Source: an uncultured Hyphomicrobiales bacterium (GTDB taxonomy: Bacteria > Pseudomonadota > Alphaproteobacteria > Rhizobiales > Beijerinckiaceae). From it: 60,940 nt of DNA. A program made the position numbers and the translations under genes. The stretch spans positions 1-60,940 of the forward strand of contig CAIZEI010000047.1 in the NCBI GenBank assembly GCA_903931945.1, in the 5' to 3' direction. The first letter of the stretch is position 1, and each line of letters opens with the position of its first letter. The notes below the pieces were generated by a model. It did not search any database. It was not told where the DNA came from and was given only the letters and a program-made list of their open reading frames with translations. Below are positions 1 through 60,940 of the stretch, in pieces.

Positions 1-50
1 CGCAAAAGCCAAATCAAAGCCGGTTCAGTGGTACACTTTGCGCCCGCGCT

Positions 51-3000
51 TTATACCCGGTGCATTACGTCCGAACGCGACAGCGTCACGCCATCAGCAA
101 AGCTGAACTGCTCGACGCCGGCGCCGTTACCATTCATCGTCGCTACGCTTGTGCCCGCGCCGAATTCGTTCAGCACGGTAATCGCCTGACCGGTCGTCTG
201 GTCGGTCACGATCAGGCTCGTGCCCGACATCGTGAAGGACACCTGCGTCGACGCCAGATTCGTGAACGACAAAACGTCGGTCGCCACCGACTTCGCGCCT
301 TCTGAAATCGTGTCGTTACCGGCGCCGCTCGCATAAAGGAATGTGTCCGCGCCAGTCGTCGAGCCAATCAACATGTCGTTGCCTAGACCGCCGTCGATCG
401 TATTCACCGAGCCGGCGGCTTGAATTGTGTCGTTGCCCACCGATCCCTGAAGGAACGAGCGCCCAGCCCAGCTCGTGATAACGCCGGCGCTGTTGAGCAC
501 AGAAAAGACCGGCGTGAAGGCGCTATTCAGCGCCAAGGACGATCCATCCGCGAACACCAGCGACTGGATGGCGCCAAGGCCATCCCCCTGGTAACTCAGC
601 GTGATCAGATCGCCAGTGTCCTTGATCAGGACCTCAAGACCATCAGCTGGGCGGTTCGGATCGTATTCAAAACCGATGTCCGACCGCGCGACGTCCTCCA
701 ACAACAAGACATTTGTCGCCGCCGCACCCGTCGCCAAATAGCCGCTCACGCCGAGCGCGCCGTCGCCTTTCGCCCAGATAAAGAGATCAGAAGCGCCACT
801 GATCGTCACGCCGGACCCCAGTGGCGATCCAGGCTGTGCAAACGCCAGTTCGCCTGCACCAGATGTTTTTCCGTTGAAGCTAAAACCGAAATACGATCCG
901 TAATTGACAGGCGTTCCATTGGAAGCCAGCGCATTGAACCCAATCGGCTGCGCGCTGTACCACGAAGCAATGGTTCTCCAGGCAAGATCGCCGCTCGGCG
1001 GGTTATTCGCGCCGCTCGTCAAGAAAGCATTCAACGCAGGAAGGAACCGACCATTCGCCACCAGCTCATCGTAGGTCGCATTTTGCCCGACCGAAATCAC
1101 GGTCGACACCTGGTCATACGCAAGCCCGGAGTAGAATGACCCAACCACGCTGCTCGTGTTCAACTGGCCGGACTGGACCAGCTGAACCGCGATATCGTCG
1201 ACAAACGACTGAAGAATTTGGCCGAACAATGCGTCAAACGAAGCACCTGCCGGGCCTGGATTGTCGCCCAACGGACCGACGCTCGCGCCCGTTTCCAAAA
1301 ACGGCATGCCGAAAAGCGCTTCAAGCGCCCCAAGGTTTCTTCCATCAACATAGGAACCGCGCGCCGTCGACGAGACATTCGCCACACCCGTCCATTCATA
1401 AATGATGGACTTCACCCCACTGGTGAACTGCGCCATGGACATCGAGGCCGCGCCATTAATCAGCGCCACCATCTCGCCCTCGAGCGTCGGATCGCCAGCA
1501 TATGACTGCTGAAGCGAATCCAACGATCCCGATGCCGACAAATCCGGCAACGACAGATCAAGCGCCAACGGAGCATGCCAAACCCATTCCGATTCCGTCG
1601 GATTATTCGCGAACCAAACGTCGGCGATGGTTCGAGTCGTACCATCCACCATCGTCACTACAGCCGTCTGGCGAATCTCGTTTCCGACGTTTAAATAACC
1701 AGGCGCAGTCGGAGAAATAATCGCGTAGTTCAAGGCGATCGACGCGACGCCGGCCTGACCAAGGGTTGTTGTTTCGCCCTCCTCGACAACCCCATCGCCG
1801 TTCGCGTCATTCCACAGAACAAGTTGAGAAAATGCCGCATCGTTGGCGTCGATCACGTGATCGCCATTGGAATCCAGCGCGGACAACGCGGCAAAGCCAT
1901 TGGCATTCGAGCCATTTGAGCCAAAAAGATTCGAAATGCTGCTGATGCTTCCATCGGCATTGGCGATTGCCAAAAATGCCTCGCCCGGTTGCACCCAACC
2001 GGTCTTCAACGCATGGCCAGTCCCCGCAAGGTCAAAATACGTCGAGGACCCTCCAAGCCCCGTCGTTTTGATTCCTGTCCCGGATAAATCAACGACCAAT
2101 GGCGAAACCGATCCGGAAAGCCATGCCGTATCGTGCGACCACCATTGATCGATCGAAATTTCAAACCGAATGACGTTGACCGGTAAATTCACGGTTAACG
2201 AATTCCCCGCCGTATCCGTGACCTCGCCTCCGAGGCTATAAAGAGACGTATCTGAAGCATCCAAAGGCGCGCCGGCGGCGACCCTGACAATGCCGGTCAC
2301 GGGATCGACGACAAATCGACCGTCGTCATTGTTCGTCAGCGAAAAAACCAATCCCGAGGTGTCATTGTCCTGAGCAACGAATTGACCAACGATCGTCCCC
2401 GGAAGCGCATCCGCGATCTTAAATCCAGGAATCGTGTTCCAGGTAAGAGACGTCGGCGGCGGGTCGGCAACTTTGAAAAAAACGTGCTGAGTGGTTGAAC
2501 CGCCAGTCAGCGTGTCAGTTGCAACGACGTCAACCTCGTAAGGCGAATTCGAAAGTCGACCAGCCGCTGTCTGAGAAGCCGCCTGCCCATCGGGAAATAC
2601 GTCGCCTGACAGGCCACGAACCGACGACAAAAGATCCCCAATCTCCGACATCCAACCAGCGAATGACACGGCTGACCCAGCAAGCCGGGTCAGAACACCC
2701 GTCGTGGCGTCAATCGAATAATAAGCAGTGAATGCGGCGCTCAGAGAATATGTTACGCCGTCGCCGACATTGGCGCCTTGCGCAACAACCTGACCGACAA
2801 CCTCAGCCTGCGTCAAACGGCCATTTTCCAACGAAGTCGCATTCTCAACGTGGATATTTTTCGGTTTCAACAGGTCCGCGGCCGTCACCGTCAGTCCATC
2901 AGAGAATCTAAACAGCCCGACGTTAATATCGGTGTCCGTGCCATCCCGTCCACTGACAGTGTCATGGATGGTCAAACGACTTTGGGTTCCGGGCAACGAA

Positions 3001-5675
3001 TACCCGGTAACAACGTATTGATCACGCGTTCCCTGATAATAGGCGGTGTCGAGGACCCCGTACCGTCCAGTGATGACATCGTCACCGCCCATGCCCCATA
3101 CAACATCAACGCCAGAGCCACAGGTGATGGCATTATTCGCGGACGACCCTATCAGATCCTCGTTTAAACCGTTATTGGCTCCAACGACGTTCTGAACATT
3201 TATAAAAGTGTCGTTGACGCCAAACCCGAAGGCGGTGCCCGCCTGAAGATTCACTGTCAAAAACGATGTCCAATTTGGATACGTTGCTAAAGCTTCAAAC
3301 GAAATCGTCGCCCGCCCAGCTCCACCGTCGATGAAACTTGATCCTTCCGCGGCAAAGAATTTATCGTTTCCACCTTGACCGATAACGGCCTTGTCCTTCC
3401 CGCTCAGGTATACAAGGTCATTTCCGGATCCGAGCAAGATCGTCAATCGTGACAAATCCTGGGTCCGAAAATCGACTAGATTATTCGCGTTGCCGTATTG
3501 CACTTGCGTAAGTCCAGTCAGACTTATCCCAGAAACGGACAAGCTGACCGAATGATCCGGATTTGCAAAAATGGAAGTCGTTTGCGCAGCGCCCGTTAAA
3601 TCGAGCGACTCCGTAGAGCCGTCAGTACCAAACTCGACAAGAAGATTTCGTGCGCCCGCATTAGGCCCGACGAAAAACGTCATCGGCCCCGCCCGCATTT
3701 TTAGATCCGTAATTCCGCTCAGAACATCATCGACAACGCCCGACGCTCCTACCGTGAGAACGTCATCGCCGGCTTGCGTAAAATAGACCCCATCTGGAGA
3801 CCCTATGTGGATTTGATTTCGAACCACCGTCGCACTGTCACCGCCATTCGTGTAATCAACCGTATTCGCGGCGCTGCCACCAAAGATCAAATTTTTGCCA
3901 TTTCCGGCCATTCCGAGATCAAAGGTCTCAGAAGCCGCCGTGCCAAGGATCACGTTGTCGCCAGCACCGACAACAATCACCTTGCCGCCGATAATAAGAT
4001 CATTACCGTTGGCGCTGCCGGTGATTGTGCCCACGCCGTCGCTTCCAACAAGAAGCGCGCCGCCCGGCGAACCGTTCGCGGCATCAACTGCGGCAAAACC
4101 CGAAAGGTCTCTGCCGCTCAAAGAGATTTGCGCCAGCGTAATTTGATCCAATTTGTCGAGCAAGTTGGCGCTGAGTAGCCCCTGTACGGGAGTGTTACCG
4201 GAAAAGTCGGTTGGCGCGTTGGCTTGAATCCAAGCTCTTATCGGATCCGTGTTTCCCGCGTTATCCGCAACATTCGACAGAATACTGTATACGAGATCGC
4301 CGAGACCGATGATATCGGTCTGCGAATTTGAACCATTTTCGAACGTCTGCATCCAATGCGTCGGATCGAGATCGATTTTGAGGACCAAGTTGTTTGAACC
4401 CGCGAACACGCCAGAGCCATCTGCCCAACTTGCATCATGACCGTTGTTCTGCTTGGCGGTAGCTGCCTGATCGCCTGCATTTTGGACGAGGATCTCTGAC
4501 AGGGAGCTCTTAAGGTCTTTACCTGCCAGTAACCCGGTCAAATAATCCTGTGCTACCAACTTCCCGAGAAAGTCGGCATCGGCGAACATTGAGCGGATGC
4601 CCATTTCGCCGAACGGTGTTACACCTTCGTCGATCGCCGTATACGCAATCATACGACGCATCTGCCCGGCAGGATCACTGGTGCCCGTCGACGCCGACGT
4701 TCCAGGTGGCGGCGAGCTCGAATCATTGCCTTGCACCAACCCAAGTGCTTTTCCTACATCCTCGTTGAAATAGGCAGCCCAGAATTCGTTGCCGATCGTC
4801 TGCCAATCCGTCAGATTATTGTCACTTGCGTATTGCAAAAAAATCAGCGGCTCCATCATATGGAGCTGTAACGCGCGCGCTTGGAGCGACAGCCCGCTGT
4901 CAATGCCTGAGAAGCTTTGAAGTCCATCCGGTGGGTTCTTAACAATGGTTGCATCGATTGTGCTCGTAACGCCCGCAATCTGAGCAAGAGTGACGCCAGT
5001 GTAAATTGCAGGATCAAGGCCGAGCAAATTGTCGAGTTTCGAGATAGCAATCGACGGAAGAAGAGAAAGCGCAAACTGAAAATTACCGTTGCGCGCTGAC
5101 TGAAGAATTTCATTGGAGGTAAACGAACCCTGGAACGCGCTCCAATTGAGTGACGTGCCTGGATTTTGAGCCGCCAGGATAATTGCGATGATCTCTGGTG
5201 GCATGTAGTCAAAACCGAAACCTGCGGTGCCGCTCAATATCGATGCGATACCGGCGAGACCGCCGCCGAGTGAGTGTCCGGTCAAAATCGTATTGGCGAC
5301 CGCACCCTGATAGACAGTTTGGCCAGTAACCGTTTGGTAGAACGCGAGGGCCAGTCCGACCTGTGAGGTGTTCTTGCCGGCCGCCGCCATCCATCCAGTG
5401 AGGATGTCGTTGGCAGGATTGGTTAGATCAAGATTATCCGTACCGCGATACGAGATAACAGTGTTGGCGTTGAGATTGGCTATCGCCGACACGTCGTAGG
5501 AAATGGCGTAGAAACCGGCGTCAACCGCCGACTGGTTGCTTTGGTGCTGTTTTATAATCGCATTGCCGAGGCCTGTATTTTCCGCGTCAGAAAGACCCGC
5601 AACTCCCGCGCCATAGCCGCGATTGTAGGAGTCCATCGAAAGAATTGCTAGAAATAGATTGGGCGACATGCTCAT
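51..5675 (-). CDS. Very large RTX-type secreted protein with N-terminal lipase-like domain
   Basis: Predicted 1874-residue extracellular protein. Residues about 1-320 resemble a class-3 lipase or alpha/beta hydrolase: the nucleophile-elbow motif GHSLGG lies at 133-138 (Ser135) and a preceding SYRGTD could form part of the oxyanion region. From about 540 there are glycine/aspartate-rich, haemolysin-type calcium-binding stretches. Two cadherin-like modules start near 940 and 1085. A FrpC-like block follows, with two EF-hand-like loops (DSNGDHVIDAND and DANGDGVVEEGE) near 1265-1300. The last 120 residues carry more GGxGND repeats and the usual C-terminal type I secretion region. No N-terminal signal peptide is visible, as expected for type I export. 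No ABC exporter or HlyD-like gene lies in the window. Its ATG overlaps the stop of the upstream lipoprotein gene by four bases, so translation is probably coupled. GC is lower than in the metabolic genes further on. Substrate is unknown. Confidence 0.85.
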   Translation of the reverse strand: MSMSPNLFLAILSMDSYNRGYGAGVAGLSDAENTGLGNAIIKQHQSNQSAVDAGFYAISYDVSAIANLNANTVISYRGTDNLDLTNPANDILTGWMAAAGKNTSQVGLALAFYQTVTGQTVYQGAVANTILTGHSLGGGLAGIASILSGTAGFGFDYMPPEIIAIILAAQNPGTSLNWSAFQGSFTSNEILQSARNGNFQFALSLLPSIAISKLDNLLGLDPAIYTGVTLAQIAGVTSTIDATIVKNPPDGLQSFSGIDSGLSLQARALQLHMMEPLIFLQYASDNNLTDWQTIGNEFWAAYFNEDVGKALGLVQGNDSSSPPPGTSASTGTSDPAGQMRRMIAYTAIDEGVTPFGEMGIRSMFADADFLGKLVAQDYLTGLLAGKDLKSSLSEILVQNAGDQAATAKQNNGHDASWADGSGVFAGSNNLVLKIDLDPTHWMQTFENGSNSQTDIIGLGDLVYSILSNVADNAGNTDPIRAWIQANAPTDFSGNTPVQGLLSANLLDKLDQITLAQISLSGRDLSGFAAVDAANGSPGGALLVGSDGVGTITGSANGNDLIIGGKVIVVGAGDNVILGTAASETFDLGMAGNGKNLIFGGSAANTVDYTNGGDSATVVRNQIHIGSPDGVYFTQAGDDVLTVGASGVVDDVLSGITDLKMRAGPMTFFVGPNAGARNLLVEFGTDGSTESLDLTGAAQTTSIFANPDHSVSLSVSGISLTGLTQVQYGNANNLVDFRTQDLSRLTILLGSGNDLVYLSGKDKAVIGQGGNDKFFAAEGSSFIDGGAGRATISFEALATYPNWTSFLTVNLQAGTAFGFGVNDTFINVQNVVGANNGLNEDLIGSSANNAITCGSGVDVVWGMGGDDVITGRYGVLDTAYYQGTRDQYVVTGYSLPGTQSRLTIHDTVSGRDGTDTDINVGLFRFSDGLTVTAADLLKPKNIHVENATSLENGRLTQAEVVGQVVAQGANVGDGVTYSLSAAFTAYYSIDATTGVLTRLAGSAVSFAGWMSEIGDLLSSVRGLSGDVFPDGQAASQTAAGRLSNSPYEVDVVATDTLTGGSTTQHVFFKVADPPPTSLTWNTIPGFKIADALPGTIVGQFVAQDNDTSGLVFSLTNNDDGRFVVDPVTGIVRVAAGAPLDASDTSLYSLGGEVTDTAGNSLTVNLPVNVIRFEISIDQWWSHDTAWLSGSVSPLVVDLSGTGIKTTGLGGSSTYFDLAGTGHALKTGWVQPGEAFLAIANADGSISSISNLFGSNGSNANGFAALSALDSNGDHVIDANDAAFSQLVLWNDANGDGVVEEGETTTLGQAGVASIALNYAIISPTAPGYLNVGNEIRQTAVVTMVDGTTRTIADVWFANNPTESEWVWHAPLALDLSLPDLSASGSLDSLQQSYAGDPTLEGEMVALINGAASMSMAQFTSGVKSIIYEWTGVANVSSTARGSYVDGRNLGALEALFGMPFLETGASVGPLGDNPGPAGASFDALFGQILQSFVDDIAVQLVQSGQLNTSSVVGSFYSGLAYDQVSTVISVGQNATYDELVANGRFLPALNAFLTSGANNPPSGDLAWRTIASWYSAQPIGFNALASNGTPVNYGSYFGFSFNGKTSGAGELAFAQPGSPLGSGVTISGASDLFIWAKGDGALGVSGYLATGAAATNVLLLEDVARSDIGFEYDPNRPADGLEVLIKDTGDLITLSYQGDGLGAIQSLVFADGSSLALNSAFTPVFSVLNSAGVITSWAGRSFLQGSVGNDTIQAAGSVNTIDGGLGNDMLIGSTTGADTFLYASGAGNDTISEGAKSVATDVLSFTNLASTQVSFTMSGTSLIVTDQTTGQAITVLNEFGAGTSVATMNGNGAGVEQFSFADGVTLSRSDVMHRV

Positions 5676-6376
5676 CGTCTAAACCCCGTTTGAAATTCAA
5701 CCGTCGATAAGTTTTTCGATAGTTTGCTTGGGTTGCCTGGACCGGCGAATTCGCTTAGCGTTCCGGTACCTAGAAAAGACCCATTCAACCACCCGAGCCG
5801 TTTCGCGATCTCTTCCGTCACCGGCGCGTCCGTCGCCTCGACGAACATGCGCGTCAGCCTGACGCCTGCGCCAAAGGTTTTGGCGAGATCGAGCGGATCA
5901 ACTTTTTCGACGCTCTTGGGATCGTTGATGTCGCGGAACCGCACCAGCAATGGCGCGCTCGAAACCGGAAGCTCGATGCGCGGCTTGTCGCGCTTGATCG
6001 CATCAAGCGCCGCGAGCACCGCCTGATTTTCGTTAGGATGCGCTCCATAGAGATGAAAGAATACGCCGGGGCCGGGTCCGGCGCCCGATCGCGGGCGATC
6101 TTCATCCCCCTTCAGCAACGCAAACAGGATGCCGCGCGCGCCGAGATCGACAGCCGTCGCCTCACCCCGCGTTTGGTAGTTCCAGTCCGCGCCGGACATG
6201 CGTTCGAACGTGGAATTAAGGTGATATATTTTCTCGACGACGCTCGATCCGGTTTTCAAACCCTCGGGAGTCTCGACTTCGAGGATCAAGCGGCAATTGA
6301 CGACGCGATCCGGCTCACCGCATCCCGCGAGCAGCAATGGCAGTCCGAGTATCGCCAACGCCTCGCGCCGCCTCAT
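5672..6376 (-). CDS. Conserved hypothetical lipoprotein
   Basis: About 234 residues. I chose the ATG at 6376 rather than the longer reading frame because it gives a clean signal sequence: MRRRE, a hydrophobic stretch, then the lipobox LLAGC with the lipidated cysteine at residue 19. The mature part mentions no catalytic motif I recognise; the most family-like part is a segment around LVRFRDINDP and the region after it. Its stop codon overlaps the start of the RTX lipase gene (ATGA), making a two-gene unit. It may act as a periplasmic or outer-membrane partner, for example an immunity or chaperone-like protein, but that is inference from gene order only. Confidence 0.7.
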   Translation of the reverse strand: MRRREALAILGLPLLLAGCGEPDRVVNCRLILEVETPEGLKTGSSVVEKIYHLNSTFERMSGADWNYQTRGEATAVDLGARGILFALLKGDEDRPRSGAGPGPGVFFHLYGAHPNENQAVLAALDAIKRDKPRIELPVSSAPLLVRFRDINDPKSVEKVDPLDLAKTFGAGVRLTRMFVEATDAPVTEEIAKRLGWLNGSFLGTGTLSEFAGPGNPSKLSKNLSTVEFQTGFRR

Positions 6377-6913
6377 GTCGTGCCTCCTGCCGGCACCGGA
6401 CAGAAAAGGCGACCGCAATTGCCAACGGCCGCCCCAATCACACGAGAGCAGGAGAATACCGTTTTCCACGACATACAAATTCCGATGCCAACGCAAACAC
6501 AAGCATCAGTGTTTCGAACGAAAGACACAACGTCAAGTTTTTGCGTAATTGCAAAATTTTAAATCAGCACAAGAGTCGATTCCTGCATTTTTGGAATGAA
6601 AAAACGGCTGTGTGTTTTCTGAATCGACTGAGATCGATAAAAAATAAACGGGCGTTTTTCTCTATCAACAAAACAGTGCCTATTTTCCGATTTTAAAGAT
6701 CGACATCGGCGGATCTATCTCACGATCCATGGAAACCGCTCTGTCAACAGATTGAAAAAAACCGAAGAAGGAAACATGACGAGCCTTGATGACGCGGCTG
6801 CGCGGAAAAACGGTCGCCAGCTCATTCTTGAAGGCGATGCCGCAAAATGAACGTTAGACCAAGAAAAAACAATTGGTCGAGACTTAAACAAGATTCGATG
6901 AAAAACCGGCAAA
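6377..6913. other. AT-rich intergenic region with inverted repeat and possible leader ORF
   Basis: No convincing gene. The stretch 6540-6720 is clearly AT-richer than its surroundings and may hold promoters. A perfect 9-bp inverted repeat (AGTCGATTC at 6574-6582, GAATCGACT at 6621-6629) is separated by 38 bp. A 24-codon ORF, 6776-6850, starts with ATG after a good GAAGGA ribosome site; it could be a leader peptide or the truncated start of a lost gene. A second tiny ORF overlaps its stop by ATGA and runs into the next gene in another frame. Confidence 0.4.
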
Positions 6914-7930
6914 ATGACGGGAGGCAAGCCAGAGTCGTTACCCAACATTAACGCGGATGAATTAAGGCCCATATGGTCGATCTTTTTGCCGAAGCCGGGG
7001 CCGCCGTTGAAAATTGCCTTTGACCCTGATTTTTGGCGTGATCCGAAAGCATGGCCCGCAGCATCCAGATCGCTGGACGGAAGGCCGGTAATATTTCTGC
7101 TCGCAGCGCTCCAGCGTCTTGGTGAACGCGAATATCCTGATGAATGGCCGAAAATTGAACACATCTATCGACGGTACAACGATTTTGAGCCGTCACCCCA
7201 GCCTGATTGGGAAGAATCCACGAAAATTCACCAAATGCTATATTCGTTCGATTTGACATACATTCCAAGAAAGCATGTCGGAAAAATAGACGAAGAGAGC
7301 CAAATTACGTGGTACGACTTTGATGAAAACTGGCTTGGCCTCGCATATTCATTAGCCAGGAACCAACACCCCGCAAGCGACGACGATAAACGAATATTTG
7401 CTGATGTTCTGGAAACGATGACGCGCGAATTCGCGCGCGGCAAGATAACGACATTTGCCTGTGATAATTTATTCCAAGATCTTACCGACACAACAGGTCC
7501 TTTCGAAAAAATAGAACTAATGGCGTGGAACACATCGAAGGATATCTCGGACAAAAGATTCGTTTTCGGACAGATTGGAATCAAAGCAGGAAATAAGTAT
7601 CCTGATGACGAGCGCGGATTTTATTGGATTTATATTGACGAGGTCGAATTCGAGGCATTTTTTGCGTCTCGCGGCTTTCCACCGCCCCAAACCGATCTTG
7701 AGAGGGTCGCTCAGCGCCTATTAGAACTCGATCGCAAGCCGACGGAGGCCAGGACCTATTTGCATTGTCGCGACATCCTTCTGAAGGAAATGGATCAGGA
7801 AGACCGAGAAGTTTCGGCAAATCAAATCCTTCATGTCTTCAGACGGCTGAAACTGGAAGGGAAACTGAAAAGGCTGGGGCGCAGAGGCACGAAAAACCAA
7901 GCCTCTGGAAGCAATCCTCCCGGCAAATAA
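6914..7930 (+). CDS. Hypothetical protein, 338 residues
   Basis: I do not recognise this family. The protein is soluble, rich in charged and aromatic residues, with no signal peptide or membrane segment. The last 80 residues (from about DLERVAQRLLEL) are predominantly helical, with a basic tail that looks like a small winged-helix or DNA-binding extension. Base composition is lower in GC than that of flanking genes and codon use is less biased, which suggests transfer. It lies 315 bp upstream of the transposition genes on the same strand and could be cargo of that element or a pre-existing island gene. The ATG used has only a weak ribosome-binding site, so the start is uncertain. Confidence 0.6.
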   Translation: MTGGKPESLPNINADELRPIWSIFLPKPGPPLKIAFDPDFWRDPKAWPAASRSLDGRPVIFLLAALQRLGEREYPDEWPKIEHIYRRYNDFEPSPQPDWEESTKIHQMLYSFDLTYIPRKHVGKIDEESQITWYDFDENWLGLAYSLARNQHPASDDDKRIFADVLETMTREFARGKITTFACDNLFQDLTDTTGPFEKIELMAWNTSKDISDKRFVFGQIGIKAGNKYPDDERGFYWIYIDEVEFEAFFASRGFPPPQTDLERVAQRLLELDRKPTEARTYLHCRDILLKEMDQEDREVSANQILHVFRRLKLEGKLKRLGRRGTKNQASGSNPPGK

Positions 7931-8245
7931 CACCCAACCGAGCGCCAACCGGAACATATCAGATACGAAACTGCACTACAAAGCCAAACTGGTTTACGGT
8001 TCCAATTCGCAGTATATATTACTTTTTTAGAGTTACAATTTTTGCTTCTATGAACGCCTGAGAATAACGGGCGTATAGATGTGTCAAAATAACCAGTACC
8101 AAGTCGATTTCATAGTTTTCCCGCTTGGGAAGACGTCCTTTAATGGTCACGAGATCTACAAGCGGTCGTCAGAATCAACGGTGCTTTTGATCGACACTCG
8201 TCGATCGAAGAAGGCCGACACGGGCACCGGTAAAGGGGGCTCTCG
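7931..8245. other. Intergenic region; candidate left end of Tn7-like element
   Basis: No gene seen. The sequence is AT-rich around 8015-8050. A TGTCA start at 8082 (TGTCAAAATAACC) is the kind of terminus used by Tn5053/Tn7-like elements and lies 164 bp upstream of the first TnsA-like gene, the expected place for an end. I found no matching inverted copy with a 5-bp target duplication to the right, so this is only a candidate. Confidence 0.25.
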
Positions 8246-8992
8246 GTGACCGAAGAAACCGTGACTACCGCATCGGCGAAAAACGAATTGCGTTTCGCGA
8301 CGATTGAAGACGGCTGGCAGCCGCCAGCACCGTCCACGGCGACACGACATATCAGCCATCGCTCGCGCGGCTCCGGGCGTGCCATCCTTTTGGCCACCAC
8401 CAGCGGCGACGGGGGTCGCGAGCGGGAAATTCGGACGGAAGGTCTGCTTGAGCTCAAAATTCTCTACCTGATCCTGGCCGATTCCCGCGTCGAAAACGTC
8501 TGGGAACAGGCTGGTCCGGTCCAATACAAGGATGCGGAAGGCAAGACGCACAGGCACTTCTTCGATTTTCTTGTTTTACTCAAGGACGGTCGAAGAATCG
8601 CGATCGCGGTACGTCCCTTTGAACGCTCGCAAAGTCTGAAAGAGACGCTGAAACTCATCGGCGCACAGATGGGTCATTTTGCGGATGGCTACCTCCTCCT
8701 CACCAACCAACACGTGGCGCGAGATGCCTTGCATAACGTTATCCGCATACATGCTGCGCGGCGAGGTCCGCGTCTCGGTCACGACCAGAAAATCCGTGAC
8801 ATCGCCGCGACCATCAATGGCCGTATCAAGATTTCAGACCTGGTGAAAGTAAGCGGCCTCGAGGGCGACGGTTTTCGCGCTATTGCACGCCTGATTGGAG
8901 CGGGAGAGCTACAGCTTTGTGAACGCGGTCGTATCACATCTGCCGCGTACGTTACGAACCCCAAGGGGATGGACGTTCGCCCATGCGAGTGA
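8246..8992 (+). CDS. TnsA-like transposon endonuclease, copy 1
   Basis: 248 residues starting at GTG, with GGGGG seven bases upstream as ribosome site. The region from about residue 61 to 130 follows the TnsA N-terminal nuclease layout: E65/E69 in an ESxLE-like segment, an EQ segment at 87-88, D107 in HFFDF, then IAVRP with R123 where TnsA enzymes normally have the catalytic lysine of the EVK motif. In Tn7, TnsA cuts the 5' strands at the transposon ends while TnsB cuts the 3' strands. The C-terminal part (DQKIRDIAATINGRI and following) is clearly paralogous to the next gene. The unusual Arg might lower activity or be a family variant. The call rests on motif layout plus position before TnsB and TnsC. 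Confidence 0.65.
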   Translation: MTEETVTTASAKNELRFATIEDGWQPPAPSTATRHISHRSRGSGRAILLATTSGDGGREREIRTEGLLELKILYLILADSRVENVWEQAGPVQYKDAEGKTHRHFFDFLVLLKDGRRIAIAVRPFERSQSLKETLKLIGAQMGHFADGYLLLTNQHVARDALHNVIRIHAARRGPRLGHDQKIRDIAATINGRIKISDLVKVSGLEGDGFRAIARLIGAGELQLCERGRITSAAYVTNPKGMDVRPCE

Positions 8993-9346
8993 CCTCCGTG
9001 CCAACGACTTCGCCGCGCGGATTCAACCTTTTATTAAGGGAGTCAACTCAACAGCTTAGGAGAAGACCATGACTTTGTAGGCCGCCCCAACGAAAACGCG
9101 CGATCCGAAGGACCGCGCGCTTGAACGAGGATCGCCAGTCGGACTGCTGACCAAAGCCTGAGAAACTTGCAGCGGAACGACCCAAATCCTTACTCCGAAC
9201 ATCGCACGACTCTGCCCTGAATACAAGGGCGGTCCGCACGCGATCGCCTGTTCGAGCGCCAAAAATCCCGAAAATCCGCGTCCAGCATCGCCCGGCGGAG
9301 AGCACGAGCTCCCCGCTGATCGCTCACGCTCGCACGGACGACAGGC
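8993..9346. other. 354-bp gap between the two TnsA-like genes
   Basis: No gene is supported on either strand. A good ribosome site (AGGAGA) at about 9057-9063 is followed by ATG ACT TTG TAG, a three-codon ORF. Just after it is an imperfect GC-rich hairpin near 9100-9122. The arrangement could be a leader or attenuator for the downstream operon, or decayed coding sequence. Confidence 0.35.
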
Positions 9347-10099
9347 ATGCGCTCGACCGACTTTCTAACCGACGCAGATTACATACCCAAAGGCCCAAAC
9401 TGGATCCGCATAGACGACATCGACTACTGGCAGGAAACGCTACCATCGCTAGCCACCCGCCGCTGGGCTCCGACCGCGCGCCACACCGGTCGAACGCGTA
9501 TCCCGGCGATCACTGGCGCTCCTGGCGCAGTCAGGGCGGTCGATTGCGAAAGCCTGCAAGAAGGCAATGTCGCCGTTGTACTTCTCGCTCGTCGCGACAT
9601 CGTCGATCTCGTCGAGCAACCGCCGGCCGTCAAATATTTTGACAAAGTCGAACAGTGTTGGCGTGAACACACCTTCGACTTCCTGGCGACCATGGCCAAC
9701 GGCTGGAAAATCGCCATCGCCAATCGGCCACAAAAACGGTCCGAAGAAGTCGAGCGTATAATCAAGGCGATCGCTGAACAGGGCTGCACGCTTGCCGACG
9801 CCTACACCGTTGTCACGGACGCCGACCTGCCAAAAAACCTTATAAGGAACGCCGAGCTGATCCTCGCGGTCCGGCGCGACCACGACCGCTCGGCCGACAA
9901 GAAAATCCGCGACATCGTCGGCACACTCAACGGCGCCGTCACAATCGAGACGCTTGTCACCGCCAGCGGCTTGGCAGGCAAAGGCTTCCGCGCCGTCGTC
10001 CGCCTCATCGACGAAGGCGAGATCGAAATCGAGCGCAACATCATGATCGACTTCCCGGCCCTCGTTCGCCATTCCGCATCGAGACGGGGCAACCAATGA
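9347..10099 (+). CDS. TnsA-like transposon endonuclease, copy 2
   Basis: 250 residues. It aligns through most of its length with the preceding TnsA-like protein: E68/E72, EQPP at 90-93, D111 in HTFDF, IANRP with R127 replacing the usual lysine, and a shared C-terminal segment (KKIRDIVGTLNG, then GLAGKGFRAVVRL). The spacing from the Asp to the Arg is 16 residues in both copies. Its stop overlaps the start of the TnsB gene (ATGA), so this copy is the one translationally coupled to the transposase operon. The two copies may form a heteromeric nuclease, or one may be regulatory; both ideas are inference. The ribosome site before the ATG is weak. Confidence 0.65.
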   Translation: MRSTDFLTDADYIPKGPNWIRIDDIDYWQETLPSLATRRWAPTARHTGRTRIPAITGAPGAVRAVDCESLQEGNVAVVLLARRDIVDLVEQPPAVKYFDKVEQCWREHTFDFLATMANGWKIAIANRPQKRSEEVERIIKAIAEQGCTLADAYTVVTDADLPKNLIRNAELILAVRRDHDRSADKKIRDIVGTLNGAVTIETLVTASGLAGKGFRAVVRLIDEGEIEIERNIMIDFPALVRHSASRRGNQ

Positions 10100-12384
10100 A
10101 AGGCAAGGCCCTCGTCCCCTATCTGCCGAAACAGCCCGGGCCCAAAGGGCCCGCGATCCGGGAAGCTTTCGGTCCACTCGACCGGATCAGCATCAGCAAT
10201 CGCTCCGAAGACAAAAACGCGCGCATTCATTACAAGCCGCACGACAGCTCAACGATAGGCCACGCGCTTGAGCGCGTCGACGAGCCGGGCAATGTCGAGA
10301 CCTTTACCCACGAACAAATCGCAGAGCTCAAAAGGTCAGGCCGGCTCATCTACGAACGCGGCTATTTCGAGCAAAAATCGGCGGAAATCCGCCTGCTCGC
10401 GGGCGATCTCCGGCTCGTGGATCTGCATCTCAAGCGACAGGACCGAATCGACTTCAAGCAGATCATCGTTGAAGGCCTCGACCGCATGATCCAGATGGGC
10501 CAAGCGAGTAAGTCCGATGAGAGTATCGACCGCGCCCTCGAACTCATCTTCGCGGTCAGAGGCGCAGAGCTCGACCGCTTAAAAGGTAAAAAACGCGCGG
10601 ACGGAAACGGATATCACCGTTGGATCCCTTGCGCGAAATCCGTGCGCAACTGGTACAACACCTTGCAGAGCGCCAATGGCGCGGCGCTCGCGCTAATAGA
10701 TCAATACAAGTACGGGCCGCAGCCTTCGCCGCTCGATGCCGACATCCAGACCGTCCTGTTCTGGGCGTCGCGGAAATTCGCGAGCAATAGCAAACCGACG
10801 GTGGCCGACGTCCATCGGCGCATGAAAAGCCTAATCAACAGAATCAACAGGGCGCGCAAGAAGCGCGACCTCGGCCCCTTCGGATGCCCGGACTATAACA
10901 CTCTCGAAGCGCGCATCGCGGCCAACGGCGCCTTCTACAACTATGCCGGGCGACAGGGCGAAGACAACGCCAAGTCGCACTTCGCACTCGTCATGGGCGG
11001 ACCCACCGCTACGCGCCTCGGCGAAAGATGGGAAATGGACTTCTGGCTAGCGCACATCCAAGTCTGGCTGCGCTACAGCAAGCTGTGGCCCTACTTGTCG
11101 CCCGAGCAGAAAGACGGGCTCGAAAAAAGCCGCTGGAATCTCTGCGTCGCGCTCGACTGCGCCAGCCAGGCGGTCGTCGGCATGCGGATGTCGCCGACGG
11201 AAACCGCCGAGGCAGCGATCGCGACCCTCGAAATGGGCATGATCGACAAAACAAACTACGCCATTACGGCCGGCGCGCGCTCGACCTGGCGCATGTATTG
11301 CGGCTGCGAAAAAATCGCCACCGACCAGGGCTCCGCTTTCTGGTCGACCTTCAAGGCCGCTTGCAACAAACTCGGCATCAAGACGGACAATCCGCCGGCA
11401 GCCCTGGCCTTCATGCGCGGCAAGATAGAACGCCTCTTCCGTACGATCGACGTGCAGGCCTTCGCCCGCCTCGTGGGCCGAACGTTCGAGAACACCGTCA
11501 CGCGCGGCGATGCTCCGGATATCGCGGCTCTGACGCTCGAGCAACTGGCGACCGTCCTCGTGCTCTATGTGGTCGATTGCTACCACCGCGAAGGGCACGA
11601 AAGCCTTGCCGGTGACACGCCCGATCACGCCTGGGACAGACTTGAGCGCCAACGCGGCGTCACACCTGCGCCGGACATCCATACGCGGCGAAATGCCTGC
11701 GGCCTAAACCTCACGCGGCAGCTCGACAAAAATGGCGTGAGAGTTCTCAACAATTACTACAACGACCGCGTTCTCAGCCAACATTTACGGGACGCAAACC
11801 AGAGCCTCAAAGCCGGCGAGCCATTTGACGTCGATGTCATCGCCGACCGGCTCAATGTCGGCTGGGTTTCGGTAAGGCTCGGCGCCAAAGGCTTCCACAA
11901 TGTCAAATGCATCACCGAAGAGATGCAGGGCGTCAGCATGATGACGGTGATCGCACTCTGCGCGGATTTACGGCGCCGCTTCAAAAATGGAAACGTACCA
12001 GACGAGGAAATCGCGCTGGACGCGCTCGACCAGATTGAGGCGATCGGCGAGGCGGCGCGGCTTACCTACAACATCGCTTGCCCGATCATCACGCTGGAGA
12101 CCGTCGAGCGGTTCGAGCGACATGTCGAGATTCCCTGGACCTCGCGTGAAGCCGCCCGTGCAAACCCCGACGCCGGCGGCGACATCCTCGCACGGGCCAT
12201 TAAAGCCAATCCGCCCGGCAATTACACACCGCCAGTGGCGCCGCCACTGGTGGCCCCCGCCCCGCGCACAGCGCCGCAAGACCGGATCAATGTCGATCCA
12301 GAGACCGGCGAAATCACCCCTTCAGCCAACCTCGACGACGACGAAGACGACGCCGATCTCCCTGACGGCTGGAGCAGCGAATGA
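10096..12384 (+). CDS. tnsB: TnsB-like DDE transposase (Mu/rve integrase family)
   Basis: 762 residues. The catalytic triad of the retroviral-integrase fold is visible: D315 in WEMDFW, D410 in ATDQGSAFW and E445 in KIERLFRTID, a D-x94-D-x34-E spacing normal for TnsB/TniA/MuA transposases. The N-terminal third should hold end-binding helix-turn-helix domains. The region after 500 matches the Mu-type C-terminal barrel, and the last 70 residues are Pro-rich and acidic, as in tails that contact TnsC. TnsB/TniA binds the transposon ends, cleaves 3' ends and carries out strand transfer. The start overlaps the stop of TnsA copy 2 and the stop overlaps the TnsC start, so tnsA2-B-C is tightly coupled. 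Confidence 0.9.
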   Translation: MKGKALVPYLPKQPGPKGPAIREAFGPLDRISISNRSEDKNARIHYKPHDSSTIGHALERVDEPGNVETFTHEQIAELKRSGRLIYERGYFEQKSAEIRLLAGDLRLVDLHLKRQDRIDFKQIIVEGLDRMIQMGQASKSDESIDRALELIFAVRGAELDRLKGKKRADGNGYHRWIPCAKSVRNWYNTLQSANGAALALIDQYKYGPQPSPLDADIQTVLFWASRKFASNSKPTVADVHRRMKSLINRINRARKKRDLGPFGCPDYNTLEARIAANGAFYNYAGRQGEDNAKSHFALVMGGPTATRLGERWEMDFWLAHIQVWLRYSKLWPYLSPEQKDGLEKSRWNLCVALDCASQAVVGMRMSPTETAEAAIATLEMGMIDKTNYAITAGARSTWRMYCGCEKIATDQGSAFWSTFKAACNKLGIKTDNPPAALAFMRGKIERLFRTIDVQAFARLVGRTFENTVTRGDAPDIAALTLEQLATVLVLYVVDCYHREGHESLAGDTPDHAWDRLERQRGVTPAPDIHTRRNACGLNLTRQLDKNGVRVLNNYYNDRVLSQHLRDANQSLKAGEPFDVDVIADRLNVGWVSVRLGAKGFHNVKCITEEMQGVSMMTVIALCADLRRRFKNGNVPDEEIALDALDQIEAIGEAARLTYNIACPIITLETVERFERHVEIPWTSREAARANPDAGGDILARAIKANPPGNYTPPVAPPLVAPAPRTAPQDRINVDPETGEITPSANLDDDEDDADLPDGWSSE

Positions 12385-13427
12385 TCTTCAAACAACATGG
12401 ACCAACCATGACCGACGAAGTCAACTCCGATAAAAACGCCAAGCGCATCGACGAAATTATGAATGCGGTGCGCCTAAGATACATCAAGTCTCCGCGTGAT
12501 CACCAACTTCGAGAAATGTTCGACTGGCTGATCGCGCGCGGCAATCTGCGCGTCATGCCGAACCAGACGGGCGACGGCAAAAGGCGCGTCGAGGGTCGCG
12601 TCGTCGCGGTGCCTGGCCAAAGCGGCGCAGGAAAAACCACTGCGATCGAACGCATGCTCGCCCAACATCCAGACCTGCCAGACTTCGGCAAACCATCGTG
12701 CCCGGTCATCAGCGTCACCACGCCCGGCTCCTGCACCTTGAAGACGCTCGGCCGCGCCATCCTGTGGCGCCTCGGCTATCCACTCCAGGTAGACCGAAAG
12801 GAGCACGAAGTCTGGGAGATGGTCCAGATCCGCCTCACCACGCTCGGCACAAAGCTGATCTATATCGATGAGCTGCAAAACGTGACGAAGGACGCCAAAA
12901 AGAATGAGGCGCCGCGCATCCGCAACACGCTAAAATCGCTGCTCAATAATCAGGAAAACCCAATCTGCCTGCTGCTCTCTGGTACGCCCGAGATCCAGCA
13001 ATTCATTGAGGAAGACACGCAGATTCGGCGGCGCACGCGCTTCGTGCTGTTTCGCAGCTTCTGTGAAAGCGACACCGCCGCCATCAAAGGCACCGTAAAA
13101 ACCCTGGTGGAGACCTCAGGGCTCACCGTCGACTTCCGCGGCCAACTTGCGCAGCGCCTCCTTCACGCGGGGCTCGACGAATTAGGCACCGCAATTGAGA
13201 TCTCCATCGAGGCGATCGAGATCGCCCTCCAATCGAGCGCGACCATCGCCACGCGCGAACACTTCGCCATCGCTTACGCGCGCCGCACTCAGAACGCCGC
13301 ACCGGCCAACCCCTTCGTGGCCAACAACTGGCGCGCGATCGATTGCCGCCGCGTCGGCATGACAAATCCCAATGAACGCGACCCGAAAAATGATCCGAAA
13401 CCCACCCGGCGGCGCCGCAAGAATTAA
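12381..13427 (+). CDS. tnsC: TnsC/TniB-like AAA+ ATPase, transposition regulator
   Basis: 348 residues. Walker A is GQSGAGKTT at 79-87; Walker B is LIYIDE with D163-E164; a sensor-1-like LLLSGTPE follows. TnsC and TniB form ATP-dependent filaments or rings on target DNA and link the target selector (TniQ) to the transposase. The coupled start at 12381 (ATGA overlap with tnsB) is preferred, although ATG 12408 is also possible. The C-terminal tail is very basic. It lies 9 bp before tniQ. No Cas genes are seen, so a CRISPR-guided version of the system is not supported. Confidence 0.88.
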   Translation: MIFKQHGPTMTDEVNSDKNAKRIDEIMNAVRLRYIKSPRDHQLREMFDWLIARGNLRVMPNQTGDGKRRVEGRVVAVPGQSGAGKTTAIERMLAQHPDLPDFGKPSCPVISVTTPGSCTLKTLGRAILWRLGYPLQVDRKEHEVWEMVQIRLTTLGTKLIYIDELQNVTKDAKKNEAPRIRNTLKSLLNNQENPICLLLSGTPEIQQFIEEDTQIRRRTRFVLFRSFCESDTAAIKGTVKTLVETSGLTVDFRGQLAQRLLHAGLDELGTAIEISIEAIEIALQSSATIATREHFAIAYARRTQNAAPANPFVANNWRAIDCRRVGMTNPNERDPKNDPKPTRRRRKN

Positions 13428-13436
13428 GGGCAGCAC

Positions 13437-15302
13437 ATGACGATGTTGCAACTCCACCCCACCCTGGACCTCGGCCGCGACGAAACGCCGACGAGCTTCG
13501 CCTCGCGCCTGGCGCTGCTGCAAGGGTGCCGCCATCTGAAAAACTTCTGCGCCGACTTGGCTCTATCGTTCCAGGGTCTCGTCTGCGGCGATCCCACGGT
13601 CATCGCCCAACTCGCCCTGCTCTCCGGCGTCCCTCAGGGGGCGCTGCAGGCCAACGCCTTCGTTCGCGATGGCAACAACACCTTGATCCGCGGCCAGAAG
13701 CTCAACAGGGTCGCCGCCCAGATGACTCATGTGAAGATCTGCCCGAAATGCGCGGCCGACGACATTCAAACCTCTGGACTCGCGCCGGAGATCTCCATCC
13801 ATGACCGACTCCACTGGAATATCGCGTCGATCAGAACATGCGCGGCCCACAACACCGCCATCGTAGATCTCGGCGTCGTCGAAGGCACCAACCAGGTTTA
13901 CGACTTCGCGAGATACATCTCCGCAACGATTGATCGGATAGAGGGCCTGCCGGACATCGCGCGCCCCGCGTCCACATTTGAGCAGTATCTGCTCGGACGC
14001 CTCAACAGTGCGCCCAAAACCCTGCCATGGCTCGACGGTTTGGAGTTCTACGTCGCAGCCAAGGTCTGTGAGATCCTCGGCGCTGTCGCGTTCGGCGGCC
14101 GCTACGTCGCCGTGAAGGCTTACACCCACGAGGACTGGTATAGTGCTGGACAGGCCGGTTTCGAAATCGCTGCCGGCGGCGAGCCTTCCATTCGGGCCTT
14201 CCTGCTTGAAATGCAGGAGACCTTCGAGCCGTACAAAGGTGTGGCCCATGACGGCCCGCAAGGCGTCTTCGGCGCGCTCTACATCTGGGCCCACGCTATA
14301 AAAAATTCGGATTACGATCCGTTCCGAGCGATCTTTCGCCGGCACATCATCGAGACAATGCCGGTCGGTCCGGAAGACGTGATTTTTGGCCGACCGGTCG
14401 AAAAGCGCATTTTGCACTCGATCCGAACCGCACACTTGGCCTTCGGCGCCCATCCCAAGCGGCTCAGGAAGATCTTGGCCACCCAAGGCCTCCTGGCGGA
14501 TGGTCATGAAGCAAGGGCGGACAATCTGGTTCTGTTTGACGCTGACCGCGCCCAGGCGCTGAATGACCGCGGCGTGCTCGACGGGCTCTCGTTGACCGAG
14601 GTCGAGACCTATCTCAACGCTGGCCGAGTCCACGCCAAGCTGTTGGCCGACGCCGGCATAATTAAGCCGGCGATCAGGTCGAATGGCGACATTGGAGCCA
14701 ACGCCTTCGCCAAGGCGGACGTCGACAACTTCCTCGAGACTTTGCTCCAAGGCGCCGAAACGATCGCCACGACGACTGGCGCCATAGATACGATTCCTGC
14801 GGCGGCAAAGCGTGCCAATTGCGGCGCTGTGGAAATCGTCCGACTGATCCTCGACCGCCAACTCGCCTGGACCGGAAAGCTTAAGTATGAGGCCGGCTAC
14901 CTCTCCGTGCTGGTCAACGTCGATGAGATCAAGGCGAAAACCCGCGGCGAGGCACTCGACGGCCTAACAGCCCGCCAGATCGAAAAGGATATGCGCGTCG
15001 CGACCCGCGTAGTCGTCGCGCTCATCGAGCGGGGCGTCTTGCCGACCGTCACGACAATCAATCCGATCAACAGGTGCCCGGTGAAGATCACGCCGCGCAC
15101 CGACTATGAAGCCTTCAGGGCCAAATACGTGACGCTTTTCCAGCTGGCCGCAGAGCGCGGCGTGCATTTCAAAAAATTGAAAAATGAAATCGAGGCGGCC
15201 GGCATCCACCAAGCTCTGGATCGTGAGAAATTTCACGCTATCATTTACCTGCGGTCCGACGTCAGTGTGTCCAAGAACGTACCTGCTTTGGCGAAACGTT
15301 AA
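13437..15302 (+). CDS. tniQ: TniQ-family target-site selector
   Basis: 621 residues, larger than the short TniQ of Tn5053-type elements and closer to TnsD-like proteins. The N-terminus has the TniQ signature around ESFASRLALLQG-like residues (here TSFASRLALLQG). A zinc finger is visible: CPKC at 102-105 and CAAH at 135-138. The C-terminal 400 residues contain several segments that look like repeated small helical DNA-binding domains, compatible with recognition of a specific attachment site. TniQ/TnsD binds the target and recruits TnsC. It is the last gene of the operon. The target site itself could not be identified. Confidence 0.85.
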   Translation: MTMLQLHPTLDLGRDETPTSFASRLALLQGCRHLKNFCADLALSFQGLVCGDPTVIAQLALLSGVPQGALQANAFVRDGNNTLIRGQKLNRVAAQMTHVKICPKCAADDIQTSGLAPEISIHDRLHWNIASIRTCAAHNTAIVDLGVVEGTNQVYDFARYISATIDRIEGLPDIARPASTFEQYLLGRLNSAPKTLPWLDGLEFYVAAKVCEILGAVAFGGRYVAVKAYTHEDWYSAGQAGFEIAAGGEPSIRAFLLEMQETFEPYKGVAHDGPQGVFGALYIWAHAIKNSDYDPFRAIFRRHIIETMPVGPEDVIFGRPVEKRILHSIRTAHLAFGAHPKRLRKILATQGLLADGHEARADNLVLFDADRAQALNDRGVLDGLSLTEVETYLNAGRVHAKLLADAGIIKPAIRSNGDIGANAFAKADVDNFLETLLQGAETIATTTGAIDTIPAAAKRANCGAVEIVRLILDRQLAWTGKLKYEAGYLSVLVNVDEIKAKTRGEALDGLTARQIEKDMRVATRVVVALIERGVLPTVTTINPINRCPVKITPRTDYEAFRAKYVTLFQLAAERGVHFKKLKNEIEAAGIHQALDREKFHAIIYLRSDVSVSKNVPALAKR

Positions 15303-15906
15303 CAAGCCACATTTCGACATTTCTCACCGGATGAGCGGGCACTGCCCCGGAACTTAGGCGTCAATTGACGCCTACGGGACACGACGATGTCGTAAATTCA
15401 AGGTCGAAAAATCTACTGGAATCAATTGAAATAGCTTTTTCCTGAGATTCTGGACGACCACAACGACCCGGTTGCCGACCCCAAAAGACGATGACAGATC
15501 ATAGATACCAATCCAGCCAAAGCGCTGCGCCAAAACAGTGCGTCCGTCTACGGAAAATCCAGATTCAAAAATGCGGAAAAACCGTCAGCAGTGTCACCCT
15601 GCAAGTCATTGATTCTTGGTGGGCCATTGCGGAAAAACCAATGTCGAAAGTACAGTTTCATCGCAACGTCGCAATTAAGATTGGGGGCGGCTTTCGAATG
15701 CCGCCTCCGTTTGTCTTCGAATGCGTCAAGACAGCTTTGGACAGGGGCTTTCGCGCAGAATTCAAAATATGTAAAAGCAGCCCCGCTTCGCGAGGCGCCA
15801 GTATGTTTTCGCATTTTCACTGTTGCTGTTGCGGCCAACCGTACTTTTAAATAGACAGTTCCTGTTGAAGATGAAATTTGTGAACGAACCCGAGAGGCAG
15901 AACACC
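15303..15906. other. Intergenic region downstream of tniQ with palindromes
   Basis: No gene is supported. The notable structures are the palindromes near 15355-15393, listed separately. The rest (15400-15900) has mixed composition and only short, non-convincing ORFs. A TGACA at 15492-15496 and a CGACA near 15315-15319 could be right ends of the transposon in the orientation opposite to 8082. Neither gives a matching 5-bp target duplication with the left candidate. The element's right end may lie here or beyond the exported protein gene. Confidence 0.35.
15355..15393. repeat. Perfect 20-bp palindrome followed by a second small palindrome
   Basis: Positions 15355-15374 are a perfect palindrome, with half-sites TAGGCGTCAA and TTGACGCCTA and no spacer. 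Seven bases further on, 15381-15393 is ACGAC-GAT-GTCGT. The first lies 52 bp after the tniQ stop. It could be an operator for a dimeric repressor, a recombination or resolution site, or a terminator stem; there is no T-tract, so the last is least likely. Confidence 0.7.
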
Positions 15907-16437
15907 GTGAAGAAGCTCCCCTTGTTTTTTGTCTTACTTGCGCTGCCGATTTCATCCGTGTCCTCATTCGCCCAATCTATCGGTAGTAAGTTTGGTTCGC
16001 GCGATCCCCGCACCTGCGCCTCCCGCACGAAAGCCCTGACCGCCGAAACTGCTCGCCAGTATTTCATCTGCGACCAAGAATTCACAGAGGGGCCGAACGC
16101 CTCGGGCGAATCGATCTACCTGGTGTCCGACGTGACGGTGCAATTAGGCCGGGCCCGTCCCTTCAACATGATCACCGACACATTCGGATTCGCAAAGACA
16201 AACGCCATCGATCCGGCACAGCAAGTCGTACCCATACGCGGCAGCTTCAACGAATTTGTCTGCGGGAAGCTGGGGCAGATCAACGCCGCCCCTGGCAGCA
16301 ATTGCAATCTCACCACCAACCCGAACGCTACCGGTCTATGCTTCCAGAACAGCTTTGGGGACTGGCATTGCACCATGACTGATCTCGGCGGCGTCCGCGA
16401 GTTCAAAGCTTCCCACGCCCCGCCGACGCAGCCGTGA
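15907..16437 (+). CDS. Exported hypothetical protein
   Basis: About 176 residues from a GTG at 15907. That start is preceded by GAGAGG and gives a clear signal peptide (KK, then a hydrophobic LFFVLLALPISS, cleavage near FAQS). The mature protein holds several cysteines (CASRT, FICDQ, VCGKL, NCNLT, LCFQN, WHCTM), probably disulfide bonded in the periplasm or outside. I do not recognise the family. It lies between the transposition genes and a remnant region and may be cargo or a flanking gene. Confidence 0.6.
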   Translation: MKKLPLFFVLLALPISSVSSFAQSIGSKFGSRDPRTCASRTKALTAETARQYFICDQEFTEGPNASGESIYLVSDVTVQLGRARPFNMITDTFGFAKTNAIDPAQQVVPIRGSFNEFVCGKLGQINAAPGSNCNLTTNPNATGLCFQNSFGDWHCTMTDLGGVREFKASHAPPTQP

Positions 16438-16709
16438 ACTTCCCAACGCCAACACTTCGGAACCCTTAAAAGTCACCACTCTCGACCCCAGATGGTGCAA
16501 ATCTCAAGAACGCCATTGAAAACGGCCGCGTTGATTGATCCCGGCTCCAATTTGCCGTCCGTCCGGTCCTGCTTTCGCGGGATGGAACGTACTATCCGTT
16601 CCGTTCTCGCCCTCGGGAGGGCGTCCCTGAACTCCTTGGAAGCTCACACGACACGGAACGCGGCTCTTGGCGGGCCGCAGGCGACGATCCCGACGAGCTT
16701 GTGTAAGTT

Positions 16710-16940
16710 TTGAGCAGTGGCGGCCAGGAAAGTGAATGCGGTTGGCGCAAAGACAGATGGGGCATCTCCTGGCAGATCACGCCGCGCGAATTGCAACTGG
16801 CCGAGCGCACGGATCGGTTGGCAAAGTCCATCAATTCGGCCTTCGATGAACCCGGCGCCGGCATCGCTGCTGCGGATGTGTTCAATCGGCTTGAGCAGCA
16901 GTTTGATACGGATCGCAAAGCGAGCAGCCGTGGCGAATGA
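16710..16940 (+). pseudogene. Junk fusion: VOC/PhnB-type C-terminus joined to antitoxin-like tail
   Basis: The reading frame 16710-16940 encodes a segment ECGWRKDRWGISWQITP. This matches the well-known end of PhnB/3-demethylubiquinone-type VOC proteins (CGWLxDKxGxSWQxxP). It runs directly into a different sequence (NSAFDEPGAGIAAADVFNRLEQ) that resembles the C-terminal end of ParD/RHH-type antitoxins. No N-terminal part of either family is present and there is no good start. I read it as two truncated genes joined by a deletion; the antitoxin assignment is the weaker half. Confidence 0.4.
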
Positions 16941-16983
16941 TCTTTCACGCCGCCCCTCACCCCCGCGCGAACGCTTTGCATTC

Positions 16984-17010
16984 GCGCCCTCCCCATAAGA
17001 ACGGGCGAGG
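16984..17010. repeat. REP-like GC-rich palindrome, copy 1
   Basis: Arms CGCCCTCCCC and CGGGCGAGGG around ATAAGAA. The reverse complement is nearly the same as the palindrome at 60428-60455, including the GTTCTTA loop. Related elements lie at 40429, 49564 and 53545. Intergenic in every case. Confidence 0.65.
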
Positions 17011-17035
17011 GGGCGATGTCGCGAGGGAGCGCCCC

Positions 17036-17788
17036 TCACCCCCTGCCCTCAAACGGCATTTTCGTCGCCTTGATGGTCATGAACAGCACATTGGTTTCGA
17101 GCGGCAGGCGGGCCATCGCCACAATGGCGCGACCGACGTGATCGAGCGCCATCGTCGCTTCCGGGCGGATGGAGCCATCGGGCTGCGGCACGCCCTTTTT
17201 CATCTTGTCCGCCATCTGGCTTTCGGCGTTGCCGATATCGATTTGCCCAACAGCAATATCGTATTTGCGGCCATCGAGCGCCGCCGCCTTGGTGATGCCG
17301 GTGACGGCGTGTTTCGTCGACGTATAGGCGATCGAATTTGGCCGTGGCGTATGGGCCGAAATCGACCCGTTGTTGATAATCCGCCCGCCCCGGGGCTGCT
17401 GGGATTTCATGATACGAAACGCCGCCTGCGTGCATAAAAACACGCCGGTGAGATTGACGCCGACGACTTGCGCCCAGGCTTCGAACGGCAGGTCTTCCAG
17501 CAGCGACGGCGGGCCGCCCATGCCTGCATTGTTGAACAGCAAATCGAGCCTGCCGAATTTCGATGTGATTTCAGCAAAAAGCGCCTCGATATCGCCGGGT
17601 TTCGAGACATCGCAGGCGCAGATTTCCGCGCGCCCGCCCGCAGCGGCAATGGCGCGGGCGGCCTCTTCCAGCGGCGCCCTGCGCCGCCCGGCGAGCATGA
17701 GCGTGTAACCCGCGCCGGCCAACGCCAGCGCTGCAGCACGTCCGATGCCCGTGCCGCCGCCGGTCACAAGTGCGAATTCAGGCTCCAT
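17036..17788 (-). CDS. Short-chain dehydrogenase/reductase (SDR)
   Basis: 250 residues, classical SDR length. The NAD(P)-binding motif TGGGTGIG is at 9-16, NNAG at 86-89, and the catalytic residues are Ser142, Tyr155 and Lys159 (YTSTK). The arginines after the first beta-alpha unit (AGRRR) suggest NADP preference. Its start lies inside the end of the biotin carboxylase gene (11-bp overlap), so the two are co-transcribed, probably with hemA upstream. Substrate is unknown; the context suggests a hydroxyacyl or alcohol intermediate of acyl-CoA metabolism. Confidence 0.85.
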
Positions 17789-19799
17789 GGCCGGGTCCTC
17801 CCTCAGGCTCGATCACGATCAACACAGCGCCCTGCGCGACCTGCGCGCCGGGCTGGGCGGCGATCTCCTGCACGCGCCCGGTCGCCGGCGCAAGCAGCGT
17901 ATGTTCCATTTTCATCGCCTCAACCGTCGCCACCCGCTGGTTCTTCTGGACGGTCTCGCCAACGCCCACATAGAGCGCGACAAGCTTTCCGTGCATGGGC
18001 GAGACGATATGCGCCGGTCCGGAACCCGGGTCATCCGGCGCTGCGCGCCTTGCCTCGGCAGCAAATTGAACCACGGTTTGAACGCCCGCGCGAAGCACGA
18101 AACACGTGTCGCCGTCTTCCATGATCCATTCGTTGGCCGCACGTTTTATGACGCCATCGGCGCGCGCCGCCCCGAACCGCACGATAAACGATGGAAGGGT
18201 CTGGCCTGCCGCAAGCGCTCCAATTTCGACTGAGGCCAAACCGTTGCGACCGCCCGCATGGAGAGGAATAGTCAGGGTTCGCGCGCCGCCAAGCTGAAAA
18301 CTGTCGACCGCATCCCAAAGTGAGCCCGCGGCCTGTGTCCCGTCGGCGTTACGCCGGTCCGGACGCCTGCAAAAACTGGAACGCATGCGATGCGCGACAG
18401 CCAGCGCCACGGAATATTCGTCGAGCGCTTGCGGGGCCGCCCCCAGCTCTTCCAGATTGCGGTCGATAAATCCGGTGTCGAACCGCCCCTGGCGGAACTC
18501 CGGCGCCTCGCACAGGGCCTTCAGAAAAGCCTGATTGGTCTGCGGACCGGCGACAAGCATTACATTGAGCGCGCCTGCAAGCCGGTCGAGCGCCTCCATG
18601 CGGGTCGCGCCATGCGCGATGATTTTCGCGATCATCGGGTCGTAGAACCGCGTGATGTCGTCGCCTTCCCGGACGCCGAAGTCAATGCGAACGCCGGGCA
18701 GCGAAGGCCACTGTAGTCCGATGAGCCTGCCGGGCGAGGGCAAAAATCCGTTGGCGGGGTCTTCGGCATAGAGCCGCCCTTCGACGGCGTGGCCTTGGAT
18801 GCCGATATCGTGCTGCCCGAGCGGCAGGTTTTCGCCGGCCGCAATGCGGAATTGCCACTCGACGAGATCGACGCCTGTGATCGCTTCGGTGACGGGGTGC
18901 TCGACTTGCAGGCGGGTGTTCATTTCCATGAACCAGAACCCGCCCTGCGGATCGTCCGCGCCATCGACAATGAATTCAACCGTGCCTGCGCCGACGTAAT
19001 CGACCGCCCGCGCCGCGCCGATGGCGGCCGCCCCCATCGCCGCCCGCAATTGCGGAGTCATGCCCGGCGCCGGCGCCTCCTCGATGACTTTCTGATGGCG
19101 CCGCTGCAACGAACAATCGCGTTCATTCAGATGCACGATATTGCCGTTGCGGTCGCCAAAAATCTGGACCTCGATATGGCGGGGATTGGCGATGTATTTT
19201 TCCAGCAGCACATGGTCATTGCCAAACGCCAGTCTGGCCTCGCGCCGCACGCTGGCGAGCGCCGCGCTGAAATCGGACGGCGCATCGACCCGCCGCATGC
19301 CCTTGCCGCCGCCGCCAGCCACAGCCTTGATCATCAGGGGAAATCCGATGTTCCCGGCGGCGATTGTCAGCTCCGCCTCGTCCTGCCCGGGCCCGTGATA
19401 GCCCGGGACGACCGGAACGCCCGCCTTTTCCATCAGCGCCTTGGCCGCATCTTTCAGGCCCATGGCGCGCATGGCCGCTGACGATGGGCCAATGAACGCC
19501 AGACCCGCCGACGCGCACATGTCTGCAAATTCGGCGTTCTCGGACAAGAACCCGTATCCGGGATGGACGCACTCGGCGCCCGATCCGACGGCCGCTGCGA
19601 CAATCGCTGCAGCGTTGAGATAGCTGTCTGGCGCCGGCGGCGGCCCGATCCGCACGGCATGGTCAGCAGTTCGCACATGTTCGGAATGTGCGTCCGCATC
19701 CGAGTAGACAGCTATCGAGGCTATGCCGAGTTTTCGGGCGCCGCGAATAATCCGGCAGGCGATTTCACCGCGGTTGGCGATGAGGACCGAGCGAAACAT
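17778..19799 (-). CDS. Acyl-CoA carboxylase alpha subunit (biotin carboxylase + BCCP)
   Basis: 673 residues. It starts with the biotin-carboxylase signature ([16 protein letters not shown]); the ATP-grasp glycine loop GGGGKGMR lies near 160-170. Residues about 1-450 form the carboxylase domain and a linking domain follows. The C-terminal biotinyl domain has EAMKMEH with the biotin-accepting lysine near residue 630. The length and single-chain domain order match 3-methylcrotonyl-, propionyl- or geranyl-CoA carboxylase alpha subunits. The enzyme carboxylates biotin with ATP and bicarbonate; a separate carboxyltransferase beta subunit is needed and none is present in this window. It lies 41 bp downstream of hemA and overlaps the SDR gene. 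Confidence 0.88.
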
Positions 19800-19840
19800 G
19801 GCTGAGCCTCATACGCGGGACGCCATTCGCGGACGCCGCC

Positions 19841-21139
19841 CTATTCCGCTGCGCGCTTCATATCCGCATAGGCGCAATGGTCGATGGCGAGGCCGGACTT
19901 GCGCAAGGGCACGATATCGGCGGAATGGAACGGCAGTTTCAGCGTTTTCCAGACATCGACAAGCGCCTCGACCAGACCGGCGATCTGTTCATCGGTGTGC
20001 CTCGGTGTCGGCGTGATGCGCAGGCGTTCGGCGCCTTTGGCGACCGTGGGATAGTTGATCGGCTGAATGTAGATCGAATGCCGCTCAAGCAGGAGGTCGC
20101 TCGCCTGTTTGCAGAGTTCGGCGTCATTCACCATCACAGGCACGATATGCGACTCATTGTCGAGCACCGGCAGGCCCGCCGCTGTCAGCGCATGTTTGGT
20201 CAGCGCAGCCTGACGCTGATGGCGCGCGCGCTCGCTCTGCGAGGTTTTGAGGTGGCGAACCGCCGCACAGGCGCCCGCCGCCACGGTCGGCGGCAGCGTG
20301 GTTGTGAAAATGAATGAGGGCGCAAAAGAGCGCACGGCGTCAATGATATTGGCGTCGGCGGCGATATAGCCGCCGAGCGTGCCAAACCCCTTGGCGAGGG
20401 TGCCCTCGATCACGTCGATCTGGTCCATCACGCCTTCGCGCTCGCAGATGCCGCCGCCGCGCGGTCCATACATGCCGACGGCGTGGACTTCATCGACATA
20501 GGTCAGCGCATTGTATTTTTTGGCGAGCGCGGCGATTTTTTTCACTGGCGCAATGTCGCCATCCATCGAATACAGGCTCTCGAAGACGACGAGTTTGGCT
20601 CGTTCCTGTCCCGCCTGCTGCAGGATTTCTTCCAGATGCGCCATATCGTTGTGGCGGAACAGGACCTTTTCGCAGCCCGAACGGCGCACGCCCTCGATCA
20701 TCGAATTGTGGTTCAATGCGTCCGAAATAATCAGACAGTCCGGCAGAATCTGCGCAATGGTCGAAATGCCCGCGAGGTTGGAAATCCAGCCCGACGTAAA
20801 GGCCAGCGCCGCCTGTTTGCCATGAAGATCGGCGAGCTCCGCTTCGAGTTCGACGATGGGGTGATGCGTGCCCGAAATGTTGCGCGTGCCGCCCGCGCCC
20901 GCGCCATGGCGTCTGGCCGCATGGACCACAGCGTCGATGACCAGATCATGCCCGCCCATGGTCAGATAGTCGTTGGAGCACCAGATCGAAACTTCACGAG
21001 GGGTGGAATCAGGCCCGTCCGGGCGCCACAAAGCCATCGGAAACCGCAGCGCATCGCGTTCCAGATTGGCAAAAATACGATAGCGTTGCTCTGATTTCAG
21101 TCCTGCAATCGCTTTGTCAAAAAACGCGCTATACGTCAT
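19841..21139 (-). CDS. hemA: 5-aminolevulinate synthase
   Basis: 432 residues. It condenses glycine and succinyl-CoA to 5-aminolevulinate, the first step of haem and bacteriochlorophyll synthesis in Alphaproteobacteria. PLP enzyme of the alpha-oxoamine synthase family. Visible signatures include [12 protein letters not shown] near 79-90, [10 protein letters not shown] near 216-225 and the Schiff-base lysine K250 in [13 protein letters not shown] placed the start at 21139 ([10 protein letters not shown]) because known ALA synthases begin this way and the longer frame reads through the regulatory region. The C-terminal tail ([18 protein letters not shown]) is of the rhizobial type. A FixK/FNR-like half-perfect box lies 70 bp upstream. 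Probably the first gene of a hemA-carboxylase-SDR unit. Confidence 0.95.
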
Positions 21140-21208
21140 AAGAACGGTCCCATTGCTCGCCGGCTCGATACCCCACCGTGACGGATACTCTCTCCGCGCA
21201 CGGCCTCC

Positions 21209-21222
21209 CTGAGGTAGATCAA
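21209..21222 (-). promoter_or_regulatory. FNR/FixK-like box upstream of hemA
   Basis: The minus strand reads TTGAT-CTAC-CTCAG against the consensus TTGAT-N4-ATCAA: 5/5 in the left half, 3/5 in the right. It is 70 bp upstream of the chosen hemA start on the coding strand. Oxygen control of hemA through FNR or FixK is established in related Alphaproteobacteria, which supports the reading. Confidence 0.5.
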
Positions 21223-21389
21223 GATATGAACACATAATCTTTGCTTCGTCCAATCGCCAGCGCTGGTTGAAGCGGCCAATTGTCCCAGAGCCGCAATCGC
21301 ATTGCTGCCGGACGCCCCGATGTGTAATCTGCCCAAGGGGTGGAAAGAATTGGGTTCAGATCCTTAAGAACCTCCGGAAAGTCTTTGAA

Positions 21390-21911
21390 ATGACTGATAA
21401 AAGGGACCATAAATCGCCGTTCTGGGCGTTTTCGCTCGATCTTTACGGGCGCGCGGGCGTTCCTCCGGCCTGCCTGACCCTTCAGGAAATTTCGGGCGTC
21501 GACGTCAATATCCTCCTATTCGCGCTTTATGCGGCGCGCGCCGGGCGCGTGATTTCTGTCGCTGAGGTTGCCGTCATTGCAGCAGCGGTAGAGGACTGGA
21601 AGCGTTGCGTGGTCGTTCCCCTGCGCAATGTTCGGACATGTCTCAAGTCGCCTCCTGCTTCCTTCGCGTCCGAAGCCGCGCAATCCCTTCGCAACAGGGT
21701 CAAGGCGCTGGAACTCGAATCCGAGCGCCTGCAACAGGAAGCTCTGTATGCGCAGTTTCCGGTCTCCAGCCTTGGCGCAGCAGAAACGCCCGGCCCCGCG
21801 TCGCGCGCCAACATTGCCGCTTATGAGGGATTGCTGGGGGCGCTGTTTGACAAACCGGCGGTTGCCGCCATTCTCTCGGCCTTCGATCAAATAACGGAAA
21901 AACAATCGTGA
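21390..21911 (+). CDS. TIGR02444-family hypothetical protein
   Basis: 173 residues from the ATG at 21390, where the recognisable family N-terminus begins (a short polar start, then FWAFSLDLYGRAGVPPACLTLQE). Small soluble helical protein of unknown function found in many Alpha- and Gammaproteobacteria. No catalytic motif is seen. Its stop overlaps the GTG start of ubiX, so the two are translationally coupled. Confidence 0.75.
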   Translation: MTDKRDHKSPFWAFSLDLYGRAGVPPACLTLQEISGVDVNILLFALYAARAGRVISVAEVAVIAAAVEDWKRCVVVPLRNVRTCLKSPPASFASEAAQSLRNRVKALELESERLQQEALYAQFPVSSLGAAETPGPASRANIAAYEGLLGALFDKPAVAAILSAFDQITEKQS

Positions 21912-22483
21912 CCGAACGGCGCAAGCGCATCATCGTCGGCATTTCCGGCGCTTCAGGGATTATCTACGGCGTCCGCATGCTGGAATTGCTCAGGGCGTCA
22001 GGCGTTGAGACGCATCTGGTTGTCAGCAAGGCCGCGGAAATGACGCTGGCCTACGAATCGGAACTGACGTTGAAGGATTTGCGCGGGATGGCTGACCATT
22101 TCCACCCGATGGGCGACATCGGCGCGTCGATTTCGTCCGGCTCGTTTCACACGCTCGGCATGGCGATCGCGCCCTGCTCGATCCGCACCATGAGCGAAAT
22201 CGCGACGGGTGTGACTGGTTCGCTGATGAGCCGCGCCGCCGACGTTGTCCTGAAAGAGCGGCGGCGCCTGGTGCTGGCGGTGCGCGAAACCCCGCTGCAT
22301 TCGGGCCATCTGCGCACGATGCTGCAATTGTCCGAGATGGGCGCCGTGATCTGTCCGGTTGTCCCCGCTTTCTACAACAAGCCCAAAACGCTGGACGATA
22401 TTGTCAACCATACCGTGGGCCGGATTCTCGACCTCTTCGATATCGAGGTCGGCGCCGTCAAACGCTGGAAAAGCCAGGAATAA
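21908..22483 (+). CDS. ubiX: Flavin prenyltransferase UbiX
   Basis: 191 residues, GTG start within the stop of the preceding gene. UbiX joins dimethylallyl phosphate to FMN to make prenylated FMN, the cofactor of UbiD decarboxylases in ubiquinone synthesis and aromatic acid decarboxylation. The family motifs are clear: IIVGISGASGIIYG at the N-terminus, the SSGSFHTLGMAIAPCS segment, and RRRLVLAVRETPL followed by HLRTMLQLSEMGAVI. Length is normal. No ubiD is in the window. A strong hairpin follows 117 bp later. Confidence 0.95.
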   Translation: MTERRKRIIVGISGASGIIYGVRMLELLRASGVETHLVVSKAAEMTLAYESELTLKDLRGMADHFHPMGDIGASISSGSFHTLGMAIAPCSIRTMSEIATGVTGSLMSRAADVVLKERRRLVLAVRETPLHSGHLRTMLQLSEMGAVICPVVPAFYNKPKTLDDIVNHTVGRILDLFDIEVGAVKRWKSQE

Positions 22484-22599
22484 AGGCTGCGAAGAATTTC
22501 TTGAAAGTTTTCTTCGACCATTGCGCCGTGAGAGTTTTCGGTTCTCGGTCGATACATTCATGCAACGCGCATCCGGCTGAGCGTGGAAATCCAATATTT

Positions 22600-22630
22600 G
22601 ATGGCCTTCTCCCATGAGAAGAAGGCCATC
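22600..22630. terminator. Hairpin between convergent ubiX and HiPIP genes
   Basis: Perfect 11-bp stem, GATGGCCTTCT and AGAAGGCCATC, with a 9-base loop, lying between two convergent genes. It could serve both as a bidirectional terminator. No long T-tract on either side, which lowers confidence in the intrinsic type. Confidence 0.5.
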
Positions 22631-22679
22631 CGAAGGGGCGGATAAGCACAGTCAACGGCGCAATCACTGCCCCGAAAAA

Positions 22680-22952
22680 TCACCCAGCCTTTTTAACCCA
22701 GATTTTGCACCATCCGCTCGCGGCGACTGCGCCATCAACGCTCTTGCAGGAGGTGGGAGAGATGAACAGCGCACAATTCGAGCAATCGTGGCCATCCTTG
22801 GGCGAACCCTGATAGGCGACTGAGGATTGGGAAATCTTGGCGAACGCCGGTTGCAGTCCGGCGACCAAAATCGGCGCGGAGCCCGCCACGGCGACGCCAT
22901 GCATCATGGATCGCCTGGAAATCCGCCCGCAAAAATTGATTGTTCCGCTCAT
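22680..22952 (-). CDS. High-potential iron-sulfur protein (HiPIP)
   Basis: 90 residues including an export signal. I chose the ATG at 22952 because GGAG sits nine bases upstream; the ATG three codons earlier has no room for it. A twin-arginine type signal (ISRRSMM, then a hydrophobic stretch, cleavage near AFA at 36-38) fits export of a folded 4Fe-4S protein by Tat. The four cluster cysteines are C57, C60, C69 and C82 (CxxC-x8-C-x12-C), in the HiPIP order. HiPIPs carry electrons in the periplasm, for example from iron oxidation or to a reaction centre or oxidase. The gene is divergent from the Cyc2-like gene and shares a regulatory gap with it. Confidence 0.9.
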   Translation of the reverse strand: MSGTINFCGRISRRSMMHGVAVAGSAPILVAGLQPAFAKISQSSVAYQGSPKDGHDCSNCALFISPTSCKSVDGAVAASGWCKIWVKKAG

Positions 22953-23096
22953 CGAAGTCATCTCCAGGTTTGGCCTGCATCTGACATCCGGGCGACCCCG
23001 AGGCATAGCCACGGAATCTACCCAGCGGCCTCTGCGATGCGCGGCGCCCGGATGGGACCGCCGACGAACTAATGCCTGCGATACGCGGCTTGAGCT

Positions 23097-23110
23097 TTGA
23101 TGCACATCAA
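23097..23110. promoter_or_regulatory. Perfect FNR/FixK box between HiPIP and Cyc2-like genes
   Basis: TTGAT-GCAC-ATCAA, a perfect match to the FNR consensus TTGAT-N4-ATCAA and to the FixK TTGA-N6-TCAA pattern. It is centred about 150 bp from the HiPIP start and 143 bp from the Cyc2-like start, in the 294-bp divergent gap, so it could act on either or both. Induction at low oxygen is the usual meaning. Confidence 0.8.
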
Positions 23111-23246
23111 TTCGGGAGCCACAGATGCGATTATATATGTGCGTAGATTCCGCAGTCGCCGTTGTGGCAAGTCAAATGCTAAATCTTTCGAGACATTGAG
23201 GTTGGGAGGGCTGGATTGCTCGAAATCCGCCCATTGGGGATGTGCC

Positions 23247-24653
23247 GTGAAAACTCACTTTTTTGAACTCCCTGCGTTAAAATGCCGGCTGCTCGCCTCA
23301 GCGGCGATTGCGGCCATCCTGTCGGGCGTCCTGTTCGCTCCGGAGGACGCAGCCGCGCTCCCCAGTTTCGCGCGTCAAACCGGGCAGCCTTGCGCGTCCT
23401 GCCACACCGCCTTTCCCGAACTCACGCCATTCGGTCGCCGCTTCAAACTGGGCGGTTACACGCTGGAAGGCGGCGACAGCAAGCTGCCGCCGATCGCAGC
23501 CATGGTGCAGTCCACATTTACGAATTACGCGCGCAGCCTTGATGCGCCCATGGGGAACTACACGCCGCGATCGCCCAATGGCGGCTTTGCAAACAACAAC
23601 AACATCGATCTTTCGCAGCAGGTCAGCATTTTTTATGGCGGCAAGATCTATGGAAATCTTGGCGCCTTTGTGCAGACGACATTCAACAACGGGTATGGTC
23701 GAACATACAGCCTCGATCTGGCCGACATTCGCTATGCCGACACAGCCAAAATAGGCAATCTGGACTTTCTTTTCGGGTTCACCGCCAATAACGCGCCCGG
23801 CGTGCAGGATGTCTGGAATACGACCCCCCAGTGGAACTTTCCCTACATCAAATCCGCATTCGCGCTGTCTCCGGCGGCCGGCACAATGATTGAAAGCTGG
23901 GGATCGAGCCAGGCTGCGGGCGCGGGCGCCTATGTCTTTGCACATGATCTTGTCTATGCTGAACTCAGCGCTTACGGCTCGTTGTCGCGCAACACCCAAA
24001 CGACGCTCGGCGTTTCCCCGCCAAACCAGACGTTTGCCATCCAGGGGCTCGCGCCCTACTGGCGCCTCGCGATCGAGCCGAACTGGGGAAACAACTCCCT
24101 GATGCTCGGGACGTTCGGCATGGCCGCGAACATCGGCCCGGCGGGCGACTTCTCGATGGGAACCGACAGAATTACCGATATCGGACTGGACGCCCAATAT
24201 CAGTGGATCGGCGATCTCCATGCCGTGACGGCGCGCGCCAGTTACATCTATGAGAGGCAGCAACTGGGCGCTTCGTTCGGTCTTGGAAATTCCGCGAACC
24301 CGAGTAACGATCTCAGAAGTTTCAAGGCGTCCGTGTCGTATATTTACGATCACATGATCAGCCTCACCGGCGCCTATACCCTGACCACAGGAAGCGCGGA
24401 CGCCTTTCTTTACACCAGCAACTTGAGCTCTTCGCCCAATTCTGAATCCTGGACGGCCGATCTTGCCTTCCTGCCGTTCAGCAAGGGCGGTCCCGGATTT
24501 TGGCCATGGGCCAATACGCGCATCGGCCTGACGTACACCTATTGGACAAAATTCAATGGCGCGAAATACGACATCGATTTCAACAATTGTCCAGGCTGCC
24601 GGAACGCCAGGGACAATAATACGCTGATGCTCTACGCGTTCACGGCGTTTTGA
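23247..24653 (+). CDS. Cyc2-like fused cytochrome c-porin, outer membrane
   Basis: 468 residues from a GTG at 23247, preceded by GGGGA and followed by a proper signal peptide (KTHFF, a hydrophobic AAIAAILSG stretch, cleavage after AAA near 37). One haem-binding motif, CASCH at 49-53, sits just after the mature N-terminus inside ARQTGQPCASCHTAFPEL and TPFGRRFKLGGY. The remaining 400 residues alternate polar and aromatic-hydrophobic residues like a beta barrel and end in aromatic Phe (FTAF), the usual outer-membrane signal. This one-haem-plus-porin layout is that of Cyc2, the outer-membrane iron oxidase of Fe(II) oxidisers. Related proteins of unknown role are common, so Fe(II) oxidation is inference. 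Divergent from HiPIP, with a perfect FNR/FixK box between. Confidence 0.75.
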   Translation: MKTHFFELPALKCRLLASAAIAAILSGVLFAPEDAAALPSFARQTGQPCASCHTAFPELTPFGRRFKLGGYTLEGGDSKLPPIAAMVQSTFTNYARSLDAPMGNYTPRSPNGGFANNNNIDLSQQVSIFYGGKIYGNLGAFVQTTFNNGYGRTYSLDLADIRYADTAKIGNLDFLFGFTANNAPGVQDVWNTTPQWNFPYIKSAFALSPAAGTMIESWGSSQAAGAGAYVFAHDLVYAELSAYGSLSRNTQTTLGVSPPNQTFAIQGLAPYWRLAIEPNWGNNSLMLGTFGMAANIGPAGDFSMGTDRITDIGLDAQYQWIGDLHAVTARASYIYERQQLGASFGLGNSANPSNDLRSFKASVSYIYDHMISLTGAYTLTTGSADAFLYTSNLSSSPNSESWTADLAFLPFSKGGPGFWPWANTRIGLTYTYWTKFNGAKYDIDFNNCPGCRNARDNNTLMLYAFTAF

Positions 24654-24690
24654 CGGGCGCGCCTCACGAAATCAACGTTGCCCGGGGCGC

Positions 24691-24918
24691 TCAGACGTCC
24701 AGATTGATGGCGTACCAGACGCCGGCAAAAACCACGGCTGCGAGCACCGTGGTCCAGAGAGCCTTTTGCAGCAGTTTGGGCGCGACCGGCGCGCCGGGGT
24801 CCGTCCCCTGCGCATAATCGGGCTCTTCATGCTGCGAGCGCACGCCGAATGGCAGCACGGCAAACAGCACGATCCACCAGATCGTGAAATAGATCGCAAC
24901 GCCCATCGGCCAGGTCAT
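24691..24918 (-). CDS. DUF1467-family small membrane protein
   Basis: 75 residues, started at MTWPMG (24918), the usual start of the family. Two transmembrane helices are visible: VAIYFTIWWIVLFAVLPFGV, and VLAAVVFAGVWYAI near the C-terminus. The linker is polar and proline-rich (EEPDYAQGTDPGAP). Function is unknown. In Alphaproteobacteria such genes often lie near methylmalonyl-CoA epimerase; here the neighbour is a VOC-fold gene, which may be a related arrangement. Confidence 0.85.
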   Translation of the reverse strand: MTWPMGVAIYFTIWWIVLFAVLPFGVRSQHEEPDYAQGTDPGAPVAPKLLQKALWTTVLAAVVFAGVWYAINLDV

Positions 24919-25055
24919 CGGTCGCTCCGCGCTCACGAACAAAATTGGCGCGCGCGACCATGAACGATCGCGTGGCGATTGGAAAGCGGCTTGACCTGCC
25001 GGGCGCGCTTTGCAAAGTCAGACGGGAGGAACCCAGGTTGCAGGAAGGACACAGC

Positions 25056-25658
25056 ATGGCCAGGGATTTGGCGCCATCCGATCTTCAAACCGGGCGTCAA
25101 CCGCCAGCCGCGCCAAAGCTCGCCTTCGCGCATTGCGGCTTTCACTGCGTCGACTTGCCCCGCATGGTGGACTTTTATCAACGCGTGCTTGGCTTCACCG
25201 AGACAGATCGCGGCGTCGTGCGCGGCCTCGACATTGTTTTCCTGAGCTGGGACGCCAGAGACCATCATCAGGTCGCGCTGGTATCGGGTCGCCCCGATCT
25301 CTCCGGTTTCAATCACATCAACCAGCTGTCGTTTCGCGTGCCCTCGATCCACGAGGTGCAGGCCGTCTGGCGCCGCACGAAAGACGAACCGGGCGTCCAT
25401 GACACGCGCGGCACCAATCATGGCAACGCCTTTGCGTGGTATTTCCGCGATCCCGAAGGCAATCGCATCGAGATTTTCTGCGATACGCCCTGGTATATCG
25501 CCCAGCCCTGCATCGAGTCGCTCGATCTCTCAAAACCCGCCGATGTCATTCTGCGCGAAGCCGAAGCCTTTTGCCGCACGATGCCCGGTTTCAGGCCAGT
25601 CGGCGACTGGGAGGCGGATGCCGCGCGCCGCATCGCCGACCACGCCGCCGGGCGCTAA
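25056..25658 (+). CDS. VOC-family protein, extradiol-dioxygenase-like
   Basis: 200 residues from the ATG at 25056 (AGGAAGG upstream). One vicinal-oxygen-chelate module: CGFHCVDLPRMVDFYQRVLGF at the start, DHHQVAL in the middle, and DPEGNRIEIFCD at the end, giving the expected His, His and Glu metal ligands of glyoxalase/type I extradiol enzymes. It may act on a catechol or an acyl-CoA or aldehyde adduct; the substrate is not evident. Convergent with an enoyl-CoA hydratase/acyl-CoA dehydrogenase pair. Confidence 0.8.
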   Translation: MARDLAPSDLQTGRQPPAAPKLAFAHCGFHCVDLPRMVDFYQRVLGFTETDRGVVRGLDIVFLSWDARDHHQVALVSGRPDLSGFNHINQLSFRVPSIHEVQAVWRRTKDEPGVHDTRGTNHGNAFAWYFRDPEGNRIEIFCDTPWYIAQPCIESLDLSKPADVILREAEAFCRTMPGFRPVGDWEADAARRIADHAAGR

Positions 25659-25677
25659 AACAGCCGGCTTTCGCACG

Positions 25678-26427
25678 TTAGCTACGGCCTTTGGCCAGAA
25701 ACGCGCGGATGATCGCAGACGCTTCGGGCGCCTGCAGAGCCGCGGCGAAAAGCGCAGCCTCCTCCTCGATCCGCACTGCGATTTCCGCACTGTTCCCGCG
25801 CAAGAGACGGCGTGTCGCCAGAACCGCGTTGCGTGGCTTTTGCGCCAGCGCCACGGCCCTTTCCATGGCGATGCGCCCAAGGTCCTCCGGCGCAACCACG
25901 CCATTCAGAAGTCCCATGTCCAGCGCGCGCGCAGCGTCGAATCCCTCGCACAGCAGGAGCAACTCACTCGCCCGCGCCAGACCGATCCGCTGCGGGAGGA
26001 GCAGCGACGACGCGGCCTCCGGCACCACGCCAAGATCGACGAAAGGCATGCGGAAGCGCGCCGCTGGCGTAGCGTAGGCAAGATCGCAATGCAGCAGCAT
26101 CGTTGCGCCAACGCCTACGGCAACGCCATCGACCGCCGCCACAACGGGTTTTGGAAATCCCGCCAGCGCACGCACAAACTGCAGCGCAGGCGATTTCTGA
26201 AAATCTTCGGCAAAAGTCAGAAAATCGTTGAGATCGTTTCCCGCCGTGAATGATCCGCCCGATCCTTCAAACAGGATCGCGCCCATTTCATCGTCGCGCG
26301 CCGCCGCGTCCATCGCCGCGATCATGGCCTCATACATGCCGCCTGTCAGCGCGTTTTTCTTGTCGGGCCGCGCGATTTCGATGCGCAACACGCCTTGCGC
26401 CACCGAGCGCTGGATATGCTCGCTCAT
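25678..26427 (-). CDS. Enoyl-CoA hydratase/isomerase family protein
   Basis: 249 residues, start at 26427 (MSEHIQRS), overlapping by ATGA the stop of the upstream acyl-CoA dehydrogenase. Crotonase fold. The N-terminal RPDKKNAL and the oxyanion-hole segments (FTAGNDLNDF and VDGVAVGVGAT) are present. The glutamate positions of classical hydratases are less clear: one site reads FVDLGVVPEAAS, with only the second Glu, as in enoyl-CoA isomerases. Works with the acyl-CoA dehydrogenase in a beta-oxidation-like step. Confidence 0.85.
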   Translation of the reverse strand: MSEHIQRSVAQGVLRIEIARPDKKNALTGGMYEAMIAAMDAAARDDEMGAILFEGSGGSFTAGNDLNDFLTFAEDFQKSPALQFVRALAGFPKPVVAAVDGVAVGVGATMLLHCDLAYATPAARFRMPFVDLGVVPEAASSLLLPQRIGLARASELLLLCEGFDAARALDMGLLNGVVAPEDLGRIAMERAVALAQKPRNAVLATRRLLRGNSAEIAVRIEEEAALFAAALQAPEASAIIRAFLAKGRS

Positions 26428-28199
26428 GCCACAGCACCCAGTGCGGCAAGCGCTCCGCCGACGCCTTCGGCGCCCTCGGTGACAGTGGTTTCGAGGGCGC
26501 CGGCGCCGACCGCGATCTGCTCGGCAAAAAATCGGGCTGTCGGAATGGCTGCGCCGCTCTCGCCATCGCGCGCCGCCAGCGCCATTGCCGCAAGGCTGAC
26601 GCCGCCGCGCGCAAGGCCAAACAGGCGGAGATAGGGTGTGGCGCCCGCCAGCGCATCCTCCAGCGCCGAACCCGTTTTGCCGAGCATCCACTCCGTAGCG
26701 CGCTCAAGCGCATCGACGGCCTCATGCAGGCGCAAGGCCATTTTGCCAAACTCCGGCGCATTCACCCGATCGAGCTCGGCCAGCGTCCGGCGCATGTCCT
26801 GGATTTCGCGGCGCACCGTGGCGCCGCCAGAAAGCGGCAATTTGCGTTGCACAAGATCGATGGCCTGAATGCCGTTCGTGCCTTCATAAATGGCGGCAAT
26901 ACGCGCATCGCGCATGAATTGCGCCGCGCCGGTTTCCTCGATGAAGCCCATGCCGCCATGCACCTGCACGCCGATGGAGGCGACCTCATTGCCGATATCA
27001 GTCGAAAAGGCCTTGGCGACAGGCGTCAGCAACGCCACGCGTTCGCCCGCCTGCTTGCGCGCTTCCGCATCAGGCAGCCGGTGCGAACGATCTGTCGCAT
27101 CGGCGGTCAGATAGCAGATGGCGCGCGCCGCCTGCGTCAGGGCTTTCATCGTCATCAGCTGACGTCTGACATCCGGATGATAGACGATCGGCGCCATGCC
27201 CTCGCCATTGTAGGCCGCCGCCCTGCCCTGCCTGCGTTCGCACGCATAGGCCAGCGCATGCTGAAACGCGCGTTCGCCGAGTGCGACGCCTTGCAGTCCG
27301 ACCGCGAGCCGCGCGGCGTTCATCATGGTGAACATGCAGGCGAGACCGCGATTTTCCTCGCCGACAAGCCACCCGATCGCGCCGCCATGATCGCCATAGG
27401 ACATCACGCAGGTCGGCGAGCCATGAATGCCCATCTTGTGTTCGACGCCGGTGCAGCGCAGGTCATTTGCCGCGCCCGGAGCTCCATCGGCGTTGAGCAG
27501 GAATTTTGGCACGATAAACAGCGAAATGCCGCGCGTTCCTGGCGGGGCGTCGGGCAGCCGCGCCAGAACCAGATGCACAATATTGGCGCTCATATCGTGG
27601 TCGCCATAGGTAATGAAAATCTTTTGTCCTGAAATGCGGTAGGTTCCATCGGGGTTGCGCTCGGCCCTGGATCGCAGGGCGGCGAGGTCGGAACCCGCCT
27701 GCGGCTCGGTGAGATTCATGGTGGCCGGCCATTCGCCGGACACGAGGCGCGGCAACCAGATGTCCTGCAAGGCCTTTGAGCCATGCGCGATGAGCGCGTC
27801 CACTGCGCCGAACGACAGGCATGGGCACAGCATGAAAGCCATATTCGCCGCCGTCCACATTTCAAAGCATGCGGAGTTCAGGAGATGCGGCAGGCCCATG
27901 CCGCCAAATTCCTGCGGCGTGACGACGCCCGCCCATCCCCCTTCGTGCCATTTGGCGTAGGCTTCCTTCCAGCCGGGGGCGGTTTGCACGCCGCCATTGA
28001 CGAGTCTGGACCCATGCAGATCGCCCGAGCGATTGATCGGGTCGAGAATGTCCTCTGCAAATTTGCCCGCCTCTTCAAGAAGGGTCCTGGCGAAGCCATC
28101 CGCGATATCCGCATAAACTCCGGACTCGATCCCCTCTTTCATGCCTGCCGCATGGTTCATGGCAAAAAGAATGTCGTCGATGGGCGCGCGATAGGGCAT
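26424..28199 (-). CDS. Acyl-CoA dehydrogenase, long (DmdC-like) type
   Basis: 591 residues from ATG 28199 (MPYRAPIDDILFAMNHAAG, the typical start of this long subfamily). It contains the FAD-binding MNLTEPQAGSDL and ISGQKIFITYGDHD segments, the VQVHGGMGFIEETG segment, and IYEGTNGIQAIDL with the catalytic Glu. A C-terminal domain of about 120 residues sets it apart from short acyl-CoA dehydrogenases. Related proteins include DmdC (3-methylmercaptopropionyl-CoA dehydrogenase); the true substrate cannot be read here. It oxidises acyl-CoA to enoyl-CoA with electron transfer to ETF and is coupled to the following hydratase. Confidence 0.88.
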   Translation of the reverse strand: MPYRAPIDDILFAMNHAAGMKEGIESGVYADIADGFARTLLEEAGKFAEDILDPINRSGDLHGSRLVNGGVQTAPGWKEAYAKWHEGGWAGVVTPQEFGGMGLPHLLNSACFEMWTAANMAFMLCPCLSFGAVDALIAHGSKALQDIWLPRLVSGEWPATMNLTEPQAGSDLAALRSRAERNPDGTYRISGQKIFITYGDHDMSANIVHLVLARLPDAPPGTRGISLFIVPKFLLNADGAPGAANDLRCTGVEHKMGIHGSPTCVMSYGDHGGAIGWLVGEENRGLACMFTMMNAARLAVGLQGVALGERAFQHALAYACERRQGRAAAYNGEGMAPIVYHPDVRRQLMTMKALTQAARAICYLTADATDRSHRLPDAEARKQAGERVALLTPVAKAFSTDIGNEVASIGVQVHGGMGFIEETGAAQFMRDARIAAIYEGTNGIQAIDLVQRKLPLSGGATVRREIQDMRRTLAELDRVNAPEFGKMALRLHEAVDALERATEWMLGKTGSALEDALAGATPYLRLFGLARGGVSLAAMALAARDGESGAAIPTARFFAEQIAVGAGALETTVTEGAEGVGGALAALGAVA

Positions 28200-28340
28200 G
28201 GGCTGGCTCCGCTTCAGGCTTGGTCGGCGACGTCGGGTTGACGGACTTGCATCGTCAGCCCACAACTCGCCGCCCCAATGGGTTTTATGACAAATCACTT
28301 CTGGCTGTCGTGAGCAAACAACAGGGATGTCAGCGCCACA

Positions 28341-29312
28341 ATGCGCAATGAGTCTAGCACGCGCAGGGTTGTCGCCACGCCCGAATCCATTCAGGAGGCG
28401 GCGCACATATTGCGCGCCGGGGGGCTCGTCGCTTTCCCGACAGAGACTGTTTATGGACTGGGCGCCGATGCGACCTCAAGCGAAGCGGTCGCAAAAATAT
28501 ACGCCGCCAAAGGCCGTCCGAGCTTCAATCCGCTCATCGCCCATGTCGCTTCACTGGCCGAGGCGCAGCGCCAGGGCGAATTCAACGCCGATGCTCTCAG
28601 GCTGGCGCAGGCTTTCTGGCCGGGTCCGCTCACGCTCGTCACGCCATTGGCGCGGGGCGCCGGCGTTTGCGATCTGGCGCGCGCCGGTCTGGATACAGTC
28701 GCCTTGCGCGCGCCCGCCCATCCCCTCGCCCGCGCCCTAATCGAGGCTGCGGGTCGCCCGCTGGCCGCGCCCTCGGCCAATCTGTCAGGCCATGTCAGCC
28801 CCACCACGGCCAATCATGTCGGCGCAGATCTCGAGGGGAAAATCGAATTCATCCTGGATGGCGGCGCGGCGGGCGTCGGGCTCGAATCGACGATTGTCGC
28901 CTGCCTCGACGGGCAGGCGCGCCTGTTGCGGCCTGGCGGCCTCCCAACTTCAGACATTGAACGGGTTTTGGGCCGGACGCTGGCGGCGCCGCTCGATGGC
29001 AAGATCGCGGCGCCAGGGATGCTGGCGTCCCATTATGCGCCACGCGCTCGGGTGCGGTTAAATGCGACAGGCGTTGCGGCAGACGAATGCGCGCTGGATT
29101 TTGGCGGTGTCTTTGCGGATGCAAAATGCGTCCAGCGGATCGATCTTTCGGCGTCGCAAAATCTTGTCGAGGCCGCAGCCGGCCTGTTCGGCGCCCTGCG
29201 CGCGCTCGACGCCAGCGGAGCGCAAACCATTGCTGTTGCGCCCATTCCGATGGAGGGATTGGGCGAGGCGATCAATGACAGGTTGGCAAGGGCGGCGGCG
29301 GATCGGGGGTAG
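28341..29312 (+). CDS. L-threonylcarbamoyladenylate synthase, Sua5 type
   Basis: 323 residues. N-terminal YrdC/TsaC domain (GGLVAFPTETVYGLGADA, KIYAAKGRPSFNPLIAHV, and the SANLSGHVSPT segment) plus a C-terminal Sua5 domain after a PGMLASHYAPRA linker. It uses threonine, bicarbonate and ATP to make the donor for t6A at position 37 of ANN-decoding tRNAs. Length matches Sua5 rather than short TsaC. Divergent from the acyl-CoA dehydrogenase with 141 bp between. A short hairpin follows the stop. Confidence 0.93.
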   Translation: MRNESSTRRVVATPESIQEAAHILRAGGLVAFPTETVYGLGADATSSEAVAKIYAAKGRPSFNPLIAHVASLAEAQRQGEFNADALRLAQAFWPGPLTLVTPLARGAGVCDLARAGLDTVALRAPAHPLARALIEAAGRPLAAPSANLSGHVSPTTANHVGADLEGKIEFILDGGAAGVGLESTIVACLDGQARLLRPGGLPTSDIERVLGRTLAAPLDGKIAAPGMLASHYAPRARVRLNATGVAADECALDFGGVFADAKCVQRIDLSASQNLVEAAAGLFGALRALDASGAQTIAVAPIPMEGLGEAINDRLARAAADRG

Positions 29313-29321
29313 AACGCAAAT

Positions 29322-29338
29322 CCGCGCTCGAAGCGCGG
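29322..29338 (+). terminator. Short GC-rich hairpin after sua5
   Basis: Perfect 7-bp stem (CCGCGCT / AGCGCGG) with a CGA loop, ten bases after the stop. No T-tract follows, so it is only a weak terminator candidate. It may also separate sua5 from the antitoxin gene. Confidence 0.35.
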
Positions 29339-29361
29339 CGCCGGGGCCGATAAAAAAGGTC

Positions 29362-29670
29362 ATGCCAGACAGCATGGTAAAAATAGCTGTTGATCTTGCA
29401 AAACTCCCGCCGCTGACACCCGCGCAGCGGACTGAAATCGACGCTTTGGCGTCACCGTCCGATCGCGAGGTTGATACCAGCGATATCCCGGAATTGTCCG
29501 ATGCTTTCTGGAAAAGCGCCAAGCGCGGACATCCTTACAGGCCCGTCAAGAAATCGACCACTGTGCGTATCGACGCCGATGTGCTGGCGTGGTTGCGTGG
29601 ACAGGGGAAGGGTTATCAATCCCGCATCAATGCGATTCTACGCCGGGAAATGCTGGCCTCGGTGAAATAG
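29362..29670 (+). CDS. brnA: BrnA-family antitoxin, orphan
   Basis: 102 residues from ATG 29362 (ATG 29374 is also possible). The pattern ELSDAFWKSAKRGHPYRP, then KKSTTVRIDADVLAWLRGQGKGYQSRINAILRREM, is typical of BrnA: a linker followed by a ribbon-helix-helix domain. BrnA neutralises and co-represses with the RNase toxin BrnT, which normally lies immediately upstream. Here the upstream gene is sua5 and no BrnT reading frame is seen in either strand, so it appears to be a solitary antitoxin left after toxin loss. Confidence 0.75.
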   Translation: MPDSMVKIAVDLAKLPPLTPAQRTEIDALASPSDREVDTSDIPELSDAFWKSAKRGHPYRPVKKSTTVRIDADVLAWLRGQGKGYQSRINAILRREMLASVK

Positions 29671-29709
29671 GGAGAGATTTATTATTTTGTCGAAATACGC
29701 GGCAATAGC

Positions 29710-29814
29710 GATATTGGCGGTGAAGAATTCGAAAAAGCGATAGGACGTTTTCTCGCCGACGGCGGCAATCAGGGCGGGAACGCGGGCCGCAATGATCGGC
29801 GCGAGATGGTTCAT
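29710..29814 (-). pseudogene. N-terminal fragment of a tyrosine integrase
   Basis: On the minus strand an ATG at 29814 opens MNHLAPIIAARVPALIAA, then VGEKTSYRFFEFFTANI. This resembles the start of the SAM-like DNA-binding domain of phage/island tyrosine recombinases (ARVPALxxxAG...RFxEFFxANIRNPHTRRAY). The match stops at ANI; the following residues are unrelated and the rest of the gene is missing. It abuts the 3' end of the HTH regulator gene. Short length limits confidence. Confidence 0.5.
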
Positions 29815-29821
29815 TGTCCGA

Positions 29822-30217
29822 TCAAACCGGCGCGGGGGTCAATAAGGACGCGTGATAATGCCTCATGGGAAGATCGAGCCTGATCTCCTCATAGGGAACG
29901 CGCGGACGCAAGGCGCCGCCATCGCCCTTGAGCAATTCAACCAGGCCAAACCTCTCCATGCTTTTCAATGTGCGCGACAGATTGGATTTCGCGCGCCCGG
30001 AAAGGCTCTCCAATTCGGCGAGCGATTTTGGCTGCTGCTCAATGATCAAATCAAGCAAGGCGCGGTTTTTGTCCGACAACACGCGCGCCAGGCTTTCGAT
30101 GGACGTGAACCACAGCTTGGGATCGTCCGGGCCTGGTTTCAATTCGCCACGCGCAATCGCCATGGTGCGGGCTTTCATGTCTTCGTATGGCGCGATGCCG
30201 ATGTGTAGAATTTTCAT
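29822..30217 (-). CDS. HTH antitoxin/regulator paired with DUF6516-type toxin
   Basis: 131 residues. An N-terminal strand-helix segment (KILHIGIAPYEDMKARTMAIARGE), a FTSIESLARVLS segment, then a winged helix-turn-helix (LIIEQQPKSLAELESLSGRAKSNLSRTLKSMERFGLVEL). This MarR-like family is usually encoded directly after a DUF6516-type protein in a proposed toxin-antitoxin pair. Its ATG overlaps the final stop of that (here broken) partner gene by ATGA. It appears intact, so the antitoxin/regulator may still be made if translation reinitiates or a promoter lies inside the pseudogene. Confidence 0.7.
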   Translation of the reverse strand: MKILHIGIAPYEDMKARTMAIARGELKPGPDDPKLWFTSIESLARVLSDKNRALLDLIIEQQPKSLAELESLSGRAKSNLSRTLKSMERFGLVELLKGDGGALRPRVPYEEIRLDLPMRHYHASLLTPAPV

Positions 30218-30588
30218 GGGATCACTCCTTTCTCTCGTAAAACCGCGTCAACCTCGCTCCAGAAATCCCGGAGCAAGGTCGCGGCGTCTATATAGTCATA
30301 GGGCTTCGTCGCTCCGCGCCGGTGATGATGATCATGCGTCGCGCGCATCTGGCGCGACGGGCCGCTTCCCGTCGAGACGGCATGCGCATTGTCAAATCCA
30401 ACAATACGATCGCCATTGGCCGCATGGAGCGTCAGCGATTAGCTGACGCCGTGTGGCCGCTCCGGCGACGGCGGCGCTTTGAGGCAAACGAACTTCACCC
30501 AATGGCTGCCCGTGGGATCGACCACAAGAACCTCGCCATTCAGGCCAAGAAGATCGTCGAGGCCGGGATCGCGGGCTGGTTTCAGCAT
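30214..30588 (-). pseudogene. DUF6516-type toxin gene with one in-frame stop
   Basis: Reading from ATG 30588, the frame encodes a typical N-terminus (MLKPARDPGLDDLLGLNGEV, then a WVKFVCLKAPPSPERPHGVS segment). It meets TAA at about 30424-30426 and continues in the same frame with SLTLHAANGDRIVGFDNAHA, HDHHHRR and DAATLLRDFWSEVDAVLREK to a TGA overlapping the HTH gene start. In intact family members, as I recall them, a Tyr stands where the stop is (HGxxYSLTLH), so a single Tyr-to-stop change explains the break. No frameshift is needed. This suggests recent loss of the presumed toxin with the antitoxin kept. Confidence 0.75.
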
Positions 30589-30936
30589 TGCATGAACGTT
30601 ATCACCGGATGATAAGTCACGCAAGGACAATCGGGAGACAAGAGATCGATAAAGGATATTATCACATCCCTTGCCAAAAAAACGCAGTTACTGGCTTAAC
30701 CAACGCCACGTCGATGAAATTTCGACTCTGGCGACATGTCGAAATCACAGCCAAGCCGCCGCAGTCTATATTCCAAACTGCAATGATATCGCCCGCTTAC
30801 GGCGCAGAGCGGTCGAGTTGGGGCAGCCCATCCTCGCCCCTGCAACAATTTGCCCGTTGCCCTGCCTGCAGGAAAGCCTATGCTTGCGGTTGCAGACTTG
30901 AGAACCCCGTCCGCCAACCCGCGAGGAGGATTTGAC
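30589..30936. other. Intergenic region upstream of KDPG aldolase
   Basis: No convincing gene. A 76-codon frame at 30671-30901 contains a helical segment (NDIARLRRRAVELGQPI) that could be a DNA-binding remnant, but it has no ribosome site and overlaps the promoter region of the aldolase gene. The divergent promoters of the toxin-antitoxin pair and the aldolase must lie here. Confidence 0.35.
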
Positions 30937-31578
30937 ATGGCGTCGCACAGCGAACTTCCTATTGTGCTGCTGGGTTCAACCCGGCTCCTGCCTCTGGTTA
31001 CGATTGAACGGGCCGAAGACGCCGTGCCTCTCGCACAGGCGCTCGCGGACGCCGGGCTGCCCACGATCGAGATTGCATTGCGCACCCCTGCCGCGCCACT
31101 GGCCATCCGCAATATTCTCAAGCACGCGCCCAACACGACGCTGGTGGCGGGCAACATCATGACGCCGCACGATTTTGCGCTGGCCAGTCAGGTCGGCGCG
31201 CGTCTGGCCGTGAGCCCCATTGCGACACCGGCGCTGCTCGACGCGGCGGCGCGCAGCGACCTCCCCTTCATTCCGGGCATTGCGACGCCAAGCGAGCTGA
31301 TCGCCGTGATCAACAAGGGCTTTCATGTTGTCAAATTCTTCCCCGCGATGGCTTTTGGCGGACCCGAAGCGCTGCGCGCCATGTACGCTCCATTCCCGCA
31401 CGCGCGTTTCCTGCCGACCGGCGGAACAACAATCGGCAATATCGAGGACTGGTTCGCATTGCCCAATGTCATTGCGGTCGGCGGCGCCTGGCTCGCGCCA
31501 ATCGAAGACATACGAAACCGCGAATGGAACAAGATCAGAAAGCGCGCCGAAGCCGCGATCGCGAAATTGCCAGCCTAA
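30937..31578 (+). CDS. eda: 2-keto-3-deoxy-6-phosphogluconate (KDPG) aldolase family
   Basis: 213 residues from ATG 30937, with GAGGAGG six bases upstream. Class I aldolase of the Entner-Doudoroff pathway that splits KDPG to pyruvate and glyceraldehyde 3-phosphate. The Schiff-base lysine is K133 in HVVKFFPA and the general-acid Glu is E45 in IEIALRTPAA. The segments AGNIMTPHD, VSPIATPALL and FIPGIATPSE are slight variants of the usual AGT, SPG and PGV motifs, so a related 2-keto-3-deoxy sugar acid could be the substrate. No edd gene is near. It overlaps the convergent fic gene by four bases. Confidence 0.85.
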   Translation: MASHSELPIVLLGSTRLLPLVTIERAEDAVPLAQALADAGLPTIEIALRTPAAPLAIRNILKHAPNTTLVAGNIMTPHDFALASQVGARLAVSPIATPALLDAAARSDLPFIPGIATPSELIAVINKGFHVVKFFPAMAFGGPEALRAMYAPFPHARFLPTGGTTIGNIEDWFALPNVIAVGGAWLAPIEDIRNREWNKIRKRAEAAIAKLPA

Positions 31579-32336
31579 CGCTGCAGATCAGCGTTGGGCA
31601 GCGCTTCACGCAAGGCGCGCAGGTATTCATCCAGGGTCGCGTCCAGCCGCTCATGCATGAACGTCTGGAACGGCTTCAAATCCTCGGCCAGCGAACCGCG
31701 CTCCAGCGCGTCAAGATAGGTCTTCCGATCTTCGGGGCGAACCGCGACGGGCGGATAGCCGCCACGAATCAGCATGAGGTTCATCAACAGGCGCGCGGTG
31801 CGACCATTGCCGTCGCTGAAGGGATGAATGGCTGTCAACCGGAAATGGCCCTCGAACGCCTGCTCCGGCATCGACGCAGCGGTCGATAGCCACGAACCGA
31901 ATTCCTCCATGAGCTGAGGGATTTTCAACGGGTTCGGTAAAATCACGGGCGATCCCGCGATGCGTCGGGGATGCGGACTATAAACTCCGGCAATCGCCGG
32001 CTCGCTGCGGGCGACAATGCGGCGATGCAAATCCAGAACGGCGCTTTCGCCGAGCGGCGTGGCCTCTGCGGCAAGACCGCGCATCCATTGCACGGCTTCA
32101 TAATGATCGACGGCCTCGAAATGATCGCGCAGCGGTTTGCCGCCAACCGTAATGCCATGTTCGATAACTTCGGCGGTCTCGCGATGCGTGAGCGTGTTCC
32201 CCTCGATAGCGTTCGAGGTATAGGTCAGCTCAACATCATAATATTTCTGCAGCTGCATTAGCGCGCCGCCCGACAACGGGCGCAGCCGGTCGAGTTCAGC
32301 CTTTTTGACAGCAATCAATCCTGACAGCCTCTCCAT
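31575..32336 (-). CDS. Fic-domain protein, class II (self-inhibited)
   Basis: 253 residues. The core Fic motif HPFSDGNGRTAR is complete at 171-182, with catalytic His171, so AMP transfer (or another NMP transfer) from ATP to Ser/Thr/Tyr of a target is expected. The N-terminal inhibitory helix motif [S/T]xxxE[G/N] is present as S41-N-A-I-E45-G46, which places it in class II, where the inhibitory glutamate keeps the enzyme off until released. No separate antitoxin gene is needed. Target is unknown. Confidence 0.9.
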   Translation of the reverse strand: MERLSGLIAVKKAELDRLRPLSGGALMQLQKYYDVELTYTSNAIEGNTLTHRETAEVIEHGITVGGKPLRDHFEAVDHYEAVQWMRGLAAEATPLGESAVLDLHRRIVARSEPAIAGVYSPHPRRIAGSPVILPNPLKIPQLMEEFGSWLSTAASMPEQAFEGHFRLTAIHPFSDGNGRTARLLMNLMLIRGGYPPVAVRPEDRKTYLDALERGSLAEDLKPFQTFMHERLDATLDEYLRALREALPNADLQR

Positions 32337-32396
32337 GCGTTTGTATGTACTGCCGGACCGCAGCCAGCGGCAACCTGCAATCGTCCGATCGCGCTC

Positions 32397-32891
32397 CTAC
32401 CCCGGCATTTTCCAGCTATCGTAACGCAGCTTTTCGATATCGACGGCGACGCCATGGCCGCGCGGCGGGCCTTTGGGCAATGTATCGGCGCCGGGAAAAC
32501 CGCTCTTGCAGAAGAGTTCAATGACATTTCCGGAGGGGTCGCGGAAAAACATCAGCGTTTCCACGCCCTGCCGCGTCCAGTAATTCGAACTGGGGATTCC
32601 ATGGGCGGCGAGGTAATCCTTCATGCCGGCCATCGCCTCCGGCCCGCAATAAAATGCGATATGCGGATATTCCGCGCCGGGCGCAGAAAAGGTGACGCCC
32701 TCTGAACCGATGCCGACATCCGCGCCCGCCAGAATGATCGAACAGAACGTTGGCTGATCCACGCGCAGTTTGCCGCCGAGCAGATCGACATAGAATCTCT
32801 TGCCCTCGGCAATATTTCGGCAGGGCAGGCTCACATGGGCGAAGGAGTCGAGTTGGGGACGGGCGGGGTTATGCGCGTCAGCTCCGGTCAT
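32397..32891 (-). CDS. VOC-family (glyoxalase/bleomycin-resistance fold) protein
   Basis: 164 residues. One VOC module: FAHVSLPCRNIAEGKRFYVDLLGG with the first His, HIAFYC in the middle, and DPSGNVIELFCKSGF near the end with the Glu ligand. A C-terminal tail of 30 residues (ADTLPKGPPRGHGV and after) is not part of the fold. Substrate unknown. It stands divergently upstream of the first hydratase-lyase operon and may belong to the same pathway. Confidence 0.8.
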   Translation of the reverse strand: MTGADAHNPARPQLDSFAHVSLPCRNIAEGKRFYVDLLGGKLRVDQPTFCSIILAGADVGIGSEGVTFSAPGAEYPHIAFYCGPEAMAGMKDYLAAHGIPSSNYWTRQGVETLMFFRDPSGNVIELFCKSGFPGADTLPKGPPRGHGVAVDIEKLRYDSWKMPG

Positions 32892-33050
32892 GGTTCCTCC
32901 AACCGTTTACAGACTGCCATCGTTGGAGTCCTGTTATAATTCCCATACAGTTTCGATCGGAGCCGAGCAAGATAAACTGAAAGAACCGCCATCGACTCCG
33001 CCCGCGTGGTCTGGTTTAAAAGCCCCGAACCGATCGATCAGGAGGACCCC

Positions 33051-33893
33051 ATGTCGGACGCCGGAACAGCATCCCTGCCCCAGAAAAATGTGCTTGTAAA
33101 AATCGAGGATGGCATCGCCTGGGTGTCGCTCAACCGCCCTGCCAAGCGCAACGCGATCAACCCCGGCATCGTTTTCGAAATGATCAAGGTGCTCGATTTT
33201 CTGGAGGAGGAGGACTCCGCTAAAGTCGTCGTGATGACAGGTTCAGGCGACGCGTTTTCAGCCGGCATGGATCTGAAGGAATATTTCCGCGAACCCGACG
33301 CAGGCTCGCCCGTCGATCGCGAGCGCCTCAATCGCGCCAATTCGGCCTGGCAGTGGCGACGGCTGATGCATTTCCCGAAGCCCACCATCGCCATGATCAA
33401 TGGCTGGTGCTTTGGCGGCGCGTTCCAGTTTTTATGCGCCTGCGATATGGCGATCGCGGCAGATGACGCGACGTTCGGCCTGTCGGAAATCAACTGGGGC
33501 ATTATCCCCGCCGGAATCGTAACCAAATCGGTCGCGGCTGCGTTGCAACAGCGCAAGGCGCTTTACTACATCATGACCGGCGACACGTTCGACGGCAAAG
33601 AGGCCGAAAAAATCGGCCTTGTGAACTTCTCTGTGCCGCGCGAGGAAATGGTTCCAAAAGTCGTTGCGCTCGCCAAAAAGCTCATGGAAAAAAACCCACA
33701 TGTGCTCAGGGCCTGCAAAATGGGCTATCACTACACCCGCGAAATGAGCTGGGATATGGCGGCCGAATATCTCGCCTCGAAAATCGATGCGACCAAATTC
33801 CGCGATCCGGAAAAGGGCGCCGTCAAAGGCATGTCGCAATTCCTCGACGAAAAATCCTACCGTCCGGGTCTGGGCGCCTACAAGCGCGATTGA
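33051..33893 (+). CDS. ferB: Hydroxycinnamoyl-CoA hydratase-lyase, copy 1
   Basis: 280 residues from ATG 33051 (CAGGAGG upstream). Crotonase-fold enzyme that hydrates feruloyl- or p-coumaroyl-CoA and then splits off acetyl-CoA to leave vanillin or 4-hydroxybenzaldehyde. The sequence follows the Pseudomonas HCHL pattern closely: GMDLKEYFRE with the substrate-binding Tyr78, NGWCFGG, GLSEINWGI with catalytic Glu146, Tyr240 in EYLASK, and the C-terminal FLDEKSYRPGLGAYKR. First gene of an operon with an NDP-forming acyl-CoA ligase seven bases downstream, then an acyl-CoA dehydrogenase. No aldehyde dehydrogenase is seen nearby. A second copy is at 45988-46833. Confidence 0.85.
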   Translation: MSDAGTASLPQKNVLVKIEDGIAWVSLNRPAKRNAINPGIVFEMIKVLDFLEEEDSAKVVVMTGSGDAFSAGMDLKEYFREPDAGSPVDRERLNRANSAWQWRRLMHFPKPTIAMINGWCFGGAFQFLCACDMAIAADDATFGLSEINWGIIPAGIVTKSVAAALQQRKALYYIMTGDTFDGKEAEKIGLVNFSVPREEMVPKVVALAKKLMEKNPHVLRACKMGYHYTREMSWDMAAEYLASKIDATKFRDPEKGAVKGMSQFLDEKSYRPGLGAYKRD

Positions 33894-33900
33894 GGTTTTC

Positions 33901-36012
33901 GTGAACCCGGATAGTTCAATGCAAATGGCGCTGGCGCGGCTGATCCGCCCGGCGTCTGTCGTCATTGTTGGCGCCTCCGCCGAGCCGCATTCCATCGGCG
34001 CCAATGTGTACGCCAATCTCAAGCGCTTCGGCTTTGCCGGCGAGGTGCATTTCGTCAGCCGCAAAGGGGGCGAATTTGACGGCCGGCAGGCCCTCGCCAG
34101 CATTGACGACTTGCAGCCGGGCATCGATGCGGCAGTGCTCGTCACGCCCGCCAGCTTCGTGCGTGAAAGTCTTGAAGCCTGCGCCCGTCGCGGGATCGGC
34201 GGCGCTGTCGTTTTTGCGTCCGGCTTCAGCGAGCAGGACGCAGCGGGCGCGATCGCACAACGCGAATTTGCAGAAATCGCCGAACGCGCCGGCCTGGCTG
34301 TGATCGGCCCCAATTGTATTGGCCTGGTCAATTATGCGAACGCTACGCCGCTGACCTTCGAGCCCGTGGAATTGAACGCGCTATCGGGCCCCGGCGTCTG
34401 CGTCATCGCGCAAAGCGGCGCCATGTCGGGCAATATTCGTTACGCGCTGCAGGGGCGCGGAACGCCCGTCTCACATTCGATATCGACTGGCAATGAGGCT
34501 GTCATCGCCGCTGAAGATTGTATCGAATTGTTGATCGACGACACCTCGGTGCGTCTGTTCGCGGTTTTCGTCGAACAGATCCGGCGACCGCAGAATTTTC
34601 TGCGCCTGTGCGAACGCGCGCGCGCCGCCGGAAAACCGGTTGTATTGCTGCATTCGGGGCGCGGCGTTCGGGCGCGTGAAGCTGCAAAAACGCATACCGG
34701 CGCGCTCGCCGGCGATTACGCCACAATGCGATGTTGTGTTGAACGCGCGGGCGTTCTGCTCGTTGAAGGGCTCGACGAATTGTTCGATGTCTGCGCCCTC
34801 CTTGCGCGCTATCCCCGACCCGCAGCGGGCGGGCTTGCAGTGCTGTCCAATTCCGGCGCGCTGCGCGGCGTAGGCCTCGATCTGGCCGATGACATCGGTC
34901 TGTCCATTCCCCCATTTTCAGCGGAGACCGCAGCAACGCTGAAAGCCGTGCTGCCGTCATTCGCGACCGTCGACAATCCGCTCGATGTCACAGCCGCCGC
35001 GATGACCAAACCGCACATGTTTGGCGATAGCGCACGCGCGGTTCTCGCCGACCCCGCCATTGGTTATTTGCTTGTGGCTGCGATGGGCGGCGGCAAACCG
35101 CAGCAAATGTCCAAATGGAAAGCGGTGCAAGCTGAACTTGAAGGCGCGCAGAAGCCGGCAGCGCTGTGCTATCTTGGCGATGACTACCCGCTGAACGGGG
35201 ATTTTCTCGCCGAAGTCCGCGCCAGCGGCGTGCCATTCTTCAGGTCTCCGGAACGCGCCATCCGCGCATTTGGACGCATTGCAAAATGGAGCGAGCAGCA
35301 GGCGCAGCATTTTACGCCTGCGCCAACGGCGCCGGCGCTGAATGTCGACCACAAGGGCCCACTGGCGGAATGGCGATGCAAGAAATTGCTGTCTGCGCTT
35401 GGCGTTCATGCGCCACGCGGGCGGCTTGCCAAAACGCTGAAGGACGCGCGCACGATTGCTGCGGAGATTGGCTACCCCGTCGCGCTCAAGGCGCAGGCGG
35501 ATACGCTGGCCCATAAGAGCGATGTTGGCGGCGTCATCATCGGCATTTCGAACGATACACAACTTGAAACCGCTTTCAAATTGCTGAACGCCAACGTCAA
35601 ATCCGCTCTGCCCGGCCTGACGCTCGATGGCGCACTGGTGGAGAAAATCGCCCCGAAAGGCGGGCTCGAAATGATCGTCGGCGCGCGCCGTGATCCGCAA
35701 TGGGGCGCCGTGTTGCTGATCGGCCTTGGCGGCGTTTGGACCGAGGCGCTGCACGATGCGCGGCTGCTCCCCGCCGGGGCTGGCGCAGCAGAAATTGCCG
35801 TCGAATTGCAAAAGCTCAAAGGCGCAGCCCTGCTTGGCCCGATGCGGGGCGCGCCCGCGCGCGATGTCGAAGCGCTTTGCGAACTTGCAGAAACCATTGG
35901 CGCCTTGATGCTCGCCAACCCCGGCATTCTGGAAATCGACCTCAACCCGGTCAATGTCTACGCCAAGGGCGAGGGCGCGCTGGCGCTCGACGCCGTGATT
36001 GCAGCGGGTTAG
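33901..36012 (+). CDS. ferA: NDP-forming acyl-CoA ligase (FerA-like), copy 1
   Basis: 703 residues; GTG 33901 chosen for the GAGG five bases upstream (ATG 33919 is an alternative). An N-terminal CoA-binding domain (IRPASVVIVGASAEPHSIGAN), succinyl-CoA-ligase-like domains with the THTGALAGDY loop that holds the phosphohistidine region, and a C-terminal ATP-grasp domain (EIGYPVALKAQADTLAHKSDVGGV) ending in EIDLNPVNVY. Enzymes of this superfamily include FerA, the feruloyl-CoA synthetase of Sphingobium SYK-6, which works next to a hydratase-lyase exactly as here. Expected to activate ferulate or p-coumarate with ATP and CoA. Other acids are possible. Confidence 0.8.
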   Translation: MNPDSSMQMALARLIRPASVVIVGASAEPHSIGANVYANLKRFGFAGEVHFVSRKGGEFDGRQALASIDDLQPGIDAAVLVTPASFVRESLEACARRGIGGAVVFASGFSEQDAAGAIAQREFAEIAERAGLAVIGPNCIGLVNYANATPLTFEPVELNALSGPGVCVIAQSGAMSGNIRYALQGRGTPVSHSISTGNEAVIAAEDCIELLIDDTSVRLFAVFVEQIRRPQNFLRLCERARAAGKPVVLLHSGRGVRAREAAKTHTGALAGDYATMRCCVERAGVLLVEGLDELFDVCALLARYPRPAAGGLAVLSNSGALRGVGLDLADDIGLSIPPFSAETAATLKAVLPSFATVDNPLDVTAAAMTKPHMFGDSARAVLADPAIGYLLVAAMGGGKPQQMSKWKAVQAELEGAQKPAALCYLGDDYPLNGDFLAEVRASGVPFFRSPERAIRAFGRIAKWSEQQAQHFTPAPTAPALNVDHKGPLAEWRCKKLLSALGVHAPRGRLAKTLKDARTIAAEIGYPVALKAQADTLAHKSDVGGVIIGISNDTQLETAFKLLNANVKSALPGLTLDGALVEKIAPKGGLEMIVGARRDPQWGAVLLIGLGGVWTEALHDARLLPAGAGAAEIAVELQKLKGAALLGPMRGAPARDVEALCELAETIGALMLANPGILEIDLNPVNVYAKGEGALALDAVIAAG

Positions 36013-36032
36013 GCTCGCAGCGGAGGGAACCC

Positions 36033-37196
36033 ATGGACTTTGCGTTCACTGAAGAGCAGGACATGCTGCGCGACAGCGTCATCAAACTGATGGCGAAACA
36101 CGCGCCGCGCGAGGCCCTGCGCAAATGGAACGACGAGCGCAAATACCCTGAGGCGCTGTATCAGGCCTGGGTTGACTCGGGACTTTTACGCCTGCCATTC
36201 TCCGAAAAAGTCGGCGGCCTCGGCGCCAGCGCGCTCGATCTGGCCCTCGTCGTTTTCGAGCTGTCGCGCGTGACGACCGATGTCAGCATGGCCTTTGGCG
36301 GCAGTATTTTTTGCGGGTTGAATGTCTATCGCAAGGGCACCGAAGCGCAGCGCGCCTACTGGCTGCCTAAACTTCTCGATGGCTCAATCAAATTCTGCAT
36401 CGGCATTTCGGAGCCCGATGCCGGTTCGGATGTTGGCAATATCCACACTTATGCTGTGCGCGATGGCGATCACTACATCATCAATGGCCAAAAACTCTGG
36501 ACCACGGGCGCGGGCCTTAAAAACAGCGTCATCTGCGCCTATGTGAAGACGGATCGCGCGGCCCATTACCGCAAGGGCATGTCGCATATTCTCATCGACA
36601 ACGACATGCCCGGCGTCGAATTGCGCAAACTCGACATGCTGGGGCGACGAACGGTTGGCACCTATGAAGTTTTTCTGAAAGATGTCCGCGTGCCTGCTGA
36701 CCGGGTGATCGGCGGCGAAGGCGGTGGCTGGGATTGCCTGATGGGCGGCTTGCAATTCGAGCGCGCAGTATCGTCCGCCGGCAATTGCGGCGGCGCGCAG
36801 GCGGTTGTCGATCTCGCTGCCAGTTATGCGCGCGAAAGAATTCAGTTCGGCCAGCCGATCGGCTCGTTTCAGGCCATCGGTCATATGCTGGCCGACATGG
36901 AAACCGAGCTCGAAGCGGGAAAAATGTTGACCTGGCGCGCCAACTGGCTGGTCTCGCAAAAGAAGGACGCGCTGCGCGAGATCACCCACGCCAAGCTCTA
37001 CACATCGGAACTTTACACGCGGCTCGCCAATATGGGCGTGCAGATCATGGGCGGCTACGGGCTCAATCAGGAATATGACATGGAGCGGCATTTGCGCGAC
37101 TCGCGCTCCGCCACGATTGCGGCGGGCACCTCGCAGGCGCAACGCAATCTGCTCGCCAATCTGATGGGAATGAAGACACGAAGCAAGGGAGAATGA
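36033..37196 (+). CDS. Acyl-CoA dehydrogenase
   Basis: 387 residues from ATG 36033 with GGAGGGA upstream, third gene of the ferB-ferA operon. FAD segments are visible (GISEPDAGSDV, INGQKLWTTGA, VGTYEVFLKDVRVPADRVIG and MGVQIMGGYGLNQEYDMERHLRD). At the place where many members have YEGTSEIQRN the sequence is TIAAGTSQAQRN, so the C-terminal catalytic Glu is absent. Some subfamilies (isovaleryl-CoA type) use a Glu elsewhere, so activity is not excluded. It may dehydrogenate saturated phenylpropanoyl-CoA to the cinnamoyl form, which would feed ferB; this is inference from gene order. Confidence 0.85.
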   Translation: MDFAFTEEQDMLRDSVIKLMAKHAPREALRKWNDERKYPEALYQAWVDSGLLRLPFSEKVGGLGASALDLALVVFELSRVTTDVSMAFGGSIFCGLNVYRKGTEAQRAYWLPKLLDGSIKFCIGISEPDAGSDVGNIHTYAVRDGDHYIINGQKLWTTGAGLKNSVICAYVKTDRAAHYRKGMSHILIDNDMPGVELRKLDMLGRRTVGTYEVFLKDVRVPADRVIGGEGGGWDCLMGGLQFERAVSSAGNCGGAQAVVDLAASYARERIQFGQPIGSFQAIGHMLADMETELEAGKMLTWRANWLVSQKKDALREITHAKLYTSELYTRLANMGVQIMGGYGLNQEYDMERHLRDSRSATIAAGTSQAQRNLLANLMGMKTRSKGE

Positions 37197-37197
37197 C

Positions 37198-37650
37198 ATG
37201 AACACGCGTTCAACCGCTGCCACGCAGGGCTTTACGCTGCGGTCCATGGATCACTTCACGGTGCTCACCTCCGACTGCGACAAGACGCAGGCGTTTTATG
37301 AAATGATCGGTCTGCGCGTCGGTCCGCGCCCGCCTGATCTTGGCGGGACGGGCCTGTGGCTCTATAGCGGCGACAAGCCGATCCTGCATGTCATCAACAA
37401 GGCTGAATTGCCTGAAGACACAGCGGGCATGCTCGACCATATGGCGTTCCGCGCCACCGGAATGGCCCGCGCCATCGCGATGCTGAAAGAACACGGCATC
37501 GCCTGGCGTATGCGACGCCTGAACGATCCTTTCGGCGTCTGGCAGATGTTTTTCAAAGACCCGTTCGGCGCCAATGTGGAGCTGGATTTTGACGGCGACG
37601 AACCCGCGCCGGCCGGATGGACCTTCGGCAATCAATGGGGCGCGGTTTGA
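37198..37650 (+). CDS. VOC-family protein
   Basis: 150 residues, beginning one base after the stop of the acyl-CoA dehydrogenase. A single VOC module (MDHFTVLTSDCDKTQAFYEMIGL, DHMAFRATG, DPFGANVELDFDG) with His, His and Glu positions for a metal. Likely co-transcribed with the ferB-ferA operon and so possibly acting on an aromatic intermediate. Exact reaction unknown. Confidence 0.78.
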   Translation: MNTRSTAATQGFTLRSMDHFTVLTSDCDKTQAFYEMIGLRVGPRPPDLGGTGLWLYSGDKPILHVINKAELPEDTAGMLDHMAFRATGMARAIAMLKEHGIAWRMRRLNDPFGVWQMFFKDPFGANVELDFDGDEPAPAGWTFGNQWGAV

Positions 37651-37751
37651 TGAACCGCCGCCAGTTGTTGCGTCATGCTGCCCCCCTGTTTCTGGCCACC
37701 GTGAGCATTCCCCATCCAAATGGACGCAGCGGACGCTTCCACACGCTCTGA
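37650..37751 (+). CDS. Possible small exported ORF or gene remnant
   Basis: An ATG overlapping the VOC gene stop (TGATGA) opens a 33-codon frame: MNRRQLLRHAAPLFLATVSI, then a polar tail. The start looks like a Tat or Sec signal sequence that is cut short, as if the front of a substrate-binding protein or oxidoreductase gene remained. It may also be chance. Confidence 0.25.
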   Translation: MNRRQLLRHAAPLFLATVSIPHPNGRSGRFHTL

Positions 37752-37802
37752 AAAGTGGTATTCTTGCGCCACGTTGGTTCCAGCGATGGAGTGGGCGCCG
37801 AG

Positions 37803-38426
37803 ATGGCATTGTTTCGACTGGGGCCAAGCACGGACAATGCGAATTTCATTCGCGGCGACGGAGTCTATTTGCGTCCGGCTGAAATGCGCGATTATGCGGG
37901 CTGGGCGGAGTTGCGACAGGCAAGCCGCGCCTTTCTGACGCCCTGGGAGCCGACCTGGCCGCCGGACGATCTCACGCGGGCGGCGTTCCGGCGACGGTTG
38001 CGGCGTCATTCAGAAGAGCTCGATCGCGACGAAGCCTATCCCTTCCTGCTGTTTCTGGAGCGCGATAATCGGGTTGTTGGCGGTCTCACGCTCGGCCAGG
38101 TCAGACGTGGCGTGGCGCAGGCGGCCACGCTCGGCTACTGGATGGGCGCACCCTACGCAGGCAAGGGATTGATGGCGCGCGCCGTGCGCGCCGCTGCGGG
38201 CTTTGCGTTTGGCTCGTTGCGCCTGCACCGGATCGAGGCTGCCTGCCTGCCGGAAAATGCGCCCTCCATGCGCGTCCTGGAGGGCGTCGGCTTTCGCCGC
38301 GAGGGACTGGCAAGCTCCTATCTGCGGATCAATGGCGAATGGCGCGACCATGTGCTGTTCGCGCTGCTCGAAACCGATCCTGTCGCCAAACCGAACCCGG
38401 CGACCTCAGGCGATCGCCGCGCCTAG
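37803..38426 (+). CDS. GNAT N-acetyltransferase, RimJ/RimL type
   Basis: 207 residues from ATG 37803. The GNAT fold is recognisable: YLRPAEMRDYAGWAEL at the start, VGGLTLG, and LGYWMGAPYAGKGLMARAVRAA (the acetyl-CoA pyrophosphate loop variant), followed by LRLHRIEAACLPENAPSMRVLEGVGF and REGLASSYLRINGEWRDHVLFAL. This is the RimJ pattern for acetylating the alpha-amino group of ribosomal protein S5 or similar substrates. Not obviously related to the catabolic operon before it. Confidence 0.88.
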   Translation: MALFRLGPSTDNANFIRGDGVYLRPAEMRDYAGWAELRQASRAFLTPWEPTWPPDDLTRAAFRRRLRRHSEELDRDEAYPFLLFLERDNRVVGGLTLGQVRRGVAQAATLGYWMGAPYAGKGLMARAVRAAAGFAFGSLRLHRIEAACLPENAPSMRVLEGVGFRREGLASSYLRINGEWRDHVLFALLETDPVAKPNPATSGDRRA

Positions 38427-38434
38427 CGCCGGCC

Positions 38435-39352
38435 TTAGTCCTTCGGCCCCTGGTCAAGCCCTTCGCTATATTGCGGAATGACCCGTTCCGAGCCAAAGCC
38501 CCAATAATTCCGGCGCGTTTCGGGCCCATGCTTTTTGGGGCGCAATGGCAATTCCTGATGCCAGGGACGCGGATCAAAATAGCCGAGCGTCTCATCCTTC
38601 ATCTGGTCCATTTCGGTATAGAGTTCGACCCGAACGCCGTCGTGATTGCGATGATAGGCGGCGATATTGTGGCCGATGATATGCCGGCCCGGCCCCCACA
38701 CGAGCATCAGGTTGTTTTTGGCGAGATAATCGCAGGCCCGATGAATTTCCGGCCAGTCCTTCACCTCGAAAGCGATATGCGCGAGTTCGGCCTTCTTGCC
38801 GTTGACGAAATTGACCGTGTGATGATCCGGGCTGCAACGCAGGAAGCAGAAGAAATCGCCGCGGATGTCGGACAGGCGGAAGCCCAGAACATCCATGTAG
38901 AACTGCATCACCGGCCGGATGTCGAGACAGGCCGACGCAACATGGCCGAGCTTCAGCGGCATGATGCCGATCGGCTTGCCATTGTCTTTGGCGAATTCAT
39001 ATTCGGCGTAGATATCGACGTGATTGCCTTTGGGATCGACAAAGGTGATGCTGTCGCGCACGCCGGGGCTGATGCCTGAGCGCTTTTCAGCCCGCACATT
39101 ATGTTTGGCGAGTTCCTTGATGCAATCGTTGAGATCCGTCCCCGGCGCCACCTGAAACGAGACGCGTTCGAGGTCGCCACGGTCGCCCTTGACGAGCGCG
39201 ATCGCCTCCAGCCCCACTTTGGTGGCGAGGATAGCGCTGTTCTTGTCGCGGGCGACGACGTTGAGGCCGAGCACCTCGTTGTAATATTCAATCGCCCGTT
39301 CGAGATCGGGCGTGGTGAGCGTGGCGTGGCCAACGCGGCGAACCTGGATCAT
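38435..39352 (-). CDS. Two-domain extradiol-dioxygenase-like VOC protein
   Basis: 305 residues with two VOC modules, as in type I extradiol ring-cleavage dioxygenases (2,3-dihydroxybiphenyl 1,2-dioxygenase, catechol 2,3-dioxygenase). The C-terminal module has the three expected iron ligands: His in KLGHVASACLD, His in SPDHHTVNF and Glu in VRVELYTEMD, plus the conserved GPGRHIIGHNIAAY segment. The N-terminal module (RRVGHATLTTPDLERAIEYY) is the degenerate, non-metal copy. Likely Fe(II)-dependent cleavage of a catechol-type ring. Lies downstream (same strand) of an ABC substrate-binding gene. Confidence 0.82.
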   Translation of the reverse strand: MIQVRRVGHATLTTPDLERAIEYYNEVLGLNVVARDKNSAILATKVGLEAIALVKGDRGDLERVSFQVAPGTDLNDCIKELAKHNVRAEKRSGISPGVRDSITFVDPKGNHVDIYAEYEFAKDNGKPIGIMPLKLGHVASACLDIRPVMQFYMDVLGFRLSDIRGDFFCFLRCSPDHHTVNFVNGKKAELAHIAFEVKDWPEIHRACDYLAKNNLMLVWGPGRHIIGHNIAAYHRNHDGVRVELYTEMDQMKDETLGYFDPRPWHQELPLRPKKHGPETRRNYWGFGSERVIPQYSEGLDQGPKD

Positions 39353-39389
39353 GCTGATCTCCCCTGATTTGACGTAAAACTATTCCAAT

Positions 39390-40406
39390 TCAATGCCCGC
39401 GTAAAAGGTCCTGATAGCGCTTCTGCCAGGATTTTTCTTCTTCCGGAGTGAATTCCAGCGGTATGACCTTGACGTCGCCGAGTTTGGCGATCGCGTCAAC
39501 GGGCACAGGCGCGACATCGGCGCGCACCGGCAGGCGTCCCTGCCGCGACACGCCGGTCTGCCCCTCCTTGCTGAGCAGGAAGTTCGCTGCAAGCCAGGCT
39601 GATTTGGGATGCGGGGCTTTCGGGTTGACAACAACTTGTCCGAGATTGACCACAACAGGGTCAGCGCCCCAATAGTCCGTCGGTCCGCCGGTTGATTTCA
39701 CATTGTTGACGAGATTGACGTAATTCGACGGCGTCACCCAATATTCCCCGGCGCTGGTGGCGCGCGCCAGCGCAAGATGGCCATCAACCGGGCTTGGCCT
39801 GAATTCGTCGAACAGTTGTTTCAGCAGCGTCATGCCTTTGTCTTCGCCATAGAATTCAACAATGCCCCGCACCCATGGAAATTCCAGCGCGTCAATCCCG
39901 ACATGCCCGATCCATTCCTTGTGGGTGAGAAATTCCTCAAGATTTCGGGGGGGCTTATCGAGTTTGACTGAATTCGTGTTGTAGGCGGGCGCATTGTAAT
40001 TGGCGTAGACGGCATACCAGGCGCCGTTGGGGTCCCTGAATTTGGCGTCGAGCGCTTTGGCCTCGGGCAGGTCGAGCTTTAGCCGCACCTGCGGCGGCAT
40101 GCGCGTCACATTGGTCGTCACCAGCGCATCCCACGATTGCTGGCCCGTGCGCGCCTCGATCAGCACCTTGGAGGTGAGCGCGGAATCGTTGCCTCTGATG
40201 TAATTGACCTTGATGCCGGTCGCGTCTTCAAAAACCTTCCACAGCGGCAGCGCTTCCTGCTCGTTGACAGATGAGTAGACGGTGACCGGTCCCTCGGCTT
40301 TGGCCGCAGCCAGAATATCCGCCGGCGCCCAGGACGGCGATTGCGCGAGGGCCGGCGATACGCTGACGGCAGTTATGAACATGAGGCGCGCGGCTTTGGC
40401 GATCAT
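39390..40406 (-). CDS. ABC transporter substrate-binding protein, Fe3+/family 1 type
   Basis: 338 residues, start at 40406 (MIAKAARLMF...). Signal peptide with cleavage after ALA at about 21. The mature protein starts SPSWAPADILAAAKAEG and shows the layout of ferric-iron/putrescine-type extracellular solute-binding proteins (VTVYSSVNEQEALPLWKVFE, INYIRG-like VNYIRGNDSAL, YAVYANYNAPAYNT). It is paralogous to the protein at 49676-50710, which has its own permease. This copy has no permease or ATPase next to it. It may bind an organic ligand rather than iron, given its catabolic setting. Confidence 0.8.
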   Translation of the reverse strand: MIAKAARLMFITAVSVSPALAQSPSWAPADILAAAKAEGPVTVYSSVNEQEALPLWKVFEDATGIKVNYIRGNDSALTSKVLIEARTGQQSWDALVTTNVTRMPPQVRLKLDLPEAKALDAKFRDPNGAWYAVYANYNAPAYNTNSVKLDKPPRNLEEFLTHKEWIGHVGIDALEFPWVRGIVEFYGEDKGMTLLKQLFDEFRPSPVDGHLALARATSAGEYWVTPSNYVNLVNNVKSTGGPTDYWGADPVVVNLGQVVVNPKAPHPKSAWLAANFLLSKEGQTGVSRQGRLPVRADVAPVPVDAIAKLGDVKVIPLEFTPEEEKSWQKRYQDLLRGH

Positions 40407-40730
40407 CTGACCTCCCTTTGGGGGCGAACCGTCTCCCGGAGGGAGAGGGCGGCGCCAAGGGCGCCGGGTGAGGGGTTTCAATCTTTTTGGATTCTGGCGC
40501 AACCGCGCCAATTCGCAATACTCGGCAGCATCGTTACCTCTCACACGGTTGATCCGCAACCATCCTCTCCTCTGGATGAGGATTCGCCTGCAAAACTCGC
40601 CCGGCCTGACGGAATGGCGCTGCGTTCTGTTTGACGCGATTGATGATCGCGCAACAAGCGCGGTCGAGCCGGCTTTCACCGACGGCGTCCGCCCACGCCC
40701 CCGGCTGAATCAGGTCAGGCGCGGGGGCAA
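40407..40730. other. Intergenic region with REP-like repeat
   Basis: No gene seen. A GC-rich palindromic repeat occupies about 40429-40475 (listed separately). The region must contain the promoter of the binding-protein gene on the minus strand. Confidence 0.4.
40429..40475. repeat. REP-like GC-rich palindromic repeat, copy 2
   Basis: CTCCCGGAGGGAG followed by GGCGCCAAGGGCGCC and GGTGAGGGG: two adjacent palindromes of the kind that litter intergenic regions of Hyphomicrobiales genomes. Shares the GGAGAGGG core with the other copies in the window. Confidence 0.55.
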
Positions 40731-41351
40731 CTACCATTCGATCATGTCAAAGCGGGTCAGCGTCGTCGCTGGCGCAACGCCCGGCGCATTGGTCAGCGCC
40801 CAGGCGGTCGCCTGCTCGCCGAACGGCGTGGCGGAGGACATGCCGTCGACAGGCACCACGACCTTGAGGCCGATGAAGGCCGCATGGCTTGACGTGTAGA
40901 GCACAGCCCCTTCCGCCGCGACGCCAACCACGATCACGGTTGTGACGCCACGATCTTTCAGAATTTTCTCAAGGTCAGTGGTGATGAACTTATCCGCGCG
41001 AAACGCGACGATCGGCTCACCCGATTTCGGCGCGACCTGCGGCAGGATGTCTTTGGCGTCGCGTCCGGGGATTTCGCTGTAAACGACCGGCATATTATGC
41101 GCGCGCGCCTCGTCGAGGAATTTTGCGACTTTCGGCAGCATGGCGATACAGCCCGGCTTGTTGCAAATCTGGCTGATGAGATCGAGCACCAGGAAGGCGG
41201 TGGTCTTTGGATCGACCTTCACTTTTTTCAATTCTGGAGCGGGCGGCGCCTGCACGCTCGACCACTGGTCGACAATCGTCTGGGCGCCGGCGGGGGCAAC
41301 ACCGGTCAGCATTGCAGCAACGAGCGCCGCGCTGAGATGCATCGCTTTCAT
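40731..41351 (-). CDS. Exported isochorismatase-fold protein lacking the catalytic cysteine
   Basis: 206 residues from ATG 41351 (GGAGGA five bases upstream, preferred over the ATG four codons earlier). A signal peptide is cleaved near AGA-Q at 23-24, which is unusual because most cysteine hydrolases of this fold are cytoplasmic. Of the catalytic triad, Asp57 (LVLDLIS) and Lys121 (FRADKF) are present. The nucleophile position reads GVAAEGAVLYT, with Ala149 where GVxTxxCVxxT hydrolases have Cys. Real isochorismatases also lack this Cys, so a non-covalent hydrolase or a binding protein is possible. Divergent from a TctC-type binding protein gene. Confidence 0.75.
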   Translation of the reverse strand: MKAMHLSAALVAAMLTGVAPAGAQTIVDQWSSVQAPPAPELKKVKVDPKTTAFLVLDLISQICNKPGCIAMLPKVAKFLDEARAHNMPVVYSEIPGRDAKDILPQVAPKSGEPIVAFRADKFITTDLEKILKDRGVTTVIVVGVAAEGAVLYTSSHAAFIGLKVVVPVDGMSSATPFGEQATAWALTNAPGVAPATTLTRFDMIEW

Positions 41352-41665
41352 TCGATCCTCCATGTCTTGTTTGATTGCGCGCGCGGACTAAAGCATGTGC
41401 GGCAAGTCGATGCAAACAGGCTGTTCGACAGAGATCCGGCGCGCAAAAGGGTTGCGACGATGGCCGCTGAAATTGACGCCGTCCCGGCGTCTTCAGCGCT
41501 TCTCTTTCCCGTCGCTCTGAGTCCTGACGCGTGTCCGCCGGCTTCACTCGGGCGAATGATCGCCGCGCCATCGGTAGCGCCCGATCGCAAAGCCGCCTAA
41601 AACTGTCGCCTTGCGAACCACGCTTGCCTGATTCTGACATTCCTGAACCTGAACGGCTCCGATCG
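41352..41665. other. Divergent intergenic region
   Basis: 314 bp between the exported isochorismatase-like gene (minus) and the TctC-like gene (plus). It must hold both promoters. I saw no clear operator, repeat or small gene. Confidence 0.4.
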
Positions 41666-42616
41666 ATGCGCTTGCGAACACAGACCCTCATTTGCGCGCT
41701 TGGCCTTGCGCTCGCCCTCGCGCCCGCCGCCGGGGCGCAATCCCGGTTGACCATCGTCGTGCCGTTTGCAGCGGGCGGCGGCATCGACATCTTCGCGCGC
41801 CTGATGGGCGACGAAATCCAGAAATCCGGGCAGACTGTGGTGATTGAAAACCGCCCCGGCGCCAGCTCGATGATCGGCACCGAATATGTCGCGCGCGCCG
41901 CGCCCGATGCCGGAATCGTCCTGATTTCATCCAACTCGACGCTGATTTCGCCGATTCTGCGACCGCAGGGGTTCAATCCGCTGACAGACTTGACGCCGGT
42001 CTGCAATCTCGCGGAATCCCCGCAAATCCTGATCGTGAAAGCCGACTCGCCGTTCAGGGCGCTCAGCGATCTGGTGGTCGCAGCCAAAGCGAAACCAGGC
42101 GCCCTGACGATCGCCAGCAACGGGCCGGCCTCAACGCAGCAGCTTGTCGCGGAAACGTTCAAGCACGCGGCTGGAATCGATATGACCTATGTGCCCTATA
42201 ACGGCGGCGCCCCCGCCGTGAATGCAGTGATCGGCGGGCAGGTCACCGCTGCCGCCGCCAATCTTTCTGAAGTTCATGCGCAGATCGCGGGCGGTTTGAT
42301 CCGCGCGCTGGCGACGACCGCGCGCCAGCGGCTGGCGGCGCTGCCCGATCTGCCGACAGCGCGCGAAGAGGGCGTCGATTTTGATATTTCCTCCTGGCAT
42401 GGCGTTGCGCTGCCGGGCAAAGCCGCGCCCGAAACGGTCGACAGGGTTGAAAAGCAGTTCATGTCCGCGCTGAACGCGCCCGCGTTGCGCGAGCGGCTGG
42501 CGGCGGCAAAATACACGCCCACCGGTCTTTGCGGCGCGCCGGTTCAGGACTTTATGAAATCGCAGGTCGAGAGCATCGGCGCCATCGCAAAAGCCGCCGG
42601 CATCCGGCTGGAATAG
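41666..42616 (+). CDS. Bug/TctC-family tricarboxylate-type substrate-binding protein, copy 1
   Basis: 316 residues from ATG 41666. Signal peptide MRLRTQTLICALGLALALAP with cleavage after AGA. The Bug-family features are clear: LTIVVPFAAGGGIDIFAR for the beta-hairpin that contacts the ligand carboxylate, VIENRPGASSMIGTEYVARAAPDAG, and NGGAPAVNAVIGGQVTAA. These periplasmic proteins bind carboxylates, including aromatic acids, and serve TctAB transporters or signalling. No TctA or TctB gene is in the window, so it is an orphan receptor. Confidence 0.88.
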   Translation: MRLRTQTLICALGLALALAPAAGAQSRLTIVVPFAAGGGIDIFARLMGDEIQKSGQTVVIENRPGASSMIGTEYVARAAPDAGIVLISSNSTLISPILRPQGFNPLTDLTPVCNLAESPQILIVKADSPFRALSDLVVAAKAKPGALTIASNGPASTQQLVAETFKHAAGIDMTYVPYNGGAPAVNAVIGGQVTAAAANLSEVHAQIAGGLIRALATTARQRLAALPDLPTAREEGVDFDISSWHGVALPGKAAPETVDRVEKQFMSALNAPALRERLAAAKYTPTGLCGAPVQDFMKSQVESIGAIAKAAGIRLE

Positions 42617-42719
42617 GCCACGCAAAACCATTTAACCTAAAATTATGCGCGCTCCCCTATTCTGGGGCGCAATCGCTGGCGGTCATCACAGGCTCGCAGC
42701 GAGCCGGAAGCGTTCCCCC

Positions 42720-43865
42720 ATGCGTTCAGAGGCAGGATCGAGCATCGAGAGCGCACGGCAATATTCGACGCTGGACGCCATGCGCGGCATTGCCGCCCTC
42801 GCCGTGATTATTCTGCATGAGTATGACATCGCGCGCCCGCTGAAGGCGGCGTCCGCCCCGCTGGCGGTCGATCTGTTTTATATCATCAGCGGTTTTATTG
42901 TGACGCACGCCTATCGCGAAAAGCTCTGCGCCGGACTTGGCGCGCGCCCATTTATGCTCATTCGCCTGATCAGGCTCTATCCATTGTACCTACTGGGGAC
43001 CATCATCGGGATTTTTTATTATGTCCCGCTGTATATCGGCAATGCGGCGTCCCATTCCGCGAACAACACCATCGCCTATATTGTCAGCGTGCTCGATGGA
43101 CTGTTTTTCGCGCCGCAATTTCGCTGGGGCGGGCCATCCCTGTTCTCCGGACAAATGCTGCAGGACGCCAGTTTTCCGCTCAATCTCCCGGCATGGTCGC
43201 TGTTCTACGAACTCGTCGTCAATCTGTTTTTCTGCGTGTTTCTGTTCAGGCTGCGAAAACTGTATCTGTGTGCGCTGATGGCCGCGTGTTTCATCTACAT
43301 GGTTGTCTCGACCCTGCCAGACGGCGGCTTCAACGTCGAACCGCAGATTGCATATATGCCGATGATGATCGCGCGCGCGACATTTTCATTCGCCATGGGC
43401 ATGCTGATTTACGAATTCCACTCCATTCGAATGAAACTGCCGCCTCTCCTGACGCTGGTCCTGTGCGCTTGTGTGTTTTGCCTCGACCCGTCGATTCAAA
43501 ACCGCGCAGCAACCTATGCCATCGTCATCTTTCCGGTTCTGCCGCTTCTGGTCTGGTGCGGGGCGTCTGTCGAGCCGCCGCCGTCGCTGATCCGATCGTT
43601 CAAATGTCTGGGCGCTATTTCCTACACCGTTTACGCCATCCATTATCCGCTGCGATGGGTGTTTACGTCGATGTTATGGGCGTTCAATATCGATCCCGGC
43701 GCAAACGCGCCCTGGACGGCGCTGGTCTTTATCGCCGGACTCATGATCGTGTCGCCATGGATCAATCGCAATTTCGACGCGCCCGTGCGGGCGTTTCTGA
43801 CGCGCGTTTTTCTGCAAAAGCCCGAGCCGCGCGCCGCAGCTGTCGACCCGATTGCGGCCTCATAA
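42720..43865 (+). CDS. Acyltransferase-3 family membrane protein
   Basis: 381 residues from ATG 42720. The start of the fold is typical of OafA/ExoZ-type proteins: STLDAMRGIAALAVIILHEYD with the catalytic-type His. About ten transmembrane segments follow (DLFYIISGFIVTHAY, FMLIRLIRLYPLYLLGTIIGIFY and others). Members transfer acyl groups to surface polysaccharides or lipids from the cytoplasmic to the periplasmic side. Target unknown. Convergent with the second FerA-like gene, 15 bp apart. Confidence 0.88.
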   Translation: MRSEAGSSIESARQYSTLDAMRGIAALAVIILHEYDIARPLKAASAPLAVDLFYIISGFIVTHAYREKLCAGLGARPFMLIRLIRLYPLYLLGTIIGIFYYVPLYIGNAASHSANNTIAYIVSVLDGLFFAPQFRWGGPSLFSGQMLQDASFPLNLPAWSLFYELVVNLFFCVFLFRLRKLYLCALMAACFIYMVVSTLPDGGFNVEPQIAYMPMMIARATFSFAMGMLIYEFHSIRMKLPPLLTLVLCACVFCLDPSIQNRAATYAIVIFPVLPLLVWCGASVEPPPSLIRSFKCLGAISYTVYAIHYPLRWVFTSMLWAFNIDPGANAPWTALVFIAGLMIVSPWINRNFDAPVRAFLTRVFLQKPEPRAAAVDPIAAS

Positions 43866-43880
43866 AACGCGAAAACGCGT

Positions 43881-45995
43881 TCACGCCGCCTCGATCAGCG
43901 CATCGAGGGCGAGGGCTCCCTCGCCGGCGGGCAAAACAAGCACCGGGTTGATATCGATCTCGCGCACATCCGGATGCGCCAGAATAAAGCGCCCCACGCC
44001 CTCTGCGATCCGCGCAGCCGCAGCGATATCGCGCGGGACATCGCCGCGAAAACCCTTGAGCAGCGCTGCGCCTTTCAGCCTGCTGATTTCAGCTGCGATA
44101 ACATCCGCCGAAAGGCCAGCGGGCAGAATGCGCACATCTTTCAGAGCTTCGGCCGTTACGCCGCCGAGCCCCACCAGCAAAACAGCGCCCCACTCGGGAT
44201 CGTTGCGGGCGCCTATAATCAGCTCAACGCCCCTGGGCGACATGGTTTCAACCAGAACGCCATCCAGCTTCACGTCAGGCGCCGCGCGAGCGACATTGGC
44301 GTAAAGGCGCGTCCAGCCCTCGCGCAAGGCCGCAATGTCCGAGACGCCCAGAACCACGCCGCCTGCGTCGCTTTTGTGTGACAATTCAGGCGATTGCGCT
44401 TTCAATACGAGGGGAAAGCCGATGCGCGCGGCGATCGTTTCCGCCTCGTCCAGGTTGCGGGCGAAACCGCCTTCGGGCATCGCCACGCCGAACGTTCGCA
44501 ACAAGTCCTTGGCGCGATATTCGGGAATGGTTCCAACCGGTAATTTCGACGAAGTCGCCACAGCCGCTTTTGCCGGCAATAAAGGCCGCGACGCCCATTG
44601 ATCGAGCCGCGCCAGCGCGCGCATCAATCGCTCCGGGGACCGAAAAAACGGCGCGCCCAATGCGCGAAACTCCGCGATGAGATCGGCGGGCACCTCGGCC
44701 TCGTCGCCCAGCATCGCCAGAAACACCGGCTTCTCCGGCCTGAATTCACGCAAGGCGTCAATGATCAGCTTGTTCTTGCGATGCGCCATCAGCGGGCTGG
44801 AAAAAATCACGCCGAACAGGATCGACCCAAATGCATCATCATCGAGCAACGGCTTCAGAGTTTTGCGATAGAGATCGGGATCGACCAGAGCCTGCGCTGT
44901 CAGATCAAGCGGGTTTGTCGGCAGAATCAATCCTGGCGCAATCGCGCCGATAACCGCGACGGAGGCCGGCGAAAGCGGCGGCGTCGCAAGCCCCAGCAGC
45001 TCGCATGTATCGAGCGTCATCGCCTTGAAGGCGCCTGAATCCGTGATCATCGCCATGCCGCCGCGCGGCAGGCGGGGACTGCGTAGGGCAATTTCGCAGA
45101 CGTCGATCAGTTCTTCGAGGCTTTCGACAAGGCACACGCCCTCGCCTTCAACGCAGGCGCGCATCACATCCCAGTCGCCTGCGATTGCGCCGGTATGCGT
45201 CGCCGCCGAATGCCGCGCCGCCTGCCCCCGGCCCGGGTGCAGCAGAAATACAGGCTTTTTGATCGCCTGCGCCCGAAGCGCCAGATCCAGGAACGCGCGG
45301 GGATTGCGGAACTGCTCGACAACCATCGCAATGCAGGCGTGCGCGGGATCGTCCAGCATCGCGTCGAGAAAATCCTCAACGCCGTTCACCGCCTCATTGC
45401 CGGTCGAAACGGTGCAGGTGAGGCCAATATCCCTCGCGTGCAATGCAGCGCGAACCACAGTCGCCATCGCGCCCGATTGTGAAATAATCGCCACGCCGCG
45501 TCCGTTCGCTGGCGGAAACGGCGCCGCGACGCCGAATGTCAGGCAGATCCCGTCAATATAATTGACGACGCCAAGGCAATTCGGCCCTTCCACCGCCATG
45601 CCGGATTTTTTGGCGATTTCGACAATGGCCGCCTGCGCGGCGCGACCCTCTTCGCCCGCTTCGGCAAACCCGGCGGAAAATACAATGGCGCCGCCAACGC
45701 CGCGCTCGGCGCAGCCCCGCAATGCGTCAAGAACGCCCTTGTGCGGGATCGCCATGACCGCAGCGTCAACGCCTTCAGGCAGGTCGCGCGTTGAAGGGAT
45801 GCATGCGCGCCCGTTAATTTCGGAACGCGAGGGATTGACGAGATGGATCTCTCCCTTGAATCCGAACCGTTCGAGATTTGCCAGAACTCCGCCGCCGAGC
45901 GAACCGGGCGTTGACGAAGCCCCGACAATAGCAACCGAACGCGGCGCGAGCAGGCGCCGGATCGCGGCCCGCCGCGCGTTGACATCCTCATTCAT
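43881..45995 (-). CDS. ferA: NDP-forming acyl-CoA ligase (FerA-like), copy 2
   Basis: 704 residues from ATG 45995, overlapping the end of the upstream hydratase-lyase gene. Same domain order as copy 1: CoA-binding domain (LLAPRSVAIVGASSTPGSLGG), ligase domains with ATHTGAIAGDWDVM, and an ATP-grasp domain (ARIGFPLVLKAQSPELSHKSDAGGV) ending EIDINPVLVL. The two copies are clearly homologous but divergent, and copy 2 is not a recent duplicate. Expected to activate a hydroxycinnamate or similar acid for its partner. Confidence 0.8.
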   Translation of the reverse strand: MNEDVNARRAAIRRLLAPRSVAIVGASSTPGSLGGGVLANLERFGFKGEIHLVNPSRSEINGRACIPSTRDLPEGVDAAVMAIPHKGVLDALRGCAERGVGGAIVFSAGFAEAGEEGRAAQAAIVEIAKKSGMAVEGPNCLGVVNYIDGICLTFGVAAPFPPANGRGVAIISQSGAMATVVRAALHARDIGLTCTVSTGNEAVNGVEDFLDAMLDDPAHACIAMVVEQFRNPRAFLDLALRAQAIKKPVFLLHPGRGQAARHSAATHTGAIAGDWDVMRACVEGEGVCLVESLEELIDVCEIALRSPRLPRGGMAMITDSGAFKAMTLDTCELLGLATPPLSPASVAVIGAIAPGLILPTNPLDLTAQALVDPDLYRKTLKPLLDDDAFGSILFGVIFSSPLMAHRKNKLIIDALREFRPEKPVFLAMLGDEAEVPADLIAEFRALGAPFFRSPERLMRALARLDQWASRPLLPAKAAVATSSKLPVGTIPEYRAKDLLRTFGVAMPEGGFARNLDEAETIAARIGFPLVLKAQSPELSHKSDAGGVVLGVSDIAALREGWTRLYANVARAAPDVKLDGVLVETMSPRGVELIIGARNDPEWGAVLLVGLGGVTAEALKDVRILPAGLSADVIAAEISRLKGAALLKGFRGDVPRDIAAAARIAEGVGRFILAHPDVREIDINPVLVLPAGEGALALDALIEAA

Positions 45996-46833
45996 CGCGC
46001 TTGTAAGCCCCCAGACCGGGCCGGAACGATTTTTCGTCGAGAAATTGCTTGAGCCCCTTGGCGCGCCCGCCCTCCGTATCAAGGAAACGGGATTGATGGC
46101 TTTTGGCCATCAGATACTCATCCGACAATTCCCACGACATGCCCTGTGTCGAACGCACTGCCTGCTTGGCTGCATTCAGGACTGCGGGGTTTTTGCCCAG
46201 CAATTCAAGCGCAAGTTCTTTTGTCGTTTCGCGCAGTTTCGCCAGCGGCACCGCCTGATTGACGAGCCCCATTTCGGCGGCCTTTTTTCCGTCAAACGTC
46301 TTGCCGGTCATGATGTAATACATGGCGTCGCGGTGACGCATGGTCTGCACAACCGAGCGGGTGACGTTGCCGCCCGGAATGATGCCCCAGTTGATTTCCG
46401 ACAGGCCGAATTGCGCTTCTTCCGCCGCAATCGCCAGATCGCAGCCCACCAGCGGCGTAAAGCCGCCGCCAAAGCACCAGCCATTGACCATTGCGATGGT
46501 CGGTTTGGAATAGGCGGACAGCATCCGCCACTGCCACTGCCAGGCGGAACGGCGACCATGCACCTGTTCGATATAGGGCAGATGATCGAGCGCGCGGAAA
46601 TATTCGCGCAAGTCCATTCCAGCGGTAAAACTCTCGCCGGCGCCAGTCAGCACCAGCACGCCGGCATCCTTGTCGAGTTCGACCGCGTCGAGCGCCTCAA
46701 CCATATCGTTGTTGAGCCCGGGGCTCATGGCGTTGCGTTTTCCCGGGCGATTCAACGTGACCCAGGCGATCCGGTCTTCGACTTCGACCAGCACATTTTG
46801 CCAATCGCCGAGTTTACGCGCTGTACCGGACAT
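45988..46833 (-). CDS. ferB: Hydroxycinnamoyl-CoA hydratase-lyase, copy 2
   Basis: 281 residues. Same family as the gene at 33051 and, by eye, even nearer to the Pseudomonas HCHL: NRPGKRNAMSPGLN, GMDLREYFR with Tyr78, NGWCFGGGFTPLVGCDLAI, GLSEINWGIIPGGNV with Glu146, MTGKTFDGKKAAEMGLVN and KQFLDEKSFRPGLGAYKRD. It should convert feruloyl- or coumaroyl-CoA to the aromatic aldehyde and acetyl-CoA. Overlaps the start of ferA copy 2 by eight bases. Confidence 0.88.
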   Translation of the reverse strand: MSGTARKLGDWQNVLVEVEDRIAWVTLNRPGKRNAMSPGLNNDMVEALDAVELDKDAGVLVLTGAGESFTAGMDLREYFRALDHLPYIEQVHGRRSAWQWQWRMLSAYSKPTIAMVNGWCFGGGFTPLVGCDLAIAAEEAQFGLSEINWGIIPGGNVTRSVVQTMRHRDAMYYIMTGKTFDGKKAAEMGLVNQAVPLAKLRETTKELALELLGKNPAVLNAAKQAVRSTQGMSWELSDEYLMAKSHQSRFLDTEGGRAKGLKQFLDEKSFRPGLGAYKRDE

Positions 46834-46881
46834 CGTTCGCTCCCCTGAAATTTCGCCGGCTGACGCCGCCTGACACTCTCT

Positions 46882-47637
46882 CTAGCGCAAAGCGTTTTGA
46901 TTGCGCAAATCGCCTTCGAAACCGACGAGGCGCTTTTTCCCGGGATGATTGTTCATCGCAATCTCCGCAATGAGTTTCTTGACAATGGCGTCAGCGAACT
47001 GGTCGAGTTCCTTGATGGCGATGACAAAGGCGCCCTCGCCACCGATGACGGAATCGCGATAATAGTCGTCAAGATCAGGTTCGATCGTCAGGATTGGCAG
47101 GCCGTTGATCACCACGCCCTTGCGCACAGCTTCGTCCCGCGCCGTTTCGGCCAGGCGTCCACTGTTGTTCGAGCCATCGCCTGAAATATCGATCACCTGA
47201 CGCTCGCCCTTGTAAGGCCCCTGATTGAGCAACGCCATGGAATGATCGATTGCGCCGCTGAGCGATGTGCCGCCGCCAAAAATGCGCCGGGGCACCGCGG
47301 CGATGGCGTCCGACGCAGCCTTGCTGGACGCCTCATCTTTCACCAGCATCCAGGGAATGACTTCGGCCTGCAACCGTGGCCCGGTCCATTGAAACAAGGT
47401 CACGGCAATCGCGCCGTTGAGGCCTGATTGAATGGCCGACAGGACTTTCGCGTCCCGCAGCGCCGCGACATAGCCTTGCTTCTGCAATTCAAACCGTCTT
47501 GGCGTGACGCTGCCGGACGCATCCACGGCGAGAACCAGTTGAATATCGACCGGCGTTTGCGCACGCGCGCCGGAAAATGGCAGCGCACACACGATCGCAG
47601 CCGCGCACAGGCGTATTTTGTTCAGGGACAGGCGCAT
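46882..47637 (-). CDS. DUF1194 family exported von Willebrand factor A-like protein
   Basis: 251 residues with a signal peptide (MRLSLNKIRLCAAAIVCALP, cleavage after ARA). The mature protein has the metal-ion-dependent adhesion site of vWA domains (LAVDASGSV) near residue 38-46, plus FGGGTSLSGAIDHSMALL and DISGDGSNNSGR, which supply the other ligands. Periplasmic or extracellular; binding partner unknown. Located between ferB copy 2 and a TctC-type gene on the same strand. Confidence 0.88.
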   Translation of the reverse strand: MRLSLNKIRLCAAAIVCALPFSGARAQTPVDIQLVLAVDASGSVTPRRFELQKQGYVAALRDAKVLSAIQSGLNGAIAVTLFQWTGPRLQAEVIPWMLVKDEASSKAASDAIAAVPRRIFGGGTSLSGAIDHSMALLNQGPYKGERQVIDISGDGSNNSGRLAETARDEAVRKGVVINGLPILTIEPDLDDYYRDSVIGGEGAFVIAIKELDQFADAIVKKLIAEIAMNNHPGKKRLVGFEGDLRNQNALR

Positions 47638-47644
47638 GACACCC

Positions 47645-48676
47645 TCACTGTTTTGATAAATCGCGCAAGCGTTGAAGCGTCGTTGCCGGCGCAGAATAGC
47701 TTTTCGAAATCAGGTCGGCCATGGCCTCGCCGCCAAGACGCGAATTGACAACGAGGCTCAGCTTTTCAGTCTCCGCCAGGAATGCGCTGTCGTCAAATAC
47801 ACGCTGAAACGCCAGGCGCAGCGCGCCGACGCGATCTTGTGGAACGCCCGGCGGCGCAAGATAGGGCCGACCCAAAGCCAGCGGCGCCTGCGCGACTTCC
47901 ACCAGCGCGCGGTCATCGGGATCAGTCACCAGATCATGCAAAAATGGCGTCGCGCCCAGCGCAGACTCCCGCGTCGTTCCGTATTGCAGGGCCAGACTGA
48001 CTTTGCGATCGCGCAACCATTCGGCGCGTGTGGCTTGCAGCGCGGTCCAGAACACGCAGGGATGGCCCTCGACCTCGCCCTTCTCCATTGCCAGAAACAC
48101 ATCGGGCTGGCCCGGATAGCCAAACACCAGCCGCAGTCTTGTTCGCAGAACCGCGTTGATCAGTCGCGCAAAAAAGCTTGGATTGGAGTTGGCGCCCGAG
48201 GAGCCCATGGTGATTTCGCGGGCGCGCAAATCATCAACTGATTTGATTGTATCCGCACCCCAGATGGTCATCACGCAGGTTTCGCTGCTCGGCGAGGCCA
48301 GCCAGCTGAATTTCAGCGGATCGAAATCCGCCTCTTTCGTGCCGAGCATGGGCTCGAATGGGACGCTCCCCTGGATTGCGGCGATCACGCTGCCATCGCG
48401 CGGCGCCGTGTGATAGAGCGCGTTGACCGCCGCCAGTCCTCCGGCGCCGGGTTGGTTGCGCACAACGATCGCAGGATTTCCCGGGATATATTGCGGCAGA
48501 TAGCGCTGGATTGTTCTGGCCATCAGGTCATAACTGCCGCCAGCCGTGGACGACATCACCATGGAAATGGTTTTGCCCCGATAAAAATCGGCAACGGCGC
48601 TTTCGTCGGCGACAGCGGCGCCCGGAAACGCTCCCGCCATGACGGTGAAAATGGCTGTTATCGTCCGCGCAAACAT
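47645..48676 (-). CDS. Bug/TctC-family substrate-binding protein, copy 2
   Basis: 343 residues from ATG 48676, whose first bases overlap the stop of the SDR gene upstream (ATGA). Signal peptide with cleavage near AVA-DE. The periplasmic-receptor pattern is present, with variation: ISMVMSSTAGGSYDLMAR in place of the usual VPFxPGGxxD, then VVRNQPGAGGLAAVNALYHTAPRDG, and EVEGHPCVFW. The sequence resembles the subset annotated as tripartite tricarboxylate transporter family receptors without membrane partners. Co-transcribed with the SDR gene. Confidence 0.82.
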   Translation of the reverse strand: MFARTITAIFTVMAGAFPGAAVADESAVADFYRGKTISMVMSSTAGGSYDLMARTIQRYLPQYIPGNPAIVVRNQPGAGGLAAVNALYHTAPRDGSVIAAIQGSVPFEPMLGTKEADFDPLKFSWLASPSSETCVMTIWGADTIKSVDDLRAREITMGSSGANSNPSFFARLINAVLRTRLRLVFGYPGQPDVFLAMEKGEVEGHPCVFWTALQATRAEWLRDRKVSLALQYGTTRESALGATPFLHDLVTDPDDRALVEVAQAPLALGRPYLAPPGVPQDRVGALRLAFQRVFDDSAFLAETEKLSLVVNSRLGGEAMADLISKSYSAPATTLQRLRDLSKQ

Positions 48677-49476
48677 CAATGCATGGCCTTGCCGCCATCG
48701 ACATTGATGGTCTGTCCGGTGATGAAATCGCTGGCCTGCGTAGATAAAAACATGACCGCGCCAACCAGATCCTCCGGCATTTGCGCGCGCTGGAACGAGC
48801 GACCATCGACACGTGTCGCCAGATAGTTGCCCGAAGAACTTGCAACCTGCGTTTCGCTCAGCGTTGCGCCCGGCGTAATCGCGTTGACATTGATTCCATA
48901 TTCGCCCAATTCCCGCGCCAGCGCCCGCGTCAGGCCGACCACGCCGGCTTTCGAGGTGGTGTAATGCAGGCGCAGGGGCGTGCCCTCCCAGACGCGGCTC
49001 GACGAAATATTGACAATCTTGCCGCGCCTGTTGGCTTTCATCGTGGGCGCGACGGCGCGGCAGCAGAGAAACATGCCGCGCAGGTTGACCTCCATCACGC
49101 GGTCCCATTCCTCCACCGGAATTTCCATCCAGTCGCGGCGCGGCAGCACGCTCATCAGGGACGCGTTGTTGACAAGGACGTCGATGGTTCCGAATTTTTC
49201 GAGCGCGGCTCTGGCCATCGCCTCCACATTTGCAGCGCTGGAAATATCGCAGCGCAGTCCGATGGCCTCATAGCCATCGGCGACGATATCCAGCGCCACC
49301 GCCTGCGCGCCCTCGCCGTCGACATCGGCGGCGACAACCTTTGCCCCGGCATGAGCGAATTCACGCGCGTAAATCTTGCCGATGCCCTTGCCGCCGCCTG
49401 TTATCACGACCACGCGACCGCGGAGATCGAACCGGTCGGTGGCGACTTGAGAAATCGGTTTGTTTTGTGTGGCCAC
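48676..49476 (-). CDS. Short-chain dehydrogenase/reductase, classical
   Basis: 266 residues; GTG 49476 is selected as start because GGAGG stands six bases before it. NAD-binding TGGGKGIG at 26-33, D-V-D after the second strand (VAADVDG) suggesting NAD preference, NNAS at 103-106, catalytic Ser158/Ser159, Tyr172 and Lys176 (YTTSK), and the C-terminal FITGQTINVDGGKAM. Belongs to the FabG-like group; might oxidise a benzylic or hydroxyacyl alcohol of the catabolic pathway. Coupled to the TctC-like gene by ATGA. Confidence 0.88.
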   Translation of the reverse strand: MATQNKPISQVATDRFDLRGRVVVITGGGKGIGKIYAREFAHAGAKVVAADVDGEGAQAVALDIVADGYEAIGLRCDISSAANVEAMARAALEKFGTIDVLVNNASLMSVLPRRDWMEIPVEEWDRVMEVNLRGMFLCCRAVAPTMKANRRGKIVNISSSRVWEGTPLRLHYTTSKAGVVGLTRALARELGEYGINVNAITPGATLSETQVASSSGNYLATRVDGRSFQRAQMPEDLVGAVMFLSTQASDFITGQTINVDGGKAMH

Positions 49477-49563
49477 GTTTGCCTCCGGAATATGTTGGGC
49501 AGGACATTCCACTGTTGCGACAAGGCGCGCAAGTGGCGGGGCGCGGCTTCGCCCCACCCCCTG

Positions 49564-49587
49564 CCCCTCTCCGTAAACGGGGAGGAG
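49564..49587. repeat. REP-like GC-rich palindrome, copy 3
   Basis: CCCCTCTCCGTAAACGGGGAGGAG, in the divergent gap between the SDR and ABC binding-protein genes. Preceded by another GC-rich inverted pair (GGGGCG...CGCCCC). Same family as 53545 and 60428. Confidence 0.55.
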
Positions 49588-49675
49588 AGATCACACGCGC
49601 CCACAAACAACTTGACCCGCCTGCCCTTCCCCGCCAAATGTCCGGCCACACGGGCGCGGGGGTTGGTCCACAGTG

Positions 49676-50710
49676 ATGTCGCATCGTTTCAAAAACTTCG
49701 GAGCGGCCCTTGCCGCAGGACTTTGCGTTGGTCTCGCCATTGCGCCCGCTCAGGCCCAAACCCCCTCCTGGTTCGACCCGAGCCTTGCGGACGCGGCCAA
49801 AAAAGAGGGCTCGCTGACCGTTTACTCCACCACCAACGAGGAAGAAGGCCTGCCGCTCTGGAAGCCTTTCGAGGAGGCTGTGGGCGTCAAGGTCAATTAC
49901 GTGCGGGCTTCGGATTCCGCGCTTCTGGCGCGCGTGCTGATCGAAAATCGCGCCGGGCAGCACTCCTGGGATGTGATGCAGACCGCCAATGTCAATAAAA
50001 TCCCGCCAGAATTTCTTCTGCGCTACACCCCGCCGGAAGCCAAAAATCTGATGCCGGACGCCATAGACCCCGACGGGCGCTGGTTTGGCGTCTATTCCAA
50101 TTACAATTCTCCCGCCTACAATACCAAATACGTCAAGCGCGAGGACCTTCCCAAAACCTATGAGGATTTCGCCAAACACAAGGAATGGGCGGGCAAGGTT
50201 GCGCTCGATGGCACCGACGACGCCTTCATGACCGCGATCCTGCTGTTCTATGGCGAGGACAAGGGTCTCAAACTGCTGAAGGACATTATTTCCGCCGTTC
50301 AGCCGATCACCATCAATGGCCATCTGGCGGTGGCGCGCGCAGTCGGTTCGGGCGAATACTGGTTCGCCCTCAATAATTACGTGAACCTGACGCTGAATGC
50401 GAAATTCGGCGGCGCCCCGACAGACTTTTTCGTGATCGACCCCGCGCCGCTGTTTTTCGGACAGGTCGGCGTCGCCGCCCTCGCGCCCCACCCCGCAACC
50501 GCCAAGCTGGCCGCCAACTACTCGATCAGCCGCGAGGCGCAGGCTTTTCTGACCAAATTCGGGCGGATTCCCACGCGCGCGGATGTCACGCCCAACCCGC
50601 CTGATATCTTTGACGCCTTCAAAGGCGTCAAAACCCAGACCGTTCTGCTATCGACGGATGAAGATCGCAAACGTATAAAGCAGTTCAACGATCTGTTTCA
50701 GCCGCGATAG
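49676..50710 (+). CDS. ABC transporter substrate-binding protein, Fe3+/family 1 type, with permease
   Basis: 344 residues from the second of two adjacent start codons (ATG 49676). Signal peptide with cleavage after AQA near 27. The mature N-terminus (QTPSWFDPSLADAAKKEGSLTVYSTTNEEEGLPLWKPFE) parallels the protein at 39390-40406 over the whole length. Periplasmic receptor for the permease encoded next, seven bases away. The ligand is uncertain: the family includes iron, thiamine and phosphonate receptors, and the tyrosine ligands of Fe3+ types are not obvious. Confidence 0.85.
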   Translation: MSHRFKNFGAALAAGLCVGLAIAPAQAQTPSWFDPSLADAAKKEGSLTVYSTTNEEEGLPLWKPFEEAVGVKVNYVRASDSALLARVLIENRAGQHSWDVMQTANVNKIPPEFLLRYTPPEAKNLMPDAIDPDGRWFGVYSNYNSPAYNTKYVKREDLPKTYEDFAKHKEWAGKVALDGTDDAFMTAILLFYGEDKGLKLLKDIISAVQPITINGHLAVARAVGSGEYWFALNNYVNLTLNAKFGGAPTDFFVIDPAPLFFGQVGVAALAPHPATAKLAANYSISREAQAFLTKFGRIPTRADVTPNPPDIFDAFKGVKTQTVLLSTDEDRKRIKQFNDLFQPR

Positions 50711-50713
50711 GGA

Positions 50714-52519
50714 GTGACGACGCTTGAGAATGAGCCATCTGTGACTGCGATCCAGCCTGACCTCAAAGCGGGGAACAGTGTCACTTTTGCGCGCGACAAA
50801 CGCCCGCCGATCAAACCGGCGGCGGTTTGGCTTGCCGTCTGCGGGGTGATCTGCGCGTGGTTCGTGATCGTGCCGATGGCGGCGCTGTTCTATACCGGCT
50901 TTACAGAAGACACCGGCTTTGGCCCCGGCCCCTTCACGCTCGATAATTTCGTGGAGGCCTATGGCCGCTGGAGCATCCTCAAAGTCTTCAGCAATTCGCT
51001 GATTTTTGCGACGGGAACAGCCGCGCTGACCTTTCTGATGGGCGGGGCTGTCGCAACGGTCGTCGAACGAACCGATGCGCCGGGGCGCGAAATCTTCCAT
51101 TCACTGGCGCTGATTTCCTTCGCCCTGCCGGGCCTGCTGCTCGCCATGGCGTGGACGCTGACGCTGTCGCCCAATATCGGCTGGTTCAACGGGCTTTATA
51201 AAAGCGTCACCGGCTCAACGGCGCCGCTGCTCAACATCTACACCATGCCCGGTATGATCTGGGCGCTGTCGTCGCACTATTTCCCCCTTGCCTATCTCCT
51301 GCTCGGCCCTGCCCTGCGGATGCTGGATGTGCGCATGGAGGAAGCGTCCACCATGTCCGGCGCGCGGTCCGCGCAAACGGTTGGCCGCGTAACCCTGCCG
51401 ATCCTGCGGCCGGCGATCCTGTCAACGATCCTGCTGCTCTTCGTGCGCGGCATCGAGAGTTTCGACGTGCCCCGGCTGATTGGCAATCCTGCGCGCATAA
51501 ACGTGTTTACGACCGAGGTGCAGCGCGCGACCGGGCAGACAACGCCGGAATTCGGCGTCGCCAGTGCCCTGTCCCTTTCGCTGCTGGCGATCTGCATCGT
51601 GGCCGTGTATTTTTATCGCCGCGCCACCGCCAATGCGCAGGCCTATGCGACTGTCACCGGCAAGGGCTACAAGCCCGTGCCAATTGAGCTTGGCGTCTGG
51701 CGCTGGCCGGTTTCCATTGCGCTGACGCTGATGTTTGCGCTGGCGCTCGGCCTGCCGCTGCTGACGCTGATCTGGCAGTCGTTTTTCCGCAATCTGGCGA
51801 CGCCGTTCATGACGCCGACATCGCCTTTCACGATGGCGAACTACGCATTCATCCTGAACTATCCGATCTTTGTGGAAGCTGTGCGCACAAGCGTGCTTCT
51901 GGCAGCGATGGCGGCGACATTTGTCGTGTTGCTGACCTTCGCCTGCGCCTGGGTGACGCAACGCGGCGCGGTCCGCTATGGCTGGGTGCTGGACGCGCTG
52001 GCCTTCAGCCCGATTGCTGTCCCAAGCGTCATTATCGGCGCGAGCGTGCTGTTCGCGTATCTTGTTCTGCCGATCCCCGTCTACAATACGATCTGGATAT
52101 TGCTCATCGCCTATATCACCCTCTATTTGCCCTACGGGATGCGTTTTGCCACCAGCGGTCTGACGCAAATCCACAAGGAGCTTGAGGAAGCCGCCGAAAT
52201 GGCGGGCGCAGGCTCGCTGCGCATGTTTGTGCGCATCCTGTTGCCCCTGCTGGCGCCCGTGATCATCGCCGCCTGGCTCTATGTTTTCGTGCTGGCTGTG
52301 CGCGAACTGTCCGCCTCTGTATTTCTCGTTGGCCCCGGCACGCACGTGCTCGGAACCATCAGCCTGACAATGTGGGAGGAAGGCGGCAGCTACGGCGCGG
52401 TCTGCGCGCTGGGCGTCATTCAAATTCTGCCGCTGGTGGCGATTGTCGCGGGGCTGCGCTGGTTCGAGCGCAAGGTGAGCGCGCGGCTGCGCGGCGATGG
52501 CCCGGCAGGAGTGGCGTAG
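50714..52519 (+). CDS. ABC transporter permease, fused double-domain type
   Basis: 601 residues, about 12 transmembrane helices, in two homologous halves as in FbpB/ThiP/AfuB. The first EAA loop (MEEASTMSGARSAQTVGRVTLP) is near residue 208; the second (LEEAAEMAGAGSLRMFVRILLP) is near 489. These loops contact the ATPase. The start at GTG 50714 has its Shine-Dalgarno GGGAG too close; a TTG three codons later is an alternative. No ABC ATPase is encoded here or elsewhere in the window, so the transporter must borrow one. Confidence 0.9.
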   Translation: MTTLENEPSVTAIQPDLKAGNSVTFARDKRPPIKPAAVWLAVCGVICAWFVIVPMAALFYTGFTEDTGFGPGPFTLDNFVEAYGRWSILKVFSNSLIFATGTAALTFLMGGAVATVVERTDAPGREIFHSLALISFALPGLLLAMAWTLTLSPNIGWFNGLYKSVTGSTAPLLNIYTMPGMIWALSSHYFPLAYLLLGPALRMLDVRMEEASTMSGARSAQTVGRVTLPILRPAILSTILLLFVRGIESFDVPRLIGNPARINVFTTEVQRATGQTTPEFGVASALSLSLLAICIVAVYFYRRATANAQAYATVTGKGYKPVPIELGVWRWPVSIALTLMFALALGLPLLTLIWQSFFRNLATPFMTPTSPFTMANYAFILNYPIFVEAVRTSVLLAAMAATFVVLLTFACAWVTQRGAVRYGWVLDALAFSPIAVPSVIIGASVLFAYLVLPIPVYNTIWILLIAYITLYLPYGMRFATSGLTQIHKELEEAAEMAGAGSLRMFVRILLPLLAPVIIAAWLYVFVLAVRELSASVFLVGPGTHVLGTISLTMWEEGGSYGAVCALGVIQILPLVAIVAGLRWFERKVSARLRGDGPAGVA

Positions 52520-52566
52520 GCCGCAAGAACAAGTTAAAGTCGCTGCATCGAATTGAGGAGACAGAG

Positions 52567-53511
52567 ATGGCCAATCCCCGCGTTACGCACCTAAGAGGCG
52601 TCGAACTCGATGTGTTCGATCTGGCCCAATCCACCGCCTTCTATCGCGACGTCTGGGGCCTGGAGGAGGTCGCGTCCTCCAATGGCGTTGCCTATCTGCG
52701 CGGCGGGGCGACCGAGCACCATATATTGACGATCCACGAAAAGCCCAAAGCCGCCCTGCGCTCGATGGATTTTGCCGCACGGGACCGCGCCGCAACCGAT
52801 GGACTGCATGCTCTCGCTCTGGCCAATGGCGTCGACATTACCGCCGCGCCGGCGGAATTGCCGAAAAGCGCTGGCGGCGGTTATGGCTTTTCCATGCGCT
52901 CTCCCGAAGGCATGATTGTCTCGATTTCCTGCGATGTCGCGCGCCACGAGGAAGCCAATAACGACCGCTCCAAGCCCGAAAAACTCTCGCATATTGTACT
53001 CAATTCCGCCGATATCGAAAAGCAGGGCCGCTTCTTCAAGGACGTGCTCGGTTTCCGCCATTCCGACTCGACCGCGCATATGGATTTCATCCGTTGCAGC
53101 GCCGATCACCACTCCATTGCACTGGCCAAGGCGCATGGCGCCGGCCTCAACCACATGGCCTATGAACTTGCCAATTTTGATGGGCTGATGCGGGGATCGG
53201 GCCGCTTGAAGAAGAACGGTTTTGACGTGGAATGGGGCGTCGGTCGTCACGGCCCCGGCAACAACATCTTCAACTATTTCATCGAACCCAATGGCTTTTG
53301 CACGGAGTATACGACAGAGGTCGAGCAGATCGACGAGGCCACGCATATTCCTGGAACCCCGGATTATTGGGCGAAGGTGATGTCGGGCAGCCCCGACCGC
53401 TGGGGCATGACGACCCAATCGGTCAAACTCAAGGAAGCCATGCAGGGCAAATTGGTCGAGGCCGCAAACCTGCGCTGCGACGAGATCATGGCGCGAAAAC
53501 GGGCGAGCTGA
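52567..53511 (+). CDS. Two-domain extradiol-dioxygenase-like VOC protein
   Basis: 314 residues from ATG 52567 (GAGGAGA upstream). The two VOC modules of type I extradiol dioxygenases are evident; the C-terminal one has LSHIVLNSADIEKQGRFFKDVLGF, CSADHHSIAL, and FNYFIEPNGFCTEYTTE with the third ligand. GVGRHGPGNNIFNYF corresponds to the conserved substrate-side loop. It is related to the protein at 38435-39352 but not close. A YciI-like protein and an FAH-family hydrolase gene follow on the same strand, a grouping often seen in meta-cleavage pathways. Confidence 0.82.
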   Translation: MANPRVTHLRGVELDVFDLAQSTAFYRDVWGLEEVASSNGVAYLRGGATEHHILTIHEKPKAALRSMDFAARDRAATDGLHALALANGVDITAAPAELPKSAGGGYGFSMRSPEGMIVSISCDVARHEEANNDRSKPEKLSHIVLNSADIEKQGRFFKDVLGFRHSDSTAHMDFIRCSADHHSIALAKAHGAGLNHMAYELANFDGLMRGSGRLKKNGFDVEWGVGRHGPGNNIFNYFIEPNGFCTEYTTEVEQIDEATHIPGTPDYWAKVMSGSPDRWGMTTQSVKLKEAMQGKLVEAANLRCDEIMARKRAS

Positions 53512-53544
53512 GGTCATTCAGTCCGGGCGCCTGCGAGCGCGCCT

Positions 53545-53572
53545 CCCTCTCCCCACTCAAGCGGGGAGAGGG
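53545..53572. repeat. REP-like GC-rich palindrome, copy 4
   Basis: CCCTCTCCCC and GGGGAGAGGG arms around ACTCAAGC, between the extradiol-type gene and the YciI-like gene. It may stabilise or terminate the upstream message. Confidence 0.65.
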
Positions 53573-53636
53573 CACGCTACCTACCAGCATCGCGCCATTT
53601 TCAAGATGTCTAACGCCATCCGCACGGAGTAAAATC

Positions 53637-54005
53637 TTGACCGCCCCCGCCCCGCGCGCACATCTGCGCAAGCATCTCTACATCATCTTTTCGGAGCCGG
53701 CCTCCGAATTGGCGGCGGAGCAGCGCCATACCGTGCATCCCCAGCATCTCGCCCACCAATATGATATCGAGGCGCGCGGGATCATGTTCGCCGCCGGCCC
53801 CTTCATCGATGAGGCGGGCAAAACGCAGGGACCCGGCATGATCATCATTCGCGCCGCCAACGAGGCCGAGGCGCGCGCGATTGCCGACGCCGACCCCTAC
53901 CACAAACTTGGATATCGCAAATACCGGTTGCAGAAATGGTCGCTGAACGAGGGATCGTTTGGCGTCAAACTGCAATTCTCGGATGGAACCTGCACGATCG
54001 ACTGA
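53637..54005 (+). CDS. YCII-related protein
   Basis: 122 residues starting at TTG 53637, the only plausible start, with CGGAG eight bases upstream. The sequence has the YCII fold pattern: LRKHLYIIFSEPA, the conserved HPQHLAHQYDIEARGIMFAAGPFID (His-Asp pair), then GPGMIIIRAANEAEARAIADADPY. Small dimeric alpha-beta barrel proteins of this family accompany extradiol or muconolactone pathways; enzymatic role uncertain. Located 22 bp before the FAH-family gene. Confidence 0.78.
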   Translation: MTAPAPRAHLRKHLYIIFSEPASELAAEQRHTVHPQHLAHQYDIEARGIMFAAGPFIDEAGKTQGPGMIIIRAANEAEARAIADADPYHKLGYRKYRLQKWSLNEGSFGVKLQFSDGTCTID

Positions 54006-54027
54006 TTAACCAACCCAGGAGGAAAGT

Positions 54028-54891
54028 ATGCGTTTTTGCAGATATGACGATGGCAGCCACGGCGTTGTGATCGGCGACAAGGTTCACGACATCTCCGGTG
54101 TCGTCGAGAAGGTTCTGGCCGGCAAAAAGCAGCCGCGCTGGGGCGATCTGTTTTACTGGAACCTTGACGCCATTCGCTCGGCGGTTGGCGACGCCGCCAG
54201 CCATCCCTCAAAACCGCTCTCGAGCGTCACCCTGCTCAGCCCTGTCGAGCGTCCGTCAAAGTTGATTGCCGCGCCAACCAACTACCATGCGCATATTGCT
54301 GAAATGGCGGCGCGCCGCCCGGACCGTGTGCCGAGCAAGGATATTTCCAGGGCGGGTTTGTTTTTGAAGGCGAACTCCGCCATGGTCGGAGCCGGCGAAG
54401 GCGTGCATCTCCGATTCCCCGACCGTCTGAACGAGCATGAACTTGAGTTCATGATCATCATTGGCAAGCAGGGCTCGCAAATTCCTGCCGCCAAAGCGCT
54501 GGATTATGTGGCCGGCTACTGCCTGAGCCTCGACATGACGGTGCGCGGCGATGAGGAGCGCTCGTTCCGCAAATCCATCGACAGCTACGCAGTGATTGGC
54601 CCATGGTGCGTGACCAAGGACGAAGTGCCGAACCCGGACGATGTGCCCTTCAAACTGTTCTGCAACGGCCAGCTGCGCCACAACGCGCATACCAACGATC
54701 TCATCTATAGCTGCTCAAAGCTGATTGAACTGGCGTCGGCGTTTTATACCCTGCACCCGGGCGATGTGATTTTCACAGGCGCGCCGGCGGGCGTCGGTCC
54801 GGTGAAACCCGGCGATATTCTGACGGCCGAATGCGCCGCCATCGGCCCGATGGAAGTGAAAATCCACGCGTACAAGAACCCGTTTGCATAA
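54028..54891 (+). CDS. Fumarylacetoacetate hydrolase (FAH) family protein
   Basis: 287 residues, ribosome site AGGAGGAAAG before the ATG. The FAH fold is evident: NYHAHI, FLKANSAMVGAGEGVHLRF, then the metal-binding Glu pair in ELEFMIIIGKQG, GYCLSLDMTVRGDEERSFRKSIDSYAVIGPW, and a C-terminal HPGDVIFTGAPAGVGPVKPGD. Family members hydrolyse or decarboxylate 2-oxo acids after ring cleavage, such as fumarylpyruvate, acylpyruvates or oxalocrotonate-type compounds. With the extradiol-type and YciI-like genes before it, a role in aromatic ring-fission product breakdown is likely. A strong terminator follows. Confidence 0.87.
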   Translation: MRFCRYDDGSHGVVIGDKVHDISGVVEKVLAGKKQPRWGDLFYWNLDAIRSAVGDAASHPSKPLSSVTLLSPVERPSKLIAAPTNYHAHIAEMAARRPDRVPSKDISRAGLFLKANSAMVGAGEGVHLRFPDRLNEHELEFMIIIGKQGSQIPAAKALDYVAGYCLSLDMTVRGDEERSFRKSIDSYAVIGPWCVTKDEVPNPDDVPFKLFCNGQLRHNAHTNDLIYSCSKLIELASAFYTLHPGDVIFTGAPAGVGPVKPGDILTAECAAIGPMEVKIHAYKNPFA

Positions 54892-54911
54892 GACTGCGCC
54901 CGGAATTTGTG

Positions 54912-54940
54912 CGGCGCGGGAGCTCAATACTCCCGCGCCG
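54912..54940 (+). terminator. Intrinsic-type terminator after FAH gene
   Basis: Perfect 11-bp GC-rich stem (CGGCGCGGGAG / CTCCCGCGCCG) with a 7-base loop, 20 bases after the stop, then a moderately T-rich stretch. Ends the catabolic operon before the CBS gene. Confidence 0.8.
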
Positions 54941-55052
54941 TTGATCATTTACGCCGATATTAAAAGAAAGTCCTTGCGCCCCGGCGCAAGCAGGAGGAAG
55001 CTGATCGATACGGAGTCCAGAGAGACTCCTGTGGAAACACGAGGAGGTCCGC

Positions 55053-55484
55053 ATGACTGTCGCTCGTATTCTCGCCGCCAAGGGCAGCGATGTGGTAACG
55101 GTCCAGCCGTATAGAACGTTGCAGGAAGCAATCGATCTGATGAATGACAAGCGCATCGGCGCAGTGCCGGTGACGGGCGCTGATGGCGCGCTGCTCGGTA
55201 TTTTATCCGAGCGCGATATTGTCCGGGCTTTGGCGGCTGGCGGAGGCGCAGCGCTGAATGATCCGGTGACGCGCTATATGACGTCGGAAGTCGCAACCAC
55301 CACACGCCACACCAGGGTCAGCGATATCCGTGAATTGATGACGGACGGACGCTTCCGGCATGTTCCTGTCGTTGAGCAGGGGCGGCTCACAGGCATTATT
55401 TCGATTGGCGATGTCGTCAAGAGCCATATCGAGGAAATCGAGACCGAGCATCGGGCCTTGCGAGACTATATCGCCACGGCCTGA
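55053..55484 (+). CDS. Two-CBS-domain protein
   Basis: 143 residues, GAGGAGG ribosome site. Two tandem CBS motifs form a single Bateman module: DVVTVQPYRTLQEAIDLMNDKRIGAVPVT with LLGILSERDIVRAL, then VATTTRHTRVSDIRELMTDGRFRHVPVV with LTGIISIGDVVKSHI. Such proteins bind adenosine nucleotides and sense energy status. No other domain is attached. It is a common stand-alone gene in Alphaproteobacteria. Confidence 0.93.
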   Translation: MTVARILAAKGSDVVTVQPYRTLQEAIDLMNDKRIGAVPVTGADGALLGILSERDIVRALAAGGGAALNDPVTRYMTSEVATTTRHTRVSDIRELMTDGRFRHVPVVEQGRLTGIISIGDVVKSHIEEIETEHRALRDYIATA

Positions 55485-55494
55485 ACGTCTCTAC

Positions 55495-56466
55495 TCAAAC
55501 GCGATCCCTGATGAGCCCGATCTGTTCAAGATCGGAAAGCGCCCGGCGTGCGGCTTCGCGCCCGGCCACGATCAATTCGCTTGCGCGATGAAATTCGAAC
55601 AGGCCGACGTCGCTGAGCCGCGTCCGGATAAATACATCAGGCGGATCGCCGGCAAGGCGCGACCTCGAAATGCGGTCCTGCGTGATGTTGAAGGCGTCCA
55701 TCATAACGCTTGCCATACTGGGGCCGCCTTCGGGAGGCTTGCTGAACCAGTTGCGCAGCCAGCTCGCCCGAACAGCGCCCGGCGACCCGTGCGCAGACAA
55801 TTCTGCTATTGTGGGCGACTCTGTCGCGTGCTCTCTCGCAGAGTGAAATGACCCTGGGGATTCGATGATATTGATCGCGATCACAATGTCAGCGCCAAGC
55901 GCCCGGCAGACGCTGACCGGCACAGGATTGACGACGGCGCCGTCAAAAAGCCAGCGCTGGTCAATCTGCACAGGCGCAAAAATACCGGGCAATGCATAAG
56001 ATGCGCGGATCGCCTGCGCGAGCGGCCCGCGCGTCAGCCAGACCTCGCGTCCCGTCCCCGCCTCCGTCGCAACAGCGGCAAAGCGGATCGGCAAATCCTC
56101 GATCCGGCGGTCTGCAAGCCCCTGTTCGAGACGTCCGCGAAGTCTTGCGCCACTGATCAGGCCGCGTCCTGAAAGGCTCCAGTCAAGCATGGCGAAAAGC
56201 CGCATCCGCGTCATACTGCGCGCGAAGGCTTCAAGTTCGTCGAGGCGGCCCGCCGCATAGCAGCCCCCGACAACAGCGCCGATCGAAGTCCCCGCGATGA
56301 TATCGGGGACGACGCCCAATACTTCAAGTTCACGCAGCACACCGATAAGGCACCAGCCCCGCGCCGACCCCGCGCCCAGCGCAAAGCCGATTTTCGGACG
56401 GTGCGGCGCCGCCCCGGCGGCGACACCTGAATGGCTGCTAAACAGAGGAAGATGAAACCTGTTCAT
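55495..56466 (-). CDS. Patatin-like phospholipase family protein (RssA-like)
   Basis: 323 residues. The oxyanion glycine stretch reads GFALGAGSARGWCLIGVL (28-45; slightly atypical GAGSARG), the nucleophile is Ser61 in GTSIGAVVGG, and the catalytic Asp is D175 in DGAVVNPVPV. This Ser-Asp dyad hydrolyses acyl esters of lipids. The N-terminal 20 residues are variable; no signal peptide is evident. Divergent from hisI upstream and convergent with the CBS gene. Confidence 0.9.
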   Translation of the reverse strand: MNRFHLPLFSSHSGVAAGAAPHRPKIGFALGAGSARGWCLIGVLRELEVLGVVPDIIAGTSIGAVVGGCYAAGRLDELEAFARSMTRMRLFAMLDWSLSGRGLISGARLRGRLEQGLADRRIEDLPIRFAAVATEAGTGREVWLTRGPLAQAIRASYALPGIFAPVQIDQRWLFDGAVVNPVPVSVCRALGADIVIAINIIESPGSFHSAREHATESPTIAELSAHGSPGAVRASWLRNWFSKPPEGGPSMASVMMDAFNITQDRISRSRLAGDPPDVFIRTRLSDVGLFEFHRASELIVAGREAARRALSDLEQIGLIRDRV

Positions 56467-56561
56467 GGCGCGACCAAGGGCCTGTGGGAAATGCAGGAGC
56501 AGACCTGAACATTGTCGATCGTCAGTTTCGCCCCCGGTCGTTAACGCCGGCTGAACGCAGC

Positions 56562-56975
56562 CTAGTCCGGGTCGATAACAAGACTGGCGACCGCGCCGGC
56601 AAATTCAACCCGCCGGTAAAAGCAAGAGCGGCGTCCGGTGTGGCACGCCTTGCCGTCGCCGCCTGCCTCAACCCTGATCTGGAGCGCGTCCTGATCGCAA
56701 TCGACGCGCATTTCAACGACTCGCTGGGTCTGCCCGGATGTATCGCCCTTGCGCCAGAGGCTCTGGCGCGAGCGAGACCAGTAATGGGCGATCCCGGTTT
56801 CCAGCGTCAGGCGAAGGCTTTCCGCATTCATGTAGGCGACCATCAGGATATCGCCGGTATGAACTTCGCATGTGATGCAGACGATGAGGCCATCGGAATC
56901 GAACCTCGGCTGAAACGTGTGGCCTTCCTCAATGTCGTCTCTGGAGCCGCGCGGCGCAAAATGGGTTGATGTCAT
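56562..56975 (-). CDS. hisI: Phosphoribosyl-AMP cyclohydrolase
   Basis: 137 residues, start at 56975. Third step of histidine synthesis: opens the purine ring of PR-AMP to give ProFAR. Typical motifs are seen: [42 protein letters not shown] and the metal-binding [17 protein letters not shown] with [12 protein letters not shown]. It lacks the fused HisE domain, as in most Alphaproteobacteria. No other his gene is in the window. Confidence 0.95.
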
Positions 56976-57181
56976 GCTATGCCCTTTCACTGCAGCCTTC
57001 CCCGACTTGATTTCCGATCCGACGGGATCCGGAAAACGCCTCCGGATTCGCTCGCGAACGCCTTTTGTTCCAGCGCGCCGGTTCTTGCTTCGCCTGCATG
57101 GCGCTTCTAACACGCCAGCCCAGGCCCTTGAACTTCGCCCCGCGCATGAAACACGAGTTGCAACCCCAATGAAAGCTGCAA

Positions 57182-57934
57182 ATGCCTGAATATATCCTTC
57201 TGGCTCTGGTTGGCTTTCTCGCAGGCGCCATGAACGCGGCGGCCGGCGGCGGCACGTTTGTCAGCGTGCCCGCATTGATCGCGGCAGGCGTGCCCTCTGT
57301 CTCCGCCAATATGACCAGCACGATCGCGCTTTGCCCCGGCGCATTCACCAGCGCCTACACATTCCGCAAGGATTTCCGCGCCTTTGGCGACGCCTCGCCT
57401 TTGACTCTGCTGCTGCTCAGCATCGCGGGCGGAGCGGCGGGCGCGCTCTTGCTGATCCTGACGCCGGGCAGCGCCTTTGATGGATTGATCCCCTGGCTGC
57501 TCCTGACCGGTTCAATCGCCTTTGCTTTCGGGCGGCGGATCGGCGAATTCCTGCGGGCGCGGATGACGCTTGGCAAGACGTCCCTCGTCGTGGTGCAGTT
57601 TATGCTCGGTGTCTATGGCGGCTATTTCGGCGGCGCCGTCGGGCTGATGATGCTCGCCGCATGGACGATTTTTGGCGCGCGCGATCTGGTGGCGATGAGC
57701 GCGGTGCGGATTCTGGTCGTCGCCTGCGCCAACGCCACAGCGATCCTGTTTTTCCTCGCCGCCGGCGTGATTTACTGGCCGCAGTGTTTCGTCATGATGG
57801 CGGCGGGCGTCGCTGGCGGACATTTCGGCGCGCGCATCGCCCAAAAAATTCCTGTGCACAGCTTGCGGGCTGGCATTTCCTGCCTGAATTTTATCATTAC
57901 AGCCATTTTTTTCTGGAAGACATTTTTGGGGTGA
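57182..57934 (+). CDS. TSUP-family (TauE/SafE) sulfite/anion exporter-like membrane protein
   Basis: 250 residues with eight predicted helices in two halves. The first is [45 protein letters not shown], the second [26 protein letters not shown]. This is the TSUP pattern for export or transport of small sulfur or organic anions. Exact substrate unknown. Convergent with hemE ten bases away. Confidence 0.92.
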
Positions 57935-57944
57935 ATGGCGGCGC

Positions 57945-58985
57945 TCACCCGCCCCTGACCCGTTTGACCAGATGCTCGACATGCTCCACCGGAGTTGGCG
58001 GCAAAATGCCGTGACCGAGATTGAAAATATGCGGGCGGCCAGCAAAAGCCGACAGAATCCGGTCGATGCCCTCATCCAGAGCCGCGCCGCCGGCCAGCAG
58101 GGCGAGCGGATCGAGATTGCCCTGCGCCGTGATGGTTGCCGGCAACGCTTTGGCGGCCCATGCGGGTTCAACCGACGTGTCGAGCCCGACACCCGCCACC
58201 CCGTCGATGTCAGCCACGCGCAACAATTGCGCGCCGCCGCCACGCGGGAACGCGATGATTTTTGCGCCTGGAATGTCCGCGCGCACCTTTTGAACGATCG
58301 CGCGAATGGGTTCGACGCACCATTTTTCATATTCGGCAATCGGCAACACGCCAGCCCAGCTGTCGAAAATCTGCACGACGTCGACGCCCGCCCGCAACTG
58401 CGCGATGAGATAATGCGCGGAGACCTCGACGAGCCGCGCCATCAGCATGGCGAAAACATCGGGCTGGCGATAGGCAAAGAGCCGCGCCGGCGCCTGATCG
58501 GGGGTGCCACGGCCAGCGATCATATAGGTCGCGACAGTCCAGGGCGCGCCACAAAAGCCAATGAAGGCGGTTTGCGCGGGCAGCGCCGTCCTGACCCGGT
58601 CAATCGTTTCCAGAACAGGCGCGAGCCGGCCCATATCGAGCGTATCGCGCAGACCCGCGAGGTCGTGGGCGCCGGAGATCGGATCGAGGCGCGGCCCCTC
58701 CCCTGTTTCAAACGATACTTTCTGGCCGAGCGCATCTGGCACAACCAGAATGTCCGAAAACAGAATGGCCGCATCAAATCCAAACCGACGGATCGGCTGC
58801 AAGGTCACTTCAGCCGCCTTTTGCGGCGTGTAGCAGAAATCCAGAAAGCTCGGCGCGCTCGCCCGCAACTCCCGGTACTCCGGCAGATAGCGTCCCGCCT
58901 GCCGCATCAGCCAGATCGGCGCGTGCGGCAAAACCTCGCCATCGAGCGCCCGCAACAAAGGTTTGGTCGGATCGGATGAAGTCAA
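57945..58985 (-). CDS. hemE: Uroporphyrinogen III decarboxylase
   Basis: 346 residues. The start is TTG at 58985, with GGGAG six bases upstream. HemE decarboxylates the four acetate side chains of uroporphyrinogen III to make coproporphyrinogen III. Family signatures are present: PIWLMRQAGRYLPEYRELRA with the phosphate-binding Arg pair, FSDILVVPDALGQKVSF with the catalytic Asp, GFCGAPWTVATYMIAGRGT and IFDSWAGVLP. Normal length. A second haem gene in the window besides hemA; the two are 37 kb apart. Confidence 0.96.
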   Translation of the reverse strand: MTSSDPTKPLLRALDGEVLPHAPIWLMRQAGRYLPEYRELRASAPSFLDFCYTPQKAAEVTLQPIRRFGFDAAILFSDILVVPDALGQKVSFETGEGPRLDPISGAHDLAGLRDTLDMGRLAPVLETIDRVRTALPAQTAFIGFCGAPWTVATYMIAGRGTPDQAPARLFAYRQPDVFAMLMARLVEVSAHYLIAQLRAGVDVVQIFDSWAGVLPIAEYEKWCVEPIRAIVQKVRADIPGAKIIAFPRGGGAQLLRVADIDGVAGVGLDTSVEPAWAAKALPATITAQGNLDPLALLAGGAALDEGIDRILSAFAGRPHIFNLGHGILPPTPVEHVEHLVKRVRGG

Positions 58986-59106
58986 AGCGCGCTCCCGAGT
59001 TTGGCGATGTCTTAACCCAAGCCGCCGCGAGCGCCAAACGGGCTTGCGCGAAGCGCCGGCGCCCCCCACATATCCGAGGTCCACGTTCGAGCGCCCGGAG
59101 ATCACA

Positions 59107-59577
59107 ATGAGCAATCAGACTGGCGGCGGCTGGAATTCGCCCGCCCCCAATTACGCGTCCCTGGGGATGTTGCCTTATGCGGCGCTCGTCGGCGTTCGCT
59201 CGCGCCGGATGGTCGCGATCCTGTTCGATCTGATTTTCATTTCGATCCTGTGTTTCGCGATCTGGCTCGTTCTCGGACTGCTGTCTTTTGTGCTGCTCTG
59301 GTTTGTGATCCCGCCGCTGTTCCCGCTGGTCGCGTTTTTCTACAATGGCGTGACGATTTCGGGCTGGCGCATGGCGACGCCCGGGATGCGATTGCTGGAC
59401 CTCGAAGTCCGACTGATCGATGGCGGTCGCGTTCCCTTCATCAACGCCGCCGCCCATGCCGTGCTCTATTACGTGAGCTGGATGTTCCCGCCAGTTTTTC
59501 TGTTTTCCCTGTTCGAGCCCAACAAGCGGTTCCTGCATGATATTCTGGCGGGCCTGGTGGTCACGCGGCGAGGATAA
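59107..59577 (+). CDS. RDD-family membrane protein
   Basis: 156 residues. The RDD features (Arg and Asp pair of the first helix) appear in SRRMVAILFDLIFISILCFAIWLV, with a second helix LLSFVLLWFVIPPLFPLVAFFYN. GWRMATPGMRLLDLEVRLIDGG is typical of the domain, and RFLHDILAGLVV closes it. Three or four transmembrane segments; function in general unknown, sometimes a transporter-like module. Divergent from hemE. Confidence 0.88.
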   Translation: MSNQTGGGWNSPAPNYASLGMLPYAALVGVRSRRMVAILFDLIFISILCFAIWLVLGLLSFVLLWFVIPPLFPLVAFFYNGVTISGWRMATPGMRLLDLEVRLIDGGRVPFINAAAHAVLYYVSWMFPPVFLFSLFEPNKRFLHDILAGLVVTRRG

Positions 59578-59663
59578 TTTACATTACGCGCGCACATTTT
59601 TCCTTTCGCTGGAATCGAAATCTGGACTAGCATCGCTCCATTCAGCCGCTGGAGCGCCCGACA

Positions 59664-60410
59664 TTGACACGCGAACCGCGAGACGCCCCGCAATTCTATT
59701 TGACCGCGCCCTCGCCCTGCCCCTATTTGCCTGGCCGGGAAGAGCGGAAGGTTTTTACACATCTGATCGGGCGGCGCGCGCCAGCCCTCAATGATACGCT
59801 GACGCAATCAGGCTTCCGTCGCTCGCAGACCATCGCCTATCGCCCGGCCTGCGATATCTGCCGCGCCTGCGTGTCCGTGCGCGTTCTGGCGGGCGAATTC
59901 CTTCTGTCCCGCAATCTCAGGCGCATTGCAAAGCGCAATCAGGATCTCGTGAGCGAACCCGTCGCCCCGCACGCGACGAGCGAACTCTATTCGCTGTTCC
60001 GCTCCTATCTTGACGCCCGGCATCGCGATGGCGGCATGGCCGATATGAGCGTGCTCGATTTTTCCATGATGGTCGAGGATAGCCACGCCAACACGCGGCT
60101 GATTGTGTACCGGCGGCGCGGGCCTGACACGCGCATCAACGGGCGCGGCCAGGGACCCATTGTCGCCGCCGCTGTGACCGACATTCTCGCCGACGGTCTG
60201 TCGATGGTTTATTCCTTTTACGACCCGGCGTTCAACGAGCGCTCCATGGGCACGATGATCATTCTCGATCATATTGGCCGGGCGCAGCGTATGGGCCTGC
60301 CGCATGTCTATCTCGGCTATTGGGTCGAGGGCTCGCGCAAGATGGAATACAAGGCGCGGTTTTTACCGCAGGAGCGCCTCGGAATGCAGGGCTGGGATCG
60401 GGTGGGGTGA
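59664..60410 (+). CDS. bpt: Aspartate/glutamate leucyltransferase (Bpt, Ate family)
   Basis: 248 residues, starting with TTG at 59664. Transfers Leu (or Arg/Phe) from tRNA to N-terminal Asp/Glu of proteins, marking them for ClpS-ClpAP degradation by the bacterial N-end rule. Signature regions are all seen: [45 protein letters not shown] with a cysteine cluster, [22 protein letters not shown] and the C-terminal [20 protein letters not shown]. Length is normal for the bacterial class. Confidence 0.95.
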
Positions 60411-60427
60411 GGCGGTGCGCGCGCCAA

Positions 60428-60455
60428 CCCTCGCCCCGTTCTTACGGGGAGAGGG
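60428..60455. repeat. REP-like GC-rich palindrome, copy 5
   Basis: CCCTCGCCCC and CGGGGAGAGGG arms around GTTCTTA, 18 bases after the bpt stop. Nearly the same as the reverse complement of 16984-17010, showing this is a repeat family and not chance. Confidence 0.7.
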
Positions 60456-60497
60456 AGTCCACGGCGCTGTTTTCGCCGCTTGTCCAGAAAATAGTCC

Positions 60498-60526
60498 TTG
60501 ACTTTGTTCCTTGTTTGTTCTAGGTC
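60498..60526 (+). promoter_or_regulatory. Promoter with LexA-type operator
   Basis: TTGACT (60498-60503) and TAGGTC (60521-60526) are spaced by exactly 17 bp. The spacer holds GTTC-N7-GTTC (60506-60520), the alphaproteobacterial LexA box. An SOS-controlled transcript running rightward is implied, but no gene is seen before the window ends. Confidence 0.55.
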
Positions 60527-60940
60527 TCAGCCATCCCCACCCGATGAGGGGCCTTCGCGCGAGGGCAAACAAGGCGGGCGGGGAGCGGTCCTGCGCCGGG
60601 GGGCACCCATCCTCCGTCCCGGGCTCCGGACGCAAACATCGTACACTGAGGGAAGGCATTCCATCTTTTTTGTCATCAGTCTGTCGGGCGTCGTTGCAAA
60701 ATGACGCTGCGACGACAGGGGGGTGGCAGCGATCTGAGGCCCACAACCGGCACAATGACCGGGGAACCCGCAAGGTTCGTTCGCCTGCTCCGCCCGTCTT
60801 GCAAACGGTGCGGACGTGAACATGGGACGCGTCGGATGACAAAACCGCGCAGGGGGCGCCGCGAGGCATCCACACACTGCGGACGAACCACCCGCGTCGG
60901 CCAGGACGGCGCCCCCCGCCCCTCAAGTTTTTCGAGGGAC

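Follow-up and report, generated by a model that had tools for sequence, protein, structure and literature searches.

Cyc2 of the Acidithiobacillus-type rus operon serves as the outer-membrane point of electron entry in a chain of iron oxidation, and it is with this protein, and with the pioABC operon of Rhodopseudomonas palustris TIE-1, that the locus described here most invites comparison. An excerpt of PMC5506826 describes the A. ferrooxidans rus operon as being under RegB/RegA. The pioABC operon joins a decahaem cytochrome (PioA) and a porin (PioB) to the high-potential iron-sulfur protein (HiPIP) PioC and, according to the excerpted text of PMC3050613, is activated by FixK and induced under anoxia. 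In a Bradyrhizobium from a pyrite-oxidising enrichment (Percak-Dennett 2017, as related in a part of PMC5566968), Cyc2, a HiPIP and three periplasmic c-type cytochromes are clustered, so that a HiPIP gene in company with Cyc2 is already known and the pairing is not wholly new. Within the literature searched, most subscription journals lying outside it, we found no FNR/FixK control of a Cyc2 gene, no two-gene Cyc2-HiPIP unit free of cytochromes and no account of Cyc2 in Rhodoblastus.

The window analysed here, the whole 60,940-nucleotide stretch of DNA from an uncultured member of the Beijerinckiaceae, contains a HiPIP gene and a Cyc2-type gene in divergent orientation around an FNR/FixK-type box, and this arrangement is confirmed as a real feature. 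Open reading frames, signals and motifs bear out a sequence-only reading made before this work, in which a Tat-exported HiPIP (here 22680-22961, minus strand) was said to face a one-haem cytochrome-porin (here 23247-24653, plus strand) across 294 bp, a gap obtained when the HiPIP is taken to start at the ATG at 22952. Reading from the stop at 22680, that start gives a protein of 90 aa, and the ATG at 22961 one of 93 aa. A twin-arginine signal (RISRRSMM) can be read in the sequence, and the four cysteines that ligate the 4Fe-4S cluster (C60, C63, C72 and C85; 22707-22784, minus strand) are spaced C-x2-C-x8-C-x12-C, as in PioC. The protein scores 25.4 bits against the Pfam HIPIP family (PF01355, cut-off 22), and its closest solved structure is PioC (E 8.6e-8), in keeping with the kind of HiPIP that had been named. 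Similarity to the Acidithiobacillus iron oxidase Iro is detectable at 51.7 bits (NCBIfam NF041615) and falls below the equivalog cut-off of 100, on which ground identity with Iro was rejected. Elsewhere in the same genome lies a second, distant HiPIP-like match (G000 C191:29353-29580; 27% identity, E 7e-7), absent from the matches of the Pfam HIPIP search and adjoining what we read from the sequence as a dihydrolipoyl dehydrogenase-like gene.

The facing gene (23247-24653, plus strand; GTG start) encodes a predicted outer-membrane monohaem cytochrome-porin of 468 aa, above the 365 aa taken as the minimum for Cyc2, with a signal peptide, a single CXXCH and a C-terminal phenylalanine. As given in an excerpt of PMC8406198, the Cyc2 signature consists of AXPXFAR[Q/K][T/Y] before the CXXCH and PXL after it; the haem region of the window protein, ALPSFARQTGQPCASCHTAFPEL, reads ALPSFARQT-GQP-CASCH-TAF-PEL, with the haem-binding CASCH at 23391-23405 (plus strand), and so carries that signature. 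Searches of Pfam (best DUF4748, 11.8 bits against a cut-off of 27) and of NCBIfam returned no family, and a profile search of Protein Data Bank sequences returned no relative; membership of Cyc2 therefore rests on the published motif, on a near full-length match and on the tree, which together support it. An amphipathicity heuristic counted 10 peaks, against 8.1 +/- 2.2 in shuffled sequences. The near full-length match (29% identity, 195 bits) is to a Cyc2 (L207 of genome G833) whose gene neighbours include heme o synthase, above its NCBIfam cut-off, and, below theirs, genes that are rusticyanin-like (TIGR03095; 136.4 bits, cut-off 146.7), CoxA-like, CoxB-like and, weakly, CtaA (heme A synthase)-like, and which we take for a rus operon. 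Cyc2 of cluster 1 (Mariprofundus, Gallionellaceae) shares the haem signature with the window protein and lies in a separate clade; pairwise similarity to the Mariprofundus aestuarium protein is confined to the N-terminal haem end (54.7 bits), and the profile-profile probability against Mariprofundus Cyc2 is 99.2%.

A FastTree phylogeny of 106 Cyc2-type sequences, among which no named Acidithiobacillus (A. ferrooxidans) Cyc2 is included, places the window protein, together with Rhodoblastus loci, in a set of 10 that has full support. A search from an Acidiphilium homologue gave no Acidithiobacillus name among the 120 matches listed, most of them without an organism name. On the same side of the tree, inside a large set of 100, is the rus-operon protein, its exact place being unsure because it sits on a long branch; the program warned of long branches (where the rus-operon row meets L078) and of an odd letter make-up. 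Mariprofundus, Ghiorsea and a Gallionella-like sequence form a separate, fully supported clade on the other side. Of the 106 rows, 76 show the strict form of the published motif, that of the window protein among them, and departures from it are found in the rus-operon row (FARQL) and in the Acidiphilium and Acidocella rows (FAAQT). The sequence-only reading had called the protein Cyc2-like, and the tree agrees, setting it among Cyc2 sequences and in no clade with a demonstrated non-electron function.

Set beside its models, the window pair resembles the rus operon in the haem domain and near full-length homology of its Cyc2, and differs in having a HiPIP and an FNR-type box, and in that rusticyanin, Cyc1 and cox genes were not detected next to the Cyc2-type gene in the window. 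With pioABC it shares the cysteine spacing of the HiPIP, but the predicted partner is a monohaem cytochrome-porin rather than a decahaem cytochrome with a separate porin: the pair contains no multihaem gene, the porin protein having one CXXCH, in agreement with the claim that the pair is distinct from decahaem/porin systems. The parallel of HiPIP carrier, FixK control and anoxic induction is close. The window and the Bradyrhizobium cluster, as far as the excerpt describes the latter, both combine Cyc2 with a HiPIP, whereas only that of Bradyrhizobium has the three c-type cytochromes; a HiPIP without a nearby c-type cytochrome-like gene of at least 120 aa is found in the window and in 24 of the 59 relatives' loci with full flanks.

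Those relatives came from a scan of named genomes that gave 376, of which the best 80 were kept as loci. In 34 of these 80 (kinship ignored) Cyc2 has a HiPIP gene no more than 1.7 kb away, for the most part in divergent orientation or directly upstream on the same strand, and in two more the distance is 2.5-3.1 kb. The pairing, whose persistence in relatives the sequence-only reading had set as a check, is conserved. Methylocapsa acidiphila, Methylocapsa palsarum, Methylocella tundrae, Rhodoblastus, Roseiarcus fermentans and Bradyrhizobium erythrophlei are among the bearers, with only 3 of 15 Bradyrhizobium loci (L132, L149, L152) having a HiPIP nearby. Across 199 genomes of the family, a Cyc2-like gene occurs in 29 and a HiPIP in 37 (both in 24, Cyc2 only in 5, HiPIP only in 13, neither in 157). 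None of the nine congeners examined has either gene, and the module is thus not core to the genus.

Where no HiPIP is near, di-haem c-type cytochrome-like genes commonly stand in its place, in 30 of the 46 such loci among the best 80 of 376. Restricting the count to the 59 loci with full flanks (21 of the 80 being left out), and calling c-type cytochromes by a rule of CXXCH plus hydrophobic start rather than by profile, we found a HiPIP in 29 (8 of them also with a c-type cytochrome-like gene), only a c-type cytochrome-like gene in 26 (23 di-haem) and neither in 4, so that one or the other adjoins Cyc2 in 55 of 59. A 120-aa floor for cytochromes, fixed after that initial count of eight loci with both, gives 5 with both, 24 with HiPIP only, 26 with cytochrome only and 4 with neither (Fisher 7e-8); in a tree-aware test with about nine independent pairs the complementarity was not significant. 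The HiPIP neighbourhood has changed at least 11 times on the Cyc2 tree. Taken as a pattern only, the near-complementarity of HiPIP and di-haem cytochrome suggests that they are alternative periplasmic partners.

Gene order in individual replicons and loci is varied. On a Caballeronia plasmid an annotated high-potential iron-sulfur protein is followed by a Cyc2-like gene and then a c-type cytochrome, and on a Methylocystis plasmid three c-type cytochromes, with no annotated HiPIP, are found at the Cyc2-like locus. Two HiPIP genes accompany a single Cyc2 gene in tandem upstream in L113 and L126 and on both sides in L161, and in a Methylococcales locus (L159) the Cyc2-like gene is followed by an open reading frame with 10 CXXCH motifs. 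One genome (G296; L067), the only one of 369 with nitrosocyanin (TIGR03096) above the cut-off, also has a Cyc2-like gene, from which it may be that the Cyc2 family occurs in ammonia oxidisers.

Between the two window genes stands the perfect palindrome reported earlier, TTGAT-GCAC-ATCAA (TTGATGCACATCAA, 23097-23110), possibly common to both promoters. An activator of class II binds at -41.5, which puts the centre of its box about 32 bp from the -10 element. FNR/FixK control was judged by TTGAT-N4-ATCAA or TTGA-N6-TCAA at that distance, and in the window a -10-like TATATA (23132-23137, plus strand) is centred 31 bp from the box centre; binding of such a regulator is predicted, as is a cyc2 promoter, whose start site would lie near 23145. 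The expected number of perfect sites in the window is 0.10. The 5.03 Mb genome has 14, the window's included, and 10 of the other 13 fall inside some reading frame of at least 120 aa, so that a perfect match alone proves little.

Conservation of the box in relatives exceeds chance. With five of the 80 loci left out (less than 150 bp upstream), 25 of 75 loci drawn from the best 80 of 376 have TTGAYNNNNRTCAA in their promoter windows (kinship ignored); since the promoter windows had been set after a first listing of the boxes, a control of 533 other upstream windows from the same loci was added, and 8 of these carry it (kinship ignored). Its density in promoter windows is 37 times that in the rest of the loci. 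The box, whose conservation in relatives the sequence-only reading had also set as a check, is kept in a third of them and absent from 50 of 75; Methylocapsa acidiphila, Methylocapsa palsarum and Methylocella tundrae have the gene pair but no TTGAYNNNNRTCAA box there, and Rhodoblastus sp. 17X3 has both pair and box. Sorted by layout, 7 of 17 loci whose HiPIP is divergent carry the box, as do 6 of 15 in which the HiPIP is upstream and co-directional and 12 of 43 with neither arrangement, and in the six co-directional cases the box precedes the HiPIP gene, the first of the unit. Over 29 boxes, that of the window among them, the score for -10-like hexamers is the highest of 98 offsets at 32 bp from the box centre, a peak driven mainly by 15 sites without an upstream HiPIP; the same offset is not the top one in the 8 divergent sites alone, nor in the 6 co-directional sites alone.

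Candidate regulators are present in the genome, which has three Crp-type helix-turn-helix matches above cut-off. By our own reading of the sequences, one, behind a response-regulator-like gene, contains C-x2-C-x7-C, the pattern of oxygen-sensing FNR proteins, and another is without it and FixK-like. Of its two oxidase subunits I, one (ccoN) is of the cbb3 type, at 679.7 bits against a cut-off of 583, and the other is aa3-like, scoring 649.8 bits on the stretch given where the cut-off is 671. Two TTGAG-N4-ATCAA sites, TTGAGTTGGATCAA and TTGAGCTGAATCAA, closely precede ccoN. At 98.5% completeness the genome gave no match to a photosynthetic reaction centre (Photo_RC), unlike R. palustris TIE-1 in this comparison, and none to RuBisCO; photoferrotrophy and RuBisCO-based autotrophy were rejected on these grounds.

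We consider it probable, short of confident, that the pair is a low-oxygen conduit activated by FNR or FixK, in which electrons pass from Cyc2 to the HiPIP to an oxidase and, coming from a donor outside the cell, supplement heterotrophic growth. The Cyc2-type cytochrome-porin would, to judge from its family, receive electrons at the single haem of its barrel from an extracellular donor, Fe(II) or another; the Tat-exported HiPIP, whose gene takes the place that di-haem c-type cytochrome genes have next to many other Cyc2 genes, would carry them across the periplasm; and a cytochrome oxidase, most likely cbb3, would accept them in the end. We propose that an FNR- or FixK-type regulator on the shared palindrome activates transcription at low oxygen, on the strength of the box, its spacing, the candidate regulators and the similar sites at a cbb3 gene. 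Since reaction centre and RuBisCO matches are absent, the electrons would add to heterotrophic energy rather than serve photoferrotrophy or RuBisCO-based CO2 fixation. The recurrence of the pair and of a low-oxygen-type site in many relatives makes it probable that this is a compact route exchanging electrons with iron outside the cell. The sequence-only reading, which had taken the pair for a possible oxygen-regulated means of drawing electrons from outside the cell, is supported in part, by Cyc2 membership as judged from sequence, a PioC-type HiPIP, conserved pairing and a conserved box with promoter-like spacing; inward flow, Fe(II) as the donor and oxygen as the signal we infer. Against the conduit count the 5 of 29 Cyc2-positive family genomes in which no HiPIP was detected, the 50 of 75 loci lacking the box and the nine congeners with neither gene.

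FNR-type control fits export of electrons as well as uptake. The main rival is a flow in the opposite direction, in which at low oxygen the bc1 complex would reduce the HiPIP, and the HiPIP Cyc2, which would pass electrons to Fe(III) or another extracellular acceptor. Such an anaerobic acceptor pathway suits an FNR/FixK-type regulator and a host without a RuBisCO match, and according to an excerpt of PMC10715153 the bc1 complex can be oxidised by HiPIP, and acidophiles, acidithiobacilli among them, have Cyc2 isoforms linked to Fe(III) reduction, which is what makes this the principal alternative. HiPIP potentials, however, are high (50-450 mV in the neutrophilic phototrophs listed in an excerpt of PMC10879576), so that outward flow would need a strongly oxidising acceptor, and oxidation is what both PioC and the rus operon are linked to; on balance we regard outward flow as unlikely.

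Crp/Fnr regulators for several signals use similar sites, and the box could in principle be read by one that responds to NO or nitrosative stress (NnrR/Dnr type), the pair then serving electron flow in detoxification or denitrification and not iron. The three Crp-type matches leave room for such a regulator, but the genome has an FNR-type protein with CxxCx7C and similar sites upstream of ccoN, and none of the ten window proteins scanned is a denitrification protein, which makes this reading very improbable. We give equally little credence to the notion that the haem of the Cyc2-like protein, a porin in this view, has some other role, in stress or metal homeostasis, and that its HiPIP neighbour is incidental: the function of divergent Cyc2 homologues is indeed described as uncertain in an excerpt of PMC8406198, yet through all the changes of HiPIP neighbourhood on the tree a HiPIP or c-type cytochrome-like gene has stayed beside Cyc2 in nearly every full-flank locus.

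A wider and more tentative proposal can be entertained, one that we consider possible though doubtful: that a two-gene conduit of monohaem Cyc2 and HiPIP, free of cytochromes and activated at low oxygen by FNR or FixK, is widespread as an accessory module among Beijerinckiaceae that are non-phototrophic or methanotrophic, and among neighbouring Alphaproteobacteria. In peat and soil it would allow heterotrophs without RuBisCO to gain energy from Fe(II) or from other donors outside the cell (lithoheterotrophy). The pair is carried by loci of Methylocapsa and Methylocella as well as of Rhodoblastus and Roseiarcus, and iron oxidation, or at least electron exchange at the outer membrane, would then extend to bacteria that include methanotrophs. 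It would also offer a handle on the role of the many Cyc2 homologues in bacteria not known for iron oxidation, with the shared FNR/FixK site tying Cyc2 to oxygen limitation and the adjoining HiPIP or di-haem cytochrome its likely periplasmic partner; site and neighbour together make both the oxygen link and the partner testable in cultured strains.

Two further features of the window may be recorded. The Cyc2-like protein has, close to its C-terminal end, a C-x2-C pair (C448 and C451; 24588-24599), common to several Rhodoblastus-like relatives (for example L003, L004, L005, L007, P0037 and P0042), not to all, and missing in the Methylocapsa-like rows of alignment A1. At 9347-15302, about 7 kb from the pair, are genes for TniB and TniQ (both above cut-off) and for an rve-domain transposase (below cut-off), which we take to be a Tn5053/Tn7-like transposition module.
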